Origin: Candidatus Salinicoccus stercoripullorum
Lineage (GTDB): Bacteria; Bacillota; Bacilli; Staphylococcales; Salinicoccaceae
Assembly (NCBI GenBank): GCA_019113295.1
Contig: DXHR01000003.1
Span: forward strand, 1-64,000
DNA: 64,000 bases
Reading direction: 5' to 3'
Every line of letters starts with the position of its first letter. Position 1 is the first letter of the stretch. A model generated the notes under the pieces. The model was not told the DNA's origin and made no database searches. It saw nothing but the letters and a program-made list of their open reading frames with translations. The position numbers and the translations under genes were made by a program. Below, piece after piece: positions 1-64,000 of the stretch.

Positions 1-1
1 T

Positions 2-583
2 ATCAGATGGGCTGAAGAGTTTTTCCAGCAGATTTAACTGCAAATTCTTTTCCGTCAAATACTGTGCATGTGAAGATAGGTGCTTTATAGAATCCATGAT
101 CATCTGGCGGATGACGATTTCATTTCCTTCAACCAGATATCCATCCGAAATAGAAGAGGTGATGGATATACCCTGATTATTTATACTTTTTCTTACTTGC
201 TTAATATCGTCTATTACTGTGTTACGACTGACTTTGAATAAAGATTGGAAAGAATCTATAAAATAAGGAGTGTTGATATCCAGTGACAGCAATAGAAAAA
301 TCCAAGCATATCTTTCTTCTTTGGAGTATTCATAATAAGAGATATTTTCCCGATCTATCGATGAACGGATTTCCAATTTCACCTTGTCGCGGATAAAAAT
401 CCCCTTGCCGCGCACTTTTTCAATCTGGCTGCCATATTCATCAGTCAGCCAATGATTAATCTTTTCAATGTCATTGTAGATAGTTCTTTTTGAAACGTTC
501 AAAGAACTGGCCAGTTCTTCTATTGATAAGTACATATCACTTTCGATGAGTAATCGCAGAATGGCAGAACTGCGTTTATCCAT
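2..583 (-). CDS. BglG/Mga-type PTS-linked transcriptional regulator (partial)
   Basis: The gene is cut by the left edge; about 194 N-terminal residues are visible, starting at the ATG ending at 583. The first 60 residues form an HTH_11-type winged helix (LSIEELASSLNVSKRTIYND). A second HTH of the Mga type follows near residues 115-140 (FKVSRNTVIDDIKQVRKSI), then a GYLVEGNE stretch typical of activators such as MtlR and LicR. PRD and EIIA-like domains would lie outside the window. Such proteins activate sugar-PTS operons and are controlled by PTS phosphorylation. A cre-like motif (GGTAAGCGCATAGA, 654-667) sits upstream. The sugar is unknown. Confidence 0.8.
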   Translation of the reverse strand, partial: MDKRSSAILRLLIESDMYLSIEELASSLNVSKRTIYNDIEKINHWLTDEYGSQIEKVRGKGIFIRDKVKLEIRSSIDRENISYYEYSKEERYAWIFLLLSLDINTPYFIDSFQSLFKVSRNTVIDDIKQVRKSINNQGISITSSISDGYLVEGNEIVIRQMIMDSIKHLSSHAQYLTEKNLQLNLLEKLFSPSD

Positions 584-1017
584 AACAATCTTCCTTTCCA
601 ATATCAGCTAACAGATATTTCAGATAATTGTTATTTAAGTATATAGTATACCGGTAAGCGCATAGAAATAAGTCCAAATAGCACATTGGCATTTATGCAA
701 AATTGGACTGACACAAAAAAGATCACCATATTGTATGGTGATCTTTTTACTGTTTATAAATCTTTTCGCTCTGCCTTTTTCTCTACAACGACAGCGTCAC
801 GCCGTTGGTGATGAAGAATGTCCCGGATAATCACCGGAGCATGAGAATGGGGCACGTCAGCTGTTTTGTTATACTTGGAGGCAGAGTGAAATGAAATCTG
901 CTCATATATAAACCGCCCTTAGACAGTAACTATATCATCCCCTCGAAAGAAAACTGATGCCCACATGCATCAAATGTGCAGGCACCAGTCTATGTTGGAA
1001 TACAGATTCAGCTTCTA
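584..1017. other. Intergenic region with decayed reading-frame remnant
   Basis: About 430 bases with no convincing gene. A terminator lies at 715-748. On the minus strand an open stretch of about 50 codons runs from about 918 down to about 757, ending DAVVVEKKAERKDL, but it has no start codon with a ribosome-binding site and follows a stop at its 5' side. It may be the 3' remnant of a decayed gene or chance. Confidence 0.3.
715..748. terminator. Bidirectional intrinsic terminator
   Basis: The perfect stem GATCACCATA / TATGGTGATC with a 3-nt loop is flanked by A-rich sequence on the left and T-rich sequence on the right. It can therefore stop transcription in either direction. It most likely ends the minus-strand M20 operon. 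Confidence 0.8.
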
Positions 1018-2265
1018 TTATGCTATGTCTGCCACGAGTCTCAGCATCGTCCTGTACAACAGCTCCGTCCCAACTGCGATGTCTTCATCGGTCGAATATT
1101 CGTCCGGGTGGTGGCTGATGCCGTCTTTCGATCTCACGAATATCATTCCCATGCCGCATGCGTCTGCCATATGGCTTGCGTCATGGAAGGCGCCGCTCAT
1201 CAGGACGGGCGGGGCGAGGTTCATGGTTTCGCTTTCTTCTGACATGATGGTCATGATTTCTTTGCTGGATTCTTTTGGTGTAGTGCCGCCGTCGTCTGAT
1301 ATTTCATGATTCAGTCTGTGTTTTTCCGACACTGCTTTTACTGTTTCCTTTAACTGCTGCTCATATCCATCCCGCCGGGCGAGGTCGCTGTCCCGCAGAT
1401 CGATGGTGAATTCCACCTTCTCCGGGATGATGGAACGGCCGCCGGGTGTGACTTTGAGGTCTCCGACGGTACCGACGGCTGGTGCACCGTCTTCTGTCTG
1501 CACGATGCTGTTGAAGGCGGTGATGATTTCCGCGGCACCTGTGACGGGATCCTGTCTCATGGGCATGGGGACTGTGCCGGCATGTCCTGAGACGCCTGTC
1601 AGCGTGACGGTCAGCCATCTCGGCCCTGCGATGCCGCTGACGATGCCGATGGGTTCATCCTGTTCCTGGAGGTTCGGTCCCTGTTCAATATGCATCTCTA
1701 TATAGGAAGCGATTTTGTCGGCATCGTATTCGGATTCCTGCAGTCTTGTCGGATCTGCTCCGAATTCGATCAGTGCCTCCCTTCTCGTCACGCCGTCTTC
1801 ATCCGCTCTTTCAAGTTCCCCGGGTTCCAGTTTCCCGAGTATCCCTCTTGAACCGAACAGTCCGACACCGAACCGGTGGCCTTCCTCGTCGCAGAATGAA
1901 ACGACTTCGACCGGCGTTTCAGGTACGATATCGTTTTCCATCATCGTCTGGACCGCTTCAAGGCCGCCCAGTACACCGATGGTGCCGTCATATCTTCCGC
2001 CGGAGGGCTGTGAATCGATATGGGAGCCGAGCATGACTGCAGGTTTATCGGGATTTTTCCCTTCAAGCCGGCCAATCAGGTTGCCGAAATTGTCAAAGCG
2101 GGTTTTTAGGCCGGCTTCATCCATCCATTCCCTGACGCGTTTCATGCCTTCCTTATATTCTTTCGATAATGCCAGTCTGCATACACCGGTCTCGCCGATC
2201 CTGCCGATCTCTGCCAGTTCGGTCAGGCGTCCGGCCAGCCGGTCTTTATTGATGGTCAGATTCAT
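1018..2265 (-). CDS. M20-family Zn amidohydrolase, N-carbamoyl-amino-acid hydrolase / allantoate amidohydrolase type
   Basis: 415 residues, usual length for the hydantoinase/carbamoylase branch of peptidase family M20. Metal-site motifs are visible: GSHIDSQPSGGRYDG, CDEEGHRFG and MHIEQGP. The GxHxDS..GGxxDG signature separates this branch from ordinary M20 peptidases. Members cleave N-carbamoyl-L-amino acids, ureidoglycolate or allantoate; the substrate cannot be told here. It is the last gene of a four-gene operon, starting 1 nt after the preceding stop, and is followed by the terminator at 715-748. Confidence 0.88.
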   Translation of the reverse strand: MNLTINKDRLAGRLTELAEIGRIGETGVCRLALSKEYKEGMKRVREWMDEAGLKTRFDNFGNLIGRLEGKNPDKPAVMLGSHIDSQPSGGRYDGTIGVLGGLEAVQTMMENDIVPETPVEVVSFCDEEGHRFGVGLFGSRGILGKLEPGELERADEDGVTRREALIEFGADPTRLQESEYDADKIASYIEMHIEQGPNLQEQDEPIGIVSGIAGPRWLTVTLTGVSGHAGTVPMPMRQDPVTGAAEIITAFNSIVQTEDGAPAVGTVGDLKVTPGGRSIIPEKVEFTIDLRDSDLARRDGYEQQLKETVKAVSEKHRLNHEISDDGGTTPKESSKEIMTIMSEESETMNLAPPVLMSGAFHDASHMADACGMGMIFVRSKDGISHHPDEYSTDEDIAVGTELLYRTMLRLVADIA

Positions 2266-2266
2266 T

Positions 2267-2977
2267 TTATATATTTCCTTTCTTTCTTTCCATGAAGAGT
2301 ACTGCTGCGATTGTCAGTGCCACGCAAAGCGCAATCTTTATCAGTGAGAATATCGGTGAGAATAAGATGATCATGCCGATGATGAGCGCAACAACCCCGT
2401 ACTGGGGTGTCTTATATGCGAATTGTCCGAGCACCGCCCCGAATATGGCCGGGAGTACGAAATTGAACGCACTTTCTATATACGGCGGAATGAGTGTGAT
2501 GAGATATGTTCCGCCGATGACCATGATGATAAGGACGGTGATGTTGGTCAGTGAAGCGACAGCGATTCCGAATACGCCGGCCACTTCAGCTTTTCTGGAG
2601 CCAGGTTCAGCATTGACGGCTTTCTGCGCGGCTGAAGAGCAGGGCAGGCACATATTGGCGATATTGCCTGTCAGAAAGGCGAGATACGTACCGGCGACTC
2701 CCAGAGTGGGATAATAGGTGATCGGTTCAAGGACCCACATGATGCCGATGAACGAAGTATAGCCGACAAGGCCGGTGGCGATGACCCCCCAGCCTGGGTG
2801 GGCGCCAAGCACGAACGACATATATAGAGGCGGTGCAAAACACATGATGATCAGGACAAGCAGTGTAGTCCTGCCCCAGAAGTGTGAGCGTCTGTAAAAC
2901 GCAGCCATCGTATCCTGTTCTGCATTTGAAGTTTCAGCGGTGGTCACTCCAACAGTGCTGTCAGTTGAATAAGTCAT
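2267..2977 (-). CDS. Integral membrane protein, putative partner of the DUF5058 protein
   Basis: 236 residues with about six hydrophobic segments after a roughly 35-residue polar N-terminus. The motif NIANMCLPCSSAAQKAVNAE lies in a loop mid-protein. I do not recognise a characterised family. It lies between the DUF5058 gene and the carbamoylase-type gene with a strong ribosome-binding site (AGGAGG, 7 nt). Together with the equally long DUF5058 protein it could form a two-subunit permease for the substrate of the two hydrolases; that is inference from context. Confidence 0.75.
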   Translation of the reverse strand: MTYSTDSTVGVTTAETSNAEQDTMAAFYRRSHFWGRTTLLVLIIMCFAPPLYMSFVLGAHPGWGVIATGLVGYTSFIGIMWVLEPITYYPTLGVAGTYLAFLTGNIANMCLPCSSAAQKAVNAEPGSRKAEVAGVFGIAVASLTNITVLIIMVIGGTYLITLIPPYIESAFNFVLPAIFGAVLGQFAYKTPQYGVVALIIGMIILFSPIFSLIKIALCVALTIAAVLFMERKKGNI

Positions 2978-3003
2978 TTAAGAACCTCCTTACTGGTTAT
3001 TTT

Positions 3004-3714
3004 CTAAATGATGAATGTTGAAAGGTAGCCTGCCGCCATACCAATGACAAGAGCGAAACCCAGCGCCCATTCCTTCAGCCAGCCGATATCCTTCCGGTCG
3101 GCAAGAATCATCATGCTGATCATTGAAATGAGGGCGAGGATTCCGGCAATGGCATGGTTCAGACTCGTGACCATCTGTTCATTCGCAAGGTAGGCAAACG
3201 CTCCGAGCATCGCAGCCAGTGCGATACTGGCCATGATCTTCGGATTCCGTTTCTGGATCTTGTCCTGGACATTGCCCATGGATTTCGTGAATATCATCGT
3301 GAATAAAAGCCAGCCCATCCCGCCGAGGAACATAGTCCATATGACTGCGCTCAGCGCCTCGACGGGAAACTCGGAGGCGCCGAGTTCTGTGCCTGATGAG
3401 GAAGCTCCGATGGCAGCCGCACTGGATTCGGTAGCTGCAGAGCCGATGATGCCGATGCGCATCAGGGTGATCGGCGAACCGATCAGTGCAATCAGGGAGA
3501 CGAGCACAATCACGATTCCGAATGACGGGCCGATGGAACTGATGAACCCGGCCCGGATGGCTGTAGTGACATCATTCTGTGACATGCCGGCATCCGGTGC
3601 GGACTTTTTGGCGATCCATAAAAAGATGAATGCCTGGAATACGACAATACCGACGATGATGGATGCGAATATCCAAAAGGGTGCACTGTTTGCTATCTGT
3701 AATATATCCCCCAA
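3004..3714 (-). CDS. DUF5058 family membrane protein
   Basis: 236 residues with about six membrane spans. The central block FISSIGPSFGIVIVLVSLIA followed by MRIGIIGSAATE matches my memory of the DUF5058 family, whose function is unknown. The start is a TTG placed 8 nt after AGGAGG; no ATG fits. It lies 26 nt before the next membrane gene and 30 nt after the M20 amidohydrolase gene in the same operon. Transport of an acylated or carbamoylated amino acid is a plausible but unproven role. Confidence 0.8.
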   Translation of the reverse strand: MGDILQIANSAPFWIFASIIVGIVVFQAFIFLWIAKKSAPDAGMSQNDVTTAIRAGFISSIGPSFGIVIVLVSLIALIGSPITLMRIGIIGSAATESSAAAIGASSSGTELGASEFPVEALSAVIWTMFLGGMGWLLFTMIFTKSMGNVQDKIQKRNPKIMASIALAAMLGAFAYLANEQMVTSLNHAIAGILALISMISMMILADRKDIGWLKEWALGFALVIGMAAGYLSTFII

Positions 3715-3744
3715 TATGAGTTCCTCCTTTGTTTTATATTGGAA

Positions 3745-4944
3745 TCACTTTCTGTTTCCCGGATTTTCCATATAGTCAAGTACAGTGGCGATGAACAGCC
3801 GGCCGATGTAAAGCATGGCTTCCTCGTCTACGTCGAACTTTGGATGATGATGCGGATATACATCCTTTTCATCAGGCATTGCACCGCCGACCCATACGAA
3901 AGACCCCGGTTTTTCTTTCACATAATAGGCGAAGTCCTCCATCCCCATCATAGGGGGGATTTCTGCTACATTGTCTTCACCGTATATGGATTCCGCGACT
4001 CTTCTCAGACGTTTGGTTTCCTCCGGATCATTCACAACTGCCGGATATCCTCTCACATATTCCACTTCCGCCCGGGCCCCGAGGCCTTCACAGGTGGATT
4101 CGGCGATTGATTTTATCGATTTCTCCACTAAGTCCCTGACTTCAGGTTCAAAAGTCCTGACAGTCCCCCTGATGTTCGCAGTGTCGGGGATGACGTTGAA
4201 GCTGTCACCTCCGTTGAATGATGCAACAGTGACAACGGCCGATTTCAAAGGGTCCGTCTGGCGGCTCGCAATCTGCTGCAGTGACGTCATCACCTGTCCG
4301 CCGATGGCGAGCGGGTCCACAGCCAGGTGGGGATTCGCGGCATGCCCGCCTTTGCCGTGAATCGTGATTTCGAAAGTATCGCCGTTCGCCATGACCGGCC
4401 CTTCCCGGTAGCCGACGAAACCTGGCGGATCGGTGGAACTGACATGGGCGCCGAAAACAGCATCGACACCGTCGAGGCAGCCGTCCCCGACCATGAATTT
4501 GGCACCGCCCGGTATGACCTCTTCGGCGAACTGATGGATGAACACGATGGTTCCCGGCAGTTCCTCCCTATGTTCGCTTAAAACTTTCGCAACGTGCAGA
4601 AGACCTGAAGTATGTACGTCATGGCCGCAGGCATGCATGACACCATCCACCTGCGATCTATACGGCACATCCTTCTCATCCTTGATGGGCAGCGCATCAA
4701 AGTCAGCACGCAGGGCGACGGTGCTGCCAGGCTTCCCACCCACGAGCTTTCCAACAACTCCACGGCCGCCGACTTCCGTCCGGACATCAAGTCCCAGCTC
4801 CCTGAGGAAAGATGCCACTTTCTCCGGTGTCTCCACTTCATGGTGGGAAAGTTCGGGATTCATATGTAAGTCTCTTCTGAACGCGACCATTTCCGGATAG
4901 AGGTCTTCCAGTCTTTTGAAAAGAATTTCCTGCAAATTTATCAT
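3745..4944 (-). CDS. M20-family amidohydrolase (N-acyl-amino-acid / aminoacyl hydrolase type)
   Basis: 399 residues. Family hallmarks are HMNPELSHHEVETPEKVASF near the N-terminus, ALRADFDALP, MHACGHDVHTS (metal Cys/His) and HQFAEE. This is the YtnL/HipO/IlvL-like branch that removes N-acyl groups from amino acids. AGGAG abuts the ATG, so a TTG three codons downstream (4935, 9-nt spacing) may be the true start. First gene of the operon, behind a good promoter at 4979-5007. Confidence 0.88.
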   Translation of the reverse strand: MINLQEILFKRLEDLYPEMVAFRRDLHMNPELSHHEVETPEKVASFLRELGLDVRTEVGGRGVVGKLVGGKPGSTVALRADFDALPIKDEKDVPYRSQVDGVMHACGHDVHTSGLLHVAKVLSEHREELPGTIVFIHQFAEEVIPGGAKFMVGDGCLDGVDAVFGAHVSSTDPPGFVGYREGPVMANGDTFEITIHGKGGHAANPHLAVDPLAIGGQVMTSLQQIASRQTDPLKSAVVTVASFNGGDSFNVIPDTANIRGTVRTFEPEVRDLVEKSIKSIAESTCEGLGARAEVEYVRGYPAVVNDPEETKRLRRVAESIYGEDNVAEIPPMMGMEDFAYYVKEKPGSFVWVGGAMPDEKDVYPHHHPKFDVDEEAMLYIGRLFIATVLDYMENPGNRK

Positions 4945-4978
4945 CTCCTGTGCATGTTATCCAACAATCATATAATTC

Positions 4979-5007
4979 AGAATATTGCGTTGAGATAGTT
5001 AAGTCAA
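4979..5007 (-). promoter_or_regulatory. SigA-type promoter of the M20/DUF5058 operon
   Basis: On the minus strand the -35 hexamer TTGACT (5007-5002) and -10 hexamer TATTCT (4984-4979) are separated by 17 bp, about 35 bp upstream of the first gene's start. Confidence 0.7.
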
Positions 5008-5122
5008 GAATTAACTTGTTTGAGGGAGATGAAAATCATGTTCTCATGATCAGTTCACTATAATGTATATGGATGCTGTGGTAAGATGTGACCATAAAAT
5101 ACATAATGAGGATGTGGGTCAG

Positions 5123-5773
5123 ATGGACATCGGAGTGATTTTGGATTTTGACGGGACCATCATCGACAGTGAAACGAATCTTTATAACACGATCAATAAA
5201 AATCTTGCAGACCGGGGACATAAACCGCTGGAGATAGAGAGATACAAAGAATCGATCGGTTCTGAGTCCGACGAACTGAATGCATATATATTGGAACGCG
5301 TGGGCGAGGAGGGGATGCGTGCGATTGCGGAAGACCACCAGCGTACGTGCCTTGACCTGGAATGCTATCCGCACATTTTGAAACTGATAGGGTACTGCAG
5401 GGACAACGGGATACCGATGGCAGTGGCGACGAGCAGCCGGCGTGCCGATATCATCCCGATGCTCGAACATTTCGGTATTCTTGATGCATTTATCAGCGTG
5501 CGCGGCAAGGAGGATGTGGAGCATGTGAAGCCGGATCCTGAGCTCTACAGGCTCGCCGGGAAAGATCTCGGTCTCGCTCCTGCCGACATATACGCCATCG
5601 AGGATACGGTGAACGGTTCGTTTGCGGCGGTCCGTGCAGGTATGAACGCCATCGTGCTGACGAATGAAATGACCGGAGATATGGATTTCGATCCGGTCGA
5701 TTATTTTGCAAAGGACATCACCTATGAGGAAATGATTAAAATACTGGAGCATGAACCCGCCGTAAAAGAATAG
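5123..5773 (+). CDS. HAD-superfamily phosphatase, beta-phosphoglucomutase-like
   Basis: 216 residues from the ATG at 5123. That start leaves DFDGT at residues 8-12, the normal place for HAD motif I. Motif II (ATSSRR), the motif III lysine (KPDPELY) and motif IV (IEDTVNG) are present, with an alpha-helical cap between motifs I and II. It belongs with the PGMB/phosphoglycolate-phosphatase subfamily; substrate unknown. An upstream in-frame ATG at 5063 is unlikely because it adds 20 residues unlike the family. A TATAAT sits just upstream near 5057-5062. Single gene with its own terminator. Confidence 0.85.
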   Translation: MDIGVILDFDGTIIDSETNLYNTINKNLADRGHKPLEIERYKESIGSESDELNAYILERVGEEGMRAIAEDHQRTCLDLECYPHILKLIGYCRDNGIPMAVATSSRRADIIPMLEHFGILDAFISVRGKEDVEHVKPDPELYRLAGKDLGLAPADIYAIEDTVNGSFAAVRAGMNAIVLTNEMTGDMDFDPVDYFAKDITYEEMIKILEHEPAVKE

Positions 5774-5785
5774 AGTGTAACAGGG

Positions 5786-5821
5786 AATCAGGTCCATAGC
5801 GGATATGGACCTGATTTTTTA
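5786..5821 (+). terminator. Intrinsic terminator of the HAD gene
   Basis: The 13-bp stem AATCAGGTCCATA / TATGGACCTGATT with a 5-nt loop is followed by TTTT. Confidence 0.9.
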
Positions 5822-5832
5822 TGCCTTCAAAC

Positions 5833-5866
5833 AAAAAAGGCAGCCCTGGTCGAAAGGGTCTGCCCA
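5833..5866 (-). terminator. Intrinsic terminator of the aldo-keto reductase gene
   Basis: Read on the minus strand, GGCAG-A-CCCT pairs with AGGG-CTGCC around a 7-nt loop and is followed by TTTTTTG. One A is bulged. Confidence 0.75.
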
Positions 5867-5878
5867 TTTGGAGTTTGA

Positions 5879-6811
5879 TCATGAGAATATATTATCGATT
5901 TCTGCAACCTCTTCGCCTGTCAGTTCGACTTCAAGTGACTTCAGATTGTTCAGCACCTGTTCGGAGCGCTTGGCGCCGGGGATGATTACATCGATGACGT
6001 CTCTTGTGAGATACCATGCCAATACGACATGAGCGATGTCGACGTCTTTTTCTTCCGCGATCGGACGGAGTTTTTCCACTTTATCGATATTTTTTTCGAA
6101 TTCTCCACTCTGGAACGCCGGGAGGTCCTCGCGCAGGTCATTGAATGTATCTTCCTTCGTGAATTTACCTGTCAGGAGACCGGACGCCAGCGGGAAGAAT
6201 GGGACGAATGATATACCCTGCTCTTTCAGATAGGGGAACAGTTCATCTTCGGCATCGCGCTTAAGCAGGTTGTACTCTCCCTGGAATACATCGATATGAC
6301 CGTCTTTGTTCGCCTCTTTCAGCTGATCGAGGGAGAAGTTGGAAACGCCGATGGCGCGTATCTTGCCTTCATCCTTCAGTTGTTTGAGTGCTGCGATTGC
6401 CTGGTCCTTCGGTGTATCTTCATCAGGATAATGGAGGTACATCAGGTCGATATAGTCGGTCTGGAGACGTTCCAGACTTTTTTCGACTTCGTTTTTCAGG
6501 AATGCCGGTTCGTTGCTCTGGGACATATCATCACCGTCAAACACCGGTGAAATTTTCGTTGCGATGACAAGCTCATCACGTTTCCCGGTCTCCTTCACAA
6601 CCTCGCCGACGAGTTCCTCAGAACGGCCGGGACCATAAAGATAAGCCGTGTCTATGAAGTCAATGCCGTTTTCAATTGCAGTTTTGACGAGGTCCTTGCC
6701 CGCCTCTTCATCAAGGTCCGGGAAAAGATTATGTCCGCCGACTGCATTTGTACCCAGTCCTATCGGATTAACGTTCAAATCAGATTTACCAATTTTAACT
6801 TCTGTTTCCAT
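5879..6811 (-). CDS. Aldo/keto reductase
   Basis: 310 residues, normal for NADPH-dependent AKRs (TIM barrel, cytoplasmic). The catalytic tetrad is readable: D54 and Y59 in DFIDTAYLYG, K86 in ATKIS and H127 in YLHYPD. The C-terminal IPGAKRSEQ is the usual nicotinamide-phosphate loop. It resembles YcsN/IolS-type general aldehyde and ketone reductases; substrate not deducible. Ribosome-binding site AAGGAAGGAAGG lies 8 nt from the ATG. Single-gene unit. Confidence 0.9.
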   Translation of the reverse strand: METEVKIGKSDLNVNPIGLGTNAVGGHNLFPDLDEEAGKDLVKTAIENGIDFIDTAYLYGPGRSEELVGEVVKETGKRDELVIATKISPVFDGDDMSQSNEPAFLKNEVEKSLERLQTDYIDLMYLHYPDEDTPKDQAIAALKQLKDEGKIRAIGVSNFSLDQLKEANKDGHIDVFQGEYNLLKRDAEDELFPYLKEQGISFVPFFPLASGLLTGKFTKEDTFNDLREDLPAFQSGEFEKNIDKVEKLRPIAEEKDVDIAHVVLAWYLTRDVIDVIIPGAKRSEQVLNNLKSLEVELTGEEVAEIDNIFS

Positions 6812-6862
6812 AACATCAACCTTCCTTCCTTTTTAGAGGGTGAATTCATACCCGCACCATCT

Positions 6863-6891
6863 ATAATAGGAAATATTAATGTCGAATGCAA
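6863..6891 (-). promoter_or_regulatory. SigA-type promoter of the aldo-keto reductase gene
   Basis: Minus strand: -35 TTGCAT (6891-6886), 17-bp spacer, -10 TATTAT (6868-6863). Confidence 0.6.
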
Positions 6892-6923
6892 AAATACTGA
6901 TTGGTATTTATTCTCCCCCGAAA

Positions 6924-6960
6924 TCGTTCATTAGGGGTGAACGCTATTAAATGGTAGAAT
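6924..6960 (+). promoter_or_regulatory. Inverted repeat and -10 element upstream of selO
   Basis: CGTTCA-N7-TGAACG (6924-6942) is a perfect inverted repeat lying about 12 bp before a TAGAAT (6955-6960) that could serve as -10. No good -35 is visible at 17 bp, so the repeat may be an activator or repressor site. Confidence 0.35.
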
Positions 6961-6994
6961 GAAGACAGCAACCCACAGTGAAAGAAGGGATAAC

Positions 6995-8455
6995 ATGAAT
7001 CCATTCGGATTTAATTTTGATAACACTTTTGAATTACTGCCGGATAACTTCTATCGTAATTCTGGCGCAACACCTGTGGATTTTCCGGAGATCGTTGCCT
7101 TTAACAGCTCTCTGGCAGCGGAACTCGGACTTGATAAAGAGAAGCTCCAGACGGATGAGGGGAAGGAACTCTTTGCGGGCAACCGCATGCCGGAAGGGGC
7201 TTCATCGATTTCCCAGGCTTATGCAGGCCATCAGTTCGGCAATCTGTCGATGCTTGGTGACGGCCGTGCTGTGCTGATCGGAGAGCAGGTGACGCCGGCC
7301 GGAAAACATTTCGACCTCCAGCTGAAAGGCTCGGGGCGGACGGTTTTCTCAAGGACGGGTGACGGCCGTGCGCCAATCGGCCCGATGCTGCGGGAGTACA
7401 TCATCAGTGAAGCGATGCATGCCCTTGGCATCAGAACGTCAAGGAGCCTTGCGGTCGTAACAACCGGAGAAGGGGTGACCCGCGAGGAAATTCTGCCTGG
7501 CGGCATACTCACCCGCGTCGCAATGAGTCATCTGCGTGTCGGAACATTCGAATATGCAGTAAGGACCGGCGATGAGACGGATGTCAAAACGCTTGCGGAT
7601 TACGCGATCAGCAGGCACTATCCTGATCTGGAGGAACTTGCCGGGGGTGAAAAATACCTGGCATTCCTGAAAGGGGTCATCCGGAATCAGGCGGAACTCA
7701 TCAGTGACTGGATGCTGGTCGGGTTCATCCATGGAGTGATGAACACCGATAATATGACAATCAGCGGTGAGACGATCGACTATGGTCCGTGCGCCTTCAT
7801 GGATTCCTATCATCCGGAGACGGTATTCAGTTCAATCGACATAAATGGAAGATACAAATACCAGAATCAGCCGGCAATCGGACAGTGGAATCTCGCACGG
7901 TTTGCCGAAACTTTATTGACGCTGATCGATGATGATAAGGACGAAGCGACATCGCTTGCCCAGGAGGCACTGTCGGAATATGGACGCCTGTATGAGGGAT
8001 TCTGGCTCGACGGCATGCGGAAGAAACTTGGCCTGACTGAGGAATCGGAAGACGACGAAGCCTTCATTACAGAGCTGCTGGACATGATGGTTGCGGTTGA
8101 AATGGATTACACTCAGGTGTTCAGGATGATGTCTCACGGACGGCTTGAAAAAACCGATCTTGCAAAAGCGGAAGGGTTCAGTGAGTGGCACAGCAGCTGG
8201 CAGCAAAAGCTTGAGAAACAGACGTCGGGGATTGACGCGGCATATGAACTGATGAAATCGGTGAACCCGGCAGTCATCCCGAGGAACCATCTTGTGGAAA
8301 AAGCTTTGGATGAGGCGATGCATTACGGGGATTACAGCTATTTCAACAAATTGAATGAAGTGCTGGCAAAACCTTACGATGATTCGCATGAGGATATGTA
8401 TAAAAACCCGCCGGAAGAGTCGGAGGCCGTCCTCCAGACATTCTGCGGAACTTGA
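6995..8455 (+). CDS. selO: SelO/YdiU family protein adenylyltransferase
   Basis: 486 residues from the ATG at 6995, which has AAGGGA 5 nt upstream; the in-frame ATG at 6959 lacks one. SelO is a pseudokinase that transfers AMP to protein hydroxyls under redox stress. Visible are QAYAGHQFG, the kinase-like LLKGSGRT-type loop (QLKGSGRTVFSRTGDGR), the catalytic HGVMNTDNM and DYGPCAFMD motifs, and a C-terminal FCGT carrying the cysteine that replaces selenocysteine. Single gene ended by a hairpin. Confidence 0.92.
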   Translation: MNPFGFNFDNTFELLPDNFYRNSGATPVDFPEIVAFNSSLAAELGLDKEKLQTDEGKELFAGNRMPEGASSISQAYAGHQFGNLSMLGDGRAVLIGEQVTPAGKHFDLQLKGSGRTVFSRTGDGRAPIGPMLREYIISEAMHALGIRTSRSLAVVTTGEGVTREEILPGGILTRVAMSHLRVGTFEYAVRTGDETDVKTLADYAISRHYPDLEELAGGEKYLAFLKGVIRNQAELISDWMLVGFIHGVMNTDNMTISGETIDYGPCAFMDSYHPETVFSSIDINGRYKYQNQPAIGQWNLARFAETLLTLIDDDKDEATSLAQEALSEYGRLYEGFWLDGMRKKLGLTEESEDDEAFITELLDMMVAVEMDYTQVFRMMSHGRLEKTDLAKAEGFSEWHSSWQQKLEKQTSGIDAAYELMKSVNPAVIPRNHLVEKALDEAMHYGDYSYFNKLNEVLAKPYDDSHEDMYKNPPEESEAVLQTFCGT

Positions 8456-8490
8456 TGAGTGCAGGGAGGTCCCCCGCACTCATTATTTTT
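8456..8490 (+). terminator. Intrinsic terminator of selO
   Basis: GAGTGC pairs with GCACTC around a GGG/CCC-rich inner stem and is followed by ATTATTTTTT. It overlaps the 3' end of the convergent PPOX gene. Confidence 0.7.
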
Positions 8491-9064
8491 TGACGCCGAA
8501 ATAGTCCCCGCGATTTTTCTCAGGGCTTTTTCGAATCGGTCCAGCCATCTGTTTTTTCATGACAGGGATATGTTTTGAACAGTGGATATAGGCTTCATGG
8601 ACATCGATTGCGACCCAGCGTTCTGCGCGGCCCCGCTCTATTTTTTGCATAGACTGGATGTCCACTTCGGTGAGCCCGAGTGTATGCAGTGCATCATTCT
8701 CCACGATGCGTGCTGCACCATTTATATGGAGCCCGGTCTGATCCTCTGTAAAATCGATGAACATGAGTCCGATATGCGGATTTTCAAGTATATTCCCCAT
8801 ACTCGCCATTACACCGTTTCCGCGGTATTCAGGATAGATGAGGGTCGTGTCATCCAGTACTCTCACGAAACCGGGCTCCCCCGCTCTGAGTGATGCGTCG
8901 CAGTTTCCGGCAGCATCAGATGTTGAAATGAAGAGCAGGTCCCGTGCCGCAATGAATTCCTTCATCCGCAGATTAAGAAAATCAATCATCTGATTATTGT
9001 AGAATGCATCCGCCCGCCGTTTTGTACCATACTTCTTCTGAAGTTCTTTTTCACCTTTGGACAT
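8483..9064 (-). CDS. Pyridoxamine 5'-phosphate oxidase family (FMN-binding) protein
   Basis: 193 residues from the ATG ending at 9064, chosen because AAAGG stands 9 nt upstream; an in-frame ATG at 9124 would place the hairpin at 9095-9118 inside the gene. The split-barrel FMN-binding fold is indicated by FISTSDAAGNCDASLRAGEPGF and GLMFIDF, and a C-terminal AYIHCSKHIP motif follows. This is the PPOX-type group with flavin-reductase-like members; specific reaction unknown. Convergent with selO. Confidence 0.85.
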   Translation of the reverse strand: MSKGEKELQKKYGTKRRADAFYNNQMIDFLNLRMKEFIAARDLLFISTSDAAGNCDASLRAGEPGFVRVLDDTTLIYPEYRGNGVMASMGNILENPHIGLMFIDFTEDQTGLHINGAARIVENDALHTLGLTEVDIQSMQKIERGRAERWVAIDVHEAYIHCSKHIPVMKKQMAGPIRKSPEKNRGDYFGVKK

Positions 9065-9094
9065 TTGAACAGACCTTTCTCTGTATACATAAAA

Positions 9095-9118
9095 CGGCTG
9101 CGCCTTCCGGCGCAGCCG
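9095..9118 (-). terminator. Hairpin between the small Cys-rich gene and the PPOX gene
   Basis: A perfect 10-bp stem CGGCTGCGCC / GGCGCAGCCG with a 4-nt loop, followed on the minus strand by TTTTATG. It lies about 31 bp upstream of the PPOX start and may stop transcription arriving from the right or attenuate the PPOX gene. Confidence 0.6.
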
Positions 9119-9124
9119 AGTCAT

Positions 9125-9458
9125 ATTTTAGGGGAGGTAAAATGTGTTACACCACTAATGTGATGTACATAGAATATAATACCTCACCACTTTAAAGTAA
9201 AGGAAATACCATTATGGCTGCATGAATTCATCATATGATAAGAATGATGGTTTCTGCGATCCTCCGTATGCCGGGCACTCTTCACATGCTGTCCAGCAAA
9301 TGCTGTGTTCCAGATCATATTGTCTGTTCCCGGCTCCTGACTGTTAAACTGAGCGGCGGGGTTACAGTGACTGCGAGCCCTTCTATGCAATACTCTGACG
9401 GCTCACAGTGTTAACAATCAGCATCGGTAATACTTTTGTCAGCCCCGGTACTTACATT
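9125..9458. other. Non-coding stretch
   Basis: About 330 bases without a credible gene. Open frames here (for example 9184-9390 minus) are rich in His, Ser and Asn, have no ribosome-binding site and look like chance. Confidence 0.4.
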
Positions 9459-9674
9459 TTAATGGATCAGTCTGTGGGAACATTGATACTTGAAAAATGC
9501 CGCCCTGTTCTTACTCGGCATGCCGCATTCTGTACAGACATATTTGTCGGCGGCGCCTCTGTCATAACTCTTGACGATATTTCCATGCCGGCATCTGTCA
9601 GGTACATTCAACATGGAAATGCTCCCTTTTTTCATCAGCATGGTGCTGATATCTTCTTTGAAAAACTTCTCCAT
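9459..9674 (-). CDS. Small Cys-rich protein, possible zinc ribbon (hypothetical)
   Basis: 71 residues from the ATG ending at 9674, preceded by an excellent GGGAGGT at 6 nt; an in-frame start 15 codons upstream has none. The C-terminal half contains C-x-H, then CTEC, then CSH, a pattern able to bind one metal ion. The N-terminus (MEKFFKEDISTMLMKKG) is amphipathic. No family recognised. Monocistronic, reading toward the hairpin at 9095-9118. Confidence 0.6.
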   Translation of the reverse strand: MEKFFKEDISTMLMKKGSISMLNVPDRCRHGNIVKSYDRGAADKYVCTECGMPSKNRAAFFKYQCSHRLIH

Positions 9675-9941
9675 TCTTTTACCTCCCTTTCTCCCTGATA
9701 TTGATTTCCTGATTGTCATATTTTTTATAACCGATTTTCAGAAGTTTAATCATGGAGATGTGAAAAAATACAATATGAAGCGATTTCATCCCAATTTTTT
9801 ATGCGGGACATACATATATAAATATATATAAACATATGGATATCGATCGGAAAATTCAGACAAATATGATTCCTGGGTATGAGTCTGTATGCTATCATAT
9901 GAGGTAATAAAAGGAATGAACATCTGGGTGGAGGGATGATA

Positions 9942-11720
9942 ATGACCGGAGAGATGGTATTTGTTGCAATGATGATAGTTGTCATGCTGATGATGCTGCT
10001 GTTTGAGGTGATGCGCGCAGATTTCACAGTGTTCTCCTTCCTGGTCATCTTCCTGCTGACGGGTGTGATATCAACAGAGCAGGCACTCAGCGGTTTTTCC
10101 AACGAAGGTATGCTGACCGTACTGCTCCTGTTCATCGTGGCAGGGGCCATCCAGAAACACGGCATCATTGAAAATTTTATCAATAAAATTCTTAATGACA
10201 GTAGAAGTCCGAGAAGATCCATGCTGAAACTGCTGGCGCCGGTTGCTGTTTCATCCGGATTCCTGAACAATACACCCATTGTCGTCACATTGACCCCGAT
10301 CATCAAGAACTGGTGTCAGAAAAACGGCATATCGCCTTCCAAATTTCTGATTCCACTTTCCTATATGACAATACTCGGCGGCACGGTAACTTTGATCGGG
10401 ACATCGACGACCCTCATCGTCCACGGACTTCTGATCCAGGCGGGGCTCGGGGGCTTTTCATTCTTCCAGCTGTCGGTTGTCGGTATACCGATCACAATAG
10501 TCGGACTCATATATATTATGACCATCGGCTATCGCCTTCTGCCGAGTACACTCGGTGCGAAGGAGCAGATCAGGCAGGAAGTGAAGGAGTTTCTGGCCGA
10601 AGCGGTCGTTGAGAAGGATTTTGAGTATATCGGTTCACATATCATCGATGCTTCCACCACATCTTTCAAAAATATATATATCATCGAAATCATCCGGGGG
10701 GAGGAGCGGATTTTTCCGGTCACCCCGACGACGCTCATCCGGGAAGGGGACCAGCTTCTCTTTTCAGGTACATTGAATACGATTGCGGAAGTCCAGAAGC
10801 AAAAAGGGCTCAATGTGATCACAGGCACGAACGAAACGCTGGAGAGCCTGAACTATGGTGACAATCATCTGGTTGAAGCAGTCGTCTCCCATCAATCGTC
10901 CATGGTTTCGCATTCGCTGAAATCCTCGATGTTCCGGAATAGATACAACGCAGGCGTCATTGCAGTACACCGCAACAATGAACGGATAAAGAGCCGGGTG
11001 GGGGATATCGTCATGAAGCCCGGTGATACTCTTTTAATGCTCTGTGGTGAAAGGTTCCTTGAGGAGCACATGCATTCCTCAGATTTCTATGTGGTGACGT
11101 CGGTGTCGCCGCCGGAATCGCTGAAACAGAACAGTGTGAAAGGGTGGATCGCAATCACTCTGCTGTTTGCCATGGTCAGTTCCGTCACTTTTGGGCTGCT
11201 CAGCATGTTCGAAGCGATGCTGCTTGCAGTGGTCATCCTTCTCGGCTTCAAACTAATCGATGCGGAGGAGGCGTTCAGTTATATACAGGTGAATGTACTT
11301 CTTCTGATAGCCAGCGCATTTGGCGTGGGTGCTGCCCTCACCGAGTCGGGGCTGGCACAGCTGATAGCTGAAAACATGATGGACTTCGCAAGACCGTTCG
11401 GCATTATCGGCATCATCGTCATACTGTACATGGTGACCAATATATTCACCGAATTGATCACCAACAGTGCAGCAGCGGTCCTCATGTTTCCGATAGCCCT
11501 TGAAATCTCTTCACAGATGAATGCGGATTATATCGGATTCGTCGTGCTGATCGCCATTGCGGGTTCCGCGAGTTTCATTACACCAATCGGCTATCAGACA
11601 AACCTCATCGTCTATGGGCCAGGGGGGTACAAGTTTTCCGACTATATCAAAGTCGGGGCCCCCCTGTCACTCATTACCATGGTGATTGCAACATTCATCA
11701 TTTATACAGTCTGGTTCTAA
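9942..11720 (+). CDS. SLC13/ArsB-type permease with two central RCK_C (TrkA_C) domains
   Basis: 592 residues. The ATG at 9942 has GGAGGG 6 nt away; the ATG at 9936 overlaps it. Membrane spans occupy about residues 1-195 and 395-592. Between them lie two cytosolic TrkA_C-like modules (about 205-285, RGEERIFPVTPTTLIREGDQ, and 295-370, NNERIKSRVGDIVMKPGDTL). SLC13-type SNTP-like loops are NNTPIVVTLTPI and ITNSAAAVLMFP. Proteins of this layout move dicarboxylates, sulfate or related anions with Na+; the RCK domains may bind a nucleotide or ion. Substrate unknown. Single gene. Confidence 0.85.
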   Translation: MTGEMVFVAMMIVVMLMMLLFEVMRADFTVFSFLVIFLLTGVISTEQALSGFSNEGMLTVLLLFIVAGAIQKHGIIENFINKILNDSRSPRRSMLKLLAPVAVSSGFLNNTPIVVTLTPIIKNWCQKNGISPSKFLIPLSYMTILGGTVTLIGTSTTLIVHGLLIQAGLGGFSFFQLSVVGIPITIVGLIYIMTIGYRLLPSTLGAKEQIRQEVKEFLAEAVVEKDFEYIGSHIIDASTTSFKNIYIIEIIRGEERIFPVTPTTLIREGDQLLFSGTLNTIAEVQKQKGLNVITGTNETLESLNYGDNHLVEAVVSHQSSMVSHSLKSSMFRNRYNAGVIAVHRNNERIKSRVGDIVMKPGDTLLMLCGERFLEEHMHSSDFYVVTSVSPPESLKQNSVKGWIAITLLFAMVSSVTFGLLSMFEAMLLAVVILLGFKLIDAEEAFSYIQVNVLLLIASAFGVGAALTESGLAQLIAENMMDFARPFGIIGIIVILYMVTNIFTELITNSAAAVLMFPIALEISSQMNADYIGFVVLIAIAGSASFITPIGYQTNLIVYGPGGYKFSDYIKVGAPLSLITMVIATFIIYTVWF

Positions 11721-11782
11721 AAGGGTATAATGGCGGAAAAGTGATTTTTATTTTCTAAAATGATCATAAGGAGCATCAATGA

Positions 11783-12757
11783 ATGAGACTTGGAATTTTG
11801 GATCAGATGCCCCGGCAAAAAGGCATGACGGCTGAGGAAACAGCAGCCAGTACATTGGAGATGGTCCGTCATGCCGAGAATCTGGGTTATGGGAGCTATT
11901 GGTTCGCAGAACACCATGCAACCCGCGGCATGGTCTCGAGTTCGCCGGAAATCATGATGGCTGCTGCTGCGGCACGGACTGAGAGTATCAAAGTCGGATC
12001 GGGCGGCATTCTTCTTCCACAGTACAGTGCCTATAAGGTGGCAGCACAAATATCGCAGCTCGAATCCCTGTATCCGGGCAGGATAGAGGCAGGTGTCGGG
12101 CGTTCCACTGGCGGCGGTGAATTCGTAAGGAAACGGCTCGCCGATTTCAAGCCTGACCAGATGGGGGATTATCCGGAGAAACTGGAAGCTCTGGCGGGTT
12201 ATCTCAACAAGGAAGGGAAGATCAGGGCGGCACCGAGGACAGAAGGAAAACCGGAACTCTATGCCCTCGGGCTCGGAGAAAACAGTGCGGAAATGGCTGC
12301 AGCACTCGGCGTCGGATATGTATTCGGACACTTCATCAAACCAGACAGGGGCAAAGCAGCCTTTGAAGCATACCGCAGGAAATTCAGACCGGGGCTGCTC
12401 GGATCTCCGAAGGCGAAGGCCTGTGTCTTCGTCATCTGCGGCGAGGACGACGAACATGCAGAGTATATGGCAGCCTCCCAGCACATCTGGCTGTTGAATG
12501 TGGAAAAGGGGCTGGACAGCCGGGTACCGGATGTCACAACTGCACATGAACGTATGAGTGCATTGAACGAAAGAGAAAAGGAAACTGTTGAGAAGAACAG
12601 GGGGAGGATGATCATCGGCGGACCTGAAACAGTCAAAAGGAAACTTGACCATTTCAGCGCGCTCTATCAGTGTAAAGACTGGCTGCTGCTCTCAAACATG
12701 TATGACCGGGAAGAGAAGCGGAAATCCTTTGAACGCGTGAGTCAGCTGTACTTATGA
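11783..12757 (+). CDS. LLM-class flavin-dependent oxidoreductase (MsnO8-type)
   Basis: 324 residues of the bacterial luciferase-like monooxygenase fold. The N-terminal block AENLGYGSYWFAEHHATRG and the glycine-rich VGSGGILLPQYSAYKVAAQ are diagnostic, and PGRIEAGVGRSTGG is the usual flavin-phosphate loop. It would need reduced FMN from a reductase such as the one encoded at 12801-13367 in convergent orientation. AAGGAG lies 9 nt before the ATG. Substrate unknown. Confidence 0.88.
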   Translation: MRLGILDQMPRQKGMTAEETAASTLEMVRHAENLGYGSYWFAEHHATRGMVSSSPEIMMAAAAARTESIKVGSGGILLPQYSAYKVAAQISQLESLYPGRIEAGVGRSTGGGEFVRKRLADFKPDQMGDYPEKLEALAGYLNKEGKIRAAPRTEGKPELYALGLGENSAEMAAALGVGYVFGHFIKPDRGKAAFEAYRRKFRPGLLGSPKAKACVFVICGEDDEHAEYMAASQHIWLLNVEKGLDSRVPDVTTAHERMSALNEREKETVEKNRGRMIIGGPETVKRKLDHFSALYQCKDWLLLSNMYDREEKRKSFERVSQLYL

Positions 12758-12759
12758 AT

Positions 12760-12799
12760 GAAAACGGGGGGATATCACATTCTGATATCCCCCGTTTTT
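12760..12799. terminator. Terminator shared by convergent flavin genes
   Basis: GGGGGATATCA / TGATATCCCCC with a 5-nt loop is followed by GTTTTTG on the plus strand and preceded by AAAAC, so it can also act on the minus strand. Confidence 0.85.
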
Positions 12800-12800
12800 G

Positions 12801-13367
12801 TCAGAAGCCGTATGATGCCTCTTTCTCTTCTTTGATTTTCCGGTATGTTTCCGCAAGGACAAGTGTGTCTTCTGCCAGTCTGTCGATACGGTAGATGACG
12901 TCGTCATCGATGATTTCACCATTTGCAAAATACCGTTCTTCTATGAATACATAGGATTGAAGTATCTGTCCTTTCATATATCCGATGATCGGTTTCAGCT
13001 GGTTTTCAAGAATGAGGAAGTGCTTGGATGAACCGGCTGTCGCAAGCATACTGACGGTCTTGTCCCTGAAACCGTCACGGGGAAGCAAATCGAAGACATT
13101 CTTCAATGCCCCGGGGATGGAAGCCTGGAAAATGGGTGTGCCGATGACTATCGCATCCGCTTCCATCAGTGTTTTGGTAAGATGTCCGGTATCCCCACCA
13201 TAATCCAGGAAATTGCGGCCGTCACTGAATTGGATATCAAAGTCCGCCAGATCAAGAAGTTCTGTATTATGCTCCGGATGGTTCTTGTTGAAAGATGCTT
13301 TGACGTATTCCATCGCAGTCCTGGTCTTGGAACCTGCAACGGAACCGGATAATATTACGATGTTCAT
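12801..13367 (-). CDS. NADPH-dependent FMN reductase
   Basis: 188 residues, flavodoxin-like fold. GSVAGSKTRTAM near the N-terminus binds the FMN phosphate and GTPIFQASIPGALKNVFDLL is the SsuE/YwqN family signature. It starts 12 nt after the luciferase-like gene stop at 13380 with AGGAGG 8 nt upstream, so the two form an operon: the reductase supplies FMNH2 to the monooxygenase. This is the standard two-component flavin arrangement. Confidence 0.9.
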   Translation of the reverse strand: MNIVILSGSVAGSKTRTAMEYVKASFNKNHPEHNTELLDLADFDIQFSDGRNFLDYGGDTGHLTKTLMEADAIVIGTPIFQASIPGALKNVFDLLPRDGFRDKTVSMLATAGSSKHFLILENQLKPIIGYMKGQILQSYVFIEERYFANGEIIDDDVIYRIDRLAEDTLVLAETYRKIKEEKEASYGF

Positions 13368-13379
13368 GGAAGATGCCTC

Positions 13380-14435
13380 CTATTTTTTCGTGTGTTTCCT
13401 GATTGCCGGCAGTATTTCACTGCCGATGATGTCGATGTTACGCTTCAGTCTGTCGAATGGGACACCGCCGAAATCCATCTGCCCGATATAGCGCTGATGG
13501 CCAAACACTTCATGCTGGTAGAGTATTTTTTCTATAATCTCCTGCGGGCTGCCGACATTCATGACATCTCTCGGATTCGCGCCCTGTGCGAAATGCTGTT
13601 TGGGGTATCCACGGCCGTTGGTGCGGATCATCCCATCATTGATATGCGGATAGATCTCCCTCTGTGCCTGCTGCGTTGTTTCGGCAGGATAGAAAAATCC
13701 GGCAGTCGCCACCGGCAGCCTGTCCGGATCATGCCCATTCTGCTTGGCAGCCTGCCTGTATACATCAATCGTGTATTTATATGAAGAAACCGGGCCTCCA
13801 AGTGTTGCGAGGAACATGGGAACACCAGCCCGTCCGGCTTTTTCAGCACTTGCAGGGGGGCCGCCGACTGCCCGCCAGATCGGCATTGAACCGTTTTTAG
13901 GCCGGGGGAGGATCTGGGCATCACGCAGCGGTTTGCGGAACTGTCCTTCCCAGTTCACTACTTCATGTTCATTGATTAGACGGAGAAGGTCGAACTTCTC
14001 CTCATAAAGTGCTTCGTAATCATGCAGATCGTAGCCGAGAAGCTCAAAGTTACCGACCCTGGACGCACGCCCGGCAATGATTTCCGCCCTGCCGTCCGAT
14101 ATGAGGTCGATTGTGGCAAAGTCTTCATATACACGGACAGGGTCGAGCGTGCTGATGATGGTGGATGAGCTTGCGATTTTTATCGTCTCTGTTGCCTGCG
14201 CGATGGCACCGAGCACAACCGAATGTGCCTGGGTCGTAAAATACTCCTGATGGCTCTCTCCGACTGTGAAGAGATCGACCCCGGCCTGTTCGGCAAGCTT
14301 GGCAATTTCTATGATTTCCTTTATGCGCTGCCGGGCTGGAATGCGTTCGCCGGTATGCGGGTTGTGAAGATGGTCCCCCAATGTATAGAGACCGAACTCA
14401 AGACCGTATTCCTTGTCTATCCTGTATTGCTCCAT
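13380..14435 (-). CDS. LLM-class flavin-dependent monooxygenase
   Basis: 351 residues. Hallmarks are YGLEFGLYTLGDH, AGVDLFTVGESHQEYF, SSTIISTLDPVRVYEDFATI and GRAEIIAGRASRVGNFEL. It belongs to the group often named luciferase-like or alkanal-monooxygenase-like; the substrate is not deducible. First gene of a two-gene operon with its own FMN reductase. AAGGA lies about 8 nt upstream of the ATG. Confidence 0.88.
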   Translation of the reverse strand: MEQYRIDKEYGLEFGLYTLGDHLHNPHTGERIPARQRIKEIIEIAKLAEQAGVDLFTVGESHQEYFTTQAHSVVLGAIAQATETIKIASSSTIISTLDPVRVYEDFATIDLISDGRAEIIAGRASRVGNFELLGYDLHDYEALYEEKFDLLRLINEHEVVNWEGQFRKPLRDAQILPRPKNGSMPIWRAVGGPPASAEKAGRAGVPMFLATLGGPVSSYKYTIDVYRQAAKQNGHDPDRLPVATAGFFYPAETTQQAQREIYPHINDGMIRTNGRGYPKQHFAQGANPRDVMNVGSPQEIIEKILYQHEVFGHQRYIGQMDFGGVPFDRLKRNIDIIGSEILPAIRKHTKK

Positions 14436-14531
14436 CTGATCATTCCTTTTTATAAGTTAGTTACTATATGTCAATTATAATGGAATGGATGATTATATTC
14501 ACCCGGTACGAAAGTATGAAAATGGTTCCCA

Positions 14532-14567
14532 ATAAAAATCAGCACATCCCGAACCGGGATGCACTGA
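14532..14567 (-). terminator. Terminator of the formamidase gene
   Basis: On the minus strand TGCATCCCG / CGGGATGTG pairs around GTT and is followed by CTGATTTTTATT. Confidence 0.65.
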
Positions 14568-14573
14568 CGAAAA

Positions 14574-15875
14574 TTACAGATATGCATTTCTGACTGTATT
14601 CCAGAGACCGGCCTGCTTAAGATGCTTTTTCGGCGCAAGGAACGTCACAGTCACAACGCCGGGGTTCCTGCCGATGTCGATTGAACCGTTGATGGTTGCA
14701 CGGTTCATGATTTCAGGCACTGTCACATTGAAAAGTGAAGCAGCACGTGCCATGCCGTTTTCTGTCGCTGCGTTCAGATCTGCGCCTGTGCCGATGAATG
14801 AGACCGGATAGCTTTCTTCGATTTCGGCCATGTTCCATTTATGGGCCAGTTCCTTTGCCTTTTTCATCTCATTTTCTGTAAAAGGTTTTGCAAGCGGCGG
14901 CAGGTCTTCAGTGAGCGGGAGCAGTACCGGTCCCGTGAGTTCCGCTCCCTTGATGACTTTCACCTGCAGGTCCACGATGCCGGCGACATCTGTAGTATGA
15001 CCGGCAATTTCACCATTGCCCTGCATCGCATGCATATCCCCGAGATATACCCCGCCACCCGGCACTTTTACCGGGCAGATCAGCACGGCACCTTCCCGGA
15101 CACGGTTTACATCCATGTGACCATCGGTCCGTTCTTCAAGCTGTTCTTTTGTCATGCTGTAGTCATGTGGCGCATCGATCAGGAACTGTCCGAAATCCCC
15201 CGCATTATGGGAGTCGGGGAAAGCGCGGGATGGTGTCGTTCCCAGCTGGCCGAGGAAAGGGATGACCCTTGCCATGGCACCGACGATGTCATGCGGTGCA
15301 AAAGTCACTACGGGATGCTGGATGGAATTTTCAGGAGTGCACATGTATCTTTTACCTTCACGGGCGATGATCTCCGCATTTTCCTTGTTGAGGGTCAAAC
15401 CAATGGTCCGCTGTCTGTCAAACGCCATCGTATAGGCATTTGTAAAGGTGAAAGGGGTGACATCCCCACCGCATTCAGCACACCTTACCGCACCCTGACC
15501 GATACCATCGACTTTCGATTTCGGGTTTTTGGCGCCGCAGCCGGGGCAGACCCCGGCAACAAACGGATCCCCTGTGAACCGGCCCTCCATCGGCTTGTCA
15601 TTGCCTGATGCGGTGGCGTCGGACGTGACACGGATGGAATTGATATGGATTGCAACTGCGTCACCCACTTCCGCACCCTCCACATAGACAGGCTTTGTCA
15701 CTTCGTGACCGCCTTTCAGTTCAGGGGTGATCATCGGCCCCCAGCATCCCGGTGCAGTGTTGGCCACGATATGTCCGCCGTCCTTCACGAAGTAGCGCAT
15801 CTTTTCTTCCGGATCCAATATGCCATTGGTAAACTCGTCAACAAAAACAGTATGCTTTGCTTTTTGCTCTGTCAT
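14574..15875 (-). CDS. Acetamidase/formamidase family amidase
   Basis: 433 residues, full length for FmdA/AmdA enzymes, which hydrolyse formamide or short amides to ammonia and the acid in the cytosol. Diagnostic segments are GGHIVANTAPGCWGPM, VCPGCGAKNPKS..RCAECGGDVTPF (a four-Cys metal-type knuckle), GVYLGDMHAMQGNGEIAGH and the C-terminal RNPGVVTVTFLAPKKH. AAGGAG lies 9 nt before the ATG. Single gene with terminator. It may feed nitrogen from amide waste, in keeping with the M20 hydrolase operon nearby, but no link is shown. Confidence 0.9.
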   Translation of the reverse strand: MTEQKAKHTVFVDEFTNGILDPEEKMRYFVKDGGHIVANTAPGCWGPMITPELKGGHEVTKPVYVEGAEVGDAVAIHINSIRVTSDATASGNDKPMEGRFTGDPFVAGVCPGCGAKNPKSKVDGIGQGAVRCAECGGDVTPFTFTNAYTMAFDRQRTIGLTLNKENAEIIAREGKRYMCTPENSIQHPVVTFAPHDIVGAMARVIPFLGQLGTTPSRAFPDSHNAGDFGQFLIDAPHDYSMTKEQLEERTDGHMDVNRVREGAVLICPVKVPGGGVYLGDMHAMQGNGEIAGHTTDVAGIVDLQVKVIKGAELTGPVLLPLTEDLPPLAKPFTENEMKKAKELAHKWNMAEIEESYPVSFIGTGADLNAATENGMARAASLFNVTVPEIMNRATINGSIDIGRNPGVVTVTFLAPKKHLKQAGLWNTVRNAYL

Positions 15876-16111
15876 TTGATACAGCTCCTTCCGGATATAT
15901 TACCAGTACCCCCATTTTACCACGATGATTGGGAAAGGGCTTTCATTATGCATGTGTGTTTCTTAAAAGAAGAGCATCCATATCATTACATGATGTTTAC
16001 AGTCCCTTAATTGGGGATTATATTTGCATCCATGAATTAAAGATAGTAAAATTTCTGAAAATATGATAATGTTTCTTAAGATATTGAATTCAGACTATTA
16101 GGAGGTTAATT

Positions 16112-17731
16112 GTGAGCGATTCCAAAGTTAAAGAGTCTTATGACAATCTGTGGCGTGAATCCAAAAGAACGAAATCGCTGCTGAAGTTCTTCAGCGTGAA
16201 TGAGTCTAAAAAACACGCCGAAAAGGGCAGTTATCCGACCAATGATGAGGGCCCTGAAAAATCCTATAACCGTCTGCAGCTGACCGGTCTGATACTGGGG
16301 CCGGCGCTTTTCATCCTGACGCTCCTCTTTTTGGAAGCTGAAGGGCTCGACGGCGCGGGTGTATTCGTTGTCGCTTCGACATTATGGATTGCGACGTGGT
16401 GGATCACTGAAGCCATCCCGATTCCGGCAACGTCCTTAATGCCGCTGTTCCTGTTCCCGATGGGTGGCGTCATGGACAGTGGCACGACGACCAGCTCCTA
16501 TGGTAATGACATCATCTTCCTGTTCCTTGGCGGTTTCCTGATTGCGCTGGCGATGGAGAGATGGAATCTACATACCCGGATTGCACTGTCGATCATCAAC
16601 GCAATCGGGACCACGACGGCGACCATCCTTCTGGGTTTCATGATCGCGACCGGCTTGCTCTCCATGTTCGTGAGTAACACGGCAGCGGTAATGATCATGA
16701 TTCCAATCGGAATGGCGATCATCAATGAAGCGAACGCGCTTACCGAAAGCGGGATGGAAGCGGATCTGAAAATGTTTGAGAAATCACTTGTGCTTGGTAT
16801 CGGCTATGCCGGAACCATCGGCGGCCTCGGTACATTGATCGGTACACCACCGCTCATCATCATGGCAGGCCAGCTGAAAGAGATCTTCGATCTGGACCTG
16901 AGTTTTGCGCAGTGGATGATGTTCGGTGTGCCGATTGTCATCATCTTCCTGGGGCTTGCATGGGCATATATGAACTATGTGGCGTTCAGGCATGACATGA
17001 AGCAGCTGCCCGGCGGGAAGAGGATCATCACAAGCGAACTTGAGAAACTGGGTAAAATATCAAGGGAAGAGATTCTCGTACTGATCGTCTTCCTGTTTGC
17101 GGCATTCATGTGGATTACCCGCGGCTTCATCTGGGAGAACCTCGAAATGACTTCAATGCTCACAGACGGGGCGATCGCGATGCTGGCTGCAGTGATCCTG
17201 TTCCTGTTGCCGACAAAAAGGGGCTCCAAGCGCATACTCGACTGGTCGGTTGCAAGAGAGCTGCCGTGGGGAGTGCTGCTCCTGTTCGGCGGGGGACTTG
17301 CACTCGCTGCGGCAATTGTGGAAACCGGAGTGGACCAGTGGCTGGGTGAGCTGCTGACCGAGGTTGAAGGCGTGCACATCGTCATTGTCATAGCCATCGT
17401 CGCACTGGGTATTCTATTCCTGACGGAAATCACATCCAACACAGCAACAGCGACAATGATCATTCCGGTGCTTGCAGGTCTTGCGATTGCGCTGGAAGTC
17501 CATCCGCTTACGCTGATGGTGCCGGCAGCGATGGCGGCCAACTGTGCATTCATGCTCCCGGTGGGGACACCGCCGAACGCAATCGTGTTCGGTACGAACA
17601 AGATCAGTATACAGGAAATGGCGAAAACAGGATTTGCGCTCAACATGGTTGCGGTCGTGCTGATAGTCGCTTTTGTCTATCTTCTGATGCCGGTCCTATT
17701 CGGCATCGACCTGATGAATTTCAACGGATGA
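16112..17731 (+). CDS. DASS/SLC13 family sodium-coupled dicarboxylate symporter
   Basis: 539 residues, starting at GTG 5 nt after TAGGAGGT. A polar N-terminal tail of about 50 residues precedes 11 or so membrane spans. Both SNT motifs are present: FVSNTAAVMIMIPIG and ITSNTATATMIIPVLA, followed by PVGTPPNAIVFGT, the SLC13 signature. It resembles the staphylococcal dicarboxylate symporter SdcS (fumarate, malate, succinate). Single gene ended by a strong terminator. Confidence 0.9.
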   Translation: MSDSKVKESYDNLWRESKRTKSLLKFFSVNESKKHAEKGSYPTNDEGPEKSYNRLQLTGLILGPALFILTLLFLEAEGLDGAGVFVVASTLWIATWWITEAIPIPATSLMPLFLFPMGGVMDSGTTTSSYGNDIIFLFLGGFLIALAMERWNLHTRIALSIINAIGTTTATILLGFMIATGLLSMFVSNTAAVMIMIPIGMAIINEANALTESGMEADLKMFEKSLVLGIGYAGTIGGLGTLIGTPPLIIMAGQLKEIFDLDLSFAQWMMFGVPIVIIFLGLAWAYMNYVAFRHDMKQLPGGKRIITSELEKLGKISREEILVLIVFLFAAFMWITRGFIWENLEMTSMLTDGAIAMLAAVILFLLPTKRGSKRILDWSVARELPWGVLLLFGGGLALAAAIVETGVDQWLGELLTEVEGVHIVIVIAIVALGILFLTEITSNTATATMIIPVLAGLAIALEVHPLTLMVPAAMAANCAFMLPVGTPPNAIVFGTNKISIQEMAKTGFALNMVAVVLIVAFVYLLMPVLFGIDLMNFNG

Positions 17732-17746
17732 AAATACAATAGAGAA

Positions 17747-17781
17747 GAAACGGACCCGCTTTTGCAGCGGGTCCGTTTGTG
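17747..17781 (+). terminator. Terminator of the DASS symporter gene
   Basis: The 13-bp stem AAACGGACCCGCT / AGCGGGTCCGTTT with a short loop ends in GTTTGTG; A-rich flanks allow use on both strands. Confidence 0.85.
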
Positions 17782-17807
17782 TATCAGGATATCATTGCCG
17801 GTCTAAA

Positions 17808-19067
17808 CTACCGGACATCTTCAAAGTCACTGAGGGGAACGATGTATACATAGCTGTCCTGGCTGCCGACGAACATCGTGTCATTTGCAATCACCGGTCC
17901 CGCCGGAGCGAGTGTACCGCCGAGCTGTTTTTCCTTCACTTTCCTCCCGGTTTCGATATCAATTCCTGAAACATAACCTTCGGTATTTGCAAAGTAGACA
18001 ATACCATCCTTGGCTGCAGGAGGCGCTTTTGCAGCTGCGTCTGCCAGCTCCCATAACTTCTCGCCGCTTTTGAGGTCGTACGCGTAGTACTTTTCGGTCT
18101 TTGGACTGGCGACGAATACTTTGCCGTCATGGATCATGGGTGCACCGGACTTGTTGTTCCTGACGGTTTTCCCGGGCCCCCAGTTATCCTGCCATGAAAT
18201 TTTTCCGGTATCTGTATCCATGGCATATATTTCATGTTCTGACTCCCCGTCATCGTTAATCACAATCGCGGTTGTGACTGCAATACCTTCATCGACGGCA
18301 GCTGGAACATCATCGAGACCCCTTTCTATATCCGTCAAGTCGGTCTCCCATTTGATCTCATCGGTTTCAAGGTCATAAGCGTGAAATGTATAAGGTTTTG
18401 GTGCACCGCTGCCGAAGTACAGCGTTCCTTTGTATATGTTGGGTGATGACATGCTGACCACAGACCCGAGATAATGCTTATGGATAAGTTTACCTTCCCC
18501 AAGCGTCAGTTTATACAAATGTCTGTCCCCGGTCGTAATGTACAGATGGTCTCCGTATATGGCAGGGGTAGGCATGACTTCGCCGTCGGTCTCATAGTTC
18601 CATATCTCCTCTCCGGTTTCTGCATCGAGTGCCATGACCCCGCTTGCACCTGTCCCTCTGGTGCCGTCCGCTTTGAAGTGTCTGTTGCCGTATCCGACAT
18701 AGACTTTCCCCTCATGGTAGATGGCTTCGGAGTGGATCCAGTTCGGTGCATGCTCCTCCCATATTTTCCTGCCATCTGCGAGATCGAATGCCGTGATTTC
18801 ACCGGAATCATGGTTCCCGATGAAGACTTTGCCGTCTGCTACGACAGGTGTTGCACGCACTTCCTCTTTCGTTTCAAGACGCATATATTCAAGGGGATCA
18901 TGTCCGGAATCGATCACTGCATTGCTATCTGGACTGTAACGGTACTGTTTCCATGAGTCTGCACCGAAAGACTCGATATCAGCGACGTCTGAATTGTCCG
19001 CACAGCCTGCCAGAGACAGGGTCATCATAAGAGAAAGGCATATGTAAAGTGTTGATCTTCTATTCAT
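17808..19067 (-). CDS. PQQ-like beta-propeller repeat lipoprotein
   Basis: 419 residues from the ATG ending at 19067, which has GGAGGA 6 nt upstream and begins a classical lipoprotein signal (hydrophobic core, lipobox LAGC at about 19-22). The remainder is a chain of PQQ-type WD-like blades: ATPVVADGKVFIGNHDSGEI, YVGYGNRHF, TPAIYGDHLYITTGDRHLYK, FVASPKTEKYYAYDLKSGEK, VYFANTEGYVSGIDIETG. It is anchored outside the membrane. No catalytic dehydrogenase residues were recognised, so a binding or scaffold role is likely. Single gene. Confidence 0.85.
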   Translation of the reverse strand: MNRRSTLYICLSLMMTLSLAGCADNSDVADIESFGADSWKQYRYSPDSNAVIDSGHDPLEYMRLETKEEVRATPVVADGKVFIGNHDSGEITAFDLADGRKIWEEHAPNWIHSEAIYHEGKVYVGYGNRHFKADGTRGTGASGVMALDAETGEEIWNYETDGEVMPTPAIYGDHLYITTGDRHLYKLTLGEGKLIHKHYLGSVVSMSSPNIYKGTLYFGSGAPKPYTFHAYDLETDEIKWETDLTDIERGLDDVPAAVDEGIAVTTAIVINDDGESEHEIYAMDTDTGKISWQDNWGPGKTVRNNKSGAPMIHDGKVFVASPKTEKYYAYDLKSGEKLWELADAAAKAPPAAKDGIVYFANTEGYVSGIDIETGRKVKEKQLGGTLAPAGPVIANDTMFVGSQDSYVYIVPLSDFEDVR

Positions 19068-19201
19068 GAGGTTCCTCCAAGTGAGTTTTAAAAATACTTT
19101 ACCAAATTTACACTTCAATCGCAATTTTACGTTTATCCCCTGTTCTGGTAGTATATAACCTATAAAATAAAGTAAACATAACAGGGGAGTTCATATCAAT
19201 C

Positions 19202-20635
19202 ATGGTACAAAATAATACCGCTTTTAAACGTGAAGAGCTCGAGACGACCATGTCAAAACGTTTCATTTGGGCGATTGCCTATGGTTCAAGCATCGGCTGG
19301 GGCGCATTCATCCTGCCGGGCGACTGGCTGATTTCGTCGGGGACACTCGGATCCACTCTGGGCATAACGATCGGCGGTCTGCTCATGCTGATCATCGCTG
19401 TGGCCTACGGTGCACTGACGAGCAAGTTTCCGGTTTCAGGAGGGGAGTTCGCTTTCAGTTACGTCGGATTCGGGCGCAATATCAGCTTCATCGCCTCATG
19501 GTTCCTGGCACTCGGCTACATATGCGTCGTTGCACTCAACGCCAGTGCGTTCAGTCTGCTGTTTAAGTTCATCCTCCCTGATTTTCTTGAGATCGGCTAC
19601 CTGTACACCATTGCAGGGTGGGACGTCTATATAATGGAAGTCCTTCTCACTTCACTGGTGCTGGTCGCTTTTGCCTATATCAGCATCAAGGGCAGCGGCC
19701 TGTCCGGGAATATCCAGTTCATCTTCTGCATATTCATGGCGGCAGTCGTCACGACTCTGTTCGTAAGATCCTTCTTTGTGGGGGAATTCTCATTCGGGAA
19801 TGCGCAGCCTTTATTCAACAATGAGAGCGGCATATGGACATCGATCATCCTGATTGTTGCGATTGCGCCCTGGATGTATGTCGGCTTCGACAATATCCCC
19901 CAGGCGGCGGAGGAATTCAAATTCAGCGCAGACAAGACGTTCAGGCTGATCGTTTTCGGCATACTGGCATCAATCATCACATACGTTCTGATGATTCTTG
20001 TCACATCATGGATCTATCCCGACCAGGAACAGATCGGCGGTGCCCTGTGGGTGACGGGGTCCGTCGTACAGACCTCCATGGGAGGGCTCGGCATGGCGCT
20101 GCTCGCACTTGCCATATCATTCGGTATCTTTACAGGACTCAACGGATTCTTCATGTCCTCATCGAGACTCCTGTTCGCGCTCGGCCGTGCGCATTTCATA
20201 CCGTCAGTGTTCGCGAGACTGCACCATAAGAATAAAACACCGTACATCGCAGTGCTTTTTGTAATGCTCGTGTGCCTTGCTGCACCGTGGCTCGGACGGA
20301 CGGCGCTCAGCTGGATTGTCGATATGTCATCGACGGGTGTATCGGTTGCATTCCTTGTGACCAGCTTCGTTGCAGTAAAATTCTTCAGCAGCAGGGAGAA
20401 CTTCAACCTGCTATATGTCGTCTTCGGATGGCTCGGTGCAATCATATCCCTCGTATTCCTTGTGCTTCTGCTGTATCCGAATTCACCGGCATCGCTCACA
20501 GCACCATCCTACATTGCGCTCGGTGCCTGGGTTGCACTCGGTGCGCTGTTCTTCATAATCCAGTATAAAAAGCTCAACTCGATGAAAAAAGAAGAGCTGG
20601 ATTATCTGATATTGAATGAGAAAAATGATAAGTAA
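19202..20635 (+). CDS. APC-family amino-acid permease
   Basis: 477 residues, about 12 membrane spans. The N-terminal SIGWGAFILPGDW is the APC helix-1 substrate-binding motif (GxGxF type), and GGEFAFSYVGFGRN plus APWMYVGFDNIPQAAEEF match the YhdG/YfnA-like cluster. It probably imports an amino acid or amine; substrate unknown. The best ribosome-binding site (GGGGAG) stands 12 nt upstream of the ATG, slightly far. Single gene with a strong terminator. Confidence 0.88.
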   Translation: MVQNNTAFKREELETTMSKRFIWAIAYGSSIGWGAFILPGDWLISSGTLGSTLGITIGGLLMLIIAVAYGALTSKFPVSGGEFAFSYVGFGRNISFIASWFLALGYICVVALNASAFSLLFKFILPDFLEIGYLYTIAGWDVYIMEVLLTSLVLVAFAYISIKGSGLSGNIQFIFCIFMAAVVTTLFVRSFFVGEFSFGNAQPLFNNESGIWTSIILIVAIAPWMYVGFDNIPQAAEEFKFSADKTFRLIVFGILASIITYVLMILVTSWIYPDQEQIGGALWVTGSVVQTSMGGLGMALLALAISFGIFTGLNGFFMSSSRLLFALGRAHFIPSVFARLHHKNKTPYIAVLFVMLVCLAAPWLGRTALSWIVDMSSTGVSVAFLVTSFVAVKFFSSRENFNLLYVVFGWLGAIISLVFLVLLLYPNSPASLTAPSYIALGAWVALGALFFIIQYKKLNSMKKEELDYLILNEKNDK

Positions 20636-20643
20636 ACCTGTTT

Positions 20644-20681
20644 TCAGCATTCGGAAATATATATCCGAATGCTGTTTTTTT
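20644..20681 (+). terminator. Terminator of the APC permease gene
   Basis: CAGCATTCGGA / TCCGAATGCTG with an 8-nt loop followed by TTTTTTT. A second weaker hairpin (ATCATCC / GGATGAT followed by TCTTTTT) stands at 20688-20715. Confidence 0.92.
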
Positions 20682-20795
20682 GGATGCAGATCATCCCGGA
20701 TCCAGGATGATTCTTTTTCTGATATTACAATCATGCTACAATGAAAAATGATGTTACGATAACCGGACAATTTTTCAAATCAGGGAGACGACAAA

Positions 20796-21512
20796 GTGAA
20801 AGCTAAATTTTTGATATTTGCATCCGTCTTTTTATGCAGCTGCAGCCAGGATGGGAATCAGAATGTGAAGCAGGGGGACTTTCAGGCAGATCCGCCCAGG
20901 CTTATCACGATGAATGATTACAGTTTGCCGATGGATACTTCCGGCAGCCGGGAAATGGCATCCGACAGAGAATACCCGGAATCGGCCAGAGCCGGGGTGG
21001 GCGGAAAGCATGCCGGCACACCGATGGATGCATCAGACGATGCTGAGGCGGCCAGTATGGAGGAACTGTCAATATCAGTGGAAGACATCCAGTCGGATAT
21101 TACAGGAATATGGGACAGTACGTTCATCCCGATGTATCAGCAGTACAATTCAGAGCGTATCAGCAGGGGCAGGGTGGCACGGGAGCTCGAAACCCTTCAT
21201 GTAGAGTATGAAGAACTGGAGCAGCGGGTGCATAATATAAAGATTGAAGATACATTCTCCGCAGAGCATAAGGAAGAGATGGAAGAAATGAAATCAGACC
21301 TGTCACTTGCAATCTCGAACAGGACACTCGCGCTGATAGAATTCAAGCTGATGAATGCCTCAGAAGATGCACAGATGCACTCAGAACTCCTCGACATCCA
21401 TACAGAAAACAGCCTCAAATACATGAGCAGCGCAGAAATACACATGAAAACACTGGAAGAGCTGCCTGCAGAAGATGATCCCGTTTCTGAAAAAGTGCGC
21501 AGCTACAATTGA
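20796..21512 (+). CDS. Putative lipoprotein with helical, coiled-coil C-terminus (hypothetical)
   Basis: 238 residues, starting at GTG with CAGGGAG upstream. The signal has a short hydrophobic core and lipobox FLCSC (Cys at about 16). Residues 25-100 are low-complexity and acidic, and residues 100-238 are strongly helical (RVARELETLHVEYEELEQRV, EEMEEMKSDLSLAISNR). The general build recalls the YkyA-like lipoprotein at 58909, but I cannot show homology. It precedes the structured element at 21521-21690. Confidence 0.7.
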   Translation: MKAKFLIFASVFLCSCSQDGNQNVKQGDFQADPPRLITMNDYSLPMDTSGSREMASDREYPESARAGVGGKHAGTPMDASDDAEAASMEELSISVEDIQSDITGIWDSTFIPMYQQYNSERISRGRVARELETLHVEYEELEQRVHNIKIEDTFSAEHKEEMEEMKSDLSLAISNRTLALIEFKLMNASEDAQMHSELLDIHTENSLKYMSSAEIHMKTLEELPAEDDPVSEKVRSYN

Positions 21513-21520
21513 ATGATGAA

Positions 21521-21687
21521 GGGGCTGGGACAGAGCCCTCGGAAGATAGTATATTTCATGACCCGCAGATAAAATCCGTACGTCAGACTCCCGGGGGGAA
21601 TAGCATATGCGTAAGACAACAGGCTTACGCGATGCCCCGGGAATGGCGTACGGATTATTTTTTTTGAAGTATTTATGTCCCGATCCC
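21521..21687 (+). ncRNA. Multi-stem structured element, putative ncRNA or extended terminator
   Basis: Four nested stems can be drawn. The outer one pairs GGGGCTGGGACA (21521-21532) with TGTCCCGATCCC (21676-21687), with one mismatch. Then come AATCCGTACG (573-582) with CGTACGGATT (647-656), TCCCGGGG (589-596) with CCCCGGGA (635-642), and GCGTAAG (609-615) with CTTACGC (624-630), in window coordinates 21xxx. A run of nine T follows the second stem at about 21657-21665. The 'ctgggaca...tgtcccag' frame recalls intergenic elements common in staphylococci. Confidence 0.5.
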
Positions 21688-21700
21688 TGTTCATATTAAA

Positions 21701-21727
21701 TCCCCGGTCTCTGTTGAGACCGGGGAT
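21701..21727 (-). terminator. Terminator of the small hydrophilic-protein gene
   Basis: The perfect 10-bp stem CCCCGGTCTC / GAGACCGGGG around TGTT is followed on the minus strand by ATTTAATAT. Confidence 0.7.
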
Positions 21728-21753
21728 GGGGTAGTGTAATCATTTAATGAATA

Positions 21754-21972
21754 TTATTTGTCTTCGTCGTTTCCGCCGCCACCGAATTTATCCATGGCGC
21801 TGTCGCCTTTCTCTTTTGCGCTGTTCCATTTTTCGTTGTCGCCAAGGTGTTCATCACCCTGTTCTTTGGCTGTGTCCCAGCCCTGTTGTACGTCTTCTTT
21901 GCTTGTGTTGTCTTTGAGATCGTTTACCTTATCTTTTGCCTTGTCAAATAATCCTTTTTTGTCTTCTGCCAT
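21754..21972 (-). CDS. Small hydrophilic stress-type protein (hypothetical)
   Basis: 72 residues, almost half Lys, Asp, Glu and Gly, no hydrophobic core (MAEDKKGLFDKAKDKVNDLK... ending in GGGGNDEDK). It resembles CsbD/YtxH-like general-stress or LEA-type proteins in composition, but no motif is decisive. AAAGGAGATG stands upstream. It is one of a group of very small hydrophilic genes at 21.7-22.6 kb on this strand. Confidence 0.7.
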   Translation of the reverse strand: MAEDKKGLFDKAKDKVNDLKDNTSKEDVQQGWDTAKEQGDEHLGDNEKWNSAKEKGDSAMDKFGGGGNDEDK

Positions 21973-22092
21973 GATAAAACATCTCCTTTAATGTGTGATA
22001 TTTGCCCTTACCCTATCCATACAAGCCTTTAAACATGATATGCGAACTTTTATAATTTTTTTTGCGATTCAAGGTGCAGTGACGGAAGCTGG

Positions 22093-22161
22093 TTATTTAT
22101 ACTGTTTGAACTGGTTGTCGCCTTTTTCCTGCCGGTCTTTACTTTCTTCAGCCATATTCAT
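22093..22161 (-). CDS. Very short hydrophilic ORF (22 residues)
   Basis: ATG at 22161 with GGAG 6 nt upstream encodes MNMAEESKDRQEKGDNQFKQ plus two residues. The MAEE.. beginning copies that of the CsbD-like gene just upstream, so it may be a truncated duplicate or a true micro-protein. Too short to judge by coding statistics. Confidence 0.35.
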   Translation of the reverse strand: MNMAEESKDRQEKGDNQFKQYK

Positions 22162-22182
22162 GAACACTCCTCAAAGCTTTGG

Positions 22183-22362
22183 TCATTTATCGTTGAACAT
22201 GTCTTTTCCTTTTTCCTTGATGTCTTTGGCAGCATCTTTAACTTTGCCTTCTGTTTCCTGGCGCTTTCCTTCATTTTTGGTCTTTTCATCATTCAGCGCA
22301 TCACCGGCTGCCTTTTTTGCCTTGCCGATGAATTCATCTTTCTTTCCGTTTTCTTCAGCCAT
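22183..22362 (-). CDS. CsbD-like small stress protein
   Basis: 59 residues: starts MAEENGKKDEFIGKAKKAAG and continues with DALNDEKTKNEGKRQETEGK. The order GKAKxxxG...DE...EGKxxxxxGKxKD is that of CsbD family proteins, which are SigB-dependent general-stress proteins of unknown mechanism in Bacillus and staphylococci. AAGGG precedes the ATG closely, with AGGTG further back. Same strand as its small neighbours, probably co-transcribed. Confidence 0.75.
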   Translation of the reverse strand: MAEENGKKDEFIGKAKKAAGDALNDEKTKNEGKRQETEGKVKDAAKDIKEKGKDMFNDK

Positions 22363-22399
22363 TTCCCTTCACCTCTTTTTCCGAAACCGCCATCTGCTC

Positions 22400-22591
22400 C
22401 TATCTGTTGCCTGAATCATGCCGGTTGTCGTGGAACACGCTTTTGTCGGTCTCTTCATTATAGTAGTATTCCTTGCCGAGTTTGTTGTAGTCATCGATGC
22501 GGTCCTGTTCCTTATCTTCATACTGGTACTCTTTCGGCAGGTCTTCCTGCCGCTTGGCGGAACGTTCGTCTTTCCTGTCTTTTGCTGTCAT
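22400..22591 (-). CDS. Small charged protein (hypothetical)
   Basis: 63 residues from the ATG ending at 22591, 9 nt after AAGGGG. Highly charged and tyrosine-rich (EYQYEDKEQDRIDDYNKLGK, then EYYYNEETDK). No family recognised. An upstream in-frame start at 22630 lacks a ribosome-binding site. Likely first gene of the small-protein group running to 21754. Confidence 0.6.
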   Translation of the reverse strand: MTAKDRKDERSAKRQEDLPKEYQYEDKEQDRIDDYNKLGKEYYYNEETDKSVFHDNRHDSGNR

Positions 22592-22686
22592 ATCGACCAG
22601 CCCCTTATATAGATAAATTACCCGGCTCATCCTGCATGAAACATGGGGCGGCGGGGTAGAGTCCTGTAAAGACGAGGTGGTATCAT

Positions 22687-23142
22687 ATGTATTTCATCAA
22701 TGGAAAGTTTAACAGTACATTCAGGGATTACGACCTGTATAGGAAGCTCGGGATCATCAGCGTAAGCGGAAAGAACAATATACATGACATAATGGAAATC
22801 TCAAAAGGGGATGTCATCGCACTTTATTCCACGAGATATGGCTATCTTGGCGTTGGCAGGGCACGGGCGTCTGCGGTGCCGATTGGAACGGTTGAAATGC
22901 ACCAGGGCGGTCTCATGATCGACCGTGAGGAATATCCGTTCAGGGAGATCATGTGGATTAATCCGCATTTTGGCAGTGAGGAATATGTACTTAGGGTGGA
23001 ATGGCTGGCGCTGGTGCCGGAACTTGGTGACGGACTGCTCGATGACGGCCTCTTTGTCGGCGGCAAACCGATTGAAAGGATTGAGGACGAACGGACCAGG
23101 AACTGGCTCATAGAAACATTCAAACTGGATGTGGAAGCATGA
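22687..23142 (+). CDS. Conserved-looking hypothetical protein, possible PUA/EVE-like fold
   Basis: 151 residues, soluble, no signal peptide. The block ISKGDVIALYSTRYGYLGVGRA looks like the beta-strand core of PUA/EVE-type nucleic-acid-binding barrels, where 'GD.v..Y......GvG.a' recurs; this is a resemblance only. ATG with GAGGTGG upstream. Convergent with the 79-residue gene at 23164. Confidence 0.6.
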   Translation: MYFINGKFNSTFRDYDLYRKLGIISVSGKNNIHDIMEISKGDVIALYSTRYGYLGVGRARASAVPIGTVEMHQGGLMIDREEYPFREIMWINPHFGSEEYVLRVEWLALVPELGDGLLDDGLFVGGKPIERIEDERTRNWLIETFKLDVEA

Positions 23143-23163
23143 AAAAAGACCCTCACGGGCCTT

Positions 23164-23403
23164 TTATGAAGCTTTCTGCGACAGCAGCCTGTCACCTTCG
23201 GCGGTGAGTTCGATGTTGCTGTAGTAGAAATCGTATGTGAACGGTGTGAGTACGATCAGACCTTTTTGTTCCATCATCTTCATGTGGAAGTCGACGGTCC
23301 TGATATCGTACTCGGGCATGCTTGTATTGGGATATTCAAACACATCGTGTTTGACGTTATTCAGGATCTTATATTCAAGCTCCTCATCATATGAAAATTG
23401 CAT
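23164..23403 (-). CDS. Small protein, probable winged-helix fold (hypothetical)
   Basis: 79 residues. DEELEYKILNNVKH...YDIRTVDFHMKMMEQKGLIVL...IELTAEGDRLLS has the helix-helix-wing and 'LT..G..LL' ending of small winged-helix proteins such as YjcQ. No partner gene is apparent. AGGAGTGG stands upstream of the ATG. Confidence 0.6.
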   Translation of the reverse strand: MQFSYDEELEYKILNNVKHDVFEYPNTSMPEYDIRTVDFHMKMMEQKGLIVLTPFTYDFYYSNIELTAEGDRLLSQKAS

Positions 23404-23568
23404 ATTACCACTCCTGACATATAATTATAAGAACGCATGTTCGTTTTGTCAAACTGCCATATATGATTTTTTCATACAAAATGACTGCAGATATGTTTAA
23501 AAGTGAACGATGCGTGGAAGATATATTGTGTAGAAAGAATAAAGACATTTCTAAAGGAGAGATGTATT

Positions 23569-24081
23569 GTGGCGAAAAAAGTAGCAGTAATCATGACAGA
23601 CATGGTTGAAGATGTAGAATATACAAATCCTGTGGAGGCGCTGGAAGCCGAAGGGCATGAAGTCGAGGTCATCTCCACCGAAGCCGGGGAAATCGAAGGC
23701 AAGCAGGGCGGCAAGTTCAAAGTTGACAAATCGATTGCCGACGTGAATGCAGATGATTATGATGCAATTCTGATTCCGGGCGGATTTTCACCGGATCTGC
23801 TGCGCAGTGATGAACAGGGACGTTTCGGGAAGTTTGCGGCACACTTCCTGCAGAACGACAAACCGACGTTTGCAATCTGCCACGGTCCTCAAGTGCTGAT
23901 TGACACCGATCTTCTGACAGACCGTAACATGACGTCATTCCTTTCAGTAAGGAAGGATCTTGAAAACGCAGGTGCCAAAGTGCAGGATGCATCAGTCGTC
24001 GTATGCAGCAATATTGTAACGAGCCGTTCCCCTGACGACCTGCCGGACTTCAACGCTGAAATCAAAAATCAGCTTGCCTGA
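23569..24081 (+). CDS. PfpI/DJ-1 superfamily protein (type 1 glutamine amidotransferase-like)
   Basis: 170 residues from the GTG at 23569, with AAAGGAGA about 8 nt upstream; an in-frame ATG at 23503 adds an unrelated 22-residue leader. The nucleophile elbow is AICHGPQ (Cys104, His105) with E17 in VEDVEYTNP as the conserved glutamate. Such YraA/YfkM-type proteins act as general-stress deglycases or proteases; the activity is debated. Single gene with a strong terminator. Confidence 0.88.
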
Positions 24082-24096
24082 AATTGAGTGAGCGAC

Positions 24097-24136
24097 AGAA
24101 GCCGCAGCGGAATTTCCGCTGCGGCTTCTTTTTGTA
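24097..24136 (+). terminator. Terminator of the PfpI gene
   Basis: The 16-bp perfect inverted repeat AGAAGCCGCAGCGGAA / TTCCGCTGCGGCTTCT is followed by TTTTTG. Its 3' end touches the stop codon of the convergent gene. Confidence 0.9.
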
Positions 24137-24874
24137 TCATTCCACTGTGATCGTCCGTGCCTTGGCATGGGAATCGCCGAAGTGGTCGAACACTGCATAG
24201 GCGATTGTGTATTCTCCCGGCTGGTCTGTGTTGACCTCGCCTGAAATGTACAGTTTGTTTGTGATATCACTGCCATCCACATCGATGATCTGGACATCCT
24301 CTTTCGGATCGAATTCTTCCCCTTGCTGGACGGTGATATCATCGAGGCCGAGGAAAGTGATTTTCGAGGAAGATTCCGAATCGGATGCATCCCCGGAGTC
24401 TTCATCTGAGAGCTGCTCTTCTGTCGGCGGCACCATCGGCACCGCATCACTCCCTGCACCTGACACCTGTATCTGGCGGGTATATTCGTACCAGTTGCCG
24501 CTTGAGTTTTCCACCCTGTAGGATACGGTATAATTTCCAGCTTTGTCAGTATTCACATTGTTGTCAGTCACCTCGATGTTATCGGTGATGTTGCCGTCGG
24601 AACTGTCGACGGCATAGACGCCGGCCAGTGGATCGAAGTCATCCCCGACCTGTACGTTTATGGTCTCCGTTCCTTTGAGGGCGGGAACGCTGCCACTGTG
24701 GGATTCAACTTCCTCTTCCATCGTCGGCCCGTCATAATCCGCATATTGTGAATCCGAACTGCTGTCGGATTCACTGATTTCTTCTGTATCTACGCTTTTA
24801 TCAATGAAATCACCCGTAATCGGTGCTGCGGGAAGCAGCCCCGCCATGATTTTCAGCATCGTTTTTGAATTCAT
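24137..24874 (-). CDS. Secreted acidic protein with two bacterial Ig-like (DUF5011-type) domains
   Basis: 245 residues from the ATG ending at 24874, with GGGGTGA just upstream inside the nsrR stop region. A weak signal segment (MLKIMAGLLPAAP) leads into an Asp/Ser/Glu linker. Two Ig-like repeats follow: TINVQVGDDFDPLAGVYAVD... and ITVQQGEEFDPKEDVQIID..., each ending with the NTDKAGNYTVSYRV / NTDQPGEYTIAYAV motif. Such domains occur on surface proteins. It overlaps or abuts nsrR, so it may be co-transcribed with it. Confidence 0.75.
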   Translation of the reverse strand: MNSKTMLKIMAGLLPAAPITGDFIDKSVDTEEISESDSSSDSQYADYDGPTMEEEVESHSGSVPALKGTETINVQVGDDFDPLAGVYAVDSSDGNITDNIEVTDNNVNTDKAGNYTVSYRVENSSGNWYEYTRQIQVSGAGSDAVPMVPPTEEQLSDEDSGDASDSESSSKITFLGLDDITVQQGEEFDPKEDVQIIDVDGSDITNKLYISGEVNTDQPGEYTIAYAVFDHFGDSHAKARTITVE

Positions 24875-24879
24875 CTTCG

Positions 24880-25296
24880 TCACCCCGGAATTCCGCTTGG
24901 AAGTATATCCTCCAATGTATAGTTATCGAGCACTTCAAGATAGGCTTTCAATGCGTCACCCAGTACGAACCTCAGGCTGCATACCGGTGTCAGCACGCAC
25001 TGGTTGTTTTGGGCATTGAAGCATTCCGCCATATGGAAGTTGTCTTCCGTACTGCGGACGACTTCTCCTATGTTCAAATCCTCTGGCCTATAGTTTAGCA
25101 TAATCCCGCCGCCCCGGCCACGCACAGTTCTGACGTATCCAAGCTTCGAAAGGTGATGGACGACTTTGGTCAGATGGTTCTTCGATATATTATAAAAGTT
25201 TGCAATTTCATCAATCTGGACTTTCTCTTCTGTTTCCCTCATCCCGAGGTACATGAGTACGCGGAGGGAGTAGTCGGTGTACAAAGTAAGCTTCAT
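24880..25296 (-). CDS. nsrR: Rrf2-family nitric-oxide-sensing repressor NsrR
   Basis: 138 residues from the ATG ending at 25296. With this start the cluster-binding cysteines fall at 92, 100 and 106, the same numbers as in Bacillus subtilis NsrR. An ATG two codons upstream is closer to GGAGGAG. The N-terminus MKLTLYTDYSLRVLMYLG and winged helix (NISKNHLTKVVHHLSKLGYV) are NsrR-like. The protein binds a [4Fe-4S] cluster and represses NO-detoxifying genes; here hmp is divergently transcribed. A TATAAT (25323-25318 minus) lies just upstream. Confidence 0.9.
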   Translation of the reverse strand: MKLTLYTDYSLRVLMYLGMRETEEKVQIDEIANFYNISKNHLTKVVHHLSKLGYVRTVRGRGGGIMLNYRPEDLNIGEVVRSTEDNFHMAECFNAQNNQCVLTPVCSLRFVLGDALKAYLEVLDNYTLEDILPSGIPG

Positions 25297-25370
25297 CCTC
25301 ATCAACTCCTCCAGGAGATTATACACGGAATTGTCATTTAAATAAAACATCCGACCTTATGAAAGCGATT

Positions 25371-25433
25371 TTGTGAACAATATGTGAAAATAATAACAAA
25401 AGACTTGAAAAAACAAGGCTACACCTTTAAACT
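25371..25433 (+). promoter_or_regulatory. hmp promoter region
   Basis: -35 TTGAAA (25405-25410), 17-bp spacer, -10 TAAACT (25428-25433). Upstream at 25371-25377 is TTGTGAA, a Rex-type half-site, followed by a second TGTGAA in direct orientation. Confidence 0.6.
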
Positions 25434-25437
25434 AAAG

Positions 25438-25455
25438 ATGTATCAAAAATATATG
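25438..25455. promoter_or_regulatory. NsrR-like operator
   Basis: ATGTATCAAAAATATATG overlaps the expected start point of hmp and closely follows the AT-rich NsrR consensus (ATRTATYTTAAATATAT-like). A weaker resemblance stands near 25333-25352 by the nsrR promoter, compatible with autoregulation. Confidence 0.65.
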
Positions 25456-25477
25456 TTTAATAAAGGGGCTTGAACAC

Positions 25478-26611
25478 ATGATTGCTGAAGCTAAAAAACA
25501 GATTATCAAAGAAACCGTGCCGGTTCTTGAAGAACACGGAACTGAAATTACGACAGTATTCTACAAAAGGATGTTTGAAGCACACCCTGAACTTCTCGAC
25601 ATCTTCAACAAGACAAACCAGAAAGTCGGAGACCAGCCGAAGGCGCTGGCGATGACAGTGCTTGCTGCGGCAAGGCATATCGAAGACATCGAAACAATCG
25701 TGCCTGCAGTGACGGGCATCGCGCATAAGCACCGCGCACTTGAAGTGAAGCCGGAACACTATCCGATCGTCGGCAAATATCTTCTCGAGGCGATCCAGGA
25801 AGTGCTGGGTGACGCTGCCACACCTGAAATCATCGATGCATGGGGCGAGTACTACGGCAAGATCGCAGATGTATTCATCGGCATTGAAAAAGAGATGTAT
25901 GACACTGCTGCATGGGATGGTTTCAAACCGTTCATCGTCAAAAAGAAAGAACAGATGACACCGGACATCGTCAGATTCACAGTGGATTCCGACGAAGTGG
26001 ACAAAACGTTCACAGCCGGCCAGTACATCACTGTCAAAGTGAATCCGGAAGGCTACGGCAACACAGCCCTCCGCCACTATTCAATCTGCTCCATCGATAA
26101 AGAGGACGGCATCCGGTTCGCCGTCAAACGCGAAGCGATCAAAGGCAGGGAAGGCGTCGTTTCCAACTACATGCACGATGCGATCGAGGAAGGCGATGCA
26201 CTGTTCATGTCAGCTCCTGCCGGTGACTTCAAAGTCGTGGAAGATCATGACAGACTGCTCTTCATCGCAGGCGGCGTCGGCGCCACACCTGTAATGTCGA
26301 TGGCGGAGGATGCCGTGGCCAAAGGTAAGGATGTCAAATACGTCTACAGCTGCATCAACGAAGACCACCAGCCGTTCAAAGACCAGATGGCTGCAATCCA
26401 GGAAAAGGGTGCAGATCTCAAAGTCAAATTCAGCGAAACCGAAGGCTTCCTGAACAAGGAGGACTTCAAGGGTACAGAAGACAGACAGATCTACATCTGC
26501 GGATCCATGGGCTTCATGGGCACAATGATGAAGGAACTCAAAGAAATGGGCATCGATGAAAGCCGCATCCACTTCGAGCCGTTCGGTCCGAAAATGAGCC
26601 TCGGCGCATAA
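25478..26611 (+). CDS. hmp: Flavohemoprotein (nitric oxide dioxygenase)
   Basis: 377 residues, slightly shorter than E. coli Hmp. Globin domain 1-140 with Tyr29 (B10) and proximal His85 in AHKHRAL; FAD domain with RHYSI; NAD domain with AGGVGATPVMSM; terminal HFEPFGP. It oxidises NO to nitrate with O2 and NADPH in the cytosol. Divergent from nsrR, with an NsrR-like box at the start of transcription. AAAGGGG precedes the ATG. Confidence 0.95.
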   Translation: MIAEAKKQIIKETVPVLEEHGTEITTVFYKRMFEAHPELLDIFNKTNQKVGDQPKALAMTVLAAARHIEDIETIVPAVTGIAHKHRALEVKPEHYPIVGKYLLEAIQEVLGDAATPEIIDAWGEYYGKIADVFIGIEKEMYDTAAWDGFKPFIVKKKEQMTPDIVRFTVDSDEVDKTFTAGQYITVKVNPEGYGNTALRHYSICSIDKEDGIRFAVKREAIKGREGVVSNYMHDAIEEGDALFMSAPAGDFKVVEDHDRLLFIAGGVGATPVMSMAEDAVAKGKDVKYVYSCINEDHQPFKDQMAAIQEKGADLKVKFSETEGFLNKEDFKGTEDRQIYICGSMGFMGTMMKELKEMGIDESRIHFEPFGPKMSLGA

Positions 26612-26626
26612 TGGCTGCCCTGTACT

Positions 26627-26664
26627 GAAACGTTCACCGCATGGCGCGGTGGGCGTTTTTTTGT
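26627..26664 (+). terminator. Terminator of hmp
   Basis: AACGTTCACCGC / GCGGTGGGCGTT (two G-T pairs) with a 5-nt loop is followed by TTTTT. Confidence 0.85.
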
Positions 26665-26760
26665 ATCTAAATTCATGAGCCGGGATGAATTTTCATTTCT
26701 AAAGTATTTATATTGTGTTTATATAAGGATGATAGAGTTTTTTACGGAGGTGCATGGGCG

Positions 26761-27447
26761 ATGAATAAAGTGATGGTGGTCGAGGATGATGCGAATATCC
26801 GCAATCTGGTCGTACTCTACCTGGAGAGGAATGGCTTTGATGTGGCCGATTTCGGCGATGCTGACGGCGCCCTCCGGTATCTTGAGGATGAGGAAGTGGA
26901 TATTGCGGTCGTGGATGTGATGATGCCCGGGATGGACGGTTTTGAACTGACGCACATTCTGAGCGGGGATCTTGAGATTCCTGTGATCATGCTGACGGCG
27001 AAGGGACAGCTCGATGACAAGGAGGAGGGGTTCACGGCGGGGGCCGAGGATTATATAGTGAAGCCCTTTGAGCCGAAGGAGCTCCTGTTCCGCATCCGCG
27101 CGGTGCTGAAACGTGTGCATCCTGTGCCTGATACGAAGCTGTCTTTTGCGGGGGTGACGATCGACCGGGAGCATTATGAAGTTGAGGTCATGGGCCGCAC
27201 GCATATGATGCCGGTGAAGGAACTCGAGATGCTCGGCTGCCTGCTTGAACGGCCCGGAAAAGTGGTTACGCGTGAGCATATCGCTGAAAGTGTGTGGGGG
27301 GATCTGGACACGAGTACATATACGATCAATACCCACATGAACCGTCTGCGGCAGAAGCTTGGAAAATTCGGTGCAGAAGTGCGCGTGCTCACGGTGCGTG
27401 GTGTCGGTTACCGGCTGGAGCAGGGCACGGCGGGGGATGATGAGTGA
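26761..27447 (+). CDS. OmpR-family response regulator, HssR-like
   Basis: 228 residues from the ATG at 26761 (GGAGGTG about 9 nt upstream; the in-frame start at 26713 lacks one). Receiver domain with acidic pocket E8-D9-D10, phosphoacceptor D52 (DVMMPGMDGF) and the VKPF lysine; C-terminal winged helix with TINTHMNRLRQKLGKFG and TVRGVGYRLE. Wording around the receiver (VDIAVVDVMMPGMDGFELTH, IPVIMLTA) is close to staphylococcal HssR. Its stop overlaps the kinase start by one base. Confidence 0.85.
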   Translation: MNKVMVVEDDANIRNLVVLYLERNGFDVADFGDADGALRYLEDEEVDIAVVDVMMPGMDGFELTHILSGDLEIPVIMLTAKGQLDDKEEGFTAGAEDYIVKPFEPKELLFRIRAVLKRVHPVPDTKLSFAGVTIDREHYEVEVMGRTHMMPVKELEMLGCLLERPGKVVTREHIAESVWGDLDTSTYTINTHMNRLRQKLGKFGAEVRVLTVRGVGYRLEQGTAGDDE

Positions 27448-28886
27448 TGAATACGCTCTATAAACGTTTCATAGCGGTGCTTTTTGCTGTCGTTGCCGTC
27501 AGCCTGGTCGTTTCACTGCTGGCATCGAATGTTCTCTATGCGTTCTACTCTAAGCCGAAGATGAATGAGCAGATGCTCGTGACGGCCGAAAGCCTGAAGG
27601 ATGCACTGGAACAGGATATTCCGGCCGGTTCCGGTCTTCGTGCAGCCATGGATATGCTCGACGCGCTGGATTACCAGGTGGTGCTGGTGGCCGGTGAGGG
27701 GACAGACGGCTCCGGCGGCGAAGTGACGATGACGGAAGGACCGTTCAGCGGAGGATACGAGGCGCACTTTGCAGGCATCCCGTTTGAACGGACTGCGATG
27801 GAACAGTCGACGCTTGAGTCAGTGCTGTCCGGCGGGGTCTACAGGGGTCAGGATGCTGCTGTGGCGAACTGGTTCATGATGGGGCATTTCATGAATGATG
27901 TGCGCAACACCGTCGGTGTGCCCGTCCTGCTTGACGGCGAACGCCACGCGCTGTTCATCAAGCAGGACAGCAGTCTGATGTTCAGTGAATTCCATATCAT
28001 CCTGCTTGTGTTCTTTGTGACGGCGGTGCTGGTGAGTCTTGTATTCATCATCGTCACGAGCCGCCGTCTGACAGAACCCCTGGGCCGTCTCAGGACGGCG
28101 GCGAATGAAATCCGCCGGGAGAATTTCGACTATGATATCGCACCCGGCAGCTACAGCAGGGATGAGATCGGCCAGCTTGCCGTGAGCCTCGATGCGATGA
28201 AGGGGCAGCTGCAGGAAAACCACCGCATGCGCCAGAAATTCATCAGCGACGTGACGCATGATCTCCAGTCGCCGCTGCTCAATATCCAAGGGTATGCAAA
28301 GCTGCTCGAGGACGGCGGCATGGACGGCGCGGATGCCAGGGAAGCTGCCTCGGTCGTGCATTCGGAGGCGAAGCGGCTGTCGTCGCTTGCGAGGCAGCTG
28401 ATGCTGCTCAACAAGTTCGACCATCAGTCGTATACGGCGAAGTCGGAGTCTGTCCGGCTGGATGAACAGATCCGTGAAGTGATACGGGTGTTCCGCTGGC
28501 GTCTGGATGAATCCGGCATCGATCTGTCCTATGCCCTGGATGAGTCAGTGGTGGTGTCGGACAGGGATCTTTTGTGGAATGTCTGGGACAATCTGGTGTC
28601 GAATGCAGTGAAATACTCGGCCGAGGGAGACGAAATCGTGGTGACGCTGAAAGACGTGGGGGATAATGTCGAAGTCAGTGTCCGGGATACGGGCATGGGC
28701 ATCCCGGCGGAGTCGCTCGGGAATGTATTCGACCGGTTCTACCGGGTGGATGCTGCGCGCTCGAGTGAAGGATCAGGTCTCGGCCTTGCGATCGTACATG
28801 AGACTGTGGAAATGCTCGGCGGCACGATTGAAGTGGACAGTGCGCCGGACGCCGGCACGGAATTCATCGTGAAACTCTGGAAATGA
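27447..28886 (+). CDS. Membrane sensor histidine kinase, HssS-like
   Basis: 479 residues from the ATG at 27447 (TGATG overlap with the regulator). Two spans at about 8-33 and 183-205 enclose an extracellular domain of about 150 residues. Then HAMP, the H-box with His271 in DVTHDLQSPL, and the ATPase motifs WDNLVSNAVKYS, DTGMGIP and GSGLGLAI. The stretch running NTVGV...ALFIKQDSSLMFSEF resembles S. aureus HssS, the heme-stress kinase. No hrtAB heme exporter is next to it. Confidence 0.8.
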   Translation: MNTLYKRFIAVLFAVVAVSLVVSLLASNVLYAFYSKPKMNEQMLVTAESLKDALEQDIPAGSGLRAAMDMLDALDYQVVLVAGEGTDGSGGEVTMTEGPFSGGYEAHFAGIPFERTAMEQSTLESVLSGGVYRGQDAAVANWFMMGHFMNDVRNTVGVPVLLDGERHALFIKQDSSLMFSEFHIILLVFFVTAVLVSLVFIIVTSRRLTEPLGRLRTAANEIRRENFDYDIAPGSYSRDEIGQLAVSLDAMKGQLQENHRMRQKFISDVTHDLQSPLLNIQGYAKLLEDGGMDGADAREAASVVHSEAKRLSSLARQLMLLNKFDHQSYTAKSESVRLDEQIREVIRVFRWRLDESGIDLSYALDESVVVSDRDLLWNVWDNLVSNAVKYSAEGDEIVVTLKDVGDNVEVSVRDTGMGIPAESLGNVFDRFYRVDAARSSEGSGLGLAIVHETVEMLGGTIEVDSAPDAGTEFIVKLWK

Positions 28887-28977
28887 TAGAATTTCAGGGA
28901 ATATCCGGGGGACGACGGTGTGTCTCGGGCGTCATGAATTTTATTAGAATAATGAATAAACGGAGGAATTACGGAAA

Positions 28978-29370
28978 ATGGAAAGAAAATGGGGAATCAA
29001 CCTGATCAGGATTGCGACGGTATTCGGACTGCTCGGTGTGTTCATCGGATCGCAGATGGCAGGGGAGATGGATTACGCGATGCGGCCGGTCCATACGCAC
29101 ATTCTGCTTGTGGGGTGGCTGTCGATGTTTGCATGGGGGATCTTCTACAGCGTGTACACTGTGTCGAAGCCGCTGCTCGTGCATCTGCACTGTGCCTTTG
29201 GTATTGCGGGTGCCCTGCTGCTGACTTCGGGGATGTATTTCTACATGCTCGATCCGTTCGGCTTCAATGAGACGTTCACAATCGTATATTTCATCATTGG
29301 CGGCAGTATTACACTGATTGCGTTTGTGTTGTTCGTTGTAGTGACGTTCTTTGTTGAAAAGAAAAAATGA
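28978..29370 (+). CDS. Small four-span membrane protein with HxH motif (hypothetical)
   Basis: 130 residues, four hydrophobic spans. VHTHILLVGWLSMFAWGIFY and later LVHLHCAFGIAGA contain paired histidines inside or at the edge of spans, in a style seen in heme-copper oxidase subunit I relatives. It could bind heme or copper; that is inference. CGGAGG stands 11 nt upstream of the ATG. It follows the HssRS-like pair by 91 bp and ends with its own terminator. Confidence 0.7.
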   Translation: MERKWGINLIRIATVFGLLGVFIGSQMAGEMDYAMRPVHTHILLVGWLSMFAWGIFYSVYTVSKPLLVHLHCAFGIAGALLLTSGMYFYMLDPFGFNETFTIVYFIIGGSITLIAFVLFVVVTFFVEKKK

Positions 29371-29378
29371 TTGATGAC

Positions 29379-29412
29379 ACCCGCTTTTCATATGAAAAGC
29401 GGGTTTTTTTGT
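29379..29412 (+). terminator. Intrinsic terminator
   Basis: ACCCGCTTTTCA / TGAAAAGCGGGT with a minimal AT loop followed by TTTTTTG. Confidence 0.9.
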
Positions 29413-29466
29413 CCGTCTTCGGGAATAGAGGGATAATAGTCTGAGTTTTAAAGGAGAGTGCGTCAT

Positions 29467-30423
29467 TTGTCTTATATCATTTTGCTGGCAGGATTCGTCC
29501 TGCTCATTAAAGGGGCGGACTATTTTGTGGAAGGTGCCTCGAACATCGCGATCAAGCTCAGTGTATCGCCCCTGCTTGTCGGGCTGACAATCGTTGCTTT
29601 CGGTACGAGTTCGCCCGAGGCGACGGTCAGCATACTGGCTGCCCTGGAAGAGAATGCAGGCATGGTGCTCGGTAATATCGTGGGAAGTAACATCTTCAAC
29701 ATCACGGTCGTGCTCGGGGTGACGGCGATGATCGCTCCGCTCACCGTCAAGAGCGAAACGATCCGGAAGGAGATCCCTTTCTCACTGCTTGCGGCAGTCG
29801 TGCTGCTTGTCCTGATGGCGGATGTGTTCCTGAGCGGAGCGGTGGATAATATCGTGTCACGCGGGGACGGTCTGATCATCCTCCTGTTCTTCAGCGTATT
29901 CCTGTATTATGTCTTTGAAATGGCGATGAAGAACAGAGCGGAAATGGATGAGGGGCGGGGTTCGGATGTCGGTTCCTCCTGGGGGAAGAATATCCTCTGG
30001 ACTGTCGGCGGACTGGCTGCAATCATATTCGGCGGCCGCCTTGTGGTGGACAGCGCCACCGAGATCGCGCTTTCCCTCGGGATGAGCGAGACACTGGTCG
30101 GCCTGACAATCGTGGCCATCGGTACTTCGCTGCCGGAGCTGATCACTTCTGTCACCGCTGCAATCAGGAAACAGGGGGACATCGCGATAGGGAATGCCGT
30201 CGGCAGCTGCATCTTCAATATCTTTTTTGTAGCGGGGAGTGCTGCAACAGTCGCCCCTCTGACATTGGATGCGAAGATCTTCACCGATACATGGGTCATG
30301 ATACTGCTGACGGTCCTGCTGCTCATATTTTCAAGGACCCGCTACAGCATCGGCCGGGTGGAAGGATTCGTACTCGTGATTGCGTACACGATCTACATGG
30401 TCTACATCATCATAAGAAACTGA
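29467..30423 (+). CDS. Calcium/sodium antiporter, CaCA family (YrbG-type)
   Basis: 318 residues, about ten spans. The two inverted alpha-repeats are plain: GTSSPEATVSILAAL...GNIVGSNIFN and GTSLPELITSVTAAI...GNAVGSCIFN, carrying the ion-binding Glu and Ser/Asn residues. It would exchange cytosolic Ca2+ for Na+ or H+. The TTG at 29467 is the likely start because AAGGAGAG ends 8 nt upstream; the GTG at 29458 overlaps that site. Single gene. Confidence 0.88.
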   Translation: MSYIILLAGFVLLIKGADYFVEGASNIAIKLSVSPLLVGLTIVAFGTSSPEATVSILAALEENAGMVLGNIVGSNIFNITVVLGVTAMIAPLTVKSETIRKEIPFSLLAAVVLLVLMADVFLSGAVDNIVSRGDGLIILLFFSVFLYYVFEMAMKNRAEMDEGRGSDVGSSWGKNILWTVGGLAAIIFGGRLVVDSATEIALSLGMSETLVGLTIVAIGTSLPELITSVTAAIRKQGDIAIGNAVGSCIFNIFFVAGSAATVAPLTLDAKIFTDTWVMILLTVLLLIFSRTRYSIGRVEGFVLVIAYTIYMVYIIIRN

Positions 30424-30561
30424 TTGATTTATTGGATGTGAAATCAAGTTGTTTTATTTTCTCGAATTAAATAAACTTTTTGATCGTACAAATAATCAAA
30501 TCGTGCCTTTTTTCGCATATATATAGGAAAAGGGCTTTTTTATTTGAGGAGGGGATCTTTA

Positions 30562-31533
30562 TTGAAGCGGAAGAAGACTTTGGAACATCAGTGGCTGGAA
30601 GTGGGAGGACGCAGACGGGGATTGGACGGCCGGGGTGCCGGCGAATTGAAGCGGCTTCAGCGCGGTTTTGAAGGCGAGGTCGAGATGGACCGGTTCGTCG
30701 AGGCATATGGCGGAAACGGATGGCAGGTCTATCGGGATGTATGGCTGGACTGCGGCGGCATCACACAGATCGATATAATGATCGTCACGGCAGGTGGGAT
30801 ATATGTATGTGATGCGAAGAACTATTCAGGCGATTATGTCTATGCGGATGGGAGGTGGTATGCCGGCGGGCGGCTGCTCAACCGGGATATTTTCGTGCAG
30901 CTGAAGCGCTCGATGGAAAAGGTGAATGATATGTGTACACGGATCGGGCCGGATATCAGGGCAGAGGGAGCGGTCGTGTTCGTGAATGAACACTTTGAGC
31001 TGGAGATGGAATCATCCGTATTTGAGCGGGTGGTGATGCGCAACCGCATCAGGAAATATCTGGTGGAGATAGATACGGCGGCGGTTGCTGGACGGCTGCA
31101 TGTGGACCGGCTGTGCCGGGCGGTTGAGACATACATGATAGAAAATCCATATAAGCCGCCGGTGTGTGATGCAGGGATGTACAGTTTGCTTGCGAAGGGG
31201 GTTAATTGTGTGGGGTGCGGGAGTTATGGAGTCGGGGTGGGATATCGATTTATCCATTGCCAAAATTGCCGTATGAAAGAAGGGAAAGAGAAAGGAATAC
31301 TAAGAATGATTTGTGAATATGGAGTGCTCATGCATCATAAAGATTTGATACTGCACGATATATATGAATTTTTAGGAGGGGAAGTGGAAAAAAGATATTT
31401 AAAAACAATTCTGGGAAAATATTTTAAAGTGCTATCGAGAGGGAAATACGCTAAATATTCTAATCCAAGGCAGATATTTGATTATTCTTTTGGCCATCTA
31501 AGCTTCTTTTATAAAGATGTTGCTGCCAGATAG
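30562..31533 (+). CDS. NERD-domain (nuclease-related) protein with zinc knuckle
   Basis: 323 residues from TTG at 30562, placed 7 nt after GAGGAGGGG. The NERD domain (about 35-150) has the PD-(D/E)XK-like set: E38/E40 in GFEGEVEMDRF, D71 in QIDIMIV, and D84-x-K86 in CDAKNYSG. Cys pairs 216/219 and 233/236 form a probable zinc ribbon. The last ~90 residues are encoded by sequence much richer in A/T than the first 700 bases, suggesting a composite gene. Function unknown; some relatives lie in defence or mobile contexts. Followed directly by the hairpin array. Confidence 0.8.
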   Translation: MKRKKTLEHQWLEVGGRRRGLDGRGAGELKRLQRGFEGEVEMDRFVEAYGGNGWQVYRDVWLDCGGITQIDIMIVTAGGIYVCDAKNYSGDYVYADGRWYAGGRLLNRDIFVQLKRSMEKVNDMCTRIGPDIRAEGAVVFVNEHFELEMESSVFERVVMRNRIRKYLVEIDTAAVAGRLHVDRLCRAVETYMIENPYKPPVCDAGMYSLLAKGVNCVGCGSYGVGVGYRFIHCQNCRMKEGKEKGILRMICEYGVLMHHKDLILHDIYEFLGGEVEKRYLKTILGKYFKVLSRGKYAKYSNPRQIFDYSFGHLSFFYKDVAAR

Positions 31534-31541
31534 AATTTCCC

Positions 31542-31783
31542 TAATGTACGTCTCATTCGGGACGAAGCGTATGTTAAAGGGTTAATGTACGTCTCATGCG
31601 GGACGAGGCGTATGTTAAAGAGTTAATGTACGTCTCATGCGGGGCGAGGCGTATGTTAAAGGGTTAATGTACGTCTCATGCGGGACGAGGCGTATGTTAA
31701 AGGGTTAATGTACGTCTCATGCGGGACGAGGCGTATGTTAAAGGGCTAATGTACGTCTCATCCGGGACGAGGCGTACGTTAAA
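31542..31783. repeat. Six tandem 41-bp palindromic repeats
   Basis: The motif TAATGTACGTCTCAT recurs at 31542, 31583, 31624, 31665, 31706 and 31747, an exact 41-bp period. In each unit TTAATGTACGTCTC can pair over 14 positions with GAGGCGTATGTTAA in RNA, using three G-U pairs, around a 9-nt loop (ATGCGGGAC). Unit 1 has a mismatch in the stem; unit 6 has changes that keep it paired. The array starts 8 bp after the NERD stop and ends before the folD terminator. Confidence 0.95.
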
Positions 31784-31804
31784 ATATTTGGGATAAGAAA
31801 CAAT

Positions 31805-31831
31805 AAAACCACACCCAGCAAAAGGGTGTGG
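31805..31831 (-). terminator. Terminator of folD
   Basis: CCACACCC / GGGTGTGG around a 7-nt loop is followed on the minus strand by TTTTATTG. Confidence 0.8.
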
Positions 31832-31849
31832 CTGACTGCTTCTATAAAA

Positions 31850-32701
31850 TCATTCTACTCCATTGTGCCATTTGGCGGCGAGTAATGTGTTGTTCAGGAC
31901 CATGGTGATTGTGAGCGGGCCGACGCCGCCGGGCACTGGTGTGATCCAGCCGGCTTTTTCTTTGGCGGCGTCGAAGTCTACGTCACCGACGAGTTTGTCG
32001 CCGGCCATTGTGTTGCCGACATCGATCACAATCGCACCGTCTTTGATATGTTCGGCTTTGACGAGTCCCGGGGAGCCGACGGCACTGACGATGACGTCGA
32101 ATCTACTCAGTTTTTCGGCCATGTTACGCGTACGGGAGTGCATCAGCGTGACGGTTGCATTCTGGTCGGTCAACAGTTTTGCGACGGGCTGGCCGACGAT
32201 GTGTGAGCGTCCGATGACGGCAACATCCTTGCCTTCAAGCGGCCCTGTATGCTTGAGGAGTTCCATGATGCCGAGCGGTGTACAGGGGATGAATGTGCGC
32301 TGGCCTGTATACATGCGGCCGATATTGACCGGGCTGAAGCCGTCGACATCTTTGTGGGGTGCAATGGATTCGAGCACCTTTTCTTCACTGATCTGATCCG
32401 GCAGGGGGACCTGCACGAGGATTCCGCTGACATTGTCGTCGTTGTTCAGCCGGTCGAGTTCTTCCAGGACCTCGTCTTCGGTCGCATCTTCACCCAGATG
32501 GACGATGTCGGACGTCATGCCTATCTTTTCGGCCGCCTTGTTCTTTGACCGTACATAACTGAGAGAGGCTCCATCGCTGCCGGCGATGATGACTGTGAGA
32601 TTCGGTGTTATACCGTTTTCTTTCAGTTTTTCAACTTCTTCTGCGAGTCCGGCGCGGTAATCTTTGGCGATTTCGCGTCCGTTCAACAAATTTGCTGTCA
32701 T
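31850..32701 (-). CDS. folD: Bifunctional methylenetetrahydrofolate dehydrogenase / methenyltetrahydrofolate cyclohydrolase
   Basis: 283 residues from the ATG ending at 32701 (GGAG 7 nt upstream; an ATG at 32707 is too close to it). Catalytic Y49 and K53 lie in [31 protein letters not shown] and the NADP site [16 protein letters not shown] are all present. It supplies 10-formyl-THF, used by PurN and PurH of the divergent pur operon, and shares its upstream region. Confidence 0.96.
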
Positions 32702-33028
32702 TTTCATTCTCCTATCTAATTAGTCTGGCTCTCTCCATTATCCATAACCTGCCTGAAAATTTCCACAGTGAATACTGATCGGTGCCCGGGTCATACTAAT
32801 GTAAGCTGAACCCGTATTACACTTATGAAGACGAAATACACTAAAATAGGTGAAAACCATAAAAAATACGAACGTATATAGTATGTGTACGAATATAACG
32901 TTCGTAAACACATACAATCTAATCAATATTTTTTTAATCGTTCGTTTTTAAGTTGAATAAAGTCCCCGCTATTGTTAAACTGAGCATGAGTTGAAAACAA
33001 ACATATTTCAAAGCGAGGTTATACTATT
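32702..33028. promoter_or_regulatory. Divergent folD-pur control region with PurR-box-like motifs
   Basis: ACGAACG at 32868-32874, and on the opposite strand GTTCG at 32900-32904 and 32940-32944, match the CGAAC core of PurR boxes. A promoter follows: -35 TTGAAT (32953-32958), 17 bp, -10 TAAACT (32976-32981). The leader before purE is only about 40 nt, so there is no room for a purine riboswitch. Spacing of the boxes differs from the B. subtilis pair, so the exact operators are uncertain. Confidence 0.6.
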
Positions 33029-33511
33029 ATGACTGTTGGAGTAATCATGGGCAGCTCTTCGGACTGGCCTACGATGAAGCATGCATGCGATATGCTGGAT
33101 CATTTCGGTGTGGACTACGAGAAAAAAGTGGTGAGCGCACACCGCACCCCCGGGATGATGGTGGACTATGCGAGAAATGCCAAAAAGAACGGCATCGATG
33201 TGATCATCGCCGGCGCCGGTGGTGCGGCACACCTGCCGGGGATGGTTGCATCACTTACAAACGTCCCGGTGATCGGCATACCGATCGAGTCCAAAGCGCT
33301 GCAGGGTATGGATTCTTTATTATCCATCGTGCAGATGCCGGGCGGGATTCCAGTCGCCACGACAGCGATCGGGAAGGCGGGCAGCAAAAATGCGGGGATT
33401 CTGGCCGCACGCATGCTGGCAGTGAACTCGCCGGAGCTTTACGGGAAGCTGGATGACTATCAGAAATCACTCGAAGATAAAGTGGGGGAGATGCAGGATG
33501 ACCTCGATTAA
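33029..33511 (+). CDS. purE: 5-(carboxyamino)imidazole ribonucleotide mutase
   Basis: 160 residues. [14 protein letters not shown] and [11 protein letters not shown] are the class I PurE substrate loops, with [11 protein letters not shown] further on. Converts N5-CAIR, made by PurK, to CAIR. First gene of the IMP operon. GAGGTT precedes the ATG. Confidence 0.97.
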
Positions 33512-34622
33512 ACTGGCACCCGGGGCGACCATCGGTATCATCGGCGGCGGACAGCTCGGGAAGATGATGGCACAGTCGGCGCTCAGGATGGGCTACAAAG
33601 TGGCGGTGCTCGACCCGTCGGAGGATGCACCGGCAAGTGCGACGAGCCATACATTCATCAATGCGGAATTCGGTGATCTTGAAGCATTGAAATCACTGTG
33701 CGAAATGTCCGATGTCGTCACTTATGAGTTTGAAAACATAGACGCACAAATCCTGCACACGCTGGTCGACGACTACCATGTGCCGCAGGGGGCAAAGACG
33801 GTGCTGACACTGCAGAACCGTGAGACGGAAAAGGAGGCGATCAGTGCGTCCGGTGCGAGAATCGTCCCTTATGAAAAAGTGGCGTCAGAAGATGATGTGC
33901 GCATATTCATGGAAACGCACGGCTCGCCTGTCATTGTCAAGACGGCGACCGGCGGGTATGACGGCAAAGGTCAGTATCTGCTGGAAAGGGATGCGGATAT
34001 CGATGCAGCCGGCATCCCTTTTGGTGAAACGGCGTTTGTGGCCGAAAAATACATCGCGCTTGAGCGGGAAGTGTCCCTGACCATCGCAAGGAGTGTGGGC
34101 GGTCAGGTTATCCATTTCCCGCTTCAGGAAAATCTCCACAAGGACCAGGTCCTCTACCGCACGATCGTCCCTTCAAGAGTGGACTACACGGAAGAGGCGC
34201 AGAAGGAAGCGGCGAAGATCATGGACGCACTGCACTTTGTCGGGGCATTCACCATCGAGTTCTTCATCGACAGGGACGACACACTCTATGTAAATGAGAT
34301 TGCACCGCGCCCCCACAATTCCGGGCACTATTCGATCGAGGCATGCAATATCAGCCAGTTCGATGCGCATATCCTTTCGATACTGGATCACCCGATGCCG
34401 GAAGTGCATCTCTATCAGAATGCGGTCATGATGAATCTGCTGGGCGAGGATCTGGACCGGCTGGACAATGAATTGTTTACGCATCCGGAATGGCATGTGC
34501 ATATATACGGCAAATCGGTGCGCAAGCCGGCCCGCAAGATGGGGCATGTCACTGTGCTCACCGGCAATCTCGACAACACACTGGATGCGCTCAGCCGCGA
34601 TTTCACAAAGGAGACTAAGTGA
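33498..34622 (+). CDS. purK: 5-(carboxyamino)imidazole ribonucleotide synthase
   Basis: 374 residues from the ATG at 33498, which overlaps purE by 14 nt; the in-frame start at 33453 lies deep inside purE. ATP-grasp enzyme: [28 protein letters not shown] and [16 protein letters not shown]. Makes N5-CAIR from AIR, bicarbonate and ATP. Confidence 0.97.
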
Positions 34623-35323
34623 TGCTGCTGTATGAAGGCAAGGCTAAAAAAGTTTTTAAGACTGAAGACCCTGAAGTGCTTCGTATCGAATACAAGGATG
34701 AAGTGACGGCCGGCAACGGTGTCAGGCATGATTTCATGGAAGGAAAGGGCCGGCTGAACAACCTTATTTCCTCCGACATTTTCAAATATCTGGAGAAAAA
34801 CGGCGTAAAGTCCCACTTCATCGAACGCGTAAGCGATACGGAACAGACTGTGAAACCGGTGGCTATCATTCCGCTGGAAGTGACGGTACGCAACAGGGCG
34901 GCCGGAAGTATTGTCAAACGGCTCGGTTTTGAAAAAGGTGCGGAATTCACACCGCCGCTTGTGGAATTTTATTATAAAAAAGACGCGCTGAATGACCCGA
35001 TACTGACAGACGGCCATGTGCTGGAACTCGGTATTGCAACCGGAGCAGAAATCGGGGAACTGAAGGCGGCGGCGCTCAAAGTCAACGATGTCCTCATCAG
35101 GATGATGGGCATGATGGGTATGGAACTGGCCGATTTCAAAGTCGAATTCGGCAGGGATAATGCAGGGGACATCCTCCTTGCCGATGAAATATCCCCGGAT
35201 ACATGCCGCATATGGGATGCCGGGACCAATGAAAATTTCGACAAGGATGTCTACCGCGAAAACACAGGATCCCTCATCGATACTTACACAAAATTCTATG
35301 AAAAGATGGAGGCAGTAAAATAA
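34622..35323 (+). CDS. purC: Phosphoribosylaminoimidazole-succinocarboxamide synthase
   Basis: 233 residues. ATG at 34622 shares its A with the purK TGA; AAGGAG is 8 nt upstream. [40 protein letters not shown] and [12 protein letters not shown] are SAICAR-synthetase signatures. Joins CAIR and aspartate. Confidence 0.97.
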
Positions 35324-35580
35324 TGAAAAAAGTAGAACTTAAAGTGACACTACAACCGCAGGTGCTCGATACACAGGGTGAGGCGCTGAACCGTGCAGTG
35401 AATGAACTCGGGCATGATGAAATCAGCAATATCCGTGTCGGCAAGGTCCTCTATTTTGATATTGATGAGACGGAGGCGGACAACATTGACAGAATAGTCA
35501 AATCCCTGTCTGAACGCCTGTTCACCAATACAGTGATCGAAACGTATGAGTATACAATTTTGGATGAGGTGTCGGAATGA
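35323..35580 (+). CDS. purS: FGAM synthase subunit PurS
   Basis: 85 residues, TAATG overlap with purC. The small subunit bridges PurQ and PurL in the three-part Gram-positive FGAM synthase: [20 protein letters not shown] and [10 protein letters not shown] are typical. Confidence 0.96.
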
Positions 35581-36248
35581 AGAAATTCGCAGTGATACAG
35601 TTTCCAGGTTCCAACTGTGACCGCGACCTGCTGAATGCCGCTTTGAAGGCCGGGGCCGAGGCGGAATTTGTAGATTACAGGGCGGCATCGCTCACCGGGT
35701 ATGATGGTGTGCTCATCCCCGGCGGCTTCTCCTTCGGGGACTATCTCCGCAGCGGAGCGATGGCGGCGGTCGCCCCGGTGACAAAAGCGATCAAAGAAGC
35801 GGCGGATGCAGGCAAGCCGGTTCTCGGCATATGCAACGGTTTCCAGATCCTGACTGAAATCGGACTGCTCCCGGGCGCCCTCATCTTCAACGATCAGCAT
35901 ACTTTCGTCTCCCGCAATGAATCGTTGAAAGTCGTCAACAATGAAACGGCATTCACCCGCGGCTACGGGAAAGATGAAGATGTCATATATCCGGTTGCCC
36001 ATGGGGAGGGCCATTATTACTGTGACGATGCGGCATATGAAAAGCTGGCAGAAAACAACCAGATTGTACTGACATACAATGAAAACCCGAACGGTTCGAG
36101 GAATGACATCGCCGGCATCGTGAATGAACGCGGCAACGTGCTCGGCATGATGCCGCACCCTGAACGTGCGCTTGAGACGCTGCTCGGCAGCGACGATGGA
36201 TTGAAATTATTTGAGGAAATGATCAAGTGGGAGGCAAATCATGTCTAG
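35577..36248 (+). CDS. purQ: FGAM synthase glutaminase subunit PurQ
   Basis: 223 residues, ATGA overlap with purS. Class I glutaminase: [24 protein letters not shown], nucleophile Cys in [11 protein letters not shown], and the PHPERA histidine/glutamate. Delivers ammonia to PurL. Confidence 0.97.
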
Positions 36249-38421
36249 ATTCAATGAACCAGCAATAGAAGACATCAGAAACCAGAAACTCTATGCGGAA
36301 ATGGGCCTGACGGATGCGGAGTACGAAAAGGTGATCGATATTCTCGGCCGGGAGCCGAACTACACGGAGACCGGCATTTTCTCGGTAATGTGGAGTGAAC
36401 ATTGCTCATATAAGCATTCAAAACCTTTCCTCAAGCAGTTCCCGACTTCCGGGGAACGCGTGCTGATGGGACCTGGTGAAGGTGCGGGTGTTGTGGACAT
36501 CGGTGACAACCAGGCGGTCGTCTTCAAAGTGGAGTCCCATAATCATCCCTCGGCAGTCGAACCGTATCAGGGAGCCGCGACGGGTGTCGGCGGCATTATC
36601 CGTGACATCGTCTCCATCGGTGCACGCCCGGTCGGGCTGCTCAATTCTCTCAGATTCGGCGAACTGACTGGAGCGAACAACCGCCGACTGCTGCGCGGCG
36701 TCGTCTCCGGCATCGGCGGCTACGGCAACTGCATCGGCATACCGACAGTATCCGGGGAAGTGGAATTCGATCCGTCATATGACGGGAATCCGCTGGTCAA
36801 CGCGATGTGCGTAGGCGTGATGGACCATGACAAAGTGCAGAAGGGTACAGCTAAAGGTATCGGCAATAAGGTGATCTACGTCGGTCTCAAGACGGGGCGC
36901 GACGGTATCCACGGTGCAACATTCGCCTCGGAAGAGCTGAGTGAAGAGTCCGAATCCAAACGGCCGTCCGTGCAGATCGGAGACCCGTTCACGGGCAAGA
37001 AACTCATGGAAGCGACGCTTGCTGCCATCGATCAGCCTGAACTCGTCGGCATCCAGGATATGGGGGCGGCCGGCCTTACTTCCTCAAGCTCTGAGATGGC
37101 GGCCAAAGGCGAAGCGGGCATGAACCTCTACCTGGAGCAGGTGCCGGTGAGGGAAGCGGGGATCAGCCCTTATGAAATGATGCTTTCCGAAACCCAGGAG
37201 CGCATGCTGCTCGTTGTCGAAGACGGTACGGAGCAGAAGTTTCTCGATATGTTCGAAAACTTCGAGCTCGACGCGGCAGTCATCGGCGAGGTGACGGATT
37301 CGGACAGGCTGAAACTTTATTATGAAGATGAACTTTATGCGGATATCCCGGTACAGCCTCTGTCCGATGAAGCGCCTGTCTATATCCTCGAAGGCAGAAA
37401 ACCACAGACGGATGAAAAGATCTATGACTATTCAAAAGAAGATCTGAACAAAGTGTTCGATGAATTGACCGGTCACCCGACACATGGTTCCAAGCGTTAC
37501 ATCTACGAGCAGTATGACAACCAGGTCGGTTCGAATACGGTACAGAAGTCCGGATTCGGCTCCGGCGTCGTCAGGGTCGAAGGGACAAAGAAGGCGATTG
37601 CGATGGCTATCGACGGCAAGAGCCGCTATGTCTATGCGGATCCATACAACGGCGGCAAGGAAGTGGTTGCACAGGCATTCAGAAGCATCATAGCGACAGG
37701 TGCCGAACCGCTTGCGATGACGGACTGTCTGAACTACGGCAGCCCTGAAAACCCTGAAATCTACAGCCAGCTTGAAGAATCGACGAAAGGGATGGCGGAA
37801 GCCTGCCGGGCACTCGTAACGCCGGTCGTCTCCGGCAATGTGAGCCTGTACAATGAAAACAGGACCGCTTCCATCCTGCCGACACCGGTCATCGGCATGG
37901 TCGGACTGATCGAAGATGTGAATTTCATGGACGGTCTGTCCATCGGAACGGGAGATGCGCTGTACCTGGTGGGAGAGACGGAGAAATCGTTCGCAGGAAG
38001 CCAGATTGAAAAACTGATTGATAATGAAGTGTCGAAACAGACCCGCGAGATCGACCTTGAACTCGAATACAGCCGCGGCATGGATCTGCGCCGGCGCCTC
38101 ACAGAAGGTGACATCAGGAAGATTTCTCCGGTGGGACGCGGCGGCATCGCCGTCAAACTGGCACAGCTCGCTGCATTCCATGGACTCGGCCTGGATGTTT
38201 CGGTTGATATCGACGGCGAGGACCTCTTCGCCGAGAACGCATCGAGATACATCGTTGTTGCGGATGCCGGAAAAGAAATCAAAGATGCAGTGGAGATAGG
38301 AAGACTGACAGAAGAAGGATTCAGAATCAAAACACGTGATGCAGAGATCAGGAGAGATCTTGCTGAAGTTGCAGAAGCGTGGGAAGGGGCAATCCCGAAA
38401 TGTATGACATCCGTGGATTGA
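36241..38421 (+). CDS. purL: FGAM synthase large subunit PurL
   Basis: 726 residues, the short Gram-positive form lacking fused glutaminase and PurS parts. Overlaps purQ by 8 nt. [36 protein letters not shown] and [16 protein letters not shown] are diagnostic of the ATP- and FGAR-binding domains. Confidence 0.97.
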
Positions 38422-39818
38422 ACGAAGAATGTGGAATATTTGGAGTATGGGATCATGAACGGGCAAGCGAACTGACGTATATCGGATTGCACAGCCTGCA
38501 GCACAGGGGCCAGGAAGGCGCGGGCATCGTATGCTCGAGCGGCGATTATCTGTTCGGTGCCCGCGGCATGGGGCTCCTGACCGAGGCGCTCTCGAAGGAC
38601 CAGCTGGTCTCCCTGCGCAAATTCCCGCATGCCATCGGACATGTGCGGTATGCGACGACAGGCGGCAGCGAACTGTCCAACGTACAGCCGTTCCTGTTCA
38701 AGAGCCACCGAGGTGATCTCGGCCTCGCCCATAACGGCAATCTGGTGAACGCGGTGAAGCTCCGCACGGCACTGGAGGATGATGGGGCGATCTTCCAGAC
38801 ATCATCCGATTCGGAAGTTCTGGCACATCTGCTCCGCAAGAATAAGAGCAGTGACAGGAAGACGCGTATGAAATCAGCACTCAGGCAGCTTAAGGGCGCA
38901 TTTGCCTTCGTCGTGCTGGATGAAGATTCACTGACGATTGCGCTTGATGACCATGGCGTCCGCCCGCTCATGCTCGGAAAGATAGACGACTCCTACTGCG
39001 TGGCCAGTGAGACGTGTGCATTTACGGCGACCGGTGCGGAGTATATCCGTGATATCGAGCCGGGGGAACTGATCACACTGAGTGATGACGGTATCGACTT
39101 CGACCGGTATACGGACAGCGAGAAGCCGAATATGTGCTCGATGGAATATATATATTTCGCACGGGCGGATTCGGAATTCCGTCACACTTCAACGTACACG
39201 ATCCGCAAATCGCTCGGCAAACAGCTGGCCAAAGAGATGGATGTGGACGCAGACATCGTCATCGGCGTCCCGGATTCGAGTCTGGCTGCAGCCAAAGGAT
39301 TCTCGGAGGAAGCGGGCATCAAGCAGGAGCAGGGGCTGCTGAAGAACCGCTACGTCGGCAGGACATTCATCTCCCCCGGGCAGGAGGCGCGCGAACGCGC
39401 TGTACGCATGAAGCTCTCACCGGTGAGGGATGTCGTGGAAGGGAAACGCATCATCGTCATCGATGATTCCATCGTGCGGGGGACGACGAGCCGCTTCATC
39501 GTGAAGGCACTCAGGAAGGCGGGGGCGAAAGAGGTGCACATGGGCGTATCTTCACCGCCGCTTAAAAATCCATGCTTCTATGGCATTGATGTGTCCACCC
39601 ACGCAGAAATCATCGCATCCCAGAAATCCACCGAGGAGATCCGTGAGGAAATCGATGCGGACTCCCTGACGTATCTGTCGGTGGACGCGATGCATGACGT
39701 CTATCATTCATACGGCTCAAGAGGGCAGTGTGATGCATGCTTTACGGGGAACTATCCGATTGAAATCATTGATCAGGTCCTGCCTCAGGAAAAAGATCTG
39801 AAGACGAAAGGAGTCTGA
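38400..39818 (+). CDS. purF: Amidophosphoribosyltransferase
   Basis: 472 residues from the ATG at 38400, inside the purL 3' end. This start gives a propeptide [10 protein letters not shown] before Cys11 (CGIFGV), matching the self-cleaved propeptide of the Bacillus enzyme; the GTG at 38379 would lengthen it. [10 protein letters not shown], the PRPP loop [12 protein letters not shown] and Fe-S-type cysteines (C in QCDACFTG) are present. Commits PRPP to purines and is the feedback-controlled step. Confidence 0.96.
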
Positions 39819-39819
39819 C

Positions 39820-40842
39820 ATGTCAGAACAATACAAGAAGGCCGGCGTCGATATCGAAGCCGGCTATGAAGCGGTTGAAAGAATGAAGACTCATGTCCGG
39901 CGCACGATGCGCAGGGAAGTCATCGGCGGCTTGGGCGGCTTTGGTGCGGCATTCGACCTGTCCGAACTTAATATGAAATCTCCGGTACTCGTATCGGGCA
40001 CGGATGGTGTCGGTACGAAACTCAAACTCGCGATCGATCACGGGCGTCATACTACGATCGGCATCGATGCGGTGGCGATGTGTGTGAACGATATTCTGAC
40101 AACCGGTGCCGAGCCGCTCTATTTCCTCGATTATATCGCTGTCAATAAAGTGGTTCCGGAAATGGTTGCTGACATCGTGGACGGTGTGTCGGAAGGCTGC
40201 GTGCAGGCCGGCTGTGCACTGATCGGCGGGGAGACTGCAGAGATGGGTGAGATGTACGGAAGCGGCGAATATGACATTGCCGGGTTCGCCGCCGGTGCAG
40301 TGGAGAAGGAGGAATACATCGACGGCTCCGGCGTAAAGCCGGGGGACAGGATCATCGGCCTCGCCTCAAGCGGCATCCATTCCAACGGCTACAGCCTGGT
40401 CAGGAAACTCATTGCTGACAATGACATTGATGTAAACGGCGATCTTGACGGGCAGCCGATCATCGATCAGCTGCTTGAACCGACACGCATCTATGTAAAA
40501 GGCGTGCAGGCACTCATGGAAAAGGTGGATGTCAAAGCGATGAGCCATATTACCGGAGGCGGTTTCATCGAAAACATCCCGCGCGCCCTGCCCGAACATC
40601 TTGGTGCGGATATTGACGTGAGCGGCATCGAAGTGCCCCGCATCATTTCATGGCTGCTCGAGCTTGGCGAAATCGACTCCCGGGAAGCATACAACGTTTT
40701 CAATATGGGGATTGGTTTCATAGTTGCAGTTGATGAAAATGCTGCAGACGAAGCTGTCCGCGTGCTCGAATCGGCGGGGGAAAACCCACAGATCATCGGT
40801 ACTGTGACCGGAGAAAGCGGAGTCAGGATCCATGGCCGTTAA
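39820..40842 (+). CDS. purM: Phosphoribosylformylglycinamidine cyclo-ligase
   Basis: 340 residues, AAGGAG 6 nt upstream, 1 nt after pur[29 protein letters not shown] and [13 protein letters not shown] mark AIR synthetase. Confidence 0.97.
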
Positions 40843-41401
40843 AGCGGCGGTCCTTGCCTCCGGCGGCGGCTCGAACTTCGAGAACCTGGTCAGGCATTCA
40901 GGCGGCATCGGCATAGACGTGGAAGTCTTGATCACAGATCACGGAAATGCCCATGCAATCGAGCGTGCAGGAAGGCTCGGGGTGCCGGCACGCGTATTCC
41001 AGCGGGAAGACTTTGAATCAGGAGAATCCCATGAGCATGCGATACTTGAAGCACTGCATGAATATGAGGTGGAGTATGTACTGCTTGCAGGTTATATGCG
41101 CATACTCTCACGCCACTTCATACAGGCATACGAGCACCGCATCATCAATCTTCATCCTTCCCTGCTCCCTTCGTTCAAGGGCAGGAACGGGATAGCCGAT
41201 GCGTTCGATTATGGTGTGAAAGTGACTGGCGTGACGATACATTTCGTAGATGCAGGCATCGATACAGGGGAAATCATAGCCCAGGAGGCGATTGAAATCT
41301 CTGAAAATGATACACTTGAAGTGCTGGAGAATAAAATACACAGCCTCGAATATGAACTCTATCCAAGAGCATTAAAAAAAGTGATTGAAGGTGTGGAATG
41401 A
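40832..41401 (+). CDS. purN: Phosphoribosylglycinamide formyltransferase
   Basis: 189 residues, overlapping purM by 11 nt. [34 protein letters not shown] (catalytic His) and [14 protein letters not shown]-type motif ([16 protein letters not shown]). Uses 10-formyl-THF, the product of FolD. Confidence 0.97.
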
Positions 41402-42879
41402 TGAAAAAAGCATTGATCAGCGTTTCTGATAAAAGCGGTCTGGAAGCTTTCGTCCGCGGTCTTGTCCGAAATGGCTATGAAATCTATTCGACCGGAGGGA
41501 CACAAAAGGCGATTGAATCCTTCGGTGTGGCAGTCAAAGGTGTAAACGTCCTGACAGATTTTGAAGAGATCATGGACGGCCGTGTCAAGACGCTCCACCC
41601 GTCGGTCCACGGAGGCATACTTGCCGACCGGGACAATCCGGAGCATATGGAGGAACTGAAGAAGAACGGCATCGGAACGATCGACCTCGTAGCAGTCAAT
41701 CTCTATCCTTTCAAGGAAACCGTCAGGAAGGAAGGGGTCACAGAAAACGAAGCGGTAGAGAATATCGATATCGGCGGCCCGACTATGCTGCGCGCCGCAG
41801 CGAAAAATTTCAGGCATGTGACGACGGTCGTGGATCCTGAAGATTACGGGGAAGTGATCCAGAAAATAGAGGAAGGCACTCTGGACATTACATACCGGCG
41901 GGGTCTGATGATCAAAGTATTCAGCCACACGAATGATTACGACCAGGCGATCGTGAATCATTTCAGCCAGGCGGAAGAAGCGCTGCGCTACGGGGAGAAT
42001 CCACATCAGACTGCCCGTCTTGTCCGTACGTCGGATAAGCACAATACCATCCTGAATGCGGATGTCCTTCATGGCAAGGCGCTCTCCTACAACAACCTGC
42101 GGGATGCGGATACGGCCTTTGCACTGGCGAAGAAATTCGACATGCCGGCAGCTGTGGCGGTAAAGCACATGAATCCGTGCGGTGTGGGCACAGGCGCGAC
42201 GATTGCAGAGGCGTTCAAAAATGCACACGAAGCAGATTCCCAGTCCATATTCGGCGGCATTGTCGCACTGAACAAGACGGTCGATAAGGAGACTGCCGAT
42301 CAGCTCCACGGCATTTTCCTCGAAGTGATCATTGCTCCTTCCTTCGATGAAGCGGCGCTTGAAGTGCTGACACAGAAGAAGAACATCCGTCTGCTCGAAG
42401 TGGACTTCCATGAAGATGAGCATGCTGAAGAGTTTGTCAGTGTCTCCGGGGGTTACCTTGTGCAGAGTGCGGATACAGGCTCACTCAGGGAACAGGACAT
42501 CAAAGTGGTTACAAAAGCCGGCCCGACCAGGGAGCAGATGAAAGCCATGGCCCTTGCGTGGGAAGTGGCCAAACACGTCAAAAGCAATGCCATCGTCCTT
42601 GCGAACGACCGGCAGACAGTGGGAATCGGAGCGGGTCAGATGAACCGCGTCGGTGCATTGAAAATCGCCATCGACCGGGCCCTTGAACTGGGTGACAATG
42701 TCGTCATGGCAAGTGACGGATTCTTCCCGATGCCGGATACCGTCCAGCTCGCGCATGAACACGGCATAAAGTCCATCATCCAGCCCGGCGGTTCCAAGCG
42801 GGATCAGGAATCCATCGATTACTGTGATGCGCATGATATGGCCATGGTCGTTACAGGCATGCGCCACTTCAAACATTAG
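41398..42879 (+). CDS. purH: Bifunctional AICAR transformylase / IMP cyclohydrolase
   Basis: 493 residues. Two adjacent ATGs (41398, 41401) overlap the purN stop; either could be used. [13 protein letters not shown] and the N-terminal cyclohydrolase half ([15 protein letters not shown]) are followed by the transformylase half ([34 protein letters not shown]). Last two steps to IMP. Confidence 0.97.
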
Positions 42880-42947
42880 AACGACAGGTAGAATAGATGG
42901 TCCTGAGTGGACATGAAAGTGCCTCTTACACTGAAAGGAGCAGACTT

Positions 42948-44195
42948 ATGAATGTAGCGGTGATCGGCGGCGGAGGCCGCGAACACGCTTTAGTGAGAAA
43001 ATTTGCAGAATCCCGTAAAGTGGACCGGATCTTTGCAATACCCGGCAATGCGGGAATGTCCGATGTTGCCGAGGTGATACACGGCGTTACGGAAAACGAT
43101 TTTGAAGCCATTGCCGGCGTCTGTCTTGAGAATGAAGTCGAGTGGGTGGTTGTCGGACCGGAAGCACCGCTTACTGAAGGGATCGTGGATTGTCTTGAGG
43201 ATGAATACGGCATCAGGGTGTTCGGCCCGCGAAAGAAGGAGGCTCAGATGGAGTCCTCCAAAGCCTTTACTAAGGAACTGATGGAAAAATACGATATACC
43301 GACGGCGAAGTTTGCACGCTTCGGGGATCATGACGCGGCCCGTGCCTATATTGAGAGCCATGGAGCCCCGATTGTCCTGAAAAAAGACGGTCTTGCCGCA
43401 GGTAAAGGCGTAGTGGTTGCGATGGATATGGACCAGGCGCTGGCCGGCCTGGATGAACTGATGGATGAGGACGGCAGCCCGATTGTCATCGAAGAATTCC
43501 TGGAAGGGGAAGAGTTCTCACTCATGGTACTCGTCAATGGTGAATATACCCATTCCTTCGAGATGATTGCACAGGATCACAAGCGTGCGTTCGATGGGGA
43601 CACCGGGCCAAATACAGGCGGCATGGGCGCCTATGCGCCTGTCAGCCATATAGATGAAGCGCACCGCACTGAAGCGATTGAAAAAATCATCAAGCCCGTC
43701 ACCAAAGGGATGGTGGAGGAGGGACTCGATTATTTCGGCATCCTCTACCTCGGCGCCATAGTGACTGCAGAAGGTGTCAAAGTGATAGAGTTCAATGCCC
43801 GTTTCGGGGATCCGGAAGCCCAGATCCTCCTGTCGATGATGGAGGATGATCTCGGTGAGGTCCTTGAGAAAGTTCACCGTAAAGAGCCTTTCGAGCTCAG
43901 CTTCAAACCCGGATGCATGGTCGGTGTCATGCTCGCAAGCCGCGGATATCCGAAATCCTATCAGAAAGAGAAGTATGTAGAGTTCGATACCATCCGTGAA
44001 AACTGTTATATCAGCGGATTGCGCCAGGATATGGAGGGTCTGTACATGACCTCCGGCGGCAGGGTCCTCCTTGTCACCGGATATGGTGAAACAGTGGAAC
44101 AGGCAGTGAAGACGGCATACGAAAATGTTGGACAGGTGAAGTTTGAAGAGGGGGACCTCTTCTTCAGAAAAGACATCGCCCACAGGGCTCTGTGA
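42948..44195 (+). CDS. purD: Phosphoribosylamine-glycine ligase
   Basis: 415 residues from the ATG at 42948 (GAAAGGAG 7 nt upstream); the 68-nt gap after purH is the widest inside the operon. ATP-grasp motifs: IGGGGREHAL, VLKKDGLAAGKGVVVA, NTGGMGAYAPV and EFNARFGDPEAQ. Last gene of the pur operon, followed by a strong terminator. Confidence 0.97.
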   Translation: MNVAVIGGGGREHALVRKFAESRKVDRIFAIPGNAGMSDVAEVIHGVTENDFEAIAGVCLENEVEWVVVGPEAPLTEGIVDCLEDEYGIRVFGPRKKEAQMESSKAFTKELMEKYDIPTAKFARFGDHDAARAYIESHGAPIVLKKDGLAAGKGVVVAMDMDQALAGLDELMDEDGSPIVIEEFLEGEEFSLMVLVNGEYTHSFEMIAQDHKRAFDGDTGPNTGGMGAYAPVSHIDEAHRTEAIEKIIKPVTKGMVEEGLDYFGILYLGAIVTAEGVKVIEFNARFGDPEAQILLSMMEDDLGEVLEKVHRKEPFELSFKPGCMVGVMLASRGYPKSYQKEKYVEFDTIRENCYISGLRQDMEGLYMTSGGRVLLVTGYGETVEQAVKTAYENVGQVKFEEGDLFFRKDIAHRAL

Positions 44196-44220
44196 TGGAC
44201 CGGAACAATATGTAGACACT

Positions 44221-44260
44221 GTAATACCCCGGATGAAATACGTCCGGGGTATTACTTATT
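44221..44260 (+). terminator. Terminator of the pur operon
   Basis: A perfect 13-bp stem GTAATACCCCGGA / TCCGGGGTATTAC with a 9-nt loop followed by TTATT. Confidence 0.9.
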
Positions 44261-44414
44261 CCACAGGCGTCCATGGTCATTTCAAACTGTTTTCCGCCAA
44301 TCGAAACATCTGCAAAATTCCAATGCAAATTACTACATTCCTGTTCAGTAAACTGTTTCCTTTGAATCAGAGACCACGGATACCTGATATTGCTTATATG
44401 ATTTTATCATTCAG

Positions 44415-44606
44415 CTATTCAAATGAATCCTGGATTTCCTCTTCAGTCCTGTCGGTGCCTTCTTTATCGCTTTTGATGTCTTTTCCTTTCGGGACTTTAC
44501 GGTCCTCGTTCTTCTCTACTTCATCCGCAGGGTTCTCTTCCTCGCGCGCCTTTTCGGCAGCGTCTTCGAATTCTTCCTTTTTATCTTTCCCGTCTTTGAA
44601 ACTCAT
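44415..44606 (-). CDS. Small acidic hydrophilic protein (hypothetical)
   Basis: 63 residues from the ATG ending at 44606; AGGAG is 11 nt upstream, and the alternative GTG/ATG at 44618/44615 lie too close to it. Composition is Lys, Glu, Asp and almost no hydrophobic residue (KKEEFEDAAEKAREEENPAD). Similar in style to the small proteins at 21.7-22.6 kb and likely unstructured. Confidence 0.6.
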   Translation of the reverse strand: MSFKDGKDKKEEFEDAAEKAREEENPADEVEKNEDRKVPKGKDIKSDKEGTDRTEEEIQDSFE

Positions 44607-44802
44607 TTGTGTCATCACTCCTAATCGGGTATGGATACCATATAATATTATTTTTTATCTGTATTACTTTTAGATACCCGAGAGGCATATATGATAAACA
44701 TGGTTTATGAGTCCATAAAAAATTATGGGCCAGTGTGTATTATGATTCAATGCATTGTGAAGGATAATCCTCTATAATGGGAATGGATTGAGGTGAAACT
44801 GA

Positions 44803-46047
44803 ATGAAAAAGATCAAACAGCAGAGTGAAGTCTATATCAGTATACTGCTCGGTGTATTCTTTATGCTGCTTGGCATATTCGTACTATTCAATACAGGACA
44901 TATCCGCAGCGGAACAGCGGAAGTGGATGAGTCGGAAATCAAGACTGTCTTCGATCTGGTAAACGTATTCTTCCTTGAAGGCACCACTGTCCTCAGCATG
45001 CTGATTGGTGAGTTTCCAATCATCGCCGGCATACTGATCATAGTTTTCGGAGGTGTGATGCTCAAGATTGCACGGACGATCAGACAGACGACTGAATACG
45101 ATACAGGTCTGTCGTTCTTCTTCATCGGCCTGTCGTTCTTCCTGTTCATCATCACCACCGTCCTGATGCATCAGGTATACGGATGGTTCTCGCTGCTGTA
45201 TCTGCTGGCATTCATCGTCCATATGCTTTATAACATATTCAATGAATATCTGGACCCTGAACACCGGAAAGAGCACTATATGATTATTCTTGCAGTGTAT
45301 GGATTCGCCTATTTCTTTACTCAGAATGCTGTTTATTCCAATATTGAAAGGGCGATGCCCCCGACGGATGTACTGTCGATAAATACTTTCTTTACGCTGA
45401 TCTGGGTACTGTCGCTGCTTGCGCTTGGCGTCGGCGTATTCCTGTCCAAGTCCAAAAACCTGCTCAAAAAACCGAGGAAAGAGGAGAATGCAGCACTGTC
45501 ACGGAAGGATAGACGGCAGAAGCTCGATCCGAACCAGTTTCTCGGGTTTTCAGAAAAACTTTATGATTTCAGGAACAGACTGCTCGACCGGGCGAAAAAA
45601 TTCCTTGAAATCGACTTCCCGTCATGGCTTAAGGCAAACTATGCCGAACTGCTTTTGGGTACGATTGTCCTGTTCTTCATACTGATAGAGTTCAATAACC
45701 GCCACGGCGTATTCACGGAAGGGTATTTCAGGATTTCCCAGATGAAATACATCTACGAATGGGTGAACCTGTTCCTGGCGCTTGCGCTTGCTGTCGCCTA
45801 TCTGTTCTTTACGTTTTTCAATATGACACAGAATAAGTTCTACCACCGTCAGATGATCATCATCGTGCTCCTGTGGCTGAAGCTCACCACGAGCCTGTTT
45901 ATCACACTGTTCAACGATGTCGAGCTCTCACTCTTCATCCTGCCTTTCAACATTCTGCTCGTAGTGGTATCGACACCGCTTGTTCTGATCAGTATATTCA
46001 AAGATTTTGAAGGGGATGATGATAATGAAAAGATTAAAGCATCATGA
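44803..46047 (+). CDS. Multi-span membrane protein, probable AuxA homologue
   Basis: 414 residues with about ten predicted spans in two halves, separated by a charged loop at about 220-270 (KKPRKEENAALSRKDRRQKL). In S. aureus a membrane protein in the same place between purD and ptsH is AuxA, which affects lipoteichoic-acid stability and beta-lactam tolerance. The identification rests on position and topology, not on a motif. Overlaps hutG by 23 nt. Confidence 0.65.
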   Translation: MKKIKQQSEVYISILLGVFFMLLGIFVLFNTGHIRSGTAEVDESEIKTVFDLVNVFFLEGTTVLSMLIGEFPIIAGILIIVFGGVMLKIARTIRQTTEYDTGLSFFFIGLSFFLFIITTVLMHQVYGWFSLLYLLAFIVHMLYNIFNEYLDPEHRKEHYMIILAVYGFAYFFTQNAVYSNIERAMPPTDVLSINTFFTLIWVLSLLALGVGVFLSKSKNLLKKPRKEENAALSRKDRRQKLDPNQFLGFSEKLYDFRNRLLDRAKKFLEIDFPSWLKANYAELLLGTIVLFFILIEFNNRHGVFTEGYFRISQMKYIYEWVNLFLALALAVAYLFFTFFNMTQNKFYHRQMIIIVLLWLKLTTSLFITLFNDVELSLFILPFNILLVVVSTPLVLISIFKDFEGDDDNEKIKAS

Positions 46048-46930
46048 ATACAGCGGCCGCGTTGATGACGAAAACAAACCGGAACGGCTCCACCAGGTTG
46101 TGAAACAATGGTCGGAGGATGCAGAGAGGGACAGACCGGCCTTCATAGGATTCTGTTCCGATGAAGGGGTGCACCGCAACAAGGGGCGTCCCGGTGCGAA
46201 GGAGGGACCGTATAAAGTCAGGGAAAAGCTGGCTTCCCTTCCTTACATGGATACTGTCTACGACTACGGCAGCATCGCCGGTGAACAGGATCTGGAAGGA
46301 TCCCAGGAGGCGCTCGGTGAATGCGTGGCCGAAGTCTTCGCCACCGGCCAGTTCCCGCTGATCGTGGGCGGCGGTCACGAAACGCTGTACGGACATTATC
46401 TTGGTGTGCGCAGACAGTACCCGGATGCCAAAGTCGCCGTCGTGAATCTGGATGCGCATTTCGATATGCGGGGTGAGGAACCCTCTTCAGGTACGATGTT
46501 CCATCAGATACTGACCGAAGACGAAAACATCGACTATTTCGTGTTCGGCATCCAGCTCGGAGGGAATACAAAGACTTTATTCGATACTGCGGATGCGTTC
46601 GGGGTCAAATATGCACTGATTGAAGATGTGAGGAATACCGGGATATTTGAAGAATCACTTGAATCACTTGATGCATATGACGTCGTATTTGCAACACTGT
46701 GCATGGATTCCGTGCAGCAGGGGGCTGCACCCGGGACGAGCGCGCCTTCACCGAACGGCTTTACAGCGTCGGAAGTGCACGATATGGTCGGGAGCCTTGC
46801 GAAACTTCCGAATATCGTGAGCTTCGACATCAGCGAAGTTGCACCGCGGCTTGATATTGATGATCGTACCAGTGGGCTGGCAGCCAGCCTGTTCCACAGG
46901 TTCATGATAGAAAAGGAGACTTTCAGATGA
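46025..46930 (+). CDS. hutG: Formimidoylglutamase (ureohydrolase family)
   Basis: 301 residues from the ATG at 46025 (GAAGGGG 9 nt upstream). Mn-binding motifs of the arginase/agmatinase fold: GGGHETLYGHY, NLDAHFDMR and SFDISEVAP. The SSGTMFHQIL segment after DAHFD is typical of formimidoylglutamase, which hydrolyses N-formimino-glutamate to glutamate and formamide. No other hut gene is visible here; the formamide product could be used by the amidase at 14574, which is speculative. Fourth-base overlap (ATGA) with the next gene. Confidence 0.85.
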   Translation: MKRLKHHEYSGRVDDENKPERLHQVVKQWSEDAERDRPAFIGFCSDEGVHRNKGRPGAKEGPYKVREKLASLPYMDTVYDYGSIAGEQDLEGSQEALGECVAEVFATGQFPLIVGGGHETLYGHYLGVRRQYPDAKVAVVNLDAHFDMRGEEPSSGTMFHQILTEDENIDYFVFGIQLGGNTKTLFDTADAFGVKYALIEDVRNTGIFEESLESLDAYDVVFATLCMDSVQQGAAPGTSAPSPNGFTASEVHDMVGSLAKLPNIVSFDISEVAPRLDIDDRTSGLAASLFHRFMIEKETFR

Positions 46931-48099
46931 ACACAGTCCAGCTGAAACGGGGTATGGAGAAAGCATACTCCAACGGACAGCTCAACATCGAACGCGATGA
47001 TCTGAGCGATGATACATTTTTAAAGGACGGGGAAATAGTCAGGGTGACCGATCCTTTCGGCAGACTCATCGGCATCGCCATGATCAGTTTCGAGCAGAAG
47101 ACGGCAGGCTGGATCCTGTCGGACAGGGAGGAAGCCATTGACCGCGATTTCATAGCAGCAAGGATTGAAGCTGCAATCGGGGCGAGAGCCCCTTTATTCA
47201 ACCAGGAGGATACGAATGCCTTCCGTCTGTTCAATGAAATCGGGGACGGTCTCGGCGGTCTCACAGTCGATTATTATGACAACCACCTGCTTGTGACTTT
47301 CTACAGCCGGGGCATCTATAAGATCCGCGACCTTATCATAAAGGAACTGATGGTAAGGTTAAAACCGGATTCCGTTACAGAACAGACCCGGTTCAGTGCG
47401 GATGGACGCATGCATATAGAAAACCGCCGGGTGAGCGGCAATGTGGAGTTTCCGGTTACCGTACTTGAATCCGGACAGCGTTTTTCCGTCCATCTCGAAG
47501 ACGGACCGATGACACGGCTGTTTCTGGACCAGCGGGAGACGCGCCGCTCACTCATGAAAAACCAGACCGGGGGACGGACTTTCCTCAATCTTTTCGCCTA
47601 CAGCGGGACATTTTCAATTTCTGCCGCTCTTGGCGGCATGTCGACGACGAGCGTCGATCTTGCGAATCGGACGAAGGAACTCGTCACGGACAATTTCAAC
47701 AATAATAATCTGCCGCTGGATGCGCATAAGATATATATAATGGAGACTTTTGAATTTCTGAAGTATGCAGCACGGAACAATCACAGCTATGATACGATCC
47801 TGATCGATCCGCCGAGTTTCTCGAGATACAGGAAGAGAGTATTCAAGGTGGACCGCGATTATCCAAAGCTCATCCTTGAAGCACTCAAAGTACTTGACCG
47901 GGGGGGCACACTGATCCTCAGCCAGAACCTCGAGACATTTACATTGAACCAGTTCAAAAAGCAGATCGGCACCACGCTTGAAAAAGCGGGACATTCCTAT
48001 ACACTTGAGGATGTAAAGGGCCTGCCCAAGGATTTTGTGACGGTCAAAGGTTACAGGAAAGGGAAGTATCTGAAAGTCGTAAGCGTGAAGGTGGACTGA
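46927..48099 (+). CDS. Class I SAM-dependent rRNA methyltransferase, RlmI-like
   Basis: 390 residues: N-terminal PUA domain (1-75), then a middle EEHGI-type domain, then a Rossmann methyltransferase with NLFAYSGTFSISAALGG (motif I) and LIDPPSFSR (motif IV). Homologues methylate a cytosine at C5 in 23S rRNA. Translationally coupled to hutG. Confidence 0.9.
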   Translation: MNTVQLKRGMEKAYSNGQLNIERDDLSDDTFLKDGEIVRVTDPFGRLIGIAMISFEQKTAGWILSDREEAIDRDFIAARIEAAIGARAPLFNQEDTNAFRLFNEIGDGLGGLTVDYYDNHLLVTFYSRGIYKIRDLIIKELMVRLKPDSVTEQTRFSADGRMHIENRRVSGNVEFPVTVLESGQRFSVHLEDGPMTRLFLDQRETRRSLMKNQTGGRTFLNLFAYSGTFSISAALGGMSTTSVDLANRTKELVTDNFNNNNLPLDAHKIYIMETFEFLKYAARNNHSYDTILIDPPSFSRYRKRVFKVDRDYPKLILEALKVLDRGGTLILSQNLETFTLNQFKKQIGTTLEKAGHSYTLEDVKGLPKDFVTVKGYRKGKYLKVVSVKVD

Positions 48100-48179
48100 A
48101 ACCCTCAGGTTTAACATTAATATGAAAATGGGTATATATACGCATGTAACGAAAATTCACAGACGAAGGAGTTTTGTTC

Positions 48180-48635
48180 ATGAGTGCATACCCGATGACA
48201 GTGGAACAGATATCGGAAAAAGAAAGGGAGGCGCGTGAACTTGTGAAGAGGAAAGCGAGGTTTTCCTCCATCGCTGCAGCACTTCCCATCCCATTCCTCG
48301 ATATCGGCACTGATATGAAACTGATGAATGACATAACGGGTGAGATAGAGGAAATATTCGAATTGGACCATAAGCAGGTCAGCGGCATGTCGGATGACAT
48401 GATGAACCGGGCGGCCGTAATGGCAACAAGCATGGGGAGCGAATTCGTCGGACGACAGACGACAAAATTCCTCATAAAAAGGATAGTGAAAGGTCCGGGC
48501 AGACGGGCTTTCCGGTTTGTTCCCGTCATCGGGCAGGCAGCCGGTGCATTTGTCAGCTATATGATGATGAAGAAGCTCGGGAACGATCATATCGAAAAAT
48601 GCGCCGCTGCCGCAAGACAGCAGACAACGGTCTAA
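48180..48635 (+). CDS. DUF697-type membrane-associated protein (hypothetical)
   Basis: 151 residues from the ATG at 48180 (AAGGAG 8 nt upstream). Two weakly hydrophobic segments, FSSIAAALPIPFLDIGTDMK and FRFVPVIGQAAGAFVSYMMM, match the glycine- and proline-containing hairpins of DUF697/YcjF-like proteins. Function unknown. Confidence 0.65.
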   Translation: MSAYPMTVEQISEKEREARELVKRKARFSSIAAALPIPFLDIGTDMKLMNDITGEIEEIFELDHKQVSGMSDDMMNRAAVMATSMGSEFVGRQTTKFLIKRIVKGPGRRAFRFVPVIGQAAGAFVSYMMMKKLGNDHIEKCAAAARQQTTV

Positions 48636-48641
48636 TTTGTG

Positions 48642-48668
48642 GAAGGCACTCCTCCGGGGGTGTCTTTT
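48642..48668 (+). terminator. Terminator upstream of ptsH
   Basis: AAGGCACTCC pairs with GGGGGTGTCTT (one G-T) around TCC and runs into TTTTG. Confidence 0.55.
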
Positions 48669-48863
48669 GTCACCTGATATGGTATAAATAACTCGTGAGT
48701 CAAAATATGTCCCGCCAGGGACAGAAATTGTAAAGTTTACGCATACAATGTTAGTGGTATATTGGCAATATTAGAATGAAACGTGATAGAATATAGGTAA
48801 TCATGTTTAACAATCATGAACTCACTTTAAATAAAACATAGCCAAGCAAAAGGAGACTGCATA
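48669..48863 (+). promoter_or_regulatory. ptsHI promoter region
   Basis: A TAGAAT (48787-48792) with TTGGCA 19 bp upstream (48762-48767) is the best promoter pair; the spacing is long, so confidence is low. AAAGGAGA precedes ptsH. No clear cre site was found. Confidence 0.35.
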
Positions 48864-49130
48864 ATGGAACAAAAAACTTACTTGATCACAGATGAAACGG
48901 GAATCCACGCGAGACCGGCAACAATTTTGGTACAGACAGCATCCAAATTCGATTCTGACATTCAGCTTGAATACAATGCCAAAAAGGTGAACCTCAAGTC
49001 CATCATGGGTGTAATGTCACTCGGCGTCGGCAAAGACTCTGAAGTTACTGTTTATGCTGAAGGGAAAGACGAAGCGGAGGCACTGGAAGCAATCACTGAA
49101 ACTCTTTCTAAAGAAGGACTGACTGAATAA
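48864..49130 (+). CDS. ptsH: Phosphocarrier protein HPr
   Basis: 88 residues. Active-site His15 in GIHARPAT and regulatory Ser46 in KSIMGV (HPr-kinase site of Firmicutes). Carries phosphate from EI to sugar EII proteins and, as HPr(Ser-P), assists CcpA. TAATG overlap with ptsI. Confidence 0.98.
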
Positions 49131-50857
49131 TGTCTAAAATTCTCAAAGGGATTGGAGCAAGTGACGGCGTAGCAATCGCTGCGGCATACTCACTTGAGGA
49201 ACCGGACCTGACGATCCAGGAGACTTCCATCGAAGACTCCCAGGCAGATCAGGAGGTTGAGCGTTTTAAAGGCGCTTTCAACCAATCCAAAGTCGAAGTA
49301 ACAAAAATAAGGAATCATGCAGAGGAAGCTGTCGGTCCTGAGCATGCGGCTATTTTTGATGCGCACCTGCTCGTTTTGGACGACCCTGAATTTCTCGGGC
49401 CGATTGAAGATGGCATCCGTAACGAAAAGAAAAGCGCGGCGCAGTCACTTGTTGACACACGCGATCAGTTCGTGGCCATTTTCGAAGGTATGGATAACGA
49501 ATACATGAAGGAAAGGGCAGCGGACATCAAAGATGTTTCCAAGCGTGTTCTTGCTCATATTCTCGGCAAGGAACTGCCGGATCCGAGCAATATCGACAAG
49601 CCGGTTGTCATTGTAGCCGAAGATCTGACGCCTTCAGATACAGCCCAGCTCGACAAGAAATTCGTCAAAGGCTTTGTCACTAATATCGGCGGCCGCACCT
49701 CCCATTCGGCAATCATGTCCCGTTCACTTGAAATCCCGGCAGTAGTGGGAACGAAGGAAGTTACTGAAGCTGTCACAGTCGGCGATCAGATCATCGTTGA
49801 CGGCAGTGCGGGAGATGTCATCGTAGGGCCGTCTGAAAAAGAGATCGAAGCCTATGAAGAGAAAGCGGCTAAAGTAGAGGAAGAGAAAGCCGAGTTGCTG
49901 AAGCTGGTCGATGAACCATCCAAAACAATGGACGGCGTCGAAGTGGAACTCGCAGCAAACATCGGAACACCGGATGACCTGGAAGGTGTCAGTTCAAACG
50001 GTGGAGAAGGCATCGGTCTGTACCGTACAGAATTCCTGTACATGGGCAGAAATGAAATTCCGAGTGAAGAGGAACAGTATGATGCATACAAAAAAGTGCT
50101 CGAAGGCATGGACGGGAAACCAGTAGTTGTCCGTACACTTGATGTAGGCGGAGACAAAGAGCTCCCTTACCTGGACCTCCCTGAGGAAATGAACCCGTTC
50201 CTCGGTTACCGTGCCGTACGCATGACGCTGGATAACCAGGAACTTTTCAGAACCCAGCTCCGGGCACTGCTGCGTGCAAGTGCACACGGCAACCTGAAAA
50301 TCATGTTCCCGATGATTGCTACAATCGATGAGTTCAACCGTGCAAAGGCACTCCTTATCGAAGAAAAAGATAAACTTCTATCCGAAGGTACAGAAGTAAA
50401 AGAAGATATCGAAGTAGGAATCATGATTGAGATCCCTTCCGCTGCAATCATCGCAGACCAGTTTGCGAAAGTTGTGGACTTCTTCTCCATCGGCACAAAC
50501 GATCTGATTCAGTATACAATGGCAGCAGACCGCATGAACGAAGCAGTCAGCTACCTGTATCAGCCATATCATCCGGCGCTTCTGCGGCTGATCCAGATGG
50601 TGGTCAATGCAGCTCACAAAGAAGGAAAATGGGCAGGTATGTGCGGGGAAATGGCAGGGGACGAAAAAGCAATTCCACTGCTGCTCGGACTTGGCCTGGA
50701 TGAATTCTCCATGAGCGCATCATCCGTATTGAAGGCGCGCAAACAGATTTCCAGCCTCAAGAAAACAGACATGGAACAGCTCGCACTGTCTGCAGTTGAA
50801 TGTGCAGAAACAGAAGAAGTGCTCGCACTTGTTGAAGAATACACCAGCAGAGCATAA
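49130..50857 (+). CDS. ptsI: PTS enzyme I
   Basis: 575 residues. Phosphohistidine His192 in [16 protein letters not shown]-binding barrel with [14 protein letters not shown], and the C-terminal [10 protein letters not shown] cysteine. Transfers phosphate from PEP to HPr. Start shares a base with the ptsH stop. Confidence 0.98.
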
Positions 50858-50867
50858 TTGAAGAACG

Positions 50868-50898
50868 GACTCCCGCGCCTATTGGTGCGGGAGTTTTT
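50868..50898 (+). terminator. Terminator of ptsHI
   Basis: ACTCCCGCGCC / GGTGCGGGAGT (one G-T) with a 4-nt loop followed by TTTTATT. Confidence 0.9.
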
Positions 50899-50960
50899 AT
50901 TATGCCCGGCTTGCATCATCGGTTCAGCCCGTGCACGGTTTATTATTTGATGAAAGCTGA

Positions 50961-51030
50961 GTTTTATCATCGTTTTCCCAACCGATGATAAGAAAAGGCG
51001 TCGTTTTGGATCCGACGATAGGAAAACCGC
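50961..51030. repeat. Two tandem ~30-bp imperfect palindromic units
   Basis: On the minus strand TATCGTCGGATCCAAAACGA and TATCATCGGTTGGGAAAACG start 30 bp apart. Each is an inverted repeat (CGTCG/CGACG and TTATCATCG/CGATGATAA). The surrounding 270 bases between ptsI and the next gene hold no gene. Confidence 0.55.
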
Positions 51031-51143
51031 CCCCCGGCCCTGCCATTCGCCAATGCAGGCGACAATCGGCACTCCATAAAGAACCGTCTGCATACTCTAA
51101 AACCGCAATCTGATATAATGGAAAGAAAAGTGAGGTGGCCGGT

Positions 51144-52445
51144 TTGAAAGAACAGTCCCGCAGCCCGATCCAGCTGTATCTTACTCTGCCGATCCTGGCA
51201 TGGGCGCTGTTTGACTTTGCGAATACGATTTTCAGTGCAAACATCGTGACTTTGTTTTTTCCTCAATATATAACTGAAACGGTGGGGACTGACCCGCGTC
51301 TTGAGCAGATCGCGTCGACTATCATAGCGTATGCCAACGCGGTATCTGCAGTACTGCTTATTTTATTCTCACCGCTTTACGGTGTTACGATGGACCGTAC
51401 AGGCAGGCGGAAGAAGTATGTCATGATTTTCACTCTGATGTGTGTGGCGGCAACAATCATGATGGGGATTTTCGGCGGTATGGACTCCGGGACCTGGTTC
51501 CATCTGCCGAACGGGCTTGTGCTGACTATTCTGCTTTTTGTCTTCGCCAAGTTCTGCTTCAGTTCGGGCAATGTATTCTATGATGGTATGCTGTCGGGTC
51601 TCGGCACCAAACATGAAATCCCGCTTATTTCGGGATTCGGGGTGGCGCTCGGATACCTCGGGACTTTATTCGGCATATTCACGGTCCTCCTGGTCATCGG
51701 TGATTCCCCGACGCACCACACGTTCTGGCTGTCCGGAATCCTGTTCCTTGTATTTGCATTGCCGATATTCCTTGTCAATAAAGACCGCAAAACTCCGCCG
51801 AAGCCAAAACAGCCGTTTTTGAAGGGGTACAAGGATATATACCGTACTTTCAGGGAGGCGCGCCGGTACCCTTCCATATTCTTTTTCATGATTGCATACT
51901 TTTTCGTCAATGACGCACTGGCGACGGCGATTGCGATGATGCAGCCGTATGCGACGACGATTGTGGGTTTTGAACCCGGTGCTTTCCTTGTGATCTTCAT
52001 GGTGGCGACAGCGTTCAGCATCATCGGGGCCATCGTTTTCAGCTTCATCAACCGGAGGATCGGTTCCAAGAAGACATTCCTTTCAATTGCTATTCTGCTT
52101 GCTGCCGCGATACTGATTGCAGCAGTGCCCCTGCCGATGTGGACGTTCTGGATCGCTGCGTGCCTGTTTGGTATCGCTATGGGCTCAACATGGGTGGTCA
52201 GCCGGACAATGATCATCGAACTGGCACCGGCAGGAAGAGAAGGTCAGTTTTTCGGCCTGTTCGCCTTCAGTGCAAAAATGAGTGCGATCATGGGTCCGTT
52301 CATTTACGGTTCCATCACTCTGCTGCTCGCCGACTACGGTACCATCGCATCGAGGATGGCGATTACCAGTCTGATGATCATGATTATGATCGGGATCTTC
52401 TTCCACATGAAAGTGAGGGAGACGCCGCCCGGGACCGTTGAATAA
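51144..52445 (+). CDS. UMF1/Atg22-like MFS transporter
   Basis: 433 residues from TTG at 51144, about 7 nt after GTGAGG; the GTG at 51135 overlaps that site. About 12 spans. WALFDFANTIFSANIVTLFFP is the hallmark of the UMF1 family, and TMDRTGRRKKYV is the MFS loop 2-3. A transporter of this type sits in the same place in staphylococci. Substrate unknown. Confidence 0.82.
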   Translation: MKEQSRSPIQLYLTLPILAWALFDFANTIFSANIVTLFFPQYITETVGTDPRLEQIASTIIAYANAVSAVLLILFSPLYGVTMDRTGRRKKYVMIFTLMCVAATIMMGIFGGMDSGTWFHLPNGLVLTILLFVFAKFCFSSGNVFYDGMLSGLGTKHEIPLISGFGVALGYLGTLFGIFTVLLVIGDSPTHHTFWLSGILFLVFALPIFLVNKDRKTPPKPKQPFLKGYKDIYRTFREARRYPSIFFFMIAYFFVNDALATAIAMMQPYATTIVGFEPGAFLVIFMVATAFSIIGAIVFSFINRRIGSKKTFLSIAILLAAAILIAAVPLPMWTFWIAACLFGIAMGSTWVVSRTMIIELAPAGREGQFFGLFAFSAKMSAIMGPFIYGSITLLLADYGTIASRMAITSLMIMIMIGIFFHMKVRETPPGTVE

Positions 52446-52496
52446 TAAAATGCTGTCCTCTGCCGGACGGGCAGGGGGTTATTGCACGCGATTAAA

Positions 52497-52514
52497 TTGA
52501 TAATTATTTCACAA
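52497..52514. promoter_or_regulatory. Rex-box-like operator upstream of cydAB
   Basis: TTGATAATTATTTCACAA differs from the Rex consensus TTGTGAA-N4-TTCACAA at only two positions of one arm. Rex represses fermentation and cydAB genes until NADH rises. Confidence 0.65.
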
Positions 52515-52542
52515 AAATGTCATGGAAAACATAGAGTTCCTA

Positions 52543-52572
52543 TTATCAATGGGGCAGCTTACGGTCTATAAT
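52543..52572 (+). promoter_or_regulatory. cydAB promoter
   Basis: -35 TTATCA (52543-52548), 18-bp spacer, -10 TATAAT (52567-52572), about 30 bp downstream of the Rex-like box. Confidence 0.6.
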
Positions 52573-52602
52573 TAGGGATAAGTTATTAGAGAGGTGATCT
52601 TG

Positions 52603-53955
52603 ATGGATGACGTTATACTTGGGCGTGTACTGACAGCGACAACACTGGGGTTCCACATTATATTTGCAACCATCGGTGTCGGTATGCCAATCGTCTTCAT
52701 GGTGCTTGAGTTCCTGGGCATCAGAAAGAAGGACGCGGATTACCTGACCATGGCACGCCGTATCGCAAAGGGATATACGGTGACTGTGGCGGTGGGGGTT
52801 GTGACCGGGACCATCATCGGTCTGCAGCTGTCACTCATATGGCCTGATTTCATGAGGCTTGGCGGCCAGATCATTGCACTGCCGCTGTTCATGGAAACAT
52901 TCGCTTTCTTCTTCGAAGCGATTTTCCTGGGGATTTTCCTGTATACATGGGACCGTTTTAAAAATCCCTGGCATCACTGGCTTCTGAACATTCCCATCGT
53001 CATCGGTTCTTCGTTGTCCGCAGTGTTCATCACGACAGTGAACTCATTCATGAACACACCTGCTGGCTTCGATCTGATGGACGGCGAACTGATCAACATC
53101 GATCCGCTGGCTGCGATGTTCAACCCGTCGACATGGGTGAGGGTGTTCCACGTCGTGGTGACTGCATATACTACGGCCATTTTCATCATTGCCGCGATCG
53201 GTGCATTCAAACTGCTCCGCTCCAAGTTCGATGAAGACCGTGAATATCACAAGAAAGGTCTCAAGGCTATGATGGTCGCCGGCTTCATCATGGCTGCGCT
53301 GACTGCACTGGCAGGCGACTTTTCAGCAAAATTCCTGCATGAACATCAGCCGGAAAAACTCGCTGCGATGGAGTGGCATTTTGAAACTGAGGAGAGTGCG
53401 GACCTCGTCCTCTTCGGCATGCTGGATGAGGAGACCCAGGAAGTGAAGTATGAATTCAGGGTTCCGGGATTCCTGAGCTTCCTTGCGGGCAGCTCATTCG
53501 ATACTGAAGTTACAGGACTGGACGATATACCGGAGGATGAACATCCGCCGCTTGTCATCCACTACTTCTTTGACATCATGGTGTTCTTCGGCATGTATGC
53601 ACTCGGCATGTCGGCCCTTTATTTCATAGCGAAATTCACGAAACTGGACGAACATCATCCGGCGCTGCTGTACGCCTATATGCTGACGGGGCCGCTGACG
53701 ATGGCTTCGATCGAGGCAGGATGGTTCCTTGCCGAGATGGGCCGCCAGCCATGGATTCTGCGTGGATATATGAGGGTCTCGGAGGCCGTCACCAACGCCG
53801 ACGGCCTTGGCATCACACTGCTCGCTTTCGTCGTGCTTTACGCGGTGCTCGGATTTACATGCACCTATGTGCTCCTCAGGATGTTCAGGGGGAAAAGCGC
53901 CCGGCAGGAGCGCTTCGACCTTTACGGCGGGCATTATGAAGGAGGTCGGCTGTAA
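52603..53955 (+). CDS. cydA: Cytochrome bd quinol oxidase subunit I
   Basis: 450 residues from the ATG at 52603, 8 nt after GAGG; the GTG at 52594 overlaps it. About nine spans. Heme ligands: His18 (LGFHIIF) and the histidine of RVFHVVV (heme b558 side). WFLAEMGRQPWILRGYMR is the conserved Q-site/C-terminal motif. Short Q-loop, as in Firmicutes. Reduces O2 with quinol. Confidence 0.96.
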   Translation: MDDVILGRVLTATTLGFHIIFATIGVGMPIVFMVLEFLGIRKKDADYLTMARRIAKGYTVTVAVGVVTGTIIGLQLSLIWPDFMRLGGQIIALPLFMETFAFFFEAIFLGIFLYTWDRFKNPWHHWLLNIPIVIGSSLSAVFITTVNSFMNTPAGFDLMDGELINIDPLAAMFNPSTWVRVFHVVVTAYTTAIFIIAAIGAFKLLRSKFDEDREYHKKGLKAMMVAGFIMAALTALAGDFSAKFLHEHQPEKLAAMEWHFETEESADLVLFGMLDEETQEVKYEFRVPGFLSFLAGSSFDTEVTGLDDIPEDEHPPLVIHYFFDIMVFFGMYALGMSALYFIAKFTKLDEHHPALLYAYMLTGPLTMASIEAGWFLAEMGRQPWILRGYMRVSEAVTNADGLGITLLAFVVLYAVLGFTCTYVLLRMFRGKSARQERFDLYGGHYEGGRL

Positions 53956-54980
53956 TGAACTATGAAATCATCGGTGTCACAGTGCTCTGGACGTTCCTGT
54001 ACGGCTATATCATCATTGCGTCAATCGACTTCGGCGCAGGATTCTTCAACTTCTACAGCAAGATGACCGGGACGGATAACATCATCAGCCCGATCATCGG
54101 ACGCTATCTGAACCCGGTATGGGAAGTGACGAACGTTTTCTTCGTCTTCTTCTTCGTGGGGATTGTCGGATTCTATCCGGATACTGCCTATTATTACGGG
54201 ACAGCACTCCTGATCCCGGCAAGCATCGCACTGATACTTCTTTCCATCAGGGGGAGCTACTACGCCTTCAACTCCTACAACAGGGAACAGAAAATGTCAT
54301 GGGCATTCCTCTATGGGGTAACGGGGCTGCTCATCCCGGCCTCACTGTCGGTTGCCCTCGTCATCTCTGAAGGCGGCTATATCATCGAAGATACGAACGG
54401 CATCCAGCTCAACCTGGAGGAACTGCTGTTCAGCACATATTCCTGGTCGGTGGTCTTCCTGTCCATCATCACTGTTCTGTATGTTTCAAGCGCATTCCTG
54501 ACATTCTATGCAAACCGTGCGCGGGCAAAAGAGGCGACGGAACTGACACGCAGCTGGTTCCTCATCTGGACGCTCCCGATGCTGGTAATCACTCAGTTCG
54601 TGTTCCTCGGCCTCCGCGACCATAACTACGAGCATTTCATGAATGCCCAGAATGTCTGGTATATGTTCGGTCTGAGCCTCGTATTTATGGGCATCGCGGT
54701 GTTTATGATCTACAAACGCATCAACTACGGACTCGCATTTATAATGATCATGCTGCAGTACGGGTTTGCATTTTTCGGCTACGGAATCAGTAAGATGCCC
54801 TACATCCTGTATCCGTATGTGGAAATAAACACCTCAGTCGTCAACGATGCAATGGCCCTGTCCCTGACGGTAGTGTTCATACTCGGACTGTTCATGCTCA
54901 TACCGAGTCTCGGTCTTCTGCTCAGGCTGTTCCTGTTCGATAAGGATTATGTCCAGGGAAGAGACAGCAACAAGTATTAG
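53955..54980 (+). CDS. cydB: Cytochrome bd quinol oxidase subunit II
   Basis: 341 residues, about eight to nine spans, TAATG overlap with cydA. Opens with VLWTFLYGYIIIASIDFGAGF, the CydB helix-1 motif, and contains the NPVWEVTNVFFVFFFVG stretch. No cydCD assembly genes in the window. Confidence 0.94.
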   Translation: MNYEIIGVTVLWTFLYGYIIIASIDFGAGFFNFYSKMTGTDNIISPIIGRYLNPVWEVTNVFFVFFFVGIVGFYPDTAYYYGTALLIPASIALILLSIRGSYYAFNSYNREQKMSWAFLYGVTGLLIPASLSVALVISEGGYIIEDTNGIQLNLEELLFSTYSWSVVFLSIITVLYVSSAFLTFYANRARAKEATELTRSWFLIWTLPMLVITQFVFLGLRDHNYEHFMNAQNVWYMFGLSLVFMGIAVFMIYKRINYGLAFIMIMLQYGFAFFGYGISKMPYILYPYVEINTSVVNDAMALSLTVVFILGLFMLIPSLGLLLRLFLFDKDYVQGRDSNKY

Positions 54981-55019
54981 GGTCATCCAATCTGATAAGT
55001 CATGAAGGGGAAATGAACG

Positions 55020-55682
55020 ATGAATAAAGAATTTGCAGTAATAGGACTGGGCCGTTTCGGCGGCAGTATCGTCAGGGAACTGAGAGAACTCGAAACGGAT
55101 GTCCTCGCCATAGACAGCGATGAGGAACGTGTGAACGAGTTTGCGGATATTGCGACCGAGACAGTGATCGGCAACACCACTGATGAAACGGTGCTCAAAA
55201 ATCTCGGACTCCGTAATTTTGACAACGTCATCGTGGCGATCGGGGATAATATCCAGTCGAGTATACTGACAACCCTGCTGCTGAAGGATCTCGGTGTGAA
55301 GAAAGTGACTGTTAAGGCTCAGAGTGATTATCATGCAAGAGTCCTGGATAAGATAGGTGCCGATGTGGTGGTCCATCCTGAGAGGGACATGGGCCGGCGT
55401 ATCGCCCACCGGCTGGTGTCTTCATCTGTGCTCGATTATCTTGAACTTTCCGATGAGCATTCCATCGTGGAAATATATGCTACTGAAAAGCTGGCAAATC
55501 AGACTCTGCTCGATCTCGATATCAGAGCTGAATACGGTGTGAGCGTCATTGCCATCAAGCGGGGGGCGGACATCATTGTCAGCCCGGATCCGACAGTAAA
55601 TATCAAGGAGACGGACGTGCTCATCGTCATCGGCACAGATAATGAACTGAACAGGTTTGAAAAACTGTTGAACAGAGAATGA
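55020..55682 (+). CDS. TrkA/KtrA-type potassium channel regulatory subunit
   Basis: 220 residues. RCK_N domain with the nucleotide loop AVIGLGRFGGSIVREL and D38 (AIDSDEERV); RCK_C domain at 140-220 (VSVIAIKRGADIIVSPDPT). It gates a KtrB/KtrD-like K+ transporter encoded elsewhere; staphylococcal KtrC/KtrA is the closest known role and binds c-di-AMP. Single gene downstream of cydAB. Confidence 0.88.
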   Translation: MNKEFAVIGLGRFGGSIVRELRELETDVLAIDSDEERVNEFADIATETVIGNTTDETVLKNLGLRNFDNVIVAIGDNIQSSILTTLLLKDLGVKKVTVKAQSDYHARVLDKIGADVVVHPERDMGRRIAHRLVSSSVLDYLELSDEHSIVEIYATEKLANQTLLDLDIRAEYGVSVIAIKRGADIIVSPDPTVNIKETDVLIVIGTDNELNRFEKLLNRE

Positions 55683-55690
55683 CGGACAGC

Positions 55691-55727
55691 AAAAATCTCC
55701 CCCGGACGAATGCCGGGGGAGATTTTC
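55691..55727. terminator. Bidirectional terminator between the K+ regulator gene and rnjA
   Basis: AAAATCTCCCCCGG / CCGGGGGAGATTTT with a 6-nt loop; A and T runs on both sides. Confidence 0.88.
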
Positions 55728-55735
55728 TGATTCAT

Positions 55736-57430
55736 TTATTTTTTGACTGCGCCTGTTTCCTGGTCGACCCTCATGATCATTGGGAGGATCATCGGTCTTC
55801 TGCGCGTCTTCCTGTACAGATGGTTGCTCAGTTCTTCGATTATGAGCTGCTTTACGTGATACCACTGTGCATCTTCCTTCGTGTTCAGAAGGTTGATCAC
55901 ATCACCTTTGATTTTCTTTTCGGCGCTGCGGATCAGACCGTAGGATTCCCTCATGTACACGAAACCGCGTGAGATGATGTCCGGTCCGCTGAGCAGTTCG
56001 CCGGTTTTGAAATCGATGGAGACGACAACGATTGCGAGCCCTTCCTCGGAAAGATCTTTTCTGTCGCGGAGCACGATATTGCCGATGTCCCCGATGCCGA
56101 TTCCATCCACGAATACCGTGCCGGCCTGGATGCGTCCTGAAAGTCTTGCGCTGTCTTTCTTCAGTGCAAGCACGTCGCCGATTTCCATGAGGAAGATATT
56201 ATCCGGATCCATGCCGGTGTTGACGGCAAGCTCCTTATGGAGATTGAGCATGCGGTACTCCCCGTGGATCGGCATGAAATACTTCGGCTTGATCAGTCTC
56301 AGCATGAGTTTCTGCTCTTCCTGGGAACCATGGCCCGAAGTATGGATGTTTGACAGTTTGCCGTGGATTACATCAGCGCCGGCTTTATACAGAGCGTTGA
56401 TCGTACGGTTGACGCTCAGAGTATTCCCCGGAATAGGGGAGGAACTGAAGACGACAGTATCGTCAGGGATGATGCTGATCTGGCGGTGAGTGCCGTTTGC
56501 GATCCTTGACAGGGCTGCCATCGGCTCACCCTGCGATCCGGTGCAGAGTATCATGACTTTGTGCTTTTCAATCTTATTGATCATCTTAGGTTCGATGAAT
56601 GTTTCCGGCGGTGCTTTGATATAGCCGAGCTCCGTACCGATGCGGATGTTGTTTTCCATGCTGCGCCCGAAAATGCAGATCTTACGGTCGAATTTTACGG
56701 CTGCATCGATTGCCTGCTGTACACGGTAGATATTCGAAGCAAACGTTGCGAAGATGATCCTTCCGGCACATTTCCTGAAAATGTCTTCCACATTCTGCCC
56801 GACAGCCTTTTCGCTGATTGTGAAGTTCGGTACTGTGGCGTTTGTGGAGTCGGAGAGCAGGCACAGGACGCCCTCTTCCCCGAGACGGGCCATTTTAGCA
56901 ATATTTGCGGGCGCGCCGACTGGTGTGAAGTCGAACTTGAAGTCGCCCGTATGGACGATATTGCCTTCCGGCGTCTTCACCACAACGCCGTATGCTTCAG
57001 GTATGGAATGGGTCGTGAGATAGAACTCAACGGACATGTGCCTGAATTTGAGCACCGTGTCTTCCTCTATGGGATTGAGTTCCGCTGTCCTGAGGAGATG
57101 GTGCTCCTCCAGTTTATTGCGGATGAGACCGAGTGCGAGCGGTCCGGAATATATCGGTACGTTGATTTCCTTGAGGAGGAATGGTATGCCGCCGATATGA
57201 TCTTCATGACCGTGCGTGATGATCAATGCACTGATGCGCTCCTGGTTCTCTTTCAGATAAGTGTAGTCCGGAATGACGTAGTCGATGCCGAGCTGTTCAT
57301 CATCCGGGAATTTGATCCCCGCATCGATGACGATGATCTCATCCTTATATTCAATGCAGTATGTGTTCTTGCCGATTTCCCCGAGTCCCCCGAGGGCGAA
57401 TACACCTACTTCACCTTTTTCAAGATTCAT
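55736..57430 (-). CDS. rnjA: Ribonuclease J1
   Basis: 564 residues. Metallo-beta-lactamase motif H73-G-H75-E-D77-H78, then [11 protein letters not shown], beta-CASP segment ([11 protein letters not shown]-like: [14 protein letters not shown]) and [11 protein letters not shown]. Main 5'-to-3' exonuclease/endonuclease of Firmicute mRNA decay. Its ATG overlaps the rpoY stop by one base. Confidence 0.96.
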
Positions 57431-57645
57431 CAGACATTCTCCACTTTGAAGTCAGCATTGTTTTCACGTTCGTATGCCAGGTGACCGGGACTCAGTTCCT
57501 GTACAAATTCAATGTTGTAGCCGCTGTCCTTCAGCGACTGTCTGACTTCTGTTTCGGACGCCGCTTCAAAGTAGCGGGTCGTTGTATCCTCGCGGATGAT
57601 TCTGTTATCCAGTGATTCCTGGAAAAATACTTTAAAAACTGCCAT
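57430..57645 (-). CDS. rpoY: RNA polymerase epsilon subunit
   Basis: 71 residues: [19 protein letters not shown], a C-terminal [16 protein letters not shown]. This small fold binds the polymerase near the secondary channel. Its coupling to rnjA is conserved in Firmicutes. AAGGAG 10 nt upstream. Confidence 0.95.
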
Positions 57646-57711
57646 TTGTTATTAGCTCCTTTATATATCTGTATTGTTCTTTTTAAAATGACGGGTCTAA
57701 TTCCCGCAATA

Positions 57712-57738
57712 AAAAAATGTGTGCTGCTTTGGACAGCA
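57712..57738 (-). terminator. Terminator after the 32-residue peptide gene
   Basis: On the minus strand GTGCTG / CAGCAC around a 7-nt loop is followed by ACATTTTTTT. Confidence 0.65.
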
Positions 57739-57751
57739 CAAGGGAGAGGAC

Positions 57752-57850
57752 TCATTTGTCCCTCTTCATATATTCGTTGTTCAATAACCCTTTTCTACCG
57801 AGAATGCGTCTAAGTTTCTGCTTCAGCTTCTTCCGTAAACGTCTAAGCAT
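57752..57850 (-). CDS. Basic 32-residue peptide (hypothetical)
   Basis: ATG at 57850 with GAGGGATG 8-9 nt upstream encodes MLRRLRKKLKQKLRRILGRK followed by GLLNNEYMKRDK. Half of the first 20 residues are Arg or Lys, giving an amphipathic cationic helix. A terminator follows 14 bp after the stop. The complete expression signals argue for a real gene. It might bind RNA or a ribosome, or be membrane-active; I do not recognise it. Confidence 0.5.
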   Translation of the reverse strand: MLRRLRKKLKQKLRRILGRKGLLNNEYMKRDK

Positions 57851-57945
57851 ACAGACCACATCCCTCATTCAGCTTAAGTTTATTTTACATTATAGACGTA
57901 TGACATGCAAAGACTTTATAATAGAGGAAAGTGGAGGGATGGAAT

Positions 57946-58209
57946 ATGAAAGAAAAGCGTATCCTCGAGACAATCCTTTTGGAGCGGGAAAGGCAGGACC
58001 GCAGCATGGTCAGGCTCGAATTCAATGTGCACCCCGATGTCATCGTCATGAATTTCATCTATGAAGACCCGGCGGATGATGGGGATGTACATAAGCAACG
58101 ACATAACCATGATCCGGAACTGCTTGATGAAGAGACGTTCGAAATACTCAAAAAAGAATTGTATGAACGGAATATACCATTCGAACAAAGACGCGACGAG
58201 TTCATGTGA
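57946..58209 (+). CDS. Small conserved-looking protein (hypothetical)
   Basis: 87 residues from the ATG at 57946, 9 nt after GGAGG. Soluble, acidic: MVRLEFNVHPDVIVMNFIYE, then a His-rich loop and ELLDEETFEILKKELYERNI. No family recognised. It lies between rnjA/rpoY and def, convergent with def, and its end forms part of a terminator. Confidence 0.65.
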   Translation: MKEKRILETILLERERQDRSMVRLEFNVHPDVIVMNFIYEDPADDGDVHKQRHNHDPELLDEETFEILKKELYERNIPFEQRRDEFM

Positions 58210-58230
58210 ACCCGCCGCGTCTTTTTTTTC
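58190..58230 (+). terminator. Terminator overlapping the end of the 87-residue gene
   Basis: AAAGACGCG and CGCGTCTTT pair around the stop codon region, followed by TTTTT. Confidence 0.65.
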
Positions 58231-58240
58231 ATCAGGTAAT

Positions 58241-58795
58241 TCAGAATTCAACCGGCCGTGCGCCGATTTTGGGCTCCATCGGCATATCTTCATCGATCCT
58301 GTCATAGAACATGATGCCGTCAAGGTGATCGAGTTCGTGCTGGAGCACAACTGCCAGGTGTCCTTTTGCCTTGATTTCAACCGGCTTGCCCTCTGTGTCG
58401 AGCGCCTTGATCTTAATACGCTGATAGCGGTGTACCAGACCGGCGACATCCTCATCCACACTCAGGCATCCTTCGCCGCCCGGAAGATAGGTTTCTGTCA
58501 CGGAATGGCTTTTCACTTTCGGATTGATCAGCATATAGTCGTGTTCAGCCGCGCCTTCCTCATCTTCCATATAGACTGCAAGCATCCTTTTGTCCAGACC
58601 GATCTGAGGTGCAGCCAGGCCGACGCCCGGTCTGAGGCCGTATTTTTCGGCAGTCTCTTCATTTTGGGAGTTTACCAGGTATTCCCTCATTTCTTTGAGC
58701 TGGCTTACAGTTTCATCATCTATCTCTTCTATTTCCGCCACTTTCTTCCGGAGAATCGGATCCGGGTCGCGGACGATATCTTTTGTTGTGAGCAT
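58241..58795 (-). CDS. def: Peptide deformylase
   Basis: 184 residues, type II (Gram-positive) length. Motif 1 GVGLAAPQIG (Gln65), motif 2 EGCLSV (metal Cys110), motif 3 QHELDHLDG (metal His153 and His157, catalytic Glu154). Removes formyl from nascent N-termini. Confidence 0.96.
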   Translation of the reverse strand: MLTTKDIVRDPDPILRKKVAEIEEIDDETVSQLKEMREYLVNSQNEETAEKYGLRPGVGLAAPQIGLDKRMLAVYMEDEEGAAEHDYMLINPKVKSHSVTETYLPGGEGCLSVDEDVAGLVHRYQRIKIKALDTEGKPVEIKAKGHLAVVLQHELDHLDGIMFYDRIDEDMPMEPKIGARPVEF

Positions 58796-58908
58796 TCTTA
58801 ACCCTCCTGTTTCATAAATACCCTCATTTATTATACTATAATATACGAGGGATTGTGATATTCACAAATTATTAATATTCAATCCAATTAATCTTGGGAG
58901 GTCGAAGT

Positions 58909-59535
58909 ATGCGGAAAATGATAGCAGGGCTGGGACTGGCGGTATTGTTTGTTGCCGGTTGTTCTTCTGACGAAGATGAACTTCTGGATTTCTATAATGC
59001 GTTTCAAGAGACGGTTGAGGTGGAAAAGGAGATTGAGACAGTTTCCGAGGAGTTCAATTCCCTGGAGAATGAAAAAGGGGAGCTTCAGGAATCACTTCAG
59101 GATGCATCAGAGGAGGAACTGCCCGAGATCAGCTCAGAGCTCGTGGAAAACACCGACGCGCGCATCGATCAGTTGGATGCTGAAGCCGGCGTAATGGGAG
59201 AGAGCAGAAGCAGTATGGAAACGTCCACTCAATATATAGAAGAGATTTCCAATGAAACCAACAGGGACAAAGCGGAATCACTTGTGGAAGTGATGGACGC
59301 AAGGTACCAGACTCACGGCGATATGATCGAAAGTTACAAGTCTGTCCTGGAAAGCGAGAAGGAAGTTTTTGAATATCTCGGAGAGGAGGACGTGTCACAG
59401 GATGAAGTGGATGAACGTCTGAACAGCCTGAACGGGCAATATGAGAAAGTGGAAGAGACAAGTGCCGCATTCAGTGAAGAGACCGGGAAAGTAAACGAGT
59501 TGAAAAAAGAGATTGAAGATTTGATTGAAGGATGA
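58909..59535 (+). CDS. YkyA-family lipoprotein (putative cell-wall-binding)
   Basis: 208 residues from the ATG at 58909 (GGGAGG 7 nt upstream). Signal MRKMIAGLGLAVLFVAGC with lipobox VAGC, then a highly acidic, coiled-coil-prone body (ETVSEEFNSLENEKGELQES). The position just upstream of pdhA is the same as ykyA in Bacillus. Function unknown. Confidence 0.82.
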   Translation: MRKMIAGLGLAVLFVAGCSSDEDELLDFYNAFQETVEVEKEIETVSEEFNSLENEKGELQESLQDASEEELPEISSELVENTDARIDQLDAEAGVMGESRSSMETSTQYIEEISNETNRDKAESLVEVMDARYQTHGDMIESYKSVLESEKEVFEYLGEEDVSQDEVDERLNSLNGQYEKVEETSAAFSEETGKVNELKKEIEDLIEG

Positions 59536-59540
59536 TCAAT

Positions 59541-59662
59541 GAAAGCGCTGTATTATATAACAGTTTTTTCTGTTGTGATACAGAGAACCCTTTTAAATCA
59601 GCGTTTCAAAGCTTCTGTTATAGTGGCGTTTGTTTTACTAATGTAACAGCATATGATAGAAT
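59541..59662 (+). promoter_or_regulatory. pdhA upstream region: hairpin and promoter
   Basis: A hairpin pairs CTGTAT (59548-59553) with ATACAG (59578-59583) and AACAG with CTGTT around TTTTTT, probably ending ykyA. A promoter follows: -35 TTTACT (59634-59639), 17 bp, -10 TAGAAT (59657-59662). Confidence 0.55.
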
Positions 59663-59677
59663 ATGATTAATCAATGA

Positions 59678-60811
<1,134 letters not shown>

Positions 60812-60814
60812 TCA

Positions 60815-61792
60815 ATGGCACAGATGACAATGATTCAGGCAATCACTGATGCGATGGCCACTGAATTGAAAAATGACGAGAATGTTCTCGTCTTCGGTGA
60901 AGACGTCGGTGTAAACGGTGGTGTATTCCGTGCTACTGAAGGCCTTCAGAAAGAATTCGGGGAAGAGCGCGTATTCGATACACCGCTCGCAGAAAGCGGA
61001 CTGACTTCCCTGGGACTCGGACTTACGCTGGAAGGCTACCGTCCGGTTGTCGAAATCCAGTTCTTCGGTTTCCTTTTCGAGGCGATGGACGGCGTAGCCG
61101 GTCAGATTGCCCGTCACAGAGCGCGTTCCGGCGCGTCCAAAGAAACGCCTGTAGTAATCCGTGCACCATTCGGCGGCGGGGTCCACACACCTGAACTGCA
61201 TGCTGACTCGCTGGAAGGCCTCATGGCCCAGACGCCGGGTCTTAAAGTGGTCATCCCTTCAAACCCGGCGGATGCGAAAGGACTTCTGATTGAAGCAATC
61301 CGCTCCAACGATCCGGTTGTATTCCTTGAACACATGAAGCTCTACCGTTCATTCCGTGAAGATGTACCGGATGAAGAGTATACAGTGGAAATCGGCAAGG
61401 CGAACGTCAAGCAGGAAGGCGATGACATCACACTGATTGCATACGGCGCTATGGTCCAGGAAGCAATGAAGGCAGCCGAAGCCCTTGCAGAAGAAGATAT
61501 CTCAGCTGAAGTCATCGACCTCAGGACTGTATCACCGGTTGATTATGAAACACTGGTCAAATCCGTTGAAAAGACGAACCGTGCGGTTGTCATCCAGGAA
61601 GCTCAGCGCCAGGCGGGAGTTGCTGCGAATGTAGCATCCGAACTTTCAGAACGCGCTATACTGAGCCTGGAAGCACCGGTCATGCGTGTCACAGCACCTG
61701 ATACCGTCTATCCGTTCACACAGGCAGAGAGTATCTGGCTTCCGAACAAGGACGATATCATAGAGCGTGCTAAACAGGTAATGGATTTTTAA
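60815..61792 (+). CDS. pdhB: Pyruvate dehydrogenase E1 component, beta subunit
   Basis: 325 residues, 3 nt after pdh[35 protein letters not shown], and [20 protein letters not shown] are standard. Completes the E1 active site with PdhA. Confidence 0.97.
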
Positions 61793-61816
61793 TCACTACT
61801 AAAGGAGGAAGTTACT

Positions 61817-63124
61817 GTGGCATTTGAATTTAAACTGCCTGATATCGGTGAAGGTATCCACGAAGGTGAAATCGTAAAATGGTTCATCTCAGAAGGCGAA
61901 GAAATCAAAGAAGACGATGTGCTTGCAGAAGTACAGAACGATAAAGCTGTTGTTGAAATCCCTTCACCGGTTGACGGTACAGTCAAGAAGCTTCATGTTG
62001 AAGAAGGTACTGTTACGACTGTCGGTGAAACAATTGTGACAATCGATGACGGTTCTGAAGACAGCGGTGACGAAGGATCATCCGACGACAAGTCAGAAGA
62101 GAAAAAAGAAGATTCCCGTAAAGAAGAAAAATCCGGCTCTGAAGAAGAGAAGAAAGAGGAAACTTCAGAAGATAAGGAATCTGCCAAAAAAGAAACTTCA
62201 GGAGAGCGCGTCATAGCGATGCCTTCCGTACGCAAGTTTGCCCGCGACAACGATATTGATATCAGCGAAGTATCCGGCAGCGGCAAAAACGGCCGTGTGC
62301 TGAAAGAGGATGTTGAAGCATTCAGGGATGGTGAACAGTCTCCTGAATCTGCAGAAACTGAAAAGGCTGCCCAGGAAGAACCTGCTTCCAAAGAGACCAA
62401 ACAGGCAGCACCTGAAGGTCAGTATCCGGAAACGCGTGAGAAGATGAGCGGCATGAGAAAAGCGATTGCCAAAGCAATGGTCAACTCCAAGCAGACATCC
62501 CCTCACGTTACACATCTGGACGAAGTGGAAGTTGAAGCGCTCTGGAACCACAGGAAGAAGTTCAAGGATGTGGCAGCTGAACAGGGTGTCAAACTGACAT
62601 TCCTTCCGTATGTGGTAAAAGCGCTCGTATCCATGCTCAAGAAGTTCCCTGAGATGAATACTTCAATCGATAATGAAACATTTGAAGTAATCCAGAAACA
62701 TTATTATAATGTTGGTATTGCTGCCGATACGGAAAGAGGTCTTGTTGTACCTGTAGTCAAAGATGCAGACAAAAAATCAATGTTCGAGATTTCTGATGAA
62801 ATCAACCAGCTTGCCGGCAAAGCACGTGACGGCAAATTGAGCGGTGAGGAAATGAAAGGCGGGTCCATGACGATTTCCAATCTTGGATCAGCAGGAGGAC
62901 AATGGTTCACACCAGTTATCAACCAGCCTGAAGTTGCAATTCTCGGGATCGGCCGTATTGAACAGAAACCTATGGTGGTAGATGGTGAAATTGTTGCCAA
63001 ACCGGTACTTGCACTTTCTATGAGCTACGACCACAGACAGATTGACGGTATGACAGCACAGAATGCATTGAACCATGTTAAGCGTCTGCTTAACAATCCG
63101 GAATTATTACTGATGGAGGGATAA
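61817..63124 (+). CDS. pdhC: Dihydrolipoyl acetyltransferase (E2) of pyruvate dehydrogenase
   Basis: 435 residues, GTG start with AAAGGAGG 7-8 nt upstream. One lipoyl domain (Lys43 in VQNDKAVVE), a long Glu/Lys/Ser linker (about 78-130), the E1/E3-binding domain ([20 protein letters not shown]), a second linker, and the catalytic core ending [12 protein letters not shown] with the active His. The Glu-Lys linker replaces the Ala-Pro linker of many species. Confidence 0.96.
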
Positions 63125-63130
63125 GAGCAT

Positions 63131-64000
63131 ATGGTAGTTGGAGATTTTCCTATTGAAACTGATACTGTAGTAGTTGGCGCCGGTCCGGGCGGGTATGTTG
63201 CAGCAATCCGTGCTGCACAGCTTGGCCAGAAAGTGACGATTGTCGAGAAAGGTGATCTTGGCGGTGTATGTCTGAACGTCGGATGTATTCCTTCCAAAGC
63301 ATTGATTTCTTCCTCGCACCGTTTCCATCAGGCTCAGCACTCTGAAGACATGGGTGTTGTGACTGAAGGCGTCAAACTGGACTTTTCAAAAGTGCAGTCA
63401 TTCAAAGACAGCGTAGTGAAGAAGCTCGTTGGCGGTGTTGAAGGACTGCTCAAAGGCAACAAAGTGGAAATCGTAAAAGGCGAAGCGTATTTCGTCGACT
63501 CTAACAAGATGAAAGTCATGGATGAAAAACAGTCCCAGACTTATGAATACAAAAATGCAATTATCGCTACGGGTTCACGCCCGATTGAAATCCCGGGCTT
63601 CAAATTCGGCAAGCGTGTCCTGGATTCCACAGGGGCGCTCGCTCTTGAAGAAAAACCTGAAAAACTTGTCGTAATCGGCGGCGGCTACATCGGCTCAGAG
63701 CTCGGTACAGCCTATGCAAACTTCGGCACTGAAGTGACAATACTTGAAGGTACTAAAGACATCCTCGGCGGATTCGAAAAACAGATGACCCAGGTGGTCA
63801 AAAAGAATCTCAAGAAAAAAGGCGTTACAATCGAAACCGAAGCGATGGCACAATCTGCTGAAGAAACAGACAGTGGCGTCAAAGTCACTTATGAAGTCAA
63901 AGGCGAAACGAAAGAACTCGAAGCGGACTATGTACTCGTCACTGTCGGACGACGTCCGAATACAGACGAACTCGGTCTTGAAGAGCTCGGCATCAAGATG
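63131..64000 (+). CDS. pdhD: Dihydrolipoyl dehydrogenase (E3), partial
   Basis: 290 residues visible before the right edge. FAD loop [20 protein letters not shown], redox disulfide CLNVGC, NAD loop [13 protein letters not shown], and [15 protein letters not shown]. Reoxidises lipoamide of E2. The C-terminal interface domain lies outside the window. Confidence 0.96.

Follow-up and report, generated by a model that had tools for sequence, protein, structure and literature searches.

Why should six nearly identical repeats, most of them able to form a hairpin, stand directly behind a gene for a NERD-domain protein, and do they belong with that gene, with its transcript or with neither? The locus lies in what we call the window, the 64,000 nucleotides analysed here (positions 1 to 64,000 of contig DXHR01000003.1 of Candidatus Salinicoccus stercoripullorum), and its features are collected in Table 1. 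Tandem Repeats Finder placed the array at 31542-31783 (period 41, 5.9 copies, 95% matches, no indels, score 435) and returned no other strong tandem array within the window. A gap of 8 bp separates it from the NERD stop (ORF end 31533), and folD follows on the opposite strand; repeat finding, ORF calling and Pfam thus bear out the six-unit array that the first-pass annotation had placed at this distance from the gene. The same annotation gave every unit except the first a 14-bp stem, which holds for units 2-5 (-15.4 to -15.5 kcal/mol, z approximately -3.6 to -4.4); unit 1 indeed shows a weaker fold only, but the main stem of unit 6 is 13 bp, its outermost pair being gone. The replacement of a wobble by a Watson-Crick pair in unit 6 is genuine as the gain of a G-C pair, but it altered one side of the stem only and so is not compensatory. 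An Rfam scan of the window gave nothing at the gathering score, and the exact 41-nt spacing of units that touch, without spacers, rules out a CRISPR, as had been judged at the outset.

Table 1. Features of the NERD-array locus (window coordinates)
Feature	Position	Strand	Basis
NERD nuclease gene, 329 codons + stop, start codon approximate	30544..31533	+	ORF; Pfam PF08378 residues 40-147; orthologs and paralogs aligned
NERD / PD-(D/E)XK catalytic domain, conserved D77 and K92	30661..30984	+	Pfam, alignment, fold match Z up to 9.6
Putative four-cysteine zinc-ribbon-like segment, C222, C225, C239, C242	31207..31269	+	Alignment
C-terminal winged-helix-like domain, candidate repeat reader	31285..31491	+	Model pLDDT 92; winged-helix matches Z 5-5.8
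Repeat unit 1 (degenerate)	31540..31580	+	
Repeat unit 2	31581..31621	+	
Repeat unit 3	31622..31662	+	
Repeat unit 4	31663..31703	+	
Repeat unit 5	31704..31744	+	
Repeat unit 6 (without outermost pair; one wobble changed to Watson-Crick)	31745..31785	+	
Probable folD terminator, hairpin then T run, beyond the array	31809..31831	-	Sequence by eye
folD, convergent neighbour; anchor for cross-species site comparison	31850..32707	-	PF00763, PF02882

A second contig of the same genome carries eight 41-bp units that are ~75% identical to the window array, with agreeing stems and differing loops, between convergent genes for mannose-6-phosphate isomerase and a membrane protein (assigned by eye); no NERD-like ORF was noticed in the 12 kb read around it. 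BLAST with the array in 59 relatives found matches in its own genome only, and scans of genome and viral collections for the exact pattern of the window stem gave no match because the repeat turns over fast. To regard the array as an oddity private to one genome would nevertheless be misleading: what relatives have in common is the period and the location of the array, not its sequence. Arrays of period 41 but quite unlike sequence occupy the same place, at the folD and isomerase loci, in three relatives (G002, G004 and G007) and in two genomes of another genus (G012, G017); a periodicity scan gave periods of 51, 52 or 61 at these loci in further genera. Near folD in one relative, three successive arrays differ in sequence and all have a 51-bp period (L018:647-735, 809-971 and 1063-1358, G013), and a 61-bp-period array lies near folD in another family of the order (L032:2925-3211, G033). 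A covariance model of the window repeat (R1), which the first-pass annotation had suggested building, recovered a few diverged units in Salinicoccus halodurans CGMCC 1.6501 (G005), of the same genus as the window genome, and marginal single matches elsewhere. A third locus of S. halodurans (L082, G005:C9:196058-196139), whose folD-linked NERD gene is broken, has two adjacent diverged units of the window type, which are probable relics.

Across relatives, a tandem array was found at the stop codon in 53 of 69 distinct NERD loci, counted one per distinct gene and, coming from related genomes, not fully independent. These 53 arrays start between -25 and +150 nt from the stop (median +9), have a median of 4.9 copies, and have periods of 39-42 (47 arrays) or 50-52 (six), with none at 43-49. 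NERD genes occur in several copies per genome (seven in the window genome, eleven in G020 and 8 in G079), nearly every copy beside an array of its own distinct sequence. In G020, an array adjoined 10/10 of the NERD genes fetched vs 17/365 other ORFs (p = 6e-13). On these comparisons the link between NERD gene and array is well supported: nearly every NERD paralog in this bacterial family, salt-loving kin of the staphylococci, has its own 3' array. The earlier placing of the array with the NERD gene is thereby upheld, and of the three roles then guessed for it, only that of substrate for the neighbouring nuclease-like protein fits.

Arrays also occur away from NERD genes. We sampled G020 in twenty evenly spaced 20-kb stretches (18% of the genome) and found ~15 arrays, most without a NERD gene; this genome has many more NERD-free arrays than NERD genes, and most of the NERD-free arrays sampled abut at least one gene 3' end. 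Of the 14 arrays classified, thirteen have their match in G020 itself, in an array linked to a NERD gene (two of the 13 themselves flank a NERD gene), with scores of 15-41 within their own genome against best scores of mostly 10-13, maximum 19, for 42 arrays taken from other genomes; the remaining one has its match next to a NERD gene of a sister species. A single repeat type occupies ~27 places in G020 and ~7 in G016, and is rare or lacking in the other congeners. In equal 400-kb samples, ~15 arrays of period 39-42 were found in each of the NERD-rich genomes G020 and G079, and no intergenic array of that period in G011, G042 or G057, which have 0-1 NERD genes by Pfam. The first-pass annotation had held that units scattered at random intergenic sites, with no tie to NERD and no compensatory changes, would reduce the array to an ordinary REP-like repeat. 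The outcome is mixed: the repeats do lie scattered, yet those away from NERD genes belong to the types found beside such genes. Several NERD-free arrays of G020 (L152:15115-15403, L150, L153, L148 and others) tend to have a G/T-rich left side and an A/C-rich right side, giving rough inverted arms, a tendency that the composition near convergent terminators might also produce. A regular spacing of 65-66 nt over ~2.3 kb in G057 (L284:7022-9299) looks like an ordinary CRISPR array and is unrelated to the 41-bp arrays.

Whether the repeats work as RNA or as DNA can be asked of the family as a whole. The window array alone invites an RNA reading, as its sense strand folds much better than its antisense strand (-16.6 vs -8.2) and its G-U pairs are biased to the NERD strand, and a median start 9 nt past the stop codon would likewise suit hairpins that stabilise the 3' end of the NERD mRNA or that the NERD protein uses to regulate this mRNA. 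The 53 NERD-linked arrays do not follow suit. The better-folding strand is the sense in 26 and the antisense in 27, and non-Watson-Crick dyad positions are G-T in 81 cases vs A-C in 68. Compensatory support is absent, since none of the 14 units known in the window genome carries a pair changed on both sides, and three of the 14 have C-A at a stem position. Most G020 arrays, moreover, lie outside NERD transcripts, and arrays on the 5' side occur too, making an RNA element of the NERD transcript very improbable. The selection on RNA structure proposed in the first-pass annotation is therefore rejected as a family trait, the G-U bias being a feature of the window array and not of the family. Watson-Crick dyad symmetry exceeds that of shuffled sequences (mean z 1.85; p < 0.05 in 23/53 arrays), and periods near 41, 51 and 61 correspond to about 4, 5 and 6 helical turns. 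In the sequences compared, dyad symmetry, the lack of strand preference and helical periods together point to DNA as a better fit than RNA, and a hairpin may be extruded from either strand.

PF08378 is the sole Pfam family in the window protein (53.6 bits vs a curated cut-off of 22.1), and family membership is borne out by conserved catalytic residues: the motif is D-x-K here and E/D-x-K in relatives, with D77 invariant and K92 nearly so. Over ~330 residues the protein runs from a helical start through the NERD domain and four cysteines (C222, C239 and C242 invariant and C225 in at least 90% of 44 sequences) to a C-terminal winged helix. A model of the full protein (mean pLDDT 93.3) gave VC1899 as best fold match (Z 9.6, rmsd 3.0 over 119 residues), followed by Can2, Cdn1 and McrC, all PD-(D/E)XK nucleases, and the winged-helix matches of the C-terminal part alone are weak and to a common fold, but consistent. 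The NERD protein is thus a predicted PD-(D/E)XK nuclease with a winged helix. No PDB entry matched it by sequence, plasmid records gave nothing with two NERD query proteins and phage records nothing with one, and defence families gave nothing beyond weak matches, including one to MkoA. NERD domains occur in 236 of 299 sampled Bacillota genomes.

Among closely related pairs, mean identity is 0.66 in the winged helix and 0.79 in the NERD domain, so the former diverges the faster of the two. With NERD-domain identity controlled for, repeats are more alike where winged helices are more alike, a small effect (r 0.084; 6/1000 permutations, p 0.006); repeat similarity does not follow NERD-domain identity once winged-helix identity is controlled for (r 0.004). 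A chimeric NERD protein (L109 in G032) resembles L113 over its first 230 residues and L108 in its C-terminal part, and its repeat is L108-like. We discount it as proof of repeat recognition because the array is physically linked to the C-terminal half of the gene, and one recombination tract explains the pattern equally well.

In type III toxin-antitoxin systems a repeat RNA, folded as a pseudoknot, binds and inhibits an endoribonuclease. By analogy, NERD could be a toxin nuclease curbed by a tandem-repeat RNA made from its array, and the NERD-free arrays orphan antitoxins. The length and number of the repeats resemble those of ToxI-type RNAs (PMC8860590), each nuclease has its own repeat type, and NERD domains are known in some defence systems (PMC10952713). 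Yet the repeats lie downstream, abutting the NERD stop, whereas in described type III systems they are sought upstream of the toxin (PMC8860590), and neither folding of the 53 arrays nor wobble pairs favour a strand. The modelled fold, moreover, would be that of a DNA-type PD-(D/E)XK nuclease, and G020 holds far more NERD-free arrays than NERD genes. A system of this kind is therefore unlikely.

Arrays come and go between closely related genomes. In an 11-kb stretch of G020 aligned to eight sisters, two arrays are missing elsewhere. At the first site G020 has ~370 bp with seven units where G023 and G016 have 41-47 bp, comprising a terminator; at the second (L152:6582; L303-L307) G020 carries 12 units and G023 ~4 that belong to another type, and the remaining sisters have one degenerate unit or lack the repeat. 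The exchanger-NERD-folD site can be followed further. Nine genomes with an intact NERD gene there have ~1.5 (G003), 2.5, 2.8, 4.1, 4.4, 4.9, 5.1, 6 and 7.4 units, and six with a broken or remnant gene (G005, G006, G008, G009, G010 and G011, the remnants in G009 and G011 being judged by eye) have about one degenerate unit, with perhaps a further half in G006. G001, which lacks NERD at this site, has no unit. At least two copies are thus present in 8/9 intact vs 0/6 broken cases (p ~0.001 by hand, ignoring kinship among what are few, phylogenetically linked cases). G026 was left out of this count since its array is interrupted by a transposase-like gene, which breaks the NERD-adjacent array just past its start (L102). 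Among NERD orthologs 60-86% identical, the repeats are mostly at near-background similarity, while arrays within one genome agree. Judged from these alignments, repeat turnover is concerted evolution, in which arrays would copy one another, or be replaced from some source, faster than the gene diverges.

Such turnover bears on two further explanations. Tandem identical units in variable copy number are the typical outcome of replication slippage, and the array could be an ordinary minisatellite in which NERD has no role; arrays are nonetheless enriched at NERD genes, one repeat type is common to NERD-linked and distant arrays of a genome, about one unit is left where NERD is broken, and the three NERD-poor genomes have no intergenic arrays of period 39-42, so that we give slippage hardly any credence. 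The other explanation has the arrays serve the host: bound by the NERD nuclease, they would organise or insulate the DNA lying between gene ends, or else contribute to an anti-phage function. The helical phasing of the periods would suit such a role, as would the position of most sampled NERD-free G020 arrays against a gene 3' end and the presence of NERD domains in defence proteins. Gain and loss of arrays between sister species, the decay of NERD copies to pseudogenes and the lack of any but weak matches to defence families argue against it, and we regard it as improbable.

What can be read directly from the sequences is that arrays pair with NERD genes, that NERD copies each have a repeat type to themselves, that arrays of these types also stand elsewhere in the genome without NERD, that sister species have empty sites and that the tandem array is lost where NERD is broken. 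On balance we think it probable that array and NERD gene together make up a nuclease-satellite module whose way of working is that of REPIN/RAYT but whose enzyme is unrelated, and we infer that NERD acts on the repeats. Each NERD protein would have as partner its own ~41-bp imperfect DNA palindrome, spaced near whole helical turns, which it would bind as double-stranded DNA or as an extruded hairpin and then cut or nick. Repair from sister units or other arrays would expand and homogenise arrays, and would occasionally seed them at tolerated places such as gene ends. Several observations count against the nuclease-satellite reading: no array was detected at 16/69 NERD loci, arrays also stand on the 5' side of some NERD genes, which the model leaves unexplained, no target-site duplication was identified at arrays, and repeat change between orthologous NERDs appears fast for a protein-DNA code.

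More tentatively, and with somewhat less than even confidence, we suggest a new class of mobile repeat, in which a PD-(D/E)XK nuclease reads its own phased palindrome through a fast-evolving winged helix; cutting and repair would create, homogenise and disperse arrays in trans, and nuclease copy and satellite would co-evolve and turn over within genera. We found no earlier account of such repeats with NERD in the open papers searched. If true, the nuclease-satellite reading would describe a second enzyme-satellite partnership, built on an unrelated nuclease, and such pairs would have arisen more than once; it would also provide a Gram-positive model of repeat birth, spread and death. The same reading offers a role for stand-alone NERD proteins, where NERD domains are mostly unexplained, and predicts that arrays collapse once NERD is removed.

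Four known systems invite comparison. CRISPR arrays share short palindromic repeats and regular spacing with the NERD-linked arrays, but their repeats are parted by unique spacers, whereas NERD-linked units touch. As in the type III toxin-antitoxin systems ToxIN and CptIN, a nuclease gene adjoins short tandem repeats with their own sequence at each locus; unlike theirs, the NERD arrays lie downstream, show no strand preference and are often NERD-free, and the predicted nuclease fold is of DNA type. The NERD domain (PF08378) also occurs in phage-defence systems, Mokosh type I and Nhi-like (PMC10952713). The proteins studied here have PF08378 in common with these, besides the weak MkoA match, but are stand-alone, of ~330 residues, with a C-terminal ribbon and winged helix, and paired with repeats. 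For short repeats that bacteria maintain through a dedicated enzyme, the textbook example is REPIN/RAYT, in which RAYT cuts the single-stranded repeat. Each RAYT adjoins its own cluster of the palindromic REPINs that it presumably mobilises, a genome with three flavours having been described, and a genome with several RAYT genes has an equal number of flavours, each spread over intergenic sites (PMC3116915); the enzyme differs from NERD, and the repeat is tagged (PMC8266576). The likeness is a repeat cluster beside a cognate nuclease-type gene together with dispersed repeats of the same type. The differences are that the enzyme is a NERD PD-(D/E)XK protein with a winged helix in place of the Y1 HUH tyrosine transposase RAYT (TnpA-REP), that NERD-linked units, read side by side, share no common GTAG-like tetranucleotide tag, and that NERD repeats run head to tail in long arrays with a phasing near 41 or 51 bp, whereas REPs are mainly inverted doublets or singlets. 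Enzyme and tag thus set the NERD arrays outside the REP/REPIN-RAYT family, and by analogy they would still work like it.
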